Below, piece by piece: positions 1 to 31,667 of a DNA stretch of 31,667 nucleotides; within the stretch, counting starts at the first letter, position 1, and every line of letters begins with the position of its first letter. The notes beneath the pieces are model-generated. The model was not told where the DNA came from and searched no databases. It saw only the letters and a list, made by a program, of their open reading frames with translations. The stretch lies in IMG/VR virus record IMGVR_UViG_3300042874_000230, positions 1 through 31,667 of that record. The stretch is one strand, 5' to 3'. This stretch comes from a virus. Position numbers and translations under genes: made by a program.

Positions 1-127
1 CAGACGTCTGCACTGCGGAGCCTTAGTCGAGCAACGCGCTCGGCGGTGCGGCACCCTGATAGCGTGAGCCGTGGAGAATGTAGGCCACGCCATAGAAATC
101 GGCGTTAGCTCCAGGAGAGGCCCCCAC
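1..127. repeat. Terminal direct repeat, left copy (circular overlap)
   Basis: Bases 1-127 are identical to bases 31541-31667. A single exact 127-bp end overlap is what a k=127 de Bruijn assembler leaves when it walks round a circle, so the unique genome is probably 31,540 bp. It covers the 3' end of the gene at 23-499. A true short terminal redundancy is possible but less likely, because the overlap cuts through a gene. Confidence 0.95.
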
Positions 128-499
128 GAAGCTGACGCAATCAAACCCACCGGCAATGTCCAGCATCCGCGCATCGATCTCGATCGTATACATTTTGAGT
201 GCGGTATCGAGATTGAAGGTGTTCGCCACCGCAGCCTTCTTGACCAACGTGCCTGAGGCTATGAGATCGTCCCAGTAATCCGTGAACGAGACGGCCTTGT
301 TCCCGGTCCCGGCCACGGCCGTGGCTTGTTCCACTGTCACCGCCACCGTGCCGGCCGCCCACGCGCCGGTGATGATGATGATAGTGAGGTTTGTATAATT
401 CTTGAGTGAGACCCATTTCTTGGTCGCCGCGGCACCGCTATAGCTCTTGGGCTCATTGGCCCAAATCGCCTTGATCGACTCCATCAATTGCTGCTGCAT
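23..499 (-). CDS. Probable accessory head (decoration or stabilisation) protein
   Basis: This 158-residue protein is encoded directly after the major capsid gene and before the head-tail connector gene, which follows across the circle join. It starts at ATG 499 behind a GGGGAGGG ribosome site. The N-terminus is helical (starting MQQQLMESIKAIW) and is followed by a beta-rich body with an IIIITGAW strand. There is no signal peptide or transmembrane segment. I recognise no named domain; size, abundance-type ribosome site and position suggest a small virion protein that binds the capsid or the neck. The function is inferred from context only. Its last 34 codons and stop are present again at 31563-31667 because of the end overlap. 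Confidence 0.75.
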   Translation of the reverse strand: MQQQLMESIKAIWANEPKSYSGAAATKKWVSLKNYTNLTIIIITGAWAAGTVAVTVEQATAVAGTGNKAVSFTDYWDDLIASGTLVKKAAVANTFNLDTALKMYTIEIDARMLDIAGGFDCVSFVGASPGANADFYGVAYILHGSRYQGAAPPSALLD

Positions 500-540
500 A
501 ATCCGCCCTCCCCTTTGTTGTCTTCAGTTGTCTTGCAGTT

Positions 541-564
541 ATCCCGCCGCCCATGCGGCGGGAT
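541..564. terminator. GC-rich hairpin between capsid and accessory head genes
   Basis: A perfect 10-bp inverted repeat (ATCCCGCCGC / GCGGCGGGAT) with a 4-base loop lies between the stop of the capsid gene and the start of the next gene. No U-run follows on the minus strand, so it is not a classical intrinsic terminator. An RNA 3'-end stabiliser or partial attenuator that keeps capsid transcript high would fit. The structure is seen; the role is inferred. Confidence 0.6.
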
Positions 565-582
565 CGTCGTTCAGCTCTGTCC

Positions 583-1989
583 TTATCGTGTCTCGACACA
601 GACGAAGGGGCTCAACGTGTTCGTGCCCTTAAACGGCGTCAGGGGCGAATTCCAAATGGGCTGCCCATCGTTCCGAATCGTCCACCGGAAGGTCTGTTCA
701 TCGTTCAGGAATCGCACATGGATGCTCGAGGCCGATTGCACCCCGCCCTTGTCGATCGTGAGATATTGGGAGAGATCGAACAGCACCACGTCGCCCTTGG
801 TGCCGAGCGTGGGGCAATACTCGACCGGGATCACCGGACGGCCGAACAACATCCCATAGGGCTGGCCGGCGATCGTGCCGGCATGGATATAGACGGGCAT
901 ACCGCTCACGTTCTCCGTGCCGGCCACATTCTTGATCTTCACGTTCATCTGGAAGAGCTGCGGCTCCACATCCTGATTGATGAACCAAACCGCATTCAGC
1001 CGTGAGCGAGACCAGCACCGGCTCCACATCTTCATCGCGTTTTCCGCCACGAAGCTCGTCGCGACCTGTGAGCTTTCCTTCAAGACGGTCACCAGCGCAG
1101 CGCTGTTCATAATGCCGAGCATTTCCCCGGCACCCTGCCCCTCAAAGATTTCTCGCTCAATCGAGAAGGAGAACTCTTCGGGAAACGCTTGCATCAAAAC
1201 ACCTTCCAGGGCCACGGCATCTTGCAACAGTTCATCAGTCGCATACGCGATGCCGATCAATTTCTTGAGATTCAATTCCATCCGGCGAAACTTCGGCTTT
1301 TTGGGTGTGCCGGCATCCGCTTCGTTCACCCGATACACCTGCACCCCTCCCCAACGAGACCCAACCGCCCGGCTGGTTTCATCGATCCCGAGCATCTTCA
1401 AGCCATTGGCTGCGGCACCGATCGGCACACGCCGGCATCGCGGCAAGACCTGCCCGATGTCATACGTCCGGGTGAAAATTTCCGTGGCAAAATCATGCTG
1501 CACCAGAAATCCACCATCCGACGGAACGGTTTCATTGGCTCCCGACGCTACCCGATGGCTCCCAAGCCGGGGATCGAGTCCACCACCCATGCCCGCCTTC
1601 GCCACCGCCGCCATTTGTTCGCCAAAGGTCCGGAACTCCTTGATCGGGTCAATAGCGCGGCCCTCTTTGTAGCTGCCATCCTTCTGCTGAATCATGCAGC
1701 GCACTTCATCACTGACCACGGAGCGAGCGGCCGGCGTGCCGCCATCACCAGGATTCGGCCGGCTGGTGATTGGGCCCGGCGTGGCCAGAGCGGTTTCGAC
1801 TGTATGCAACCGCTCCTCGCGTTCGATCTGTGATTTCCTGACGGTGATTTCCCCCTCGATCTTGGTGTAGGCAACAAGTTCCGCGGCCGTCAGATCACGG
1901 TTTTCTGCTTCCGCCTTGTCGAGCATGGCCCGGAGTTCTCCGGCTTGCTCGAGCTGGCGACGTTTCAATTCTGCGAGATCCTTCTTCAT
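583..1989 (-). CDS. Major capsid protein, HK97 fold
   Basis: This 468-residue protein forms the icosahedral shell. Residues 1-65 are a charged coiled coil (KKDLAELKRRQLEQAGELRA and onward), the delta-type scaffolding region usually removed by the prohead protease. A low-complexity linker (about 70-155) leads to the mature shell domain, beginning near PSDGGFLVQHDFATEIF at 156-172 and containing a typical HK97-family stretch (DELLQDAVALEGVL, EREIFEGQGAGEMLGI). It follows the S78 protease gene by 15 bases and starts at ATG 1989 behind AGGGAGGG. The order portal-protease-capsid is the standard HK97 arrangement. Family assignment is firm; the cleavage position is inferred. Confidence 0.95.
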   Translation of the reverse strand: MKKDLAELKRRQLEQAGELRAMLDKAEAENRDLTAAELVAYTKIEGEITVRKSQIEREERLHTVETALATPGPITSRPNPGDGGTPAARSVVSDEVRCMIQQKDGSYKEGRAIDPIKEFRTFGEQMAAVAKAGMGGGLDPRLGSHRVASGANETVPSDGGFLVQHDFATEIFTRTYDIGQVLPRCRRVPIGAAANGLKMLGIDETSRAVGSRWGGVQVYRVNEADAGTPKKPKFRRMELNLKKLIGIAYATDELLQDAVALEGVLMQAFPEEFSFSIEREIFEGQGAGEMLGIMNSAALVTVLKESSQVATSFVAENAMKMWSRCWSRSRLNAVWFINQDVEPQLFQMNVKIKNVAGTENVSGMPVYIHAGTIAGQPYGMLFGRPVIPVEYCPTLGTKGDVVLFDLSQYLTIDKGGVQSASSIHVRFLNDEQTFRWTIRNDGQPIWNSPLTPFKGTNTLSPFVCVETR

Positions 1990-2004
1990 GGAATGCCCTC
2001 CCTG

Positions 2005-2727
2005 TTATCCGATCAACTGCAACAAGCGCAGCCTGCGTGCCTGGAGCGTGCGCGTTGACTCCTCGGAGTGGGGGGATCCCGGCTCCGTCTGCGGTGTGCG
2101 AGAGTGGGGGGCACCCGGCTCTAGCAAACTTCCTTTCAGATTCTCTAAGGCTAAGGCCATGGCGGCGCGTTCCTCTGGTGCAATCGCTTCGCCGGCGTTC
2201 ATGCGCGTCAAGACGGCATCCATGACCGCCCGCACATGCACTTCTGTCTGCGGATAGGCGGGGAAGGTCACCGGCGACACATCGAAGAGCTGCACCTCCA
2301 GGAGCTCGCGCAACGTCTCGCCCTTCTCATCGATGTGCCAGCGATCTTTCACGGCTCGAAATCCGAAGGACATTTGGGACACATCCCCACGGTCAATGGA
2401 CTCCATCAGGTCTCGAGCCCATGTCGCCTTCGGCGGCAGAATGCGCGTCATCAGACCCTTCTCATCCTCTTCCAATCGCAAGGTGCGCGCAGACTTCCGG
2501 CCGAGCACAAAGTTCGGATCGTGATTCCAGAGCGCTCGAATGTCGGACTCGCGGACCGTCTTCTTAAAGGCCCCCTTGCGGATCACTTCTCGAAACCCAC
2601 CCAGCGGAAGGCTCATCGCATCGAACATCGCGGCATACCCGCGAATGGTCCGGTCATCACCCTCGCCATCGAGGCGCAATTCCGCGGCTTCGATCATTCG
2701 CCGTTCGACTTTGCTGCTTAGGTTCAT
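2005..2727 (-). CDS. Prohead maturation protease, HK97 family (peptidase S78)
   Basis: This 240-residue serine protease should cleave the capsid scaffold domain during head maturation. Family landmarks are visible: IRGYAAMFDAMSLPLGGF near 29-45, the catalytic His in ALWNHDPNFVLGR (H69), the catalytic Ser in DVSQMSFGF (S120), and the following LLEVQLFDVSPVTFPAYPQTEV block (about 142-163). ATG 2727 overlaps the portal stop as ATGA, so translation is coupled. The C-terminal 60 residues are variable and charged, normal for self-cleaving S78 proteases. Confidence 0.96.
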   Translation of the reverse strand: MNLSSKVERRMIEAAELRLDGEGDDRTIRGYAAMFDAMSLPLGGFREVIRKGAFKKTVRESDIRALWNHDPNFVLGRKSARTLRLEEDEKGLMTRILPPKATWARDLMESIDRGDVSQMSFGFRAVKDRWHIDEKGETLRELLEVQLFDVSPVTFPAYPQTEVHVRAVMDAVLTRMNAGEAIAPEERAAMALALENLKGSLLEPGAPHSRTPQTEPGSPHSEESTRTLQARRLRLLQLIG

Positions 2728-3995
2728 ACGGCCTCCTCAATCGGCGCAGGTTCGTTCAGTGCCGGCGTGCGATCGGTCGGTGGTGGGTCTGCAATGTCGC
2801 CGACCACGCCCAGATTCAACGGCTGCCAGTAGTCTTCTCCCAGTCCATCTGGCAGAGGATTCATATCCTCGAGCTCGCGAATTTCATCGGCATTGATCCA
2901 GCCGTTTTGCTTCGCGAGTTGGTAGGCTTCGTATCGCGTCTTAATGTCGCCACGCAGCAAGGCATCAACATTGAACTTGATGAAATGCGCTACGCGATCG
3001 GACTCACTCAAGAGATCAATCTTCATGCGCTGCTCAAAACGGACGAGCCACGGGCGCAAGCTGTTCACCACGAAATCAATCCCCTGGTGTTCGATGTTGC
3101 TGAACGTCGCTCGCTCGAGATCTCGCAAGAGGTGCGGCGGTACATTGAACAGCCGAGCGATTTCCGTGACGCTGAATTTCCGCGATTCTAAAAACTGGGC
3201 ATCATCAGGATTGATCCCGACCTGATTCCACTTCATGCCTTCCTCGAGGATCATCATTCGGTGCGCGTTGGTGAGACCCTGGTGTTCTTGTTCGATACTC
3301 GCCTTGATGCGGTCATAGGCTGGTATACTCAATTTGCCTGGGTGTTCCAGCACCCCGCCAGGCTTCGTATCGTTCTTGAACAAACGCGCACCATATTCCT
3401 GAGCCGCCAAGGCGAGGGCGATTGCATTCCGACCGATCGCCAGGGGCGAATATCCGGTGACCCCGTTACTGCCGAGCCCGCGCAAGTGCAGCACCTGACC
3501 CGCGGCAAGCCGCACTTCGACATTCGACGGCGGCACTTTCACGAGATAGACCAGCGGAGCTGTTGCGGTCTCTCGCACCACACGCACCCGGTCCGGATGG
3601 ATGGGCCAGAGCGCCACCATCCGCCCGCCGCCATCCAATTGCTTTTCTGACACGTGATTCCCGCGCAACAACAGATGAGCCATGGCGTTCTCACGCCATT
3701 CCATCGCCGTCTGCTCCGGGTTCGGTTGTTCGTGAATGATCCGGTAGAGTGGATGCGAGCGGGCCTTTTCCTTCCCCTTGTCCGTCTCACGCATCACATG
3801 ACCGGGCAGAGACCCAATGGTTTCCGACAGCAGACGGACCGCGGCATACACGGCCATGACTCCCATGGCGGACGTGTCGTTGATGTCGATGCCGGTCGTC
3901 GTGGGGAAGCCACCTATGGACCGATCCATCAGCTGGTCCAGATCGTTCAACGTCATGCGGCCTTCGCGTTGAAAGAGTCTCCGCAACAATCCCAT
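2724..3995 (-). CDS. Portal protein, HK97 family
   Basis: This 423-residue protein forms the dodecameric ring through which DNA enters the head and to which the neck attaches. It shows the family signature: VYAAVRLLSETIGSLPGHVM near the N-terminus, HPLYRIIHEQPNPEQTAMEWRE, and the late segment FSVTEIARLFNVPPHLLRDL followed by FSNIEHQGIDFVVNSLRPWL. ATG 3995 is chosen because it forms TGATG with the stop of the small membrane gene and sits behind AAGGTG; a TTG one codon upstream is less likely. The tail is Pro-rich and acidic. Confidence 0.96.
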   Translation of the reverse strand: MGLLRRLFQREGRMTLNDLDQLMDRSIGGFPTTTGIDINDTSAMGVMAVYAAVRLLSETIGSLPGHVMRETDKGKEKARSHPLYRIIHEQPNPEQTAMEWRENAMAHLLLRGNHVSEKQLDGGGRMVALWPIHPDRVRVVRETATAPLVYLVKVPPSNVEVRLAAGQVLHLRGLGSNGVTGYSPLAIGRNAIALALAAQEYGARLFKNDTKPGGVLEHPGKLSIPAYDRIKASIEQEHQGLTNAHRMMILEEGMKWNQVGINPDDAQFLESRKFSVTEIARLFNVPPHLLRDLERATFSNIEHQGIDFVVNSLRPWLVRFEQRMKIDLLSESDRVAHFIKFNVDALLRGDIKTRYEAYQLAKQNGWINADEIRELEDMNPLPDGLGEDYWQPLNLGVVGDIADPPPTDRTPALNEPAPIEEAV

Positions 3996-4177
3996 CAATT
4001 CACCTTCCTGAGCAGTGCCACGACTCCGATCGCTGTCACCACTCCACCGATCACCATCAAGGCTGTGCCCAGATCACAGGCCAGCCATGTTCCAGCCCCC
4101 AGCACAACCAGGCCGGCAATAAAGCACACGTCCAGGGCATCGATGTCCTCAGAGAGTCTTGATACCTTCATTTTCAT
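3995..4177 (-). CDS. Small membrane protein between terminase and portal
   Basis: A 60-residue protein with two hydrophobic helices (about 16-34 and 39-55, ending ALLRKVN), predicted to be a helical hairpin. It overlaps the terminase large-subunit 3' end by 29 bases and the portal start by one base, so it is squeezed into the packaging operon. Short hydrophobic genes at this position occur in many HK97-like phages without known function. An alternative start is ATG 4171. I do not assign a role. Confidence 0.65.
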   Translation of the reverse strand: MKMKVSRLSEDIDALDVCFIAGLVVLGAGTWLACDLGTALMVIGGVVTAIGVVALLRKVN

Positions 4178-5834
4178 AGACCGAATCTGGTTCTCTCACG
4201 ACTCCATCAAGCGCCATGATCGCGGCCACCATGCCATCGATCCGCTCACGACTCGCCGCTTTATCCGGCTTGATATTGCCGGCGGAATCCATCCGCGCCA
4301 TCACATTGCTCGCCTGCCAGCGCAAGACCGGATGGCCCCCGTGCGCAATGCTCTTGTCGAGCAGCCGGCGCATAAATTCTTTCATCGGGCTCGACATGCT
4401 GGCGAAACCTTGACCCATCGTGACCATCTCCAACCCATCTTCGCCGGCGAGCTGCGTTGACAATTGCGTAGCTCCCCACCGATCGAACCGGATTTGTCGA
4501 ATCGCAAACCGGGCATAGTCCTCCTGGATCTGCTTGCGAATCATGTCGTAGTCGATCACGTTGCCCGGCGTGGCCATCATCCAGCCGTCGCGCACCCACG
4601 CGTCATAGGGCACCCGGTCCCGGAGCACCCGGAGATGCATGTTCTCTGAGGGAATCCAAAAGCGAGGCAACAACACAATGGGCCCGTTCGGTTCGATGGG
4701 AGGGAAGACCATCACAAACGACGCGGTATCCGTGGTCGATGCGAGGTCTAATCCGCCGTAACAGATCCGGCCTTCCAGTAGGGATTCATCGATGACGCCG
4801 GCATTCCGATCCCAGACTTCAAACGTCACCCAACGGATTTCATTGTTGGTCCACTGGTTCAACCGCAGACGGAGAAACGCATTCAGCGAAGAGGGATCTT
4901 GCTGTGCTTTCAAACATTGCTCTTGCAGACTTTCGAGCTTCACGCTCACGTCGAGATTGGGATTCGCCTTGATCCAGGATTTCGGATCCGTCCAGTCATC
5001 GCCGGCGTCGAGTGCCGCGATGAACGCAAAAAACGAATCGTCCTGCACGACTCCCTCAAGGACCTTCTCTGCATACTCATGCTGTTGGAAGCAGACGGAT
5101 TGCCGGTCATAGCCCGCGGTCGTGATCGCAAAAATTAAGGGCTGCCGGCGTGAGCCTGTGGCGGTCGTCATCAGGTCCCAGACTCCTCGGTTCTTGTGCG
5201 CGTGAAGTTCATCAATGACCGCTCCGTTCGGGTTGAGTCCATCGAGCGTGTCCTCGTCACTACCGAGCGGTTCACACTTCGCGTTTTTGCCTTCGCAATA
5301 GAGGTTGTCTTTGAGCGGCTTGATGTATTTCCGAAACCCGCTCGAGGACTTGACCATGCGGGCGATTTCACTCCAGACGATCTTGGCTTGATCGCGTTTC
5401 GTCGCCGCGCAATAGACTTCAGCGCCCGGTTCACCGTCACCCACAAAGAGATACAGGCCGATGCCGGCAGCGAGCGTAGATTTCCCGTTCTTTCTGGGGA
5501 TCTCGGTATAGGCGATCCGGAATCGGCGCGTGCCATCGAGACGGAGCCAGCCGAAGAGGACAAAGAGATAGAACTTCTGCCAATCATCGAGCGCGAAGAC
5601 TTGCCCGGCCCACTCCCCTTTCGAATGCTTGAGCAGGGTAAAGAATCGCAGGACGCGCTCGCCGGCTCCCACGGAGAAATACAGCCCACGCGCCGCGCCG
5701 CTCTCGAGGTCTCGGAAGTGCCGCTCGACAAACAGCCGAACCCACTTGCAGACAACAAGTTCTCCGAGTAAGACGCGGCGTCCATAGCGTTCAACCGCGT
5801 GATCTGCGCGTGGCATGTGGTCATTAGGAGCCAT
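4149..5834 (-). CDS. terL: Terminase large subunit (Terminase_1 family)
   Basis: This 561-residue motor and nuclease packages DNA into the prohead. The ATPase domain has a Walker A-like loop RKNGKST (114-120), a Walker B AVIDELHAH (205-213) and a coupling segment FAITTAGYD (about 235-243). The nuclease domain begins at YGGLDLASTTDTASF (about 359-373), where D363 and D369 are candidate metal ligands. It overlaps the small-subunit gene by 11 bases. The family and the neighbouring HNH gene point to cos-type packaging rather than headful, although this is an inference. Confidence 0.96.
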   Translation of the reverse strand: MAPNDHMPRADHAVERYGRRVLLGELVVCKWVRLFVERHFRDLESGAARGLYFSVGAGERVLRFFTLLKHSKGEWAGQVFALDDWQKFYLFVLFGWLRLDGTRRFRIAYTEIPRKNGKSTLAAGIGLYLFVGDGEPGAEVYCAATKRDQAKIVWSEIARMVKSSSGFRKYIKPLKDNLYCEGKNAKCEPLGSDEDTLDGLNPNGAVIDELHAHKNRGVWDLMTTATGSRRQPLIFAITTAGYDRQSVCFQQHEYAEKVLEGVVQDDSFFAFIAALDAGDDWTDPKSWIKANPNLDVSVKLESLQEQCLKAQQDPSSLNAFLRLRLNQWTNNEIRWVTFEVWDRNAGVIDESLLEGRICYGGLDLASTTDTASFVMVFPPIEPNGPIVLLPRFWIPSENMHLRVLRDRVPYDAWVRDGWMMATPGNVIDYDMIRKQIQEDYARFAIRQIRFDRWGATQLSTQLAGEDGLEMVTMGQGFASMSSPMKEFMRRLLDKSIAHGGHPVLRWQASNVMARMDSAGNIKPDKAASRERIDGMVAAIMALDGVVREPDSVYENEGIKTL

Positions 5835-6312
5835 TCCACAAAAACTCTTCTAAAAGATCCAGCTGATCTTCATCGACCTTCTGAATCTTGGTACGCGATC
5901 CCGGCGTCAATCCAAAATCCGTGAGGCCTTGCCGCACTTGGCGGGAGAGATCAGAAAACGCAGACACTTCGGGCTTGATCCGGCGCATGATCGAGCCGGT
6001 CTTCGTGGTGGTCTCATAGGAAAATCCGCTGAACATCTCGACACGCAGACGGCGACAGAGCGCAATCTTGTCGGCCAGGTCGGCAAGGGCTTGCTGATCG
6101 GCCACGGTGAGCACGCGCATCGCCATCAACTGGTCGGCCAAATCGTTGTAGATACTCTCTGGCGTGGCGAGATCATCAGAAGAAAACCATCCGGGGATCT
6201 CTGGCTTGCCGGCTTCGGGCCTAGGTTCTTTTCGATTAATTTCCCGCTTGCCAGGGTTGCCCTGGAGGAGTTTCAGCGCCGTTGGCTTTGGTGAGGGTCC
6301 GCTATTGGACAC
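5824..6312 (-). CDS. terS: Terminase small subunit, P27 family
   Basis: This 162-residue DNA-recognition subunit pairs with the large subunit. The N-terminus GPSPKPTALKLLQGNPGKR is the P27-family hallmark, and a helical core follows (YNDLADQLMAMRVLTVADQQ and LSRQVRQGLTDFGLTPGSR). The start is GTG 6312 behind GGGGGGTAAAAA. The gene overlaps the HNH gene end by 11 bases and the large-subunit start by 11 bases. Confidence 0.95.
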   Translation of the reverse strand: MSNSGPSPKPTALKLLQGNPGKREINRKEPRPEAGKPEIPGWFSSDDLATPESIYNDLADQLMAMRVLTVADQQALADLADKIALCRRLRVEMFSGFSYETTTKTGSIMRRIKPEVSAFSDLSRQVRQGLTDFGLTPGSRTKIQKVDEDQLDLLEEFLWNGS

Positions 6313-6727
6313 TTTTTACCCCCCGAACCTGCGACGGTAGAATCGTGGGGAAGACACTCGGTTTGGGCCAGGAGTGTAGAGATTCGACCCGCCCTCCCTT
6401 ATTGCCAAAGGCCCCATCAAACTGCGCCGTCTTGCGCGAGTGGCACGTATGACACAAGGCTTGTAAGTTCGACCACGCGTCAGATCCACCACGAGACCGC
6501 GGCACGCTATGATCCACGTCGGTAGCGTGAGCTCCACACTTGGCGCAGAAGGGATGCGTGTGAAGATACCGGGCGCGTGTCTGGTGCCAGTGCTCGCCGT
6601 ATCCACGCTGAGAGGCGGATGGCCTTGTATCTGGCTTGCGTGCTGTGAGATGAGCAGGGCAACGGCCAGATTTTACGAGAACCGAACAACCAGGCATGGA
6701 GCACGATCGGCGAGAGGCTTGCGGCAT
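6302..6727 (-). CDS. HNH endonuclease of the packaging module
   Basis: This 141-residue nuclease has a preceding zinc knuckle (CSMPGC...GRCPAHL, residues 9-26), then the HNH core: CAKC (61-64), VDHSVPRSRGG (71-81, with D72 and H73), NLQALC (87-92) and CHTCHSRKT (92-100). HNH proteins next to P27/Terminase_1 pairs in HK97-like phages assist terminase cleavage at cos sites. ATG 6727 has no clear Shine-Dalgarno sequence, so the exact start is uncertain and an internal ATG at residue 11 is possible. The gene is in the same transcript as the terminase. Confidence 0.93.
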   Translation of the reverse strand: MPQASRRSCSMPGCSVLVKSGRCPAHLTARKPDTRPSASQRGYGEHWHQTRARYLHTHPFCAKCGAHATDVDHSVPRSRGGSDAWSNLQALCHTCHSRKTAQFDGAFGNKGGRVESLHSWPKPSVFPTILPSQVRGVKSVQ

Positions 6728-6939
6728 GGCCGCGAGAGATACAGAATATTTTAAAAGGTGTCGAGGTCAGGATGGGCTACGATGGGACATGATGGGCTAT
6801 CATTTTCGATGTTCTTTAAAACATATTCATCCTTACCAACACTAAGAATCACCAGTAACGACAGGGCTTACACGCGCCACTGGAATAGCGGTATGATGAA
6901 CTTGAACAGATGACAAATTGTGAAGTGAAGATTCATGGC
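6728..6939. promoter_or_regulatory. Non-coding interval upstream of the packaging operon
   Basis: This 212-base stretch is AT-richer than its surroundings and lies between the small HTH gene and the HNH/terminase operon. It contains three GATGGG elements spaced exactly 10 bases apart (6771, 6781, 6791) and a near-perfect 16-base palindrome (ATGTTCTTTAAAACAT, 6809-6824). This is the natural place for a late promoter and for a cos/terminase-binding region, but neither can be proved from sequence. I see no tRNA or ORF in it. Confidence 0.55.
6771..6800. repeat. Three 10-bp-phased GATGGG direct repeats
   Basis: GATGGGCTAC, GATGGGACAT and GATGGGCTAT follow each other without a gap. On the minus strand they read ATAGCCCATC, ATGTCCCATC and GTAGCCCATC. 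They share a TAGCCC core with the tandem operators at 14747-14768 and 14867-14888, also spaced by 10 bases. One-turn spacing suggests cooperative binding on one DNA face, either by an RHH regulator or by the terminase small subunit. Confidence 0.7.
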
Positions 6940-7110
6940 CTACGGTTCCCCTGCCTTCATGACCCTTTTCACATCAGCCAACGGCACAAACCAACCATCT
7001 CTCACCTTGAAGGCATGAGGGAAAACGCCCTTCCTGAGCCAATTCCGGACGGTCTTCGGAGTTCGACTGACGATCTCGGCTACCTTTTGCACTGTCAGAT
7101 TTTTCGGCAT
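6940..7110 (-). CDS. Small excisionase/MerR-type helix-turn-helix protein
   Basis: A 56-residue protein from ATG 7110 to TAG 6940, preceded by a very strong GGAGGAG site at ideal spacing. The sequence reads MPKNLTVQKVAEIVSRTPKT, then VRNWLRKGVFPHAFKVRDGW and FVPLADVKRVMKAGEP. This is the classical winged-helix HTH_17/excisionase layout: a helix pair with VAEIVSRTPKTVRNWLRKG, then a FKVRDGWFVPLADV wing. It could be an excisionase/RDF for the integrase or a late-operon regulator, since it sits just upstream of the packaging control interval. The fold is clear; the exact role is inferred. Confidence 0.88.
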   Translation of the reverse strand: MPKNLTVQKVAEIVSRTPKTVRNWLRKGVFPHAFKVRDGWFVPLADVKRVMKAGEP

Positions 7111-7126
7111 GTCTCCTCCTTCTTCG

Positions 7127-7744
7127 TCATCTCGGAATTGACTTCATATTCCCTACACCTACCAACATCCGGAGCTCCTCCTGTGTCGCCTCTCTTGAAT
7201 CTTTATCCCCGTTATCCACAGAATCCACGCCGCTCCGATTATTAATGCTCTTCACGGAAGAAGACGAAGAAGAAAGAGAAGACGAAGAAGAAAGAGAAGA
7301 CGAAGAAGAAAGAGAAGACGAAGAGCTATCGCCGGCCATACCTTCGGCTATGCCTGTGCTATGGCCGCGGCTATCGGGTTTTCCCCATCGTTTTGAGGCT
7401 CCCGCAACACCCTTTTCTCGTTGTTGTTCCGCATACTTACGCTGTTTCATCACTTCATCTTTTAGGCGTTGCGAGTAGAGCCGACCGTCTTTTTGGATCA
7501 AAAGCGGCTCATCGGCGTGCTGAATTTCACTGCGCAACGTCATCCATTCCTTCAGCGAGACACCCAGCGACCTCGCAATAAATGGATCACAATCGAGTAC
7601 CGAGCATTGGTCCTTCGAGTCCACCCACATATCAGCCAGGATCGCAATGTAGGCTCCTTGGGCCGCCAGGCTCATCCGTCGCACCTTCACATCGCGCCAG
7701 TCCTTTGGATAGAATCGAAATGCGGGTGATCGTTCCTTGGCCAT
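7127..7744 (-). CDS. DUF1376-type replication protein with Ser-rich repeat linker
   Basis: A 205-residue protein. Residues 6-45 (SPAFRFYPKDWRDVKVRRMS, AAQGAYIAILADMW) match the DUF1376/YdaU-like domain found in phage replication-initiation loci. A basic region (MKQRKYAEQQREKGVAGASKRWG) follows. The linker at about 138-162 is almost pure serine (SSSSSL units) encoded by 18-bp tandem repeats. The C-terminus is short and charged. With no helicase or polymerase encoded, this is the best candidate for recruiting the host replisome. The start at ATG 7744 follows AGGAAGGACCGCA. Confidence 0.85.
   Translation of the reverse strand: MAKERSPAFRFYPKDWRDVKVRRMSLAAQGAYIAILADMWVDSKDQCSVLDCDPFIARSLGVSLKEWMTLRSEIQHADEPLLIQKDGRLYSQRLKDEVMKQRKYAEQQREKGVAGASKRWGKPDSRGHSTGIAEGMAGDSSSSSLSSSSSLSSSSSLSSSSSSVKSINNRSGVDSVDNGDKDSREATQEELRMLVGVGNMKSIPR
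7260..7326. repeat. 18-bp tandem repeat inside the DUF1376 gene
   Basis: The unit GAAGACGAAGAAGAAAGA (plus strand) occurs three times in full (7260-7313) plus a partial copy. On the coding strand it encodes a six-residue Ser-Ser-Ser-Ser-Ser-Leu-type unit. The unit length is a multiple of three, so copy-number change would lengthen or shorten the linker without breaking the frame. Confidence 0.9.
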
Positions 7745-7869
7745 TGCGGTCCTTCCTCTACGATCTACAAACTAGGGTTCTTCCTAGGGTGCCATTCCAG
7801 GCAAATTTTTTTAGTGCTGCTGCTGGATCACAATTCCGATTCGCGCTAAGGCCTCAGACACAGCGCCCT
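7745..7869. other. Short non-coding gap upstream of the DUF1376 gene
   Basis: These 125 bases separate the DUF1376 gene from the next upstream gene. They contain the repeated CTAGGG element in CTAGGGTTCTTCCTAGGG and a T7 run. The gap is large compared with the overlaps elsewhere in the early block and may carry a secondary promoter or operator. I see no ORF with a ribosome site in it. Confidence 0.4.
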
Positions 7870-8100
7870 TCAATGTCTGATTCGAAAGGCCTTCGCCACA
7901 TTCACCGCCTCGAGCTGTGAAGAAAAAAACCGATAGATCGCCCGGCCGGTCGCACAGTGGGTGATGGTCCACGCCTCATCCTCTCCCACGGTCTCATGAA
8001 CCGCCAAAGGCCCCACGATGTCCGCGAGCACAGATCGTGACGTGGGCTTTCCCTTGTACTCATAGGCGATGTCAATCATGCCCTTCATAGCGTGACTCAC
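7870..8100 (-). CDS. Hypothetical small early protein
   Basis: A 76-residue protein from GTG 8100, which overlaps the upstream stop as GTGA; ATG 8088 (MKGMIDIAYEY) is an alternative start. The sequence has a beta-alpha character (ITHCATGRAIYRFFSSQLEAVNVAKAF) but no motif I recognise, no signal peptide and no membrane helix. It belongs to the chained early operon. Function unknown. Confidence 0.6.
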   Translation of the reverse strand: MSHAMKGMIDIAYEYKGKPTSRSVLADIVGPLAVHETVGEDEAWTITHCATGRAIYRFFSSQLEAVNVAKAFRIRH

Positions 8101-8396
8101 TCCAATGGACGGTGCTCGAAGTCCCCCTCGATCACCAGATGTTCAGTCTCCTTGCACGTACATTCTCGGCCCACCATGTTATCCGCACAGGCCCGCCAGA
8201 AATTCCGCACCTTACCATCGGGAACATGGTTATCCTCTTCCCATCCATCCAAACCAAAGGCCTTTAGAACAAACTGCCCCTCTTCGATCGAACATCGCTC
8301 AGGCTTGAGCGCCGCCGTCTGCTTCGAAACCGAGATGTGATATTCAGGCCCTCGAGCAATCCCATCAGCATCAGCAGCTACCTCAACCGCACTCAT
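8097..8396 (-). CDS. Hypothetical early protein
   Basis: A 99-residue acidic protein (MSAVEVAADADGIARGPEYH at the start; LKAFGLDGWEEDNHVPDGK in the middle) with paired cysteines near the end (REC, CKET). I recognise no family. The stop is coupled by GTGA to the next gene. The start is uncertain because no strong Shine-Dalgarno precedes ATG 8396, and a GTG lies one codon upstream. Confidence 0.6.
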   Translation of the reverse strand: MSAVEVAADADGIARGPEYHISVSKQTAALKPERCSIEEGQFVLKAFGLDGWEEDNHVPDGKVRNFWRACADNMVGRECTCKETEHLVIEGDFEHRPLE

Positions 8397-8427
8397 CACA
8401 TAAAGGCGCAGCGGACCATGCCATCAC

Positions 8428-8628
8428 CTACCAGAGTGGATCCAGCTGCTTGAGCCGGGCAATTACCTGCTTTGATTCTTCGACAATGCGCAGATCGAAA
8501 CACTGGACGCTCAGCGGATCGGACTTCCATTCCGCCACGATTACATCGAGATTTTCACAGGCTCGCTGGCGCAGAAGGAATTGCTCCTCGATTTCTTTTA
8601 TGGCTTTCTCAGTCAATCGTCCATTCAT
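8428..8628 (-). CDS. Small helical early protein
   Basis: A 66-residue protein (MNGRLTEKAIKEIEEQFLLR and onward), predominantly alpha-helical and charged. ATG 8628 is preferred over longer upstream extensions because it overlaps the upstream stop as ATGA and lies behind AAGGTGAAGCC; the extension would only read the neighbouring gene out of frame. The late segment CFDLRIVEESKQVIARLKQL could form a coiled-coil hairpin with the first helix. Function unknown. Confidence 0.7.
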   Translation of the reverse strand: MNGRLTEKAIKEIEEQFLLRQRACENLDVIVAEWKSDPLSVQCFDLRIVEESKQVIARLKQLDPLW

Positions 8629-9431
8629 GGCTTCACCTTCTTGTACGAGAGCACCCAGACCCACGGGTTGCGCTCCCAGGAGCCGGGACCGTGGATGGAT
8701 TCCCAAAGCATGGCGTATTGAATCTGGACTGACGTGAGCCGCTTTTCTCTTAAGATGCACTCTCCGGGCCAATCGGCAGCCCCTTCGGCCACAGCATCCT
8801 CGCTACTGCAATCTTGCAACCGTTCCACACGCACGTCCGTGATCTCCAGCCAGAGGCGAGCGGCCCACTTCGGCATGAAGATAGGCGAAACGGTCTTGTC
8901 GAACTTCTCAATGCAATGCTCGTAGATCGGATGAGGGGATGGCCATTCGGCGAGTGAACGCTTGACGCCATCTCTCTTGTAAACGAGATAGTCATGTCCC
9001 ATGTGGTCCGATCGCTGAATGATTTCCGCTTGCTCCTTGGGGGTGAGGTCATCCCATCGTTTACCCTTCGATGGTTTCCACTCATAGTTATCTTCCCAAT
9101 ACGTGAATGACTCCTTGACATAGAACCGATCGCCAACCGTGCCGAAGGGACATGGCAACTCGACGAATCCCTCTTCAGGGTATTCTTCCAGGGACATCAA
9201 GAGGCCGGTATATTGGTAGGTGTGCTTGCCGTCATCGTCGATTCGATCGCAATTCGTGACATATTCAAATTTCAAGGGAGACGGGTCTACGGGATCGCCG
9301 CTAAAATCCTCGATCATCTTGAGTGCCTTGCCCGTGATGATCCGCCGCGTCTGGGTCTTCTCGCCCCGCTCGGACTTCCCATAGTTCTCTGGCGTGAAGA
9401 GAATGCCGCGCTCTTTAATGCCTCGCGTCAT
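8625..9431 (-). CDS. ASCH/PUA-like phage protein
   Basis: A 268-residue protein of the widespread phage family related to ASCH (PUA-like) domains. Diagnostic pieces are GILFTPENYG...EKTQTRRIITG near the N-terminus, VGDRFYVKESFTYW in the middle, MPKWAARLWLEITDVRVERLQDCSSEDAVAEG (about 190-220), and the final WESIHGPGSWERNPWVWVLSYK. The domain is thought to bind RNA or modified nucleotides; no catalytic role is established. ATG 9431 follows a purine-rich AAAGAGAG. It is coupled to the downstream gene by ATGA. Confidence 0.85.
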   Translation of the reverse strand: MTRGIKERGILFTPENYGKSERGEKTQTRRIITGKALKMIEDFSGDPVDPSPLKFEYVTNCDRIDDDGKHTYQYTGLLMSLEEYPEEGFVELPCPFGTVGDRFYVKESFTYWEDNYEWKPSKGKRWDDLTPKEQAEIIQRSDHMGHDYLVYKRDGVKRSLAEWPSPHPIYEHCIEKFDKTVSPIFMPKWAARLWLEITDVRVERLQDCSSEDAVAEGAADWPGECILREKRLTSVQIQYAMLWESIHGPGSWERNPWVWVLSYKKVKP

Positions 9432-9645
9432 AGGCACTCTCTTTCCCGGTCAGATTGCGATGGTACACCCGCTTGGTCTCCTCCTCGACAATCCAGCCGT
9501 GCACAGGTCGATGCCGACGGTTCCACAACAGCATGGCGTCCAAGATGTCTCCACAGTTCACGCAGCGCCCAGCGATAAAGACACGCTCATGATCGTGGCA
9601 GTCCGAGAACAGCACCAACCCACGACACCGCCGGCAGCGATTCAT
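9415..9645 (-). CDS. Zinc-ribbon microprotein
   Basis: A 76-residue protein with two CxxC knuckles, CRRC at 4-7 and CVNC at 28-31, giving a four-cysteine zinc ribbon followed by a basic tail (LLWNRRHRPVHGW, ETKRVYHRN). ATG 9645 overlaps the stop of the tiny upstream ORF as ATGA. The 3' end overlaps the ASCH-like gene by 17 bases. Such proteins often act as transcription or anti-termination adaptors, but no target can be named. Confidence 0.82.
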   Translation of the reverse strand: MNRCRRCRGLVLFSDCHDHERVFIAGRCVNCGDILDAMLLWNRRHRPVHGWIVEEETKRVYHRNLTGKESAYDARH

Positions 9646-9719
9646 GCTTTCACTCCGAGCTGCAAGGCCTCCACCTTCATCTTGTACGGCGCCGCCATGT
9701 CGTCGACATAGACACTCAC
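9642..9719 (-). CDS. 25-codon DUF4031-like remnant or microprotein
   Basis: The reading frame GTG 9719 to TGA 9642 encodes 25 residues starting VSVYVDDMAAPYKMKV. The VYVDDMxAPY start is the N-terminal signature of DUF4031 proteins, which are normally several times longer; here it stops early. Its start overlaps the upstream gene as GTGA and its stop overlaps the downstream gene as ATGA, so it keeps the exact spacing of a translated cistron. The middle shares 26 identical bases with the ParB-family gene. It may be a recombination-truncated gene kept for translational coupling. Confidence 0.6.
   Translation of the reverse strand: MSVYVDDMAAPYKMKVEALQLGVKA
9673..9698. repeat. 26-bp direct repeat, copy 1
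   Basis: Identical to 11539-11564 in the same orientation and in the same reading frame on the minus strand (both encode MAAPYKMKVE-type peptides). Copy 1 lies in the 25-codon remnant and copy 2 in the ParB-family gene, so the two loci exchanged or copied DNA. Confidence 0.9.
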
Positions 9720-10261
9720 GTGGTTAACCGTTCATAGAGTTGCTCGACCCGCAGCGCATTCCGTGCCGTGACGTGCGACTTGTGAATCTGCAGGGCCCTG
9801 GTGGTATAGCCCAGCAGCTTCGCCAAGCGCGCGCGGGTATACCCCTCATCCAGCAATCGACGGATGAGAGACCAGGTCCGTTGGGCCGGGACCAAGGCTT
9901 TGTCGCAGTGCATGTCCGGTGTGACGTCGAGAATCCGGCGTGCGGATCGCGCCCGGATCCTCGTCTTGCGCCCGAGTTTGATCTCCTGAATCGTTTTGTC
10001 TCGTACATCAGACACGAGGGCGACCGCTCTCCGGCCCAGGCCCAGCCGAGCGAGTTTCTTGATGTGTGCGCGCGCGGGGGCGGCCGAGACAATCCCATTC
10101 CAATCGCCATTCTTCCTGGCCTGCGCGCGAACGCGTTCATTCGACGCGTTCGCCCCACGACAGTCCGCACAACGACACCCGCCCATGTATTTGATGCGTG
10201 TGCCATGGGGTTTCTGTTCGGCCAGCACCGCGGCTGGCCTCAGCGTCGAGAGATCACTCAT
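9716..10261 (-). CDS. Putative DNA-binding protein with Cys motif and C-terminal HTH
   Basis: A 181-residue protein. Residues 18-40 (HGTRIKYMGGCRCADCRGAN) match a phage motif in which a CxCxxC knuckle follows an HGT turn. The C-terminal half is basic and helical, with LLDEGYTRARLAKLLGYTTRALQIHKSHVT resembling a helix-turn-helix that reads as an arrested sigma-like or transposase-like HTH. ATG 10261 gives an ATGA overlap with the upstream zinc gene; the longer TTG start is not supported. The role is probably transcriptional, inferred from the two motifs. Confidence 0.78.
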   Translation of the reverse strand: MSDLSTLRPAAVLAEQKPHGTRIKYMGGCRCADCRGANASNERVRAQARKNGDWNGIVSAAPARAHIKKLARLGLGRRAVALVSDVRDKTIQEIKLGRKTRIRARSARRILDVTPDMHCDKALVPAQRTWSLIRRLLDEGYTRARLAKLLGYTTRALQIHKSHVTARNALRVEQLYERLTT

Positions 10262-10446
10262 CTCCCACACCGCGAGCACAGATTCGGCCGAACCCACCAA
10301 CAGCCACCCGGACAGGCGCGTTCATCGGTACAGCCGCACCCGACACAGGTTTGTTTCAGCAGCTTCGGCCGAGGGAACAGCGTGCGCCCGGCTACCTGCT
10401 CCATCGCCGCGGCCAGGTCCTGGTCGAACGAATGAGAGGGCTTCAT
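10258..10446 (-). CDS. Cys-rich zinc-finger microprotein
   Basis: A 62-residue protein with a dense metal-binding region CVGCGCTDERACPGGCWWV and a final LCSRC. This arrangement (CxxCGCT...ACPGGC.WV..LCS.C) recurs in small phage proteins of unknown function and probably binds one or two zinc ions. It is coupled on both sides by ATGA overlaps (ParB-family stop upstream, HTH gene downstream). Confidence 0.85.
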   Translation of the reverse strand: MKPSHSFDQDLAAAMEQVAGRTLFPRPKLLKQTCVGCGCTDERACPGGCWWVRPNLCSRCGR

Positions 10447-11906
10447 GCCGCCTTCGCTTTCTTGCCCTTGGCTGCCGGCACTGGGGGTTTGGATTGCAGA
10501 ATCGAGCTCAGATCGATGCCGAGATGCTTCGCCAGCTTGGGGAATTCCTGATACGAGTCATAGTTGCTCGCTTCATCATGCAGACACAGGGCGGCCAAAT
10601 GCCGGATCAGATCATCGGCGCTCTTGCCACGCGGCAGACTCGTTTTGGCCCGCCCCCAATTACTGAGAGCTTTCATGAGAGCTTTCACGAGAATATCGCC
10701 GAGCGGGCCCGTCGCTTTGGTCGAGAGTTTCGGGAGCTTGGCCTCCACCACCTTCATCACCGCCGGCGTGATCTTCTGCCAGTCGGTGCGCTTCCGCCGG
10801 TTCATCTCATAGCCCTCTTCCAGTTTCTGACGTTGGGCCTGGGCTTTCTGATCCGCCTTCGTCACAGCCGCGGTATTGCCCTTCTCCTGATCCTTGTCCC
10901 GTTTCTCTCGAGCCCGGATCTCCTTTCCCCAATGCACCAGGCACTTGTCTTTTCGAATACACACATCGAAGGCCTGGCCGCGTCCCGGTCCTGAGGCAAT
11001 CACGCCGAGCACGGCCAGGTCACACACCTTCGACTCCTCTTGTCCGTCCGCTCGAGTCCAGGCCCATTTCCCATACACCTTCGACTTGTCGGCATGGCGC
11101 ACATCATCTCTGGCCCGATAGTCATGCGTGATCTCGATCACCTTCCGTTTTGATTCCGTCGCGTTGGTGATCTGAGCCGCCGTGTCCGGAAACAACATGG
11201 GATCCACGTTCCGGCCGGTAAACCGGATATGCTGATCGATATAGGCTTGCAGCTCGCGGACACTCCGCGCCTTGACCTGGGGCTCGTCGCCCTGCTCTTC
11301 GTCAGGCATGAAGAGTCGGTGCTCGGGTTCGAACACCCCACCATCGGCATAGTCATGCTCCGGCGTGCCGATCGCCTTCGCCTGTTCGGCCGGCGTCAAC
11401 CGCGCCAGCAGAATCGCATGGCCGGCGTCGATCCTTCCTGACCAGAACAGATCACGCGCTGGCTTCGTGAGGGCGAGCAGCTTCACCCGATCGTAGATGT
11501 ACTTGACCGATTTGTTGACCCTGGCCGCGATGCTCTCGACCTTCATCTTGTACGGCGCCGCCATCAGCGCCTCATACCCGCCGGCCTCATCGAGCGGATG
11601 CACGTCCTCGCGTTGCAGGTTTTCTATCGTCAGCACTTCCATGAACACCTGATCGGTCATCTCCCGAACCAGACAGGGCAGGTCCGTGAGTCCGATGGCC
11701 TTCGCCGCCCGGTACCGCCGATGCCCCGCCGCCAGCTCAAACCCTTTGGCATTGGGCCGCACCAGCAACGGTGTGATAATCCCGGCGGTCCGGATGCTCT
11801 CGGCGAGCTGCTCGAGGGCGGGCCCGTCGTAATGCTGCCGCGGATTGTGTTTGGATTCATGCACCTTCCCGATTTCGATCACTTGATAGTCACTCGCGGT
11901 CGTCAT
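10443..11906 (-). CDS. ParB/Spo0J-family DNA-binding protein
   Basis: A 487-residue protein from ATG 11906 behind AAGGAGGGCTGT, which is clearly better than the upstream in-frame starts. The N-terminal ParB/Srx domain contains IGKVHESKHNPRQ (12-24), the GHRRYRAAK box (61-69) and ENLQRED (95-101), the motifs used for CTP binding in ParB CTPases. An HTH follows (MKVESIAARVNKSVKYIYDR, 121-140). The long C-terminal half includes a Cys/Lys segment (VCIRKDKCLVHWGKEI) and a charged coiled coil. No ParA partner is present, so gene regulation or DNA organisation is as likely as plasmid-like partition. A palindrome lies just upstream of its start. Confidence 0.92.
   Translation of the reverse strand: MTTASDYQVIEIGKVHESKHNPRQHYDGPALEQLAESIRTAGIITPLLVRPNAKGFELAAGHRRYRAAKAIGLTDLPCLVREMTDQVFMEVLTIENLQREDVHPLDEAGGYEALMAAPYKMKVESIAARVNKSVKYIYDRVKLLALTKPARDLFWSGRIDAGHAILLARLTPAEQAKAIGTPEHDYADGGVFEPEHRLFMPDEEQGDEPQVKARSVRELQAYIDQHIRFTGRNVDPMLFPDTAAQITNATESKRKVIEITHDYRARDDVRHADKSKVYGKWAWTRADGQEESKVCDLAVLGVIASGPGRGQAFDVCIRKDKCLVHWGKEIRAREKRDKDQEKGNTAAVTKADQKAQAQRQKLEEGYEMNRRKRTDWQKITPAVMKVVEAKLPKLSTKATGPLGDILVKALMKALSNWGRAKTSLPRGKSADDLIRHLAALCLHDEASNYDSYQEFPKLAKHLGIDLSSILQSKPPVPAAKGKKAKAA
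11539..11564. repeat. 26-bp direct repeat, copy 2 (inside ParB-family gene)
   Basis: Exact copy of 9673-9698, encoding residues around LMAAPYKMKVESIAA at the front of the ParB HTH. Since the peptide fits the ParB family well here, this copy is likely the donor and 9673-9698 the recipient. Confidence 0.9.
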
Positions 11907-11923
11907 ACAGCCCTCCTTGGTGA

Positions 11924-11941
11924 TGTGCAGACGTATGCACA
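11924..11941. promoter_or_regulatory. Near-palindrome upstream of ParB-family gene
   Basis: TGTGCAGACGTATGCACA is a palindrome except for one central base pair. It differs from the perfect 18-bp palindrome at the circle join (31537-31554) at only 3 of 18 positions. It lies a few bases upstream of the ribosome site of the ParB-family gene, a natural autoregulatory position. Binding by the ParB-like protein is an inference. Confidence 0.6.
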
Positions 11942-11943
11942 GG

Positions 11944-12258
11944 TCATCGTTCATACTTCCAGATCCGGATTTCACGGGCATGATTGCCGGGGCGCGTGCT
12001 CTTCTGCCGGCCGATCACTTTCCAATGCGGCCCGCGGAAGATGCCGCCCCAGCTGTTGGGGCTCTGCGGCACGAGGCCCATGCCCTCAGCGATCGAACGG
12101 AGGTTGTCAGAGGAGACGAAGCCCGACTCGTCACTGATCTTGATCGCGGCATGGCGCATGCGCGTCACGAACGACGCATCATGGTCTTCGAGGGCTTCAT
12201 GGCCCCTCTCTTTCAACACGGCTCCCGCCACCGCATCACGCAGGGTGAGTTGGGTCAT
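11944..12258 (-). CDS. Phage protein of the PNSWGxxFRGPHW family
   Basis: A 104-residue protein. ATG 12258 overlaps the upstream stop as ATGA; reading further upstream is a shadow of the membrane gene. The recognisable core is helical (SSDNLRSIAEGMGLVPQSPN) followed by SWGGIFRGPHWKVIGRQKST and NHAREIRIWKYE. Proteins with the PN.WG..FR motif and a terminal HAR.IRVW are frequent in phage early regions and look like small winged-helix or replication-accessory proteins, but no function is established. Confidence 0.78.
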   Translation of the reverse strand: MTQLTLRDAVAGAVLKERGHEALEDHDASFVTRMRHAAIKISDESGFVSSDNLRSIAEGMGLVPQSPNSWGGIFRGPHWKVIGRQKSTRPGNHAREIRIWKYER

Positions 12259-12464
12259 GCGTCGCGCCTCCAGTTGAGCAAAGCCACGGTATAGCGCCAG
12301 GTGAGACACACGGTCAGAATCGCCAAGCCCCAGAGCTGTTGTTGGAAGACGATGAGATAGAACCAGAGCACCTGATTGACCAGGTCGACCGCCCACCCCT
12401 GCCATTTCTTGCGAGCGATGAGCTCCATCGCCAACAGCGTCATGCCGCCCACAATCCAATCCAT
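12255..12464 (-). CDS. Small two-helix membrane protein
   Basis: A 69-residue hydrophobic protein with transmembrane segments at about 1-15 (MDWIVGGMTLLAMELIA) and 28-57 (QVLWFYLIVFQQQLWGLAIL), separated by a basic loop (RKKWQGW) and ending basic (RRDA). ATG 12464 overlaps the upstream stop as TGATG. It could be a superinfection-exclusion type inner-membrane protein, but that is only a guess based on size and place. Confidence 0.7.
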   Translation of the reverse strand: MDWIVGGMTLLAMELIARKKWQGWAVDLVNQVLWFYLIVFQQQLWGLAILTVCLTWRYTVALLNWRRDA

Positions 12465-12667
12465 CAGGGCTCCTTGTCGGCCGCCTGAGGATACAACCCG
12501 CCTTGGCCCGTCCGGACATCCAGCGCGAGCCGGTTAATCTCTTTCACAATGGCTTGCTCCCGCATTTGGAAGCCCTTCAGCGATTCTTTTTTTGATTCCT
12601 TCAAGGCGGCCAGCACATGAATTTGTCGGGCCAGTTCCCGGCCGAGTTGTTCAGTAGAGGGACCCAT
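12464..12667 (-). CDS. Small coiled-coil protein
   Basis: A 67-residue protein beginning MGPSTEQLGRELARQIHVLA with a long amphipathic helix up to about residue 52, then a Gly/Pro-rich tail (TGQGGLYPQAADKEP). ATG 12667 is preferred over GTG 12673 because AAGGAG lies seven bases upstream of it. It overlaps the upstream zinc gene by 17 bases. I recognise no family. Confidence 0.72.
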   Translation of the reverse strand: MGPSTEQLGRELARQIHVLAALKESKKESLKGFQMREQAIVKEINRLALDVRTGQGGLYPQAADKEP

Positions 12668-12896
12668 GGGCACGCTCCTTTCGTGATTCCAAACGTTGTT
12701 GCTCCCACGCAGCGAGCGTGCGATTCACAGCCAGCACGGCTCGACGAATGGCCTTGTGATGCGTGGGCCCGCCCTTGTGGCGTTTACAGAGCTGATAGAT
12801 TTCGGATTGAATCGGCCGCGGCACGAGTTTGAAGTGTCCGGGACAGAGACCCAACGTCGTGGCCGGCAACGGACAGGTGGGAATCGGGCACGTCAT
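12651..12896 (-). CDS. Small zinc-knuckle protein
   Basis: An 81-residue protein with the N-terminal knuckle CPIPTCPLPATTLGLCPGHF (C3, C8, C18 and H21), the same C-x4-C...C-x2-H design seen at the N-terminus of the HNH protein. A basic helical part follows (HKGGPTHHKAIRRAVLAVNR). ATG 12896 overlaps the stop of the preceding frame. It is probably a nucleic-acid or protein adaptor; unknown function. Confidence 0.78.
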   Translation of the reverse strand: MTCPIPTCPLPATTLGLCPGHFKLVPRPIQSEIYQLCKRHKGGPTHHKAIRRAVLAVNRTLAAWEQQRLESRKERAHGSLY

Positions 12897-13432
12897 ATCA
12901 GGCGTGACGCTCCATCACTTCTTTCGCGGCCTCCAATATATGGAGATCGCCGCGCAGCCGGCCAATACACGCATCGAGCACCAAGGCCGCATTGCTGTTG
13001 AGATCCACACGGCGAGACGGCGCGTTGATCTGGGTCGGCTCGGCCAGCACGATCGGGGACGCCGAACGCTTCGCCGGCAGCTGGGGGGGGGGTCTGAGGC
13101 CTGTCCTCAGGTATAATCTTGGTCGGGGCCACTTGCGCCCGCTTCAGGAGATGTCGCTGACAGTACTCCGATCCCTTCGCACATCCCGACTGACACCGGG
13201 TGCCGGTCCTCACAATGTCTTTGCAGATTCGGTCTGGCGTCCCCATCGTCGACTCCTTTTTGTTCTTAGCCTCATCCAGAATGGCGGAGACACGCTGGTT
13301 GATCGCGTCCGCCTTCGCCAGCTGCGGCTCGATTGGCTCGTCATGGTCGAAGGCCTCATGCCGATGCTGCTCGCACAGGCTCATCAGCGTGATCGCTTTG
13401 CACTTCGGGTATTCACAGACTTGCAGGCCCAT
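12893..13432 (-). CDS. Two-zinc-finger protein, frame broken at a 10-C tract
   Basis: As written the frame gives 179 residues. Residues 1-110 look genuine: a knuckle CEYPKCKAITLMSLCEQHRH (6-25) and a second one CKDIVRTGTRCQSGCAKGSE followed by YCQRH. Past the run of ten C (G on the plus strand, 13083-13092) the frame becomes Arg/Ser/Gly-rich shadow-like sequence. Removing one C restores a GC3-rich, helix-forming end (VDLNSNAALVLDACIGRLRG, HILEAAKEVMERHA) with stop at 12898, giving 177 residues. So the gene is frameshifted by slippage, error or design. ATG 13432 overlaps the upstream stop as TAATG. Confidence 0.8.
   Translation of the reverse strand: MGLQVCEYPKCKAITLMSLCEQHRHEAFDHDEPIEPQLAKADAINQRVSAILDEAKNKKESTMGTPDRICKDIVRTGTRCQSGCAKGSEYCQRHLLKRAQVAPTKIIPEDRPQTPPPAAGEAFGVPDRAGRADPDQRAVSPCGSQQQCGLGARCVYWPAARRSPYIGGRERSDGASRLI
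13083..13092. repeat. Homopolymer of ten G/C
   Basis: A run of ten G on the plus strand (ten C in the coding strand) falls exactly where the coding frame changes. Lengths of 9 or 12 would keep the biologically plausible frame open; the present 10 does not. Confidence 0.95.
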
Positions 13433-13686
13433 TAGAATGACTGCCCCAATTTCTCGGCGTACCGCCGGGCCTCATCGAGAGGCATCAACAGCACATCCAT
13501 CGAGTCTTTATGGGAATGAACAAGGATCGTCGGCATGGACGCCGGCGGCAACGAGCCGAACAATTCACTATCCTCAAGGGTGATCGTCAGCTTGGAGAGT
13601 CCGGCCTTCCGCATGATGAGCGCCGCGATCTTGTGCCAGTGCTCATGCAATTGTTCCGTGACCGGATGGTGGGGGTTCATCTCCAT
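13432..13686 (-). CDS. Hypothetical early protein
   Basis: An 84-residue protein (MEMNPHHPVTEQLHEHWHKI at the start) with a His-rich N-terminal helix, then a beta-rich part (KLTITLEDSELFGSLPP, TILVHSHKDSMDVLLMPLDE) and a final helix. ATG 13686 overlaps the upstream stop as TGATG. I recognise no family. The pattern HxxxHWHK could bind metal, but this is weak. Confidence 0.65.
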   Translation of the reverse strand: MEMNPHHPVTEQLHEHWHKIAALIMRKAGLSKLTITLEDSELFGSLPPASMPTILVHSHKDSMDVLLMPLDEARRYAEKLGQSF

Positions 13687-14129
13687 CAGTCGGCCAGCTT
13701 CCGGGAGGGCCACGCCCGCATGTCACAGGCGATCTCGGCGGCTCCATCCAATTTCGGATGATGGAGACACGGCGGGTATTCCGGGACGCCGAAATGTTCT
13801 CGCGCTCGGGACACCGCCTCACGGAGGGGAAGGCCGGCCTTGAGGTCCGCCCAGACGCGCATCTGGATCAGCGTCCAGAAGTCCACGATGAGATCGGCCG
13901 TGATGTCTTGCGCCAGCAGACGGAACTTCGGTTGTGGAGTTGGCAGTTCCTCTCTGAACACATCATGGCGCAAGGCGGCATAGGCCTCAGGGCTCGCCTT
14001 CTGTAATACTTTCACAAGATCCAACCAGGTCCGATGCGTGAAGAGCTTCGCGCAGAATTCCCAGGGGTAGCGAGCCTCCAACCGCACCGCTATTTGAATG
14101 GCATCTTCCACAACGTTCAGACTGTCCAT
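13686..14129 (-). CDS. Hypothetical helical early protein
   Basis: A 147-residue, largely alpha-helical protein (MDSLNVVEDAIQIAVRLEAR; LTPQPKFRLLAQDITADLIV-like middle). ATG 14129 is selected because TAGGGGGAGAT lies directly in front and it follows the upstream stop closely; ATG 14156 would overlap that gene further. A C-terminal CLHHPKLDGAAEIACDM may hold a metal site. No family recognised. Confidence 0.65.
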   Translation of the reverse strand: MDSLNVVEDAIQIAVRLEARYPWEFCAKLFTHRTWLDLVKVLQKASPEAYAALRHDVFREELPTPQPKFRLLAQDITADLIVDFWTLIQMRVWADLKAGLPLREAVSRAREHFGVPEYPPCLHHPKLDGAAEIACDMRAWPSRKLAD

Positions 14130-14137
14130 ATCTCCCC

Positions 14138-14311
14138 CTATTGCAGAAAGACCCATACGAGAATCGCGAAGGTCCAGGCGATCCCCACCAGCACCAACCC
14201 AGCAGCAACTTCAATCGCGACATCCGTCACGGCCTTTCGTTCCGGCATCAGTCCCATTTCGACCTTGGCCAGCAGTAAGTCCGGCTGTGCTTGGCGCGAG
14301 AGGCGCATCAT
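14138..14311 (-). CDS. Small single-span membrane protein
   Basis: A 57-residue protein with a charged N-terminal half (MMRLSRQAQPDLLLAKVEMG) and one C-terminal transmembrane helix (about 33-57, AAGLVLVGIAWTFAILVWVF). ATG 14311 gives an ATGA overlap with the stop upstream; longer starts merely read the neighbour in another frame. Function unknown. Confidence 0.65.
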   Translation of the reverse strand: MMRLSRQAQPDLLLAKVEMGLMPERKAVTDVAIEVAAGLVLVGIAWTFAILVWVFLQ

Positions 14312-14523
14312 GCGACCATCCAGATCAGGAGGCTCCAGCACGTCACGCAGACCGCGAGAGCCAGCGCCTTCCAATACATGCGAGGCCAATCCGTGGCCGG
14401 CGGCGCATCGTCCTGGAACCCCTCACGCTCCCAGACTTCAACCGGGTGAGCACACGGATGGAGGCGTTGACATGCATCGAGGGGATGGGGCCGGCGAACG
14501 TTCGGGCGTGGGGCTGCACTCAT
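14308..14523 (-). CDS. Small C-tail-anchored membrane protein
   Basis: A 71-residue protein starting at ATG 14523 behind GGAGG at five-base spacing. The soluble part carries Cys/His (PLDACQRLHPCAHPVEVWER) and the C-terminus is a transmembrane helix (MYWKALALAVCVTCWSLLIW). Together with the following membrane gene it may form a pair. No family recognised. Confidence 0.68.
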   Translation of the reverse strand: MSAAPRPNVRRPHPLDACQRLHPCAHPVEVWEREGFQDDAPPATDWPRMYWKALALAVCVTCWSLLIWMVA

Positions 14524-14546
14524 GAGATCCTCCAAAATGATGACAG

Positions 14547-14714
14547 TTAGGCAGCCTGAGTCTTGCCGTGCTGTTTTTCTTCTTGCATGGCGCGGTCAAT
14601 GAGGCACCGCAGCACAATGGCTTTATTACCGTGTCCGTCTCGATTCGCTCGCCGTTGTAACCAGGCTTCCTGCCTGCATTTGAATCGGTAGGTCTTCGGT
14701 TTCAGTAACTTCAT
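14547..14714 (-). CDS. Ribbon-helix-helix protein, leftward arm of the switch
   Basis: A 55-residue basic protein. The layout fits RHH DNA-binding proteins: a short strand (KTYRFKC), helix 1 (QEAWLQRRANRDG), a turn, and helix 2 (NKAIVLRCLIDRAMQEE). ATG 14714 follows GGAGGGCTACA, and longer starts lack a ribosome site. It is the first gene of the whole minus-strand early operon and lies just downstream of a sigma70-like promoter that contains a tandem operator, so it is the natural Cro-like or auto-regulating component. DNA binding is inferred from the fold. Confidence 0.82.
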   Translation of the reverse strand: MKLLKPKTYRFKCRQEAWLQRRANRDGHGNKAIVLRCLIDRAMQEEKQHGKTQAA

Positions 14715-14744
14715 TGTAGCCCTCCGTATACTCATAATGGGCGC

Positions 14745-14773
14745 AATGTAGCCCTAAGTAGCCTACTTGTCAA
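14745..14773 (-). promoter_or_regulatory. Leftward early promoter (sigma70-like)
   Basis: On the minus strand a perfect -35 TTGACA (14773-14768) is followed after exactly 17 bases by TACATT (14750-14745) as -10. The spacer is almost entirely the tandem GTAGCC-type operator, so repressor binding would exclude RNA polymerase directly. It would drive the RHH gene and the early block. Confidence 0.75.
14747..14768. promoter_or_regulatory. Tandem operator OL
   Basis: Two 10-base units, TGTAGCCCTA and AGTAGCCTAC, then TT. The second half also forms an inverted repeat AAGTAG-C-CTACTT. It shares 18 of 22 bases with the second operator at 14867-14888 and sits between the -35 and -10 of the leftward promoter. 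Confidence 0.8.
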
Positions 14774-14838
14774 CTGGGAAAATTAAGCAAAGATGGCACT
14801 AGTCGTTCCACGTAGTGCGAAAGAGGTTGCGTAGAACC

Positions 14839-14867
14839 TTGACGCGGTAGGATGAAGTAGCTAGACT
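14839..14867 (+). promoter_or_regulatory. Rightward promoter (sigma70-like)
   Basis: TTGACG (14839-14844), a 17-base spacer and TAGACT (14862-14867) form a plausible promoter for the plus-strand RHH-integrase-lipoprotein block. The second operator starts at the last base of the -10 box and covers the expected transcription start. Confidence 0.65.
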
Positions 14868-14888
14868 GTAGCCCGTTGTAGCCTACTT
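14867..14888. promoter_or_regulatory. Tandem operator OR
   Basis: Units TGTAGCCCGT and TGTAGCCTAC, then TT, with 10-base spacing. It overlaps the start site region of the rightward promoter and ends about 18 bases before the RHH start codon at 14906. RHH repressors typically bind such tandem sites cooperatively. Confidence 0.8.
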
Positions 14889-14905
14889 AAGATTGGAGGT
14901 GAGAC

Positions 14906-15112
14906 ATGATGCCCTCGACGCGATTAGTTCCCGTTCGTAGTTATTTTGAGCCGACGGTCTATGAGCGCATGGAACAGGCACGAGCACGTCTGCGCCGGAT
15001 CAGCATAAGTCGGTTTGTAGAGGATGCTGTGCTAGAGAAGCTGGAACGCATGGAGGGGTTAAGTCGCCCTATTCAGCTGGCCCCGAATAAGCGCAGCCGC
15101 GCTGCTGGATAG
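14906..15112 (+). CDS. Ribbon-helix-helix protein, rightward arm (candidate repressor)
   Basis: A 68-residue protein starting at ATG 14906 behind GGAGGTGA. It shows the RHH order: strand (RLVPVRSYF), helix 1 (EPTVYERMEQARARLR) and helix 2 (SISRFVEDAVLEKLERMEG), with a basic tail (NKRSRAAG). It is the first plus-strand gene and is transcribed toward the integrase, the position held by the lysogeny repressor in temperate phages. No CI-like HTH/peptidase repressor is present elsewhere. A repressor role is inferred. Confidence 0.85.
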   Translation: MMPSTRLVPVRSYFEPTVYERMEQARARLRRISISRFVEDAVLEKLERMEGLSRPIQLAPNKRSRAAG

Positions 15113-15303
15113 GGGAGATTTTGGGGGCCTGATGGTTGATCAAAAAAAGACAGCCTGAGTCAGAACGGACAGGCGTGAAGGAAATCTATGTAGACGATTG
15201 ACTGACACGGGAAATCTTACGTAGCGGCACGTAACCCCTTCAGTGGGATTTCAATTTTCCCAATGAACACTTTAGATTGCAGCATCATGGGGCGAGAATA
15301 ACC
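15113..15303. promoter_or_regulatory. Non-coding region before the integrase, candidate attP
   Basis: About 190 bases without a plausible gene. They contain the inverted repeat TTACGT-AGCGGC-ACGTAA (15217-15234), near-direct repeats GGAAATCTATGTAGACG (from 15180) and GGAAATCTTACGTAG (from 15210) spaced 30 bases apart, and an outer inverted pair GGGAAAT / ATTTTCCC. This mixture of a core-like inverted repeat and arm-like repeats is what attP regions show. Confidence 0.5.
15217..15234. repeat. Inverted repeat TTACGT-N6-ACGTAA
   Basis: Perfect 6-base arms with a 6-base spacer, about 70 bases before the integrase start. The geometry matches tyrosine-recombinase core sites (two inverted binding sites flanking a 6-8 base crossover), although a small hairpin terminator for the RHH gene is an alternative. 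No U-run follows. Confidence 0.55.
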
Positions 15304-16161
15304 ATGCTTGAGTTTATCGAGATCTATCTGAGGAACCATGTGGCTCAGTTGACTGTCGGAAAAGAAATGACAGCAACCATCCGTAGGTATTTTGTCCCAC
15401 TCTACCAGACGCCATTATCCGAACTGACACCCATCCAGATCGAGGAGTGGTTTCATCGGATCGGCGCAATCTCCCCGAGCATGGCCAACAAGTGCATCTC
15501 AATTCTTCGAACCATGTTCGAGAAAGCCAAGGATTGGCGTCTGTTCGCAGGCGAGAGCCCAGCGCAGCGCGTAAGGAAATATGGTGAGACTGCCCGAGAG
15601 CGATTCGTGCAGCCGGACGAAATGCCGAGAGTCATGGCGGCCCTCAAGGATCGTGATGATATGACGCAATGCTATTTCCTGCTCTGTCTGTTGGTGGCCT
15701 GTCGCCGCAGTGAAGGCTTGACCATGCGCTGGCGTGATCTCGATATCCTGAATGGCCGATGGTACAAGCCTAGGACCAAGAGCCGAGGCACGAAACCGCG
15801 CCGAGGGCAGAATGTCCCTGTGCCGCTCGCCTTAATGGCTCGTCTCAATGCGCTTCCACGAACGAATGAATTTGTTTTCGCAACCAAGAAGGGCCACTGG
15901 TCGACGTCGCTCGTCTTTGAACGTTGGGACCTGATCCGCTCGCAGGCTGGCATTCCAGATGTGACGATTCATGATCTTCGGCGCACCTGTGCCTCGTGGC
16001 TGGCCTGTCATGGGGAAAACCTCGCGATAATCGGGAATGTGTTGAATCACACCGGACTCCAGCACACGGCAATCTATGCTCGGCTCAACATCTCGCCGGT
16101 CACGAGAGCCCTAGAAGAAAACAGCGTCAGAATGTTAGGATTGCCTCCCAATTCGGTCTAA
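15304..16161 (+). CDS. int: Tyrosine recombinase (phage integrase), short form
   Basis: A 285-residue integrase (294 if TTG 15277 is used) that should insert and excise the phage. Core-binding SAM-like domain: about 1-90. Catalytic domain: Arg I in VACRRSEGLTMRW (R134), Lys region KSRGTKPRRGQNVPV, HDLRRT (H223, R226), LNHTG (H249) and nucleophile in TAIYARL (Y258), so all catalytic residues are present. It lacks the separate arm-binding domain of lambda-type integrases. The lipoprotein gene follows 14 bases later, so the two are co-transcribed. Confidence 0.95.
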   Translation: MLEFIEIYLRNHVAQLTVGKEMTATIRRYFVPLYQTPLSELTPIQIEEWFHRIGAISPSMANKCISILRTMFEKAKDWRLFAGESPAQRVRKYGETARERFVQPDEMPRVMAALKDRDDMTQCYFLLCLLVACRRSEGLTMRWRDLDILNGRWYKPRTKSRGTKPRRGQNVPVPLALMARLNALPRTNEFVFATKKGHWSTSLVFERWDLIRSQAGIPDVTIHDLRRTCASWLACHGENLAIIGNVLNHTGLQHTAIYARLNISPVTRALEENSVRMLGLPPNSV

Positions 16162-16175
16162 TCCAGGGGGCTACC

Positions 16176-16544
16176 ATGAAGATATTTACTGTAGTGTTGG
16201 GATTGGCACTCTTGGTCGGCTGTGCAAACCTGAGCCCTGAACGGCTGGCGCAAGCTGACTACGGCCGGTTAGATCCCGAGTACAAAGAGGCGATCACACT
16301 CTACATGCTCGACAAGTTCGTGGATCCAGAATCGGCACGATACCGCTATCTAGAAGCACCCAAGAAAGGCTATGCCTATGTGGACGGCCCCAATTCACCT
16401 GTATTCGGGTACATCGTGACGGCCCGGATCAATGCCAAGAATCGCATGGGCGGGTATGCCGGGGAGGAACCGTATACGTTTCTCGTGCGGGACAAATCGG
16501 TCTGGATGATTACGTATTTTACAACCCATCAAACCGTCGAATGA
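16176..16544 (+). CDS. Lipoprotein, probable lysogenic-conversion gene
   Basis: A 122-residue protein starting at ATG 16176 behind AGGGGG; longer upstream readings only shadow the integrase. The signal peptide MKIFTVVLGLALLVGC ends in a lipobox (LVGC, C16). The mature part contains FVDPESARYRYLEAPKKGYA and VTARINAKNRMGGYAGEEPY, resembling bacterial lipoproteins with an NAKN..GGY.G motif. Expressed with the integrase, it would be made in the lysogen and may alter the cell surface or block superinfection. Family likeness is from memory; the role is inferred. Confidence 0.85.
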   Translation: MKIFTVVLGLALLVGCANLSPERLAQADYGRLDPEYKEAITLYMLDKFVDPESARYRYLEAPKKGYAYVDGPNSPVFGYIVTARINAKNRMGGYAGEEPYTFLVRDKSVWMITYFTTHQTVE

Positions 16545-16555
16545 TGACGCGAGGG

Positions 16556-17089
16556 CTACCGAGCTGCCTCAGCATTTTCCCTCACCCATCGCCTCAAGGC
16601 GTCATAGGCAAGCCAGAGATCTCGGTACTGGATAATGGCGGCTTCGTAGGCGCGTAGAACCTCAGCATCGGTAAGTAGGGGGCCGGCTGATTCAGGAGGA
16701 GCTCCGGCGGCGGCGGTGGAGGTAGGCACACCGTCCTGACTGGGGCTTGGCAAGCGGCTGATAGTATCAAAAGCCCACTCAAACTCAGGAGACACAGCAC
16801 ACTTCTGAGCCGATGACGCCACATAGCGGATGACCTCCCTGTCTACGATCTTGGTTTTGGCCTGTGCCGCGCCAGTCACTGTGATGTACCGAACCACTCC
16901 GCTCGCGTCCCTCCGGGCCCGCTCAATCAATTCGGAAGAGGTTTCTACCGCCTGCACGGTGATTGACGCATCCCAGGCCTGCTGCACCGCGTGCCGGCCG
17001 TGCCATTCACCAATACCGATCAGGGCAAGGATCAGCAGTGACACGATGCCCGCCTTGAGCAATGGGCCGAGCAGCCACGGCGGGATCAC
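16556..17089 (-). CDS. Rz: Inner-membrane spanin (Rz-like)
   Basis: A 177-residue protein with an N-terminal transmembrane anchor (about 8-27, GPLLKAGIVSLLILALIGIG), a periplasmic helical part (QAVETSSELIERARRDASGV) and a conserved end (TDAEVLRAYEAAIIQYRDLW, RRWVREN). It begins at GTG 17089, overlapping the holin-like stop as GTGA. A proline-rich lipoprotein frame is nested inside it, the known Rz/Rz1 arrangement. The two should fuse inner and outer membranes at lysis. Confidence 0.85.
   Translation of the reverse strand: MIPPWLLGPLLKAGIVSLLILALIGIGEWHGRHAVQQAWDASITVQAVETSSELIERARRDASGVVRYITVTGAAQAKTKIVDREVIRYVASSAQKCAVSPEFEWAFDTISRLPSPSQDGVPTSTAAAGAPPESAGPLLTDAEVLRAYEAAIIQYRDLWLAYDALRRWVRENAEAAR
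16594..16824 (-). CDS. Rz1: Outer-membrane spanin lipoprotein (Rz1-like), nested in Rz
   Basis: A 76-residue frame wholly inside the Rz gene in another phase, from ATG 16824. The signal peptide (MWRHRLRSVLCLLSLSGLLI) ends in LSAAC with C25 as the lipidated residue; Ser at -3 makes the lipobox slightly atypical. The mature 52 residues are proline-rich (RTVCLPPPPPPELLLNQPAP), like lambda Rz1. This would anchor in the outer membrane and contact Rz. Confidence 0.82.
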   Translation of the reverse strand: MWRHRLRSVLCLLSLSGLLILSAACQAPVRTVCLPPPPPPELLLNQPAPYLPMLRFYAPTKPPLSSTEISGLPMTP

Positions 17090-17358
17090 GGGATCTGCCC
17101 CACCCCTGTAGGTTGACCAGACGCCGGCGCGGTCGTGGTATTGGTATTGTTGGGCTTCATCATCAGCGCGGCCCCCATGCCGGCAAAGAGTGCGCCAGAC
17201 CCAATACCGAATTGCTGCACGTCAAATGTCTGACCCTTCATCACCACCACAAAGATTTGCAGCCCAATGGCTGTGAGAATCGTCGCCAGGGCCAAATAGC
17301 GAAAGATGTCATGTGTCCGATTGTCTGACTCCGTGAACATCATCACCAATGGATTCAT
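17086..17358 (-). CDS. Holin-like membrane protein
   Basis: A 90-residue protein starting at ATG 17358 behind AAGGAGGACAGC. The beginning MNPLVMMFTESDNRTHDIFR is typical of a small phage membrane family found in lysis cassettes. Two hydrophobic helices (YLALATILTAIGLQIFVVVM and FGIGSGALFAGMGAALMM) are followed by a Thr/Asn/Pro-rich tail. It is placed between the XhlA-like gene and the spanins. Holin function is inferred from topology and place. Confidence 0.75.
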   Translation of the reverse strand: MNPLVMMFTESDNRTHDIFRYLALATILTAIGLQIFVVVMKGQTFDVQQFGIGSGALFAGMGAALMMKPNNTNTTTAPASGQPTGVGQIP

Positions 17359-17368
17359 GCTGTCCTCC

Positions 17369-17614
17369 TTAATGGGCTTTGATCCAGGCCACAAAGCCGT
17401 GCCACACCGCCCAGCACGCGCCCACCGTCCCCGCAATCCACGCGACAAATACCACAAAGGTTTTCAGCGCAGAAAAGAATGCCGCGATGGGATCGATGAA
17501 CGAACAAATCTTGACGAGCGTGGCATTTTGCTCCGTCAGCAATTCATTCTGCTCTTTCAGCACCAGTATAAAATCATTTTGGTCTTGCCGCCGCTCCAGT
17601 TTGTGATCCTCCAT
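17369..17614 (-). CDS. XhlA-like lysis-associated membrane protein
   Basis: An 81-residue protein with a charged coiled coil (LERRQDQNDFILVLKEQNEL, residues 6-35) and a C-terminal transmembrane helix (ALKTFVVFVAWIAGTVGACW). This order, coiled coil then membrane helix, is that of haemolysin XhlA-type phage proteins, which act with a holin. It could be the holin's partner or an antiholin. Confidence 0.72.
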   Translation of the reverse strand: MEDHKLERRQDQNDFILVLKEQNELLTEQNATLVKICSFIDPIAAFFSALKTFVVFVAWIAGTVGACWAVWHGFVAWIKAH

Positions 17615-17634
17615 TCACGTGTGCGCCATTCTCG

Positions 17635-18030
17635 TTACCGAACCACCGACAGCCAAAACACCGACTCCCCCGCCATCATCGCCATCAGCTCGGCATAGCC
17701 ATGCTTACTCTCGGCCAGGAAAGGATGATCATAGGTGCCGTCAAACCGCTCCCCCACCAATACACAGCCTCTTGTATCAGCCAGCATATTGCCCTTGTGC
17801 AGGAGTATGTGGGTCCTCCCCGGCACATCCGTGATCTCAAACGTCTCGCCAAAGTGCGGGGAGTTGACGCGACGGCAGAGGTAGCGCCCTGCCGGAATGC
17901 TCGACACTTCCTGTTCATTATCTTTCCACGGTTGTTCCATCGTGAGCGCAAACGGCACCTCGCCGTTGACGAGCACCCCGAATGTGCCGCGCCAGGATTG
18001 GCCGACTGTTTTGAGCGTAAGCTCGGTCAT
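17635..18030 (-). CDS. DUF5675 protein in the endolysin position
   Basis: A 131-residue protein matching DUF5675: GTFGVLVNGEVPFALTMEQP, IPAGRYLCRRVNSPHFGETF, DVPGRTHILLHKGNMLADTR, GCVLVGE. It contains conserved His, Cys and Asp residues compatible with a catalytic or metal site (HILLHKGN, TRGC). It lies exactly where an endolysin gene is expected and no other lysozyme, amidase or peptidase is encoded. The family has no function known to me. ATG 18030 overlaps the upstream stop as ATGA. Confidence 0.85.
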   Translation of the reverse strand: MTELTLKTVGQSWRGTFGVLVNGEVPFALTMEQPWKDNEQEVSSIPAGRYLCRRVNSPHFGETFEITDVPGRTHILLHKGNMLADTRGCVLVGERFDGTYDHPFLAESKHGYAELMAMMAGESVFWLSVVR

Positions 18031-18182
18031 GCCGTCACCCTCGCCTTGGCTGGTCGATCTGCTCGGCTCACGTCATCCCCACAAGTCCACCCGCAGACAC
18101 ACCGCCAGGGTGCCATCGGATCGTCCTTGGTCAGGAGCCGCCGACACAAGGACATCGGGCACCGACGTGACCAGTGCATCAT
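18027..18182 (-). CDS. Cys-rich zinc-ribbon-like microprotein
   Basis: A 51-residue frame from ATG 18182 (GGAGG five bases upstream) to TGA 18027, overlapping the DUF5675 start as ATGA. It reads MMHWSRRCPMSLCRRLLTKD and then DPMAPWRCVCGWTCGDDVSR, i.e. five cysteines in CPMSLC and CVCGWTC, like a small zinc ribbon. A longer start at ATG 18194 is possible. Coupling and ribosome site support translation. Function unknown. Confidence 0.6.
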   Translation of the reverse strand: MMHWSRRCPMSLCRRLLTKDDPMAPWRCVCGWTCGDDVSRADRPAKARVTA

Positions 18183-18214
18183 CGGAGCCTCCATCGATCG
18201 GTGCGCTCCCTCTC

Positions 18215-18532
18215 TTAGGCCTTCGGCGCGCGCACGGACATGCGGCGCTTCCCGGCGCTTGTCAGCTGATCGGATAGCCCGTCGCTGATTCGATACTCGT
18301 ACTCTAGCTCGCCCGCTGCATCCAAATCGGTCGTGGGGAATTGATACTCGACCTCTCCGGGATTCGTCACTTGATTCAGCACGGTCATGGTCCGTACCTT
18401 CAGTGCGCCAGCGCCGATTGAGAAACGGAGCTTGACCGTCTTCCCCGTGAGATCAATCGGCGTATCCGTCTCGGCGTCTGTCACCGTGATGGAGAGCTTC
18501 GAGCCGCCGTCCCCTTGTACCAGCGTCGCCAT
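18215..18532 (-). CDS. Ig-like appendage protein (BppU-like)
   Basis: A 105-residue beta-rich protein. The start MATLVQGDGGSKLSITVTDA and the stretch IDLTGKTVKLRFSIGAGALK are characteristic of the N-terminal Ig-like domain of BppU-type baseplate and fibre proteins. It lies at the end of the tail-fibre block and may cap or attach a fibre. ATG 18532 follows GAGGAGGGCGAAGGCT. Confidence 0.75.
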   Translation of the reverse strand: MATLVQGDGGSKLSITVTDAETDTPIDLTGKTVKLRFSIGAGALKVRTMTVLNQVTNPGEVEYQFPTTDLDAAGELEYEYRISDGLSDQLTSAGKRRMSVRAPKA

Positions 18533-18550
18533 AGCCTTCGCCCTCCTCTC

Positions 18551-19489
18551 TTAGGCCACCGTCACGGTCAGCGCGGCGGCGGCGAATGTCGGAGCGGGAT
18601 CCCCGTTGTTGACCGTCTTCGGCGTGGTCAGCGCGCCATAGATAATGAAATTCCCGCCGCTCGTATTATCGAGAATGGCAAAATGCGTGATGCTCCCCCA
18701 ATTGGCCGACGGCGTCGGGAATGTGAGAATCCCGGCGTTCGCCGTCAGCCCGCCCGTGCCGCTTGAATCGCCGGAGGTTCCCCCCTGCGTGGCGTTCCAA
18801 TTCGTATTCAGGGGATTGTTCGAGACGCGTGCGTAAGAGCCGCCTGTCACCTCCGTGCCTCCGCCCGTCTCGCCCGGCGCAGCGGTATAGAGGGCCACGG
18901 CCAGCGTCGTCGGCTTCGTATAGGAGCTGGTCCGGAAAATATGATCGACGATCTTATTCTCCAGGTAATCGGACGCCGCCGTGCCGAAGAGGATAAAGGG
19001 AATCGTCCAGAGCCACATGGAGTCCTGGCCGAAGAGCAGGAAGCCGAGGGCGCAGAGGCCCGCCAGGCTCCCGGCAATGACCCGGAAGGATTTGTCCAGC
19101 CGCATGAGCGAGGGCGAGATATACTTGACGCCGTTCGGCGTCTTCCCTTCCCATTCCCAGCGCCGCGCCCGGTAGATATCGTCCGTCGTGAAGGCCTCCG
19201 GCCAATAGCTCAGCTCTTCGCCATACCGCACCACCATGAGCGCCACGAGCCAGGAGGAATAGACCACATGATGGAGCTGGATCTGCTCGCCATAGCGCGC
19301 TTGCATAATGGCGGCCCATTCCTTGAGGTCTTGAGGAATCTCCATCGCGGCGACGTGCTCTAGGAAGGCCGCCGCCCGGAGGCGGCAAATCTCCCGGTAC
19401 GTGTCATCCGATTGCGGTCGCTGCGTGCCGTCCGGCCCAATGGCCGCCAATTCTGCCATGTAATACTTGAGCATCTCTTTTGCTGTCAT
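18551..19489 (-). CDS. Tail-appendage protein with membrane-like segments
   Basis: A 312-residue protein in two parts. Residues 1-175 are helical, with two strongly hydrophobic segments (GSLAGLCALGFLLFG and MWLWTIPFILFGTA, about 139-168). From about 172 on (DYLENKIVDHIFRTSSYTKP, TTLAVALYTAAPG) it is the common phage fibre domain that ends FPTPSANWGSITHFAILDNT. The second domain is found in many siphovirus tail loci. The first part is unusual and may come from a different gene by fusion. Confidence 0.78.
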   Translation of the reverse strand: MTAKEMLKYYMAELAAIGPDGTQRPQSDDTYREICRLRAAAFLEHVAAMEIPQDLKEWAAIMQARYGEQIQLHHVVYSSWLVALMVVRYGEELSYWPEAFTTDDIYRARRWEWEGKTPNGVKYISPSLMRLDKSFRVIAGSLAGLCALGFLLFGQDSMWLWTIPFILFGTAASDYLENKIVDHIFRTSSYTKPTTLAVALYTAAPGETGGGTEVTGGSYARVSNNPLNTNWNATQGGTSGDSSGTGGLTANAGILTFPTPSANWGSITHFAILDNTSGGNFIIYGALTTPKTVNNGDPAPTFAAAALTVTVA

Positions 19490-19510
19490 GGTCGCACCCC
19501 CCTTGTGTTG

Positions 19511-20401
19511 TTAAACGGAAACCGTATCCTGCATGGATTGAATTACTCCGGCCCGCGCGCGCACGTTGGCGCTCGCTCCCCACCGGAATCGCAGAAGGGG
19601 AGTGGCTCCCATGCGCGCCAGCACGAAATTGACTACCGGCACGCCCGTCCTCAAATCCGTTACCGTCGAGAAGGTAATCGTCGCCGAGCCTTGCAGCGCA
19701 ATCCCAGTCGTGAGCGCGCCGGAGCTGGCGAAGGAAATGAGCGCCGAGCCTTGGAATTGAATCGCCGTCGAGAGCTGCCCGGAGGCGCTGAAGCTAACGG
19801 CCAGGGCTCCCGCCATACGAATAGCCGTGCTGAGGCTGGCGGAGCCGGAGAAGCTGACGTCCAGGGCTCCCGCGAATCGAATGGCCGTCGTCAGTGAAGC
19901 CGACGAGCTGAAGGAGACCGCCAGGGCTCCGGCCATCTGGATCGCCGTGCTCAAGGAGCCGCTCGCGCTGAAGCTCATCGTGATAGCGGCGGACAGTCCG
20001 GAGGCGACGGTCAGCTCGGCCGTTGCATTGAAAGAAATCGTCCCGACTCCAGCCAGCGGGATAGCAGTCGTCAGCGCGCCACTTGCGCTGAAGGTAATCG
20101 TGCTCGCTCCGGCCATTGTGATAGCCGTGCTCAAGGCCGCCGAGGCCGAGAAGGTTATCGAATGGGCGGCGGCCATGGTAATCGCCGTGCTCAGCGAGCC
20201 AGCCGTCGAGAAGGAAATCGTCTCAGCGGCGGCGAATCGAATGGCCGTTGACAGCGAGGCCGAAGAGCTGAAGGAAACGGTTACGCCTCCAGCCATGGTA
20301 ATCGAAGTGGAGAGCGCGCCCGCTGCGCTGAACGAGATTGTCGCGCTGGCGGCGAGCGCAATCTCATTCGTCGCGGTATGCCCGATGAAGAAGCGAATCA
20401 T
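19511..20401 (-). CDS. 20-residue-repeat fibre protein
   Basis: A 296-residue protein made of about thirteen 20-residue units with the pattern IxMAGAxxxSFSASGxLSTA, starting near residue 9 and running to about 240. Each unit is two short alternating strands (small/hydrophobic residues), compatible with a beta-solenoid or fibrous shaft. The C-terminus (VVNFVLARMGATPLLRFRWG) differs. Next to the beta-propeller protein it probably forms a tail-fibre shaft. ATG 20401 follows AGGAG. Confidence 0.8.
   Translation of the reverse strand: MIRFFIGHTATNEIALAASATISFSAAGALSTSITMAGGVTVSFSSSASLSTAIRFAAAETISFSTAGSLSTAITMAAAHSITFSASAALSTAITMAGASTITFSASGALTTAIPLAGVGTISFNATAELTVASGLSAAITMSFSASGSLSTAIQMAGALAVSFSSSASLTTAIRFAGALDVSFSGSASLSTAIRMAGALAVSFSASGQLSTAIQFQGSALISFASSGALTTGIALQGSATITFSTVTDLRTGVPVVNFVLARMGATPLLRFRWGASANVRARAGVIQSMQDTVSV
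19660..20380. repeat. 60-bp tandem repeats within the fibre gene
   Basis: DNA units of 60 bases such as ...GCCGTCGAGAAGGAAATCG occur about twelve times with moderate divergence. The diverged copies rule out recent assembly duplication; the exact register indicates expansion by unequal recombination. The edges given are approximate. Confidence 0.85.
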
Positions 20402-20411
20402 CAGGCTCCTG

Positions 20412-20726
20412 CTATGCCGTGGTAGGAATCGAGAACATAAAGTCGGTCCATTGCTTCGGCACGGTCTGGTCGATACATTGCACGCTCACCTTATCGGCGT
20501 TCATCTCGGTACTGCTCAAGACAATCGTGACGAGCGCGCTACCGGAGGGAGCCACGACCGGCAAGGTATTGAGATTCGCCAGCGCGCCGCCGTCCTTGGA
20601 AATCTTGAAATCCCCCGCAGCGATCGTGGGATCAATCTTAAAATTGCCAGGAAGGCTATAGTCCTCCAGCGCTATTTGTATCTCAAAATCTTCGGCTTTC
20701 TTCGGAGGATTCCATGGTGGTGCCAT
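20412..20726 (-). CDS. Ig-like tail-fibre-associated protein
   Basis: A 104-residue protein. EIQIALEDYSLPGNFKIDPT and AAGDFKISKDGGALANLNTL together with LSSTEMNADKVSVQCID are hallmark pieces of a phage domain found beside fibre genes. It is predicted to be a beta-sandwich. It lies three bases downstream of the propeller gene in the other direction of reading, i.e. it follows it in the transcript. Confidence 0.78.
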   Translation of the reverse strand: MAPPWNPPKKAEDFEIQIALEDYSLPGNFKIDPTIAAGDFKISKDGGALANLNTLPVVAPSGSALVTIVLSSTEMNADKVSVQCIDQTVPKQWTDFMFSIPTTA

Positions 20727-20729
20727 AGC

Positions 20730-21920
20730 TCAGACTCCTATTAGGTTTTGTGCGCGCGGCACGGTGCGGTCGACATTGAGCACGTACTCGTCGGCTCCGG
20801 CTCCTCGATAAAAGACCGCCATCTGCGAGCCGAGATACCTGCGTGGACAGCAGAACAAATTGGGCATGTTATGAGGAGCAGAAACCAAGGCGGATTCCGC
20901 GCCCCATGTGGAGCCGCCGTCTTTCGAGACCTTGCAATGCAGCGTCAGAATACTGGAGTACGTTTCGCTGCCGTCCGATTTGCCGCCATAGTAGACGGTC
21001 CACCAGCCTGTGACTAAATCCAGCTCAATGGCGCAGAGCCCTTGATCGTCCGTGCTATTTGTCACGACATCGGTCTTGGCTGTTATGGCGGATTCTGTCA
21101 CCGTCCAGCACGTCAAATCTGCATTGGCGGTATCTATCGCGTTCCAGGCGACGACAAGCAGCTGGCTATTTGTCAGGTCAACCGCCACGGCAAAATGAGC
21201 CCACCCTGCCGTCGCCAGCCCATCGACGAATGTCATCGGCGCGCCGAATTCCGTCTCAGCCCAGCTGTTTGCGGAATCGTCATGAATCTGTCGGCTTACC
21301 CGGTCGGCTGAAGCGTCCCAAAAGATTGCGAGAATATCCTGATTGTCGGCACCAAATCCGGGCGCGAGTATGATCTGATCTTGCGTGGCGTTCGCTTCAT
21401 TGATTGTGCGCGAGGCCCACGCCCCATTCGGGACATTCGCATTGAGAAGCCGATAGAAGCCTCCCTCTACTCCGGCGTCAATCTGCGTGCGAACATAAAC
21501 ATTGCCGCCTCGGGCGCGGGTAATCGAGAGGAAGCTCCCCGCGCCGACCGCCGACGTTCCGTCATGCACGCTCGTCTGCGTGCTCAAGGCATCAGAGGAG
21601 GCGGTATCTATCGTCCGGTAAAACGTATCGTCGGAAACCGTTTCCGTATAGGCGCAATGAATCAAACCGCCCGCCAGCCCGCTCCACTTGTCATACCACA
21701 CGGCAAGAGCCGTGGCCGTTCCGGCCAAAATAACGGTGCTTGTGCTCCACGTTATGCCGCCATCGGTAGACTTCTTGAACAGGATGTCGGCCAGTGAATC
21801 AATGTAGACCAGGTAGAGCGTCCCATCAGGAGTCTGGATTAAGTAATTCGTAGCAGCGGCATTGTAGGTACTACTACCCCCAAAAACGCTCGCAACGGCA
21901 ACATTGGCTCGACGTGACAT
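20730..21920 (-). CDS. Asp-box beta-propeller receptor-binding protein
   Basis: A 396-residue protein with Asp-box (BNR) motifs STDGGITW (about 51-58) and SKDGGSTW (about 340-347), and repeated strand patterns such as ILFKKSTDGG and LHCKVSKDGG. This is a sialidase-like six- or seven-bladed propeller. Catalytic Arg triad and Asp/Glu/Tyr residues of real sialidases are not evident, so binding of host glycans is more likely than hydrolysis. Position in the fibre block suggests receptor recognition. Confidence 0.8.
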   Translation of the reverse strand: MSRRANVAVASVFGGSSTYNAAATNYLIQTPDGTLYLVYIDSLADILFKKSTDGGITWSTSTVILAGTATALAVWYDKWSGLAGGLIHCAYTETVSDDTFYRTIDTASSDALSTQTSVHDGTSAVGAGSFLSITRARGGNVYVRTQIDAGVEGGFYRLLNANVPNGAWASRTINEANATQDQIILAPGFGADNQDILAIFWDASADRVSRQIHDDSANSWAETEFGAPMTFVDGLATAGWAHFAVAVDLTNSQLLVVAWNAIDTANADLTCWTVTESAITAKTDVVTNSTDDQGLCAIELDLVTGWWTVYYGGKSDGSETYSSILTLHCKVSKDGGSTWGAESALVSAPHNMPNLFCCPRRYLGSQMAVFYRGAGADEYVLNVDRTVPRAQNLIGV

Positions 21921-21936
21921 TATGCCCTCACCTTCA

Positions 21937-22716
21937 TTATTTTACGCACGAGACGGTTCTCATTTGCTGCGCGGCCGTGCTTCCCTTCGTGCTGGTAATC
22001 ACTCTCGTGCGATCGGCCAGGCTGGCGACGATTATCACTTGATCGGGCTCGGCCTTCGTTACACGCAAGCCGGAAGGAGTCACGGGCGGAAGATTCGGAA
22101 GAGCAGGCACGGTAATCGTTACGGATTTCCGGGCAACCTCCAGGGCATTCTTAATCAGGCGAGCCTCGATCACGTACGTCCCCGGCGGCTTCAGCTCGCC
22201 CATGCAATTCTGCGTCCCGGCCACTTCGCCCCAGATACAGCGCGGTAGGCTCTGCTCCGTGCGATACAGGACCCCGTTCTGATACCATTCTGTGCTGAAG
22301 GGCTCGGCGAGAGTCGTCTCCAGCCGCACCGTCCAGGGCGCGGTCGCGGGCGCGCCGATAATGTTGAGCGTCACAGTTGGAGGGACTGGAGCGGCGAAGG
22401 TTTTGGATACCGGAGCGGTCTTTGTCGATTCATTGTCGGCGGTATCAATCGCGCTGAGCCAGTAGCAGACGAAGAGTGTCCCGGCTGGCACCAGCGTATC
22501 GCTATACATTGTGACCTTGCCCAGCGTGACAAGCGGCGTCGCCGGGATTGTCGCCGGGCATGCCGAGCCGCCGAAGGATCGATAGAGCTTGTACCCCCTC
22601 AGGTCCGCTTCGGCATTCGCGTTCCACGCAATTGTCGCCGTCTCTGCTCCGGCTATGGCCGAGTAGAAGAAGAGGAGGAGCATTGCTGCGATGGAGCCAA
22701 GCGCTTTGAGTTTCAT
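21937..22716 (-). CDS. Signal-peptide FN3-like protein
   Basis: A 259-residue protein starting at ATG 22716 behind AAAGGACGCCAGA. The signal peptide is MKLKALGSIAAMLLLFFYSA followed by IAGAE (likely cleavage after AGA). An FN3 domain follows (ATIAWNANAEADLRGYKLYR ... VCYWLSAIDTADNESTKTAP), then an Ig-like segment (VTLNIIGAPATAPWTVRLET, FSTEWYQNGVLYRTEQ). A secretion signal in a tail-fibre block is uncommon and may place the protein in the periplasm or outer surface. The frame is open upstream to 22911 (see zinc-ribbon entry). Confidence 0.82.
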   Translation of the reverse strand: MKLKALGSIAAMLLLFFYSAIAGAETATIAWNANAEADLRGYKLYRSFGGSACPATIPATPLVTLGKVTMYSDTLVPAGTLFVCYWLSAIDTADNESTKTAPVSKTFAAPVPPTVTLNIIGAPATAPWTVRLETTLAEPFSTEWYQNGVLYRTEQSLPRCIWGEVAGTQNCMGELKPPGTYVIEARLIKNALEVARKSVTITVPALPNLPPVTPSGLRVTKAEPDQVIIVASLADRTRVITSTKGSTAAQQMRTVSCVK

Positions 22717-22911
22717 TCTGGCGTCCTTTCGGTTGTGATTTTGACATTGAGGACAGAGCCCTTTGTCGATGCCTCGTTCGAGCAGCTCCCGCGCCGTCGC
22801 ATTGCCGCATTGCGGACAAAGCGAATGCCATGGCGAAAGCATCACGCCGTGCGAATCGACGCGCATCTGCGTCGTGCAGCTACAGGTCGGGCAATGGCAT
22901 AGGGGAGTCAT
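22717..22911 (-). CDS. Zinc-ribbon module, in frame with the FN3 gene
   Basis: The frame from ATG 22911 (TAATG overlap with the hub stop) encodes 65 residues before the FN3 start, with CHCPTCSC (5-12), LCPQCG (31-36) and LCPQCQ (51-56), i.e. a double zinc ribbon, ending NHNRKDAR. There is no stop between it and the FN3 gene. It is either the N-terminus of one 324-residue protein or a first product with the FN3 gene re-initiated at 22716. The start coupling is strong; the boundaries are uncertain. Confidence 0.65.
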
Positions 22912-24599
22912 TACCAGCGCACCTCGATATAGCCGTCCAGCCCAGTCCCCGCCGCCGCGCCGCCCGAAATACCCTTCGTGCCTCCGAGCTTTCCGCCGCC
23001 CACGCTGACGGCATCGCCAACGCCAGATCCGGGCGTGCCATCGGTCGCCGGGTCTGAGGAATTCACCCCATAGCGCCCGCCGCCGCCACCATCGCCACGA
23101 CATTTCAGGACGGCGCTGAGCGTCGACGAGGAGAGCGTGCCCGCTGCGCCGCTGGTCGGATTCACGCCGCCTTCGCACGCGCCATTCCATGAGCCCTTGA
23201 CGCCCTTCGCGCCCTTGGCTCCAATGACGAGATCGAAGACTTGCGCGGGCGTCACGTCAAGAATCGTGACGGCCTTGCCGCTATTGCCGCCCGTACCGCC
23301 GTTCCCTTGCGAATGGAAGAAGCACCCCTGTATCTGATTAAATAATGTCGCCGCGCCGCCACCTCCGCCGCTGCCACCGACACAAGTAAATTCCGCCACG
23401 GTAACGCCCGCCGGAACTTCCCACTGGAAATTCCCCGGCGTCGAGAAGAGCTGCGAGTTGGGAAACACGGTGCCTATCATCAGGTCCGATTTTGCCGCGC
23501 CCACGATTTTAAGGAGGCTCTCAAGGTAGGCCTGCTCAAAGCTGGAGGTGGATAAATCATACTCGAAGAGATACGCGCCGCCGTCGGCCTCTTGAATCCT
23601 CCGGCGCATGACCTGGACTTGCGCGGGCAAAGCATAGGCCGGAAAATCTATCGAGACGAGCTGCGCCAGCTGGAGGAGCTGCGTGCGGAGGCGCGTATGG
23701 ATCTTTGTCACCACGTGGCCGAGCGCCCGGAGCTTCAGGAAGTTCACCGTATTGCCGTAGATTTCCAAATCGCCCAGCACGTTCGACGTCGGGTGGCGTA
23801 CCTCCTCATAGGCCTCATAGACGCCCGTCCCGCCCTCCAGCGAGCTCCGCTCGGCTTGCTCTGAGAGGGAATCGCGCGTCATGACGGTGCTCGTCGCGCC
23901 ATCGAGCGAGGTTACTTTTGTCATTTGCCGATTGCGATAATTATCCAAATCATCCAGGCGCGTCGTCGCTTCAATATCCTCATTATCCAGAGCGATCGGA
24001 CTGACGTCGAGATTCACGACGCGAAAATTCAGCGCTTTATGCTGGTCAATGAAGGCGATACCTCCGCCCGCATCGCCGACCTCACGAATAAAATCGGAGA
24101 GGCGCACGTTCTGCGCATCCGCAATCAGGAGGAGCGCGCCCTCGTCAATCACGCCCTCGAATATCCCATCCGCGCCGAGCCCTCCGGCTGAGAGGAGGGA
24201 GCGAAGGACGGTCCCCACGGAAACGTTGGTATAGAGATTCGAGAAGATGTTCCGCCCGGAGAGCACTTCCCATCCATTTGCCCGGGCGCGATACTCGAAG
24301 ACGGTTTCATCTCGCCCGGTAAATAATTCGACGCTCTGAATGATGCCGCCGAAATGGGTAAAGCCGCGTTCGATAAAATGTACGACCTGTCCGGCCAGCG
24401 GCGGAGCCGGAGGATCCAGAAGGACAAAGGAGCATTCCGATTCATCGCGCGCCGATTGGTCAATCAAGACGCTGTCTCTCCGTACCTTGCCCGCTACAAT
24501 GCCGTCGATCTCAATCCAATACTGGGTGCCTCCGGCCTCGCCGAAGCTCCCCGTCTCATCGCCGATTGTATCCGTGCCCATCGGAACGGCTAATTGCAT
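22911..24599 (-). CDS. Tail-tip hub protein with glycine-rich C-terminus
   Basis: A 562-residue protein starting at ATG 24599 behind GGGGAAG. The N-terminal half has the order of phage hub/baseplate proteins: a beta-rich start (TQYWIEIDGIVAGKVRRDSV), HFIERGFTHFGGIIQSVELF, FEYRARANGWEVLSGRNIFS, GALLLIADAQNVRLSDFIRE. From about residue 420 a Gly-rich tip (VGGSGGGGGAATL, GNGGTGGNSGKAV) ends in GYIEVRW, as in many glycine-rich receptor tips. It likely forms the adsorption end of the tail. It follows the tape measure and appendage genes. Confidence 0.85.
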   Translation of the reverse strand: MQLAVPMGTDTIGDETGSFGEAGGTQYWIEIDGIVAGKVRRDSVLIDQSARDESECSFVLLDPPAPPLAGQVVHFIERGFTHFGGIIQSVELFTGRDETVFEYRARANGWEVLSGRNIFSNLYTNVSVGTVLRSLLSAGGLGADGIFEGVIDEGALLLIADAQNVRLSDFIREVGDAGGGIAFIDQHKALNFRVVNLDVSPIALDNEDIEATTRLDDLDNYRNRQMTKVTSLDGATSTVMTRDSLSEQAERSSLEGGTGVYEAYEEVRHPTSNVLGDLEIYGNTVNFLKLRALGHVVTKIHTRLRTQLLQLAQLVSIDFPAYALPAQVQVMRRRIQEADGGAYLFEYDLSTSSFEQAYLESLLKIVGAAKSDLMIGTVFPNSQLFSTPGNFQWEVPAGVTVAEFTCVGGSGGGGGAATLFNQIQGCFFHSQGNGGTGGNSGKAVTILDVTPAQVFDLVIGAKGAKGVKGSWNGACEGGVNPTSGAAGTLSSSTLSAVLKCRGDGGGGGRYGVNSSDPATDGTPGSGVGDAVSVGGGKLGGTKGISGGAAAGTGLDGYIEVRW

Positions 24600-24607
24600 G
24601 GCTTCCC

Positions 24608-25432
24608 CTAACTGTTCGCAATTCTCAAGTCCGGCGCAATCGTCGCCGTCGCCAAGGCGGGCACGGCTCCGGCAATCGTCGCAATGCCCGTGAGAGCTCC
24701 TGCTGCTGCCAGTGTCAGGATATGTCCTTGCGACATATCTCCGGCCAGCCCGGACATGGTGGGCTCCGTCGACGCCATATTGCCGCGATAGACGGCCCAC
24801 AGGTGCGTCCCCTGAGCAATGGCCAGGGCGAAGCTGGTGGTATTGCGCTTCACGCCTGTCGTGACTAGGGAATCGAGCGTGCCGGTCGCGACGAGCTTTG
24901 TCAGCGTCTGCCCGGCCTTATTCGGCGCAAGCGGCGAGGAAAAAATCCCGGCCTCCGCCGTCTGCGCGCCCGCGCCGATTGTGGTTACATGGAATTCGAC
25001 GAAGGCGGCGGTATAGGGACGCGACGTTCTCCCGACGTAGACGGCGTAGGCGGTAGAGGCGACGGTGAGGAAAGTGCCCAGCGCCGCGCGATTGAGCCGA
25101 GAAAGCCAAATCTCTCGTTGCGTTTCGTAGAAAGCCGCAGGAGTCACGGAGCAGAAAATTGATTTTGTCCCGGCTCCCCAATTCACGGCGGCATCGCTAT
25201 TGCTGGAGGACATGACGGTCAGGCGCGAGAGGGTACTCGGCGCGCCCGCTGTGAAGATGCCGATCCCCTGCTCCCAGTCATTCCCGAAGACCACGGTGTA
25301 ATAGACCATCTGCCCGCTGACGAAGGCGCTGGCGAATGTGCGATACCCGGAGACGGTGCCCGCCAGGGAGTACGTTCCCGTTCCGGTCGTCGTGGTCGTT
25401 TCCTTCACGCGCGCGGCCATCATTTTATTCAT
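24608..25432 (-). CDS. Tail-appendage protein, paralogue A
   Basis: A 274-residue protein whose N-terminal part (ARVKETTTTTGTGTYSLAGT, FGNDWEQGIGIFTAG) is a common phage fibre-associated domain. The rest (TAAFVEFHVTTIGAGAQTAE, AGIFSSPLAPNKAGQTLTK, GLAGDMSQGHIL) is clearly related to the upstream neighbour. The two probably form a hetero-oligomer around the tip. ATG 25432 follows GAGGAAGCACTGCG. Confidence 0.78.
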   Translation of the reverse strand: MNKMMAARVKETTTTTGTGTYSLAGTVSGYRTFASAFVSGQMVYYTVVFGNDWEQGIGIFTAGAPSTLSRLTVMSSSNSDAAVNWGAGTKSIFCSVTPAAFYETQREIWLSRLNRAALGTFLTVASTAYAVYVGRTSRPYTAAFVEFHVTTIGAGAQTAEAGIFSSPLAPNKAGQTLTKLVATGTLDSLVTTGVKRNTTSFALAIAQGTHLWAVYRGNMASTEPTMSGLAGDMSQGHILTLAAAGALTGIATIAGAVPALATATIAPDLRIANS

Positions 25433-25453
25433 CGCAGTGCTTCCTCTCTCTCT

Positions 25454-26305
25454 TTACATCCCGGTCAGCCGCAAGTCAGGGGCGACAATCCCTGTGCCGA
25501 GCGCCGGAAGGCTGGTCGAGAACGTCGCGCCGAGCGAGGCGAAGGCTCCGCAGGCGGCCTTCTCCAGGACATGCCCTTGCGACATATCTCCGGCCAATCC
25601 TGCAAGCGTCGGCTGCGTCGTCGCCATGGCCGTCCGGAGGCCCACCCAAAAATGTCCCGGCTGTGTAAATGCGCTGGCGAAATTTCCCGTGTTCCTCTTC
25701 ACTCCAGTCGAGGTCAGCGAATCGACGGTCGAGGCTGTCAAGCGCTTTGATAAAGTTTGCGCCGTCTTGTCCGGCGCTTTCGGCGAGCTGAAAATTCCCA
25801 CGTCTGCCGTCTGCGCTCCGGCTCCCGCCGTGGTTACGTGAAATTCGACAAACGCTGTTGTGAATAATCCCGACGGGCTCTTCCCGATATAAACGAAGTA
25901 GCCTGTATCGCTGATTGTAATGGCGCTGCCCACGGCGGCGCGTGCGACGGGCGACATCAGGATATTGCGCTCCGGCTCATGGAGCGAGGCCGGGAGCGAA
26001 TCAATGATGATGACCTTATCGGTCGTTCCGGCATTCCCTAAATGCACGCGCTCGCCGCCATTGCTCGACTGAAGGACGGTCGTGCGCTTCAGGACGAAGG
26101 AGCTAGCCAGCTCGCCGATACCCGACTCCCAGTGCAGTCCCCATGTGATCGTGTAGTAGAAAGGCTCGCCCACGGAGTAGTATTGATTGAGCGCCTTGTG
26201 GCCGGACACGGCTCCAGATAGCCCGATATCGCCGACGCCGCCGTCGGCGCTGAGCTGGAAGATTCTCGGTGCGTGCATGGGATCCATGTAAAACGTATTG
26301 CTCAT
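25454..26305 (-). CDS. Tail-appendage protein, paralogue B
   Basis: A 283-residue protein starting at ATG 26305, overlapping the tape-measure stop as ATGA. It shares with paralogue A the blocks AFVEFHVTT.GAGAQTA, GIFSSP.AP.K and GLAGDMSQGH.L, and a similar C-terminus (IVAPDLRLTG against IAPDLRIANS), but its N-terminus (MSNTFYMDPMHAPRIFQLSA) differs. An ancient tandem duplication with divergence explains the pair. Confidence 0.78.
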   Translation of the reverse strand: MSNTFYMDPMHAPRIFQLSADGGVGDIGLSGAVSGHKALNQYYSVGEPFYYTITWGLHWESGIGELASSFVLKRTTVLQSSNGGERVHLGNAGTTDKVIIIDSLPASLHEPERNILMSPVARAAVGSAITISDTGYFVYIGKSPSGLFTTAFVEFHVTTAGAGAQTADVGIFSSPKAPDKTAQTLSKRLTASTVDSLTSTGVKRNTGNFASAFTQPGHFWVGLRTAMATTQPTLAGLAGDMSQGHVLEKAACGAFASLGATFSTSLPALGTGIVAPDLRLTGM

Positions 26306-28470
26306 ACGCTGGCACCTATCGAGCGCCAAGCCGAGGGCGTGCTCCGGGCGACGACGCGCGCGATTTCCCGGCCGTCGAGATAGAGCGGGACGGTGATCGT
26401 TTGCGCGCGCCCGCTGCCCATATCCAAGGCCTCGCGCATGAAGGCCGCCCCGCGCGTATTCAACGGAATGATGGCCTCCTTTCCGTGCAAGGTGGCCGGC
26501 GTCCCGGATCCAAAATCCCCGATGCCCCCCTTCGTGAATCCCAGGTTGTCGGTGAGCGCGAGCGCGGCGACGATGCCGGCAATGCCGAGCAGAATGGCCC
26601 CAGCCCATGGAATGCCGAAGACGGTGGCGGTGAGGGCTTCGGCGATCGCGGACAAGACCCCAATCACAAACGTGCCGACGGCGGTAATGATCCCCACCAT
26701 GGTGGCAAACATCGCGGAGAAGGCCGCGGTCACGGTCGCGAAAAATCCTGTGATCGCCGCCGTAGCACCCGCCCAAATGCCGGTGGTGGCTCCGGCCGTT
26801 GCCGCCGTATTGGCGACCATGAGTGCATTGGAGGCGGCCCATTGCACGGCCATGTTCAGCCCGCCTTGGATCACGGCAATCTGGGTGGACTTCCAGGCCT
26901 GTTTGACAAAATCCCCCCCCATAACAATCGCGTTGGCGACGCCGCTGGTCCAAGTAGTGACGATCTGTCCCACCGAAAAGGCATTGCTCGCGACGACGGC
27001 CTCGAGCTGTTTGGTCCAGAATCCCTTAAGCTGCTGCGCGGCCGTCGCCTGTTGCACGATGAACCGGCCCTGCGCTTCTTCATTGCGATCGCGCGCGTCC
27101 ATCTCCGCCTTGAATCGAGCCATGGCCGCGTCCTCTTCGATCATGTAGGCATCGACCCAGTTCTGTGCGATGGCCTGGGAGACGACGAACTCTTCATGGA
27201 TCCGCTTGCCGAGCAGCTCCTGCCGTGTCCCCTCCGCGTCCTGCTGGCGCAACGTCACTTGCGCACCGGAGACGATCCCGGCCCCCAGTCGTTCCTGTTG
27301 CTTGCCGGCCGCCTCGATCTGCGCGAGCTGGATCTTCGTGGACGCGACGATCTGTTGGCCGAGGCGCTCTTGACTCGACGAATGGGCCTCGACGGCCTTG
27401 GCCGCGTCCAACTGTTTCACTGCCAGGGCATCGAGCGACTTTTCGGCCTCCCTGGCCGATTGCACGCCTTTGATTTCTGAGGCGGCCCAGGCATCGATCG
27501 CTTTCACATGGTTCAGGGTTTCCTCCCAGGCCGCTTTCGAAAATGCCTGGAGAGAAAAAAGGGTCTGCGAAATCAACTGTACGGATGTCACCATGCCGGC
27601 CAGTCGAATTGAGAGCACGGAGGCGGCATCGGCAAATTGGTTGAACACGTTTTTGGTAAACACAATGACATCGGTGAAGGCCTTGACCAGGATGGTCATG
27701 GACGGCGCGAAGGCCACTCCCACTTGCATGGCAAATCCTTTGAGTGCGGACTCCATATCATCCATCGCATCATCGAACACCGTCAGATCCCCGCGAGCCG
27801 TATCCGTGAGGATCAACCCAAACTCGGCCGCTTTCTTCATCGAGTCATCGAGCGCGGCCCCGCCCTTATTCAGGATGGGAATCCAATCCAGCCCAGCCTT
27901 CCCAAACAGCTCGACGGCCATGCGGGCCTTGTTTGCCCCGTCCGGCATTTTCTGAAACGCATCGGCGATCGCCCGGAGTGTGGCGCCGGTACCCTTTTCC
28001 ACCACAGCCAGGCTCACCCCCATATCCTGAAAGAGCTTGATGCTCGAGGAGGTGCCGGCCGACACCCCCACCATTTCCTTGGAGAGTCCCTTCATCGCCA
28101 GCGCAATACTCCCGGACTCGAGCCCATTGCGCTTCATCGCCACGCCGAGACCTTCAATACTTGCCGCCGCGATGCCCGTCTTTTGCGCGAGCTGCTCGGT
28201 CTCCTCGGCGATCCGGCCGGCCTGCACCGTCATGGCAAAGGCGGCCGTCGTCACCGCGACAAACGCCCCAGCGAGCACGCCGGCGGCATTGGCCCCACCG
28301 CCAGCCAGATTGCGAAAGGCATCGAGGGCCCGATTCACGCCGCCCCCTAAGGACGTGCCGGCCGCATCGGAGCTCTTCATGAATTTGTCCACCGCGGCCT
28401 GTGCCTGGTTCAGGCCTTTGATCAGACCGTTCGAATCGGCGATGACTTCAAGGACCAGTTTGTTCGCCAT
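26302..28470 (-). CDS. Tape measure protein
   Basis: A 722-residue protein that sets tail length and is ejected with the DNA. N-terminal helices (ADSNGLIKGLNQAQAAVDKF), the conserved block EETEQLAQKTGIAAASIEGL, VELFGKAGLDWIPILNKGG, a long coiled coil (about 300-460), several hydrophobic helices (about 560-640) and a classical end (GGIGDFGSGTPATLHGKEAI, IPLNTRGAAFMREAL). At about 0.15 nm per residue the tail would be near 110 nm. It follows the chaperone genes and overlaps them by 23 bases. Confidence 0.95.
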   Translation of the reverse strand: MANKLVLEVIADSNGLIKGLNQAQAAVDKFMKSSDAAGTSLGGGVNRALDAFRNLAGGGANAAGVLAGAFVAVTTAAFAMTVQAGRIAEETEQLAQKTGIAAASIEGLGVAMKRNGLESGSIALAMKGLSKEMVGVSAGTSSSIKLFQDMGVSLAVVEKGTGATLRAIADAFQKMPDGANKARMAVELFGKAGLDWIPILNKGGAALDDSMKKAAEFGLILTDTARGDLTVFDDAMDDMESALKGFAMQVGVAFAPSMTILVKAFTDVIVFTKNVFNQFADAASVLSIRLAGMVTSVQLISQTLFSLQAFSKAAWEETLNHVKAIDAWAASEIKGVQSAREAEKSLDALAVKQLDAAKAVEAHSSSQERLGQQIVASTKIQLAQIEAAGKQQERLGAGIVSGAQVTLRQQDAEGTRQELLGKRIHEEFVVSQAIAQNWVDAYMIEEDAAMARFKAEMDARDRNEEAQGRFIVQQATAAQQLKGFWTKQLEAVVASNAFSVGQIVTTWTSGVANAIVMGGDFVKQAWKSTQIAVIQGGLNMAVQWAASNALMVANTAATAGATTGIWAGATAAITGFFATVTAAFSAMFATMVGIITAVGTFVIGVLSAIAEALTATVFGIPWAGAILLGIAGIVAALALTDNLGFTKGGIGDFGSGTPATLHGKEAIIPLNTRGAAFMREALDMGSGRAQTITVPLYLDGREIARVVARSTPSAWRSIGASV

Positions 28471-28807
28471 GCTTCTTCAGTTCTGCGAGATCCTCAAAGA
28501 CCCGGAGTGTCTGTTGTCCGATGTCTGACGAGCCACGCTCACTCTGCTCCACCATCGACCGCGGCATGAAATCTTCCGGCCCGTAGGACTTGTCGGTCTT
28601 TTTCCGTCGATTCACATTCGCCAGGGTTGCAACCGTAAGTCCGGTCCGCCAAAATGCCGCCGGCTGGCCGAACGGTTCGATCGCCGCATAGGTCTGCCAC
28701 TCCCGCAGGAGTCGGGCCGACATCCGAGCCAGCAGCCTGTCCGGGTTTGGAAATCCCAGACTCAGAGCGAGACGGAAGGCGAATCGACGCTCTGGGCTGC
28801 TTCGGAG
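28448..28807 (-). CDS. T domain of tail assembly chaperone GT (via -1 frameshift)
   Basis: Read in the -1 frame from the slippery site, this gives a 119-residue T domain (KLRSSPERRFAFRLALSLGF around the junction, then FPNPDRLLARMSARLLREWQ, YAAIEPFGQPAAFWRTGL, TVATLANVNRRKK). The motif LGFP.PD.LL.R....L.EW..Y..IEPFG is that of phage GT fusions and DUF4035-like proteins. It has no ribosome site of its own, so the fused 243-residue product is expected. An internal ATG at 28723 exists but is not needed. Confidence 0.88.
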   Translation of the reverse strand, partial: LRSSPERRFAFRLALSLGFPNPDRLLARMSARLLREWQTYAAIEPFGQPAAFWRTGLTVATLANVNRRKKTDKSYGPEDFMPRSMVEQSERGSSDIGQQTLRVFEDLAELKKHGEQTGP

Positions 28808-29178
28808 TTTTTTAGGAGCTGCTCGTTCTCCTCTTCATCCATCCCGGACAATCGACTAGCCACCTTGGCCAATCGCTCCAGCACCGCCGCGCTCTTTGTG
28901 CCCAGCTTGAGAATGTCCGTTTCCGAAAAGATCGGTTGCCGGTTCCGGTCCACCAACGTCCGGACCAACAGCTTGGCCGTAGAATTCTCGAGCTTCGCCT
29001 TGCGCGTCTTGCCCTGAAATTCCATGATGGACGCCTGATAGGCATTCTTGCCGGCGCCGGTGAGGCCGCACACCAAGACGGTGCGATTCTTCCACTCAGG
29101 CACGAGGACTTCTTCCGTCGGAATGTCATCCATCCCAAGAATTTCATCTTTGCTGAGTAATTCGTTTCCGTTGTCCAT
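28762..29178 (-). CDS. Tail assembly chaperone G
   Basis: A 138-residue zero-frame chaperone that helps the tape measure recruit tail-tube subunits. ATG 29178 is preceded by GGGGAG. Features: acidic start (MDNGNELLSKDEILGMDDIP), VLVPEWKNRTVLVCGLTGAG, KLLVRTLVDRNRQPIFSETD and a helical end. LTGAGK resembles a P-loop but lies in a conserved chaperone strand-turn and is not thought to be an ATPase. About 124 codons in, A AAA AAC diverts a fraction to the T frame. Confidence 0.88.
   Translation of the reverse strand: MDNGNELLSKDEILGMDDIPTEEVLVPEWKNRTVLVCGLTGAGKNAYQASIMEFQGKTRKAKLENSTAKLLVRTLVDRNRQPIFSETDILKLGTKSAAVLERLAKVASRLSGMDEEENEQLLKNSEAAQSVDSPSVSL
28807..28813 (-). promoter_or_regulatory. 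Programmed -1 frameshift slippery site A AAA AAC
   Basis: Minus-strand heptamer AAAAAAC sits in the zero frame as CTA AAA AAC, the ideal X XXY YYZ arrangement. Slipping back one base enters the open T frame (28807 to 28448), with no stop between and a family-typical protein sequence. No strong downstream stem was evaluated. Confidence 0.88.
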
Positions 29179-29231
29179 AACTCCCCTTCCCATCAATACG
29201 AATGTATGACTCGAGCGCTCGCGTTCCTGCC

Positions 29232-29594
29232 TTATAGGCGAACGATCCCGAACTTCACCGCCACATTGCTAGCTGCGAGATAGAACATGCCGTCCGTCTG
29301 TCTCCACCCCATGACTTGATCGACCTTAAAGACGGCGATCTCGCCAATCCCAAGTGAATAGGCGGTCACGTCTCCGGATCGATTTTGCCCATCGACGGCA
29401 CTGGTGAGCGTCACCGTGCGAGCCGAGGCCCCATCCGTGTTCTGCAAGATCAGCAGCACGGGCCCATCGAGCACAAACTGATTGCCGTTCGCCACATCGC
29501 AGGCCGTCATCACGCAATCCAGCGAATCGACGGCTGGCTGTAATGTGGGATAGGGGCCCAGCGGAGTGGTACGAGTAATGGTTGTCCGTGGCAT
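29232..29594 (-). CDS. Small beta-rich virion protein of the tail module
   Basis: A 120-residue protein (MPRTTITRTTPLGPYPTLQP, GNQFVLDGPVLLILQNTDG, ARTVTLTSAVDGQNRSGDV, FGIVRL) of a family often found beside the major tail protein in siphoviruses. It is a beta-sandwich by pattern and may decorate the tail tube or capsid. ATG 29594 follows AGGAGGATTTCGCT. The name is by family likeness and place. Confidence 0.72.
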   Translation of the reverse strand: MPRTTITRTTPLGPYPTLQPAVDSLDCVMTACDVANGNQFVLDGPVLLILQNTDGASARTVTLTSAVDGQNRSGDVTAYSLGIGEIAVFKVDQVMGWRQTDGMFYLAASNVAVKFGIVRL

Positions 29595-29654
29595 AGCGAA
29601 ATCCTCCTTATGATCGTAGACGCTGAATTAACTATCCGTTGACTACTCCAATGC
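29595..29654. other. Short gap after the major tail protein gene
   Basis: Sixty bases, AT-rich (GATCGTAGACGCTGAATTAACTATCC... contains TTAACTA), between the major tail and the small virion gene. It is one of the few non-overlapping joins in the structural block and carries only the ribosome site of the following gene that I can name. Confidence 0.4.
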
Positions 29655-30083
29655 TTAGCTAAACGCTGGTGCGCCCGTGCAGCGGAGCGTGATCTTCTGC
29701 ATCATCGCGTCATCCACTGGGAATTCGAACGGAATGGTCTTCACATAGGCCGCAAAACTGATGGTCTGGATCGAGCCGGGCAGCACGATCTGCCAATTAC
29801 GTTTCGTGCGGGCCAGAAAATCCGTGCGCAATCCAATATGCGTGGGATCGCTGGGCACATAGTTGGTTTCAAATTCGACCGTGCCGGCATCGATGAGCGT
29901 CAAGATAAATTCTCGAAACGCCCCCTGCGCGGCCGAGCTGTGCGTGGTCACATCCGCTTCGTCGGTTTCCATGCTTGGCCCGCTGATCGAGCGCACTTCC
30001 CCCACGGTCGTGAAGGTTTCCGGAGCCCCTCCATCACCGCGCTTCAGTAATGTTCCATAGCCAGAAATCGCTGCTGTAGGCAT
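29655..30083 (-). CDS. Major tail tube protein
   Basis: A 142-residue protein with the tail-tube pattern: FTTVGEVRSISGPSMETDEA followed by DVTTHSS, and REFILTLIDAGTVEFETNYV, FAAYVKTIPFEFPVDDAMMQ, KITLRCTGAPAFS. These match the lambda V/HK97 tail-tube family. ATG 30083 lies behind GGAGGAGAGCG, a strong site fitting a high-copy protein. It lies between the terminator and chaperones, as usual. Confidence 0.92.
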   Translation of the reverse strand: MPTAAISGYGTLLKRGDGGAPETFTTVGEVRSISGPSMETDEADVTTHSSAAQGAFREFILTLIDAGTVEFETNYVPSDPTHIGLRTDFLARTKRNWQIVLPGSIQTISFAAYVKTIPFEFPVDDAMMQKITLRCTGAPAFS

Positions 30084-30102
30084 CGCTCTCCTCCTTCGTT
30101 CG

Positions 30103-30555
30103 TTATGCCGCCCTCATGGCGCGTCCGTGGTGACATCCCCACCGCTGGATCGCCTGCGCGTGCGGCTTGGCGACCGTGGTTCCTTCATCGGTTGTTATTT
30201 CCTCGAGAGTCATCTGCCAGATGTTCGGCTGGCTGGCCTGCACGAGCAGCATGACCTCGTAGGCGTCATCAATCGCGGCATCGAGCACCGCACGCACATC
30301 CTCACCGTCTTTCGTATAGATCACGATCTTGACCTGCATCACGCAATCCCGATCCTGCTGCGTGAACGTGCCAATGGTTTCATCGGTCACAATCACGCAA
30401 TAGGTTGGAAACCGCTTGCACTCGACCTCCGTGAGAAAATTGAGGCTCACGTCGTAATCCTTGAGGCGGGGGCCTTCCTTCCCCTCCCGTGAGCGAAACA
30501 TCTCCACCACGGCATCGCGCAGAATGGTGCGGTCGCTCAGACCCGGCACGCTCAC
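30103..30555 (-). CDS. Tail terminator protein (gpU-like)
   Basis: A 150-residue protein with an N-terminal helix (SDRTILRDAVVEMFRSREGK), strands (FPTYCVIVTDETIGTFTQQD, VMQVKIVIYTKDGEDVRAVL) and a helix (DAAIDDAYEVMLLVQASQPN). It starts at GTG 30555, overlapping the stop upstream as GTGA. Placement directly before the major tail protein and the fold pattern indicate the tail-terminator role. Confidence 0.8.
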   Translation of the reverse strand: MSVPGLSDRTILRDAVVEMFRSREGKEGPRLKDYDVSLNFLTEVECKRFPTYCVIVTDETIGTFTQQDRDCVMQVKIVIYTKDGEDVRAVLDAAIDDAYEVMLLVQASQPNIWQMTLEEITTDEGTTVAKPHAQAIQRWGCHHGRAMRAA

Positions 30556-30947
30556 TTCCCCACCTCCTGCAAGACCTGCGTGAGCTCTCGAGTTGCCACG
30601 CTATTCATGGTCTCCTGTGCGGGCCCCACTACCGGCCGCGCCCGCAACACGCCGCGGCCCTTCGTCAACGTGGCGCCATGTTCAAAAATATTCATCAACC
30701 GCGGAATCGGAACCACGCGGCCACTGATCTCCGCGCTTTTGACGCTCACTTTCGTTTGCATCTTTCGCGATTGACGCCGCAGAAACCCGGTCCGCGGCAC
30801 AAACTCGGCCGCAATCCGGCGCCGGGCCTCCGTGCGGCCCGCATTACTAATGGTGCGCATCTTTTTCTTGATGGTGGTCACAGCCCCCTTGCCTTCCTTG
30901 GCATAATTGAGGAGCCCCACCGCATGCACTTTGGTTGAGATTGCCAT
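30552..30947 (-). CDS. HK97 gp10-like tail completion / neck protein
   Basis: A 131-residue basic protein (AVTTIKKKMRTISNAGRTEA, VPRTGFLRRQSRKMQTKVSV, LMNIFEHGATLTKGRGVLRA). The RTGFLRRS-type stretch followed by an EHG..T motif and final ARPVVGPAQET is characteristic of the HK97 gp10 family. ATG 30947 is preferred to the TTG one codon upstream. It connects the head connector to the tail terminator. Confidence 0.85.
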   Translation of the reverse strand: MAISTKVHAVGLLNYAKEGKGAVTTIKKKMRTISNAGRTEARRRIAAEFVPRTGFLRRQSRKMQTKVSVKSAEISGRVVPIPRLMNIFEHGATLTKGRGVLRARPVVGPAQETMNSVATRELTQVLQEVGK

Positions 30948-30950
30948 CAA

Positions 30951-31520
30951 TTACCCTCGCGCAAACCGGAAGAGATCCAAGATCGCCTGCACCCCGGCCG
31001 GCCAATCATTGCGTAACGTCATCGAACTATCGGCCACACTCTTGGCACTCAGGCCCAACAACGCATGCTCGCCCTTATCTCGCGCCAACCAGATGAGCTC
31101 GATCGCCGCATGCTCGAGCATGTCCAGCGTGTCGTCGCCCTCCGCAAAGCCACCGGTATACGTCGCCTTGATATTGGCCACCCCGCCGCAGATGCGAGGC
31201 TGAAGAAATGTCACAATCCCAGCCTGGGCATTGGTCAACACATAATCCGTCGTCGGAATCAGCGTGGACGCGCCATAGACATGCAAGGGATCGTCATAGA
31301 GACTCATCAAGACCGTGACCGGCGCACGCCGGAGCAGCAACGTCGTCTGCCCCGGCTGCGTCGAGTAATAATCTACGATCCCGGCCTGCTGCTCGAACGT
31401 GCGGCCGCAATACCCCTCAATGAACGTCTGCGCCACGGGCATGAGCCGCAACAATTCCTCATCGTGGTTCGTGTCCGTGAGGTTCTTAAACGCTTTGACG
31501 TTCGCCAAGGTGATAAACAT
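30951..31520 (-). CDS. Head-tail connector protein (HK97 gp6-like)
   Basis: A 189-residue protein starting at ATG 31520 behind GAAAGGGTCGC. The N-terminal helical part (ANVKAFKNLTDTNHDEELLR, AQTFIEGYCGRTFEQQAG) and the following strand region (TLLLRRAPVTVLMSLYDDP, IKATYTGGFA) with a C-terminal helical end (AAIELIWLARDKG) are typical of gp6-like adaptors that dock to the portal. Its gene is the first after the circle join. Confidence 0.9.
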   Translation of the reverse strand: MFITLANVKAFKNLTDTNHDEELLRLMPVAQTFIEGYCGRTFEQQAGIVDYYSTQPGQTTLLLRRAPVTVLMSLYDDPLHVYGASTLIPTTDYVLTNAQAGIVTFLQPRICGGVANIKATYTGGFAEGDDTLDMLEHAAIELIWLARDKGEHALLGLSAKSVADSSMTLRNDWPAGVQAILDLFRFARG

Positions 31521-31536
31521 GCGACCCTTTCATGCG

Positions 31537-31554
31537 AGTGCAGACGTCTGCACT
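31537..31554. repeat. Perfect 18-bp palindrome at the circle join
   Basis: AGTGCAGACGTCTGCACT is self-complementary without a loop. It lies in the 42-base gap between the connector gene start and the accessory head gene stop. It is nearly the same as the palindrome upstream of the ParB-family gene. Palindromes this long usually bind a dimer; an attenuator hairpin without loop is unlikely. Confidence 0.85.
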
Positions 31555-31667
31555 GCGGAGCCTTAGTCGAGCAACGCGCTCGGCGGTGCGGCACCCTGAT
31601 AGCGTGAGCCGTGGAGAATGTAGGCCACGCCATAGAAATCGGCGTTAGCTCCAGGAGAGGCCCCCAC
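31541..31667. repeat. Terminal direct repeat, right copy
   Basis: Exact duplicate of 1-127. It contains the last 34 codons and stop (31563) of the accessory head protein gene, truncated at the window edge only because of the linear cut. Confidence 0.95.
31563..31667 (-). CDS. 3' part of the accessory head protein gene (duplicate of 23-127)
   Basis: The stop at 31563 and the upstream codons repeat the end of the gene at 23-499. It is not a second gene; it is the same locus seen twice because the contig ends overlap. Confidence 0.9.
   Translation of the reverse strand: MGASPGANADFYGVAYILHGSRYQGAAPPSALLD

Follow-up and report, generated by a model that had tools for sequence, protein, structure and literature searches.

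A divergent pair of small RHH-type proteins as a candidate lysogeny switch in a metagenomic tailed phage genome

Introduction

The immI region of phage P22 contains the divergently oriented genes mnt and arc with their operators between them (annotated in NC_002371); Mnt acts in lysogeny and Arc in lytic growth (PMC7549136). The main lysogeny repressor of SSV1, F55, is a ribbon-helix-helix (RHH) protein of 55 amino acids that uses 11-nucleotide sites present in several copies at the early promoters and at its own promoter (PMC9608457). In mycobacteriophage BPs immunity is integration-dependent, the repressor gene lies beside the integrase gene and its 3′-end is where attP is situated (PMC4557955). 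The Agrobacterium phage Atu_ph08 encodes an Arc-family gene directly upstream of its integrase, and a C2-like gene as well (PMC6630229).

The DNA analysed here is a virus record of 31,667 bases (IMG/VR record IMGVR_UViG_3300042874_000230), referred to throughout, at its full length, as the window; it is known solely from metagenomic DNA. To our knowledge, RHH repressors take part in lysogeny control mainly as accessories (P22 Arc/Mnt) or in an archaeal virus (SSV1 F55). In the lambdoid CI/Cro arrangement, divergent promoters share operators and drive the first genes of the lytic and lysogenic programmes. A sequence-only reading of the window had proposed that two divergently encoded RHH proteins replace CI and Cro in this phage, and this proposal was followed up by computational analysis of the region and its relatives.

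Results

Genome organisation and features of the divergent region

Positions 1–127 of the record were identical to positions 31541–31667, forming an exact direct terminal repeat of 127 bp, and the record is classed as linear. As its first and last 127 bases are the same, the genome is probably complete at approximately 31.5 kb and either circular or terminally redundant. The minus strand encoded the head and packaging genes, the early genes and the tail/lysis genes. The sole plus-strand operon with family support (14.9–16.5 kb) comprised a tyrosine integrase with a small ORF ahead of it and a lipoprotein-like gene behind it; this layout agrees with the earlier claim of one divergent point in the genome, judged by the strands of the ORFs that have family matches. 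The early region of this integrase-bearing phage also encoded a ParB-like protein of 512 amino acids (10443–11981, minus strand). Neither Rfam families nor tRNA genes were found in the window, and when genome contigs were scanned with two alignments of the integrase neither a host nor a prophage turned up. The features of the divergent region are as follows.

14138–14314 and 14308–14517, minus strand: short hydrophobic ORFs behind RHH1, with a probable membrane-spanning segment
14547–14714, minus strand: RHH1, RHH-like protein of 55 amino acids heading the early operon (start context, structural model, dN/dS); proposed Cro/Arc-like role
14745–14773, minus strand: early promoter, TTGACA-17-TACATT, a consensus match with the −35 conserved in L002
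14747–14768, no strand assigned: operator 1, half-sites GTAGCC at 14748 and 14758, within the −35/−10 spacer of the early promoter
14839–14867, plus strand: RHH2–integrase promoter, TTGACG-17-TAGACT, a consensus match with hexamers and spacing identical in L002
14847–14888, no strand assigned: operator 2, GTAG half-sites at 14847, 14857, 14868 and 14878, containing the 22-mer at 14867–14888
14906–15112, plus strand: RHH2, RHH-like protein of 68 amino acids heading the integrase operon (sub-threshold profile matches); proposed lysogeny-repressor role
15104–15132, plus strand: block of 29 bp spanning the RHH2 stop, unchanged in L002 and still discernible in L008 and L009; attP candidate
15304–16161, plus strand: tyrosine integrase of 285 amino acids (family matches)
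16176–16544, plus strand: small lipoprotein-like gene (phrog_2320) ending the integrase operon; putative superinfection exclusion

Relatives are named by L numbers. Scans of viral records with RHH1, RHH2 and the integrase yielded a single close relative, along with three others at 52–53% integrase identity; the nearest is L002/L003.

Promoters and operators

Both promoters were present as the sequence-only reading had described them, sigma-70-like and one ahead of each gene. Two consensus promoter matches occurred in 3 kb compared to a mean of 1.6 in shuffled sequence; because shuffles give about as many matches, the consensus proves nothing by itself and was rejected as stand-alone evidence.

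The 22-mers TGTAGCCCTAAGTAGCCTACTT (14747–14768) and TGTAGCCCGTTGTAGCCTACTT (14867–14888) were the only two matches in 31.7 kb with three or fewer mismatches to TGTAGCCNNNNGTAGCCTACTT, where 0.01 were expected, and the two promoter halves matched each other locally to a degree that none of 200 shuffles attained. Operator 1 filled the spacer between the −35 and −10 of the early promoter. At the RHH2–integrase promoter four GTAG half-sites followed one another at steps of 10, 11 and 10 bp, so that they take in the spacer and the −10 as well as the expected start site; such an array of any 4-mer was seen in 0/500 shuffles. A 22-base tandem operator is therefore found on each promoter, as had been claimed, but the plus promoter carries four half-sites and not two. 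The early and lysogenic promoters thus share one kind of operator, as they would in a phage immunity switch.

When viral records were searched with the exact operator pattern, the record of L002 alone matched. The half-site columns were identical in L002 at 30 of 30 positions, whereas the remaining 161 columns agreed at 103 (p 7e-6), and the block 14747–14773 was conserved in full (27/27) whereas the DNA between the promoters was not (33/65). Since the bases between the half-sites vary in L002, it is the half-sites that are held. A third copy of the repeat (14715–14736) was not accepted as an operator, since it falls on the ribosome-binding region of RHH1, is only 68% alike and has a GTAG that L002 does not retain.

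The two divergent proteins

The minus-strand ORF at 14547–14735 was present. Its likely start is the ATG at 14714, giving 55 amino acids instead of 62, because this ATG is preceded by GGAGGG and L002/L003 has no in-frame start upstream. The plus-strand ORF was found at 14906–15112 and is preceded by GGAGGTGAGAC. Between the window and L002, dN and dS were 0.05 and 2.2 for RHH1 and 0.11 and 0.95 for RHH2; these values indicate purifying selection on both genes, and RHH1 is much the more conserved of the two.

Structure prediction had been suggested as a check on both proteins, and its outcome differed between them. The AlphaFold2 model of RHH1, built from a four-sequence alignment, had a pLDDT of 81 and consisted of an extended N-terminus followed by helices at residues 16–26 and 30–50. 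Its Foldseek list was made up mostly of RHH proteins (Arc, CopASO, AtaR, TacA1, AmrZ, CopG and MatP), each at an E-value of approximately 1 or more, and a second structural aligner agreed (Z up to 4.5). Pfam and PHROG gave no match for RHH1, which probably has an RHH fold on this moderate structural support. The RHH2 model was poor (pLDDT 63). Sub-threshold profile matches of RHH2 were to Rv0623-like (E 0.1), RelB and YlcI/YnfO families and its homologue in L002 gave a sub-threshold match to RHH_1 (E 0.05), those to RHH-type families aligning at the expected place. Because of these matches, and because the two L009 proteins are paralogues (see below), RHH2 is provisionally called a likely RHH protein. 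The claimed pair of divergent small ORFs is thus present, with starts at 14714 and 14906, and support for the RHH fold is moderate for RHH1 and weak for RHH2. A PDB sequence search returned nothing useful; the RHH proteins had no relatives among 50,697 phage records, and nothing similar was found in plasmid DNA.

Short hydrophobic ORFs, probably membrane-spanning and differing in sequence, lay right behind RHH1 at four loci (the window, L002, L008 and L009).

Divergence of the cassette between L008 and L009

L008 and L009 were found by the integrase scan and encode integrases 53% identical to that of the window. Both have the same gene order, a minus-strand ORF of 50–51 amino acids, an intergenic region and a plus-strand ORF of approximately 70 amino acids, with the integrase approximately 1 kb further on. 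The minus-strand protein showed 37% identity to RHH1 in L008 and 6% in L009. The L008 operators, TACTAGTACC and ACTTGAGTAGTAC, each recurred inverted at the opposite promoter; this two-part match was not reached in 500 shuffles, although the 10-mer on its own was weak (9/200). In L009 the operator TATGCCCTACTA likewise recurred inverted at the opposite promoter (0/200 shuffles), and it belongs to a series of four ATGC spaced exactly 10 bp apart, which no shuffle out of 500 produced.

L008 and L009 are closely related to each other, and their alignment showed matching stretches of 88–93% nucleotide identity to the left of the cassette and 81–97% to the right. Between these flanks no DNA match was found over L009 positions 1672–2355, a span that opens just past RHH1, takes in the operators and closes with the end of RHH2; the right-hand match restarted at position 2356, the stop of the plus-strand gene. 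With no DNA match inside the cassette and flanks of 81–97%, both proteins and the operators thus appear to change jointly, as one cassette in a similar background, in this one genome pair.

The two L009 proteins were paralogues (37% identity over 35 amino acids, E 1e-5) and have in common the strand Q[IV]V[AG]YV. In RHH proteins the strand is the part that reads the DNA. This paralogy gives the strongest indication that the two proteins of a pair can recognise common sites. The presumed DNA-reading strands of the window's pair, KTYRFKC and VPVRSYF, are less alike than those of L009, so that a common specificity of RHH1 and RHH2 is not evident from them and is put forward as a proposal. In L020, whose integrase is 34% identical, none of the ORFs listed within the approximately 350 bases available upstream of the integrase ORF was RHH-like, an uninformative result.

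Search for a conventional repressor

At E ≤ 1, neither HTH_3 nor HTH_19 nor Peptidase_S24 was matched anywhere in the full records of the window and its relatives, although the records of some relatives may be fragments; control genomes were positive. A Pfam search of 48 window ORFs revealed no CI, antirepressor or S24 family among the 25 families listed out of 28. For the families covered, these results support the claim that the window encodes no CI-like repressor. An ORF of 56 amino acids at the end of the early region (6943–7110, minus strand) matched HTH_17 and is Xis/MerR-like; it also matched phrog_66, resembles an excisionase and is present in L002's record. Weak HTH matches were found in the gene at 9716–10300. 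Neither is positioned like a switch, yet a repressor of an unrecognised family may lie elsewhere.

The integrase operon and the 29-bp block

The lipoprotein-like gene at 16176–16544 is a possible candidate for superinfection exclusion; a phrog_2320 gene also closes the integrase operon in L002 (about 7242–7636). The 29-bp block over the RHH2 stop was located at about 6196–6224 in L002, about 2400–2425 in L008 and about 2356–2382 in L009, with one copy per record. It might be attP or another cis element; its structure was not unusual and it was rejected as a stable RNA. If it is attP, integration would change the terminal part of the repressor gene, which is what happens in BPs. Additionally, a conserved CTAGGG-rich stretch was observed just before the integrase in L007 (1–64) and in L008 and L009 (about 3250–3358), and the L007 contig starts within this stretch, as might occur at an attachment site.

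Discussion

Proposed switch and alternative explanations

We propose that this region serves a temperate tailed phage as its immunity/lysogeny switch, in which two small RHH-type repressors would compete on common half-sites, and give this reading a probability of approximately 0.6. The broader proposal, a temperate tailed phage family whose sole lysis–lysogeny switch is a competing, integrase-coupled RHH pair with heteroimmune cassettes and without a CI/Cro-type or self-cleaving repressor, stands at roughly even odds. The RHH–RHH immunity circuit put forward earlier is thereby partly supported: its anatomy, its conservation and above all the joint divergence of L008 and L009 fit it better than the rivals considered, and from these we infer the binding of each protein, their competition, their roles and immunity itself.

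In the proposed mechanism RHH2 would be the CI/Mnt-like lysogeny repressor, blocking the early promoter and limiting its own, and would be made from the operon in which the integrase and a putative exclusion lipoprotein are also encoded. On DNA, adjacent dimers of RHH proteins typically sit about one helical turn apart, a spacing that the 10–11-bp steps of the half-sites match, and RHH2 would sit on these half-sites as side-by-side dimers. RHH1 would be Cro/Arc-like and made first in lytic growth; it would occupy the same half-sites, close the RHH2–integrase promoter and later tune its own, early promoter. The outcome would be set by the bias in sites, four on the integrase side and two on the early side, together with the relative amounts of RHH1 and RHH2. 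Induction would have to proceed without S24-type self-cleavage of a repressor, and so would depend on proteolysis, on an antirepressor or on altered dosage.

In a first alternative, only one of the two proteins, most likely RHH2, uses the operators, autoregulates and represses the early promoter, and RHH1 is an early regulator acting on another target. The differing strands in the window (KTYRFKC and VPVRSYF) are as this would predict, and RHH1 is far better conserved than RHH2, as if the two were under different constraints. Against this, the L009 pair are paralogues with the same strand, and both proteins diverge along with the operators between L008 and L009; we regard a one-repressor switch as unlikely, though the most probable of the alternatives. 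A lower probability is given to an accessory region of the P22 immI kind, in which the pair would control a secondary function, with the true repressor belonging to an unrecognised family and encoded elsewhere, for example by the HTH_17 ORF (6943–7110) or the gene at 9716–10300. P22 itself is a precedent, the HTH_17 ORF is shared with L002's record and there are the weak HTH matches at 9716–10300. However, the pair lies at the only divergent point and heads the early operon as well as the integrase operon, searches for HTH_3, S24 and HTH_19 proteins were negative for the window and its relatives, no antirepressor family was matched beside RHH1, and the HTH_17 ORF looks excisionase-like (phrog_66).

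It is improbable that the region controls only integration and excision, with RHH2 regulating the integrase or serving as a recombination directionality factor, and with recombination arm sites in the repeats. Although RHH2 is directly upstream of the integrase and the conserved block near its stop could be attP, the repeats coincide with elements of both promoters, the early one included, the integrase is short (285 amino acids) and a separate Xis-like ORF is present. Least probable of all, and very much so, is that the RHH proteins are antitoxins whose toxins are the small membrane ORFs behind RHH1. Many of the structural neighbours of RHH1 are antitoxins and short hydrophobic ORFs do come after it, but a toxin family is absent beside either gene and the shared operators at the divergent integrase promoter would be left unexplained.

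If the competing-pair reading is true, the whole decision circuit of a bacteriophage lineage would come down to two proteins of 55 and 68 residues, a minimal switch, and annotation that recognises only CI would strip temperate phages of the 'repressor' label. The loci offer at least three natural specificities in which the co-evolution of a repressor pair with its operators can be studied.

Comparison with known systems

No published account of such a circuit in a tailed phage was found in the open-access literature. The closest likeness is to P22 immI, which also has a divergent pair of small RHH repressors (Arc of 53 and Mnt of 82 amino acids) with promoters and operators between them. This divergent-pair layout was found in the window, L002, L008 and L009, the RHH nature of the plus-strand protein being provisional. 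In P22, however, the pair is subsidiary to the C2/Cro switch and governs production of the antirepressor Ant; here the ORFs after RHH1 showed no antirepressor family match and included no ant-like gene. Arc and Mnt have separate operators and no link to the integrase, whereas the window has one operator type at both promoters and is integrase-linked. Comparison with Arc and Mnt by hhalign gave a probability below 2% in 4/4 comparisons; the alignments were small, and distant homology is possible.

SSV1 F55 is a lone RHH repressor acting at several promoters in an archaeal fusellovirus, in contrast to the two proteins found here; operator copies of the F55 type at several promoters were not found, the sites being confined to one region of the 31.7-kb record. 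The BPs system resembles the present one in that the repressor gene adjoins the integrase and a conserved block lies at the 3′-end of RHH2, but in the BPs type attP lies within the repressor gene, which also encodes a C-terminal degradation tag, whereas the candidate attP block shares no more than the last codons with RHH2.

With the lambdoid CI/Cro system the locus has in common divergent promoters, shared operators, the position of the first lytic and lysogenic genes and specificity cassettes. Lambdoid heteroimmunity regions are cassettes of differing specificity in similar backgrounds, and L008 and L009, whose proteins and operators have diverged in concert, resemble them in this. The lambdoid pair, in contrast, is of the HTH_3 type and usually includes an S24 domain, neither of which was found here, and its operators are separate dyads, whereas those described here are direct arrays of half-sites about one helical turn apart. 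Compared to these precedents, and as far as the families tested allow, the present system differs in that the pair is the only switch recognised, that one operator type serves both promoters and that the pair is linked to the integrase. The system looks like an immI-like pair that is the only recognised switch of its phage and is wired to the integrase.
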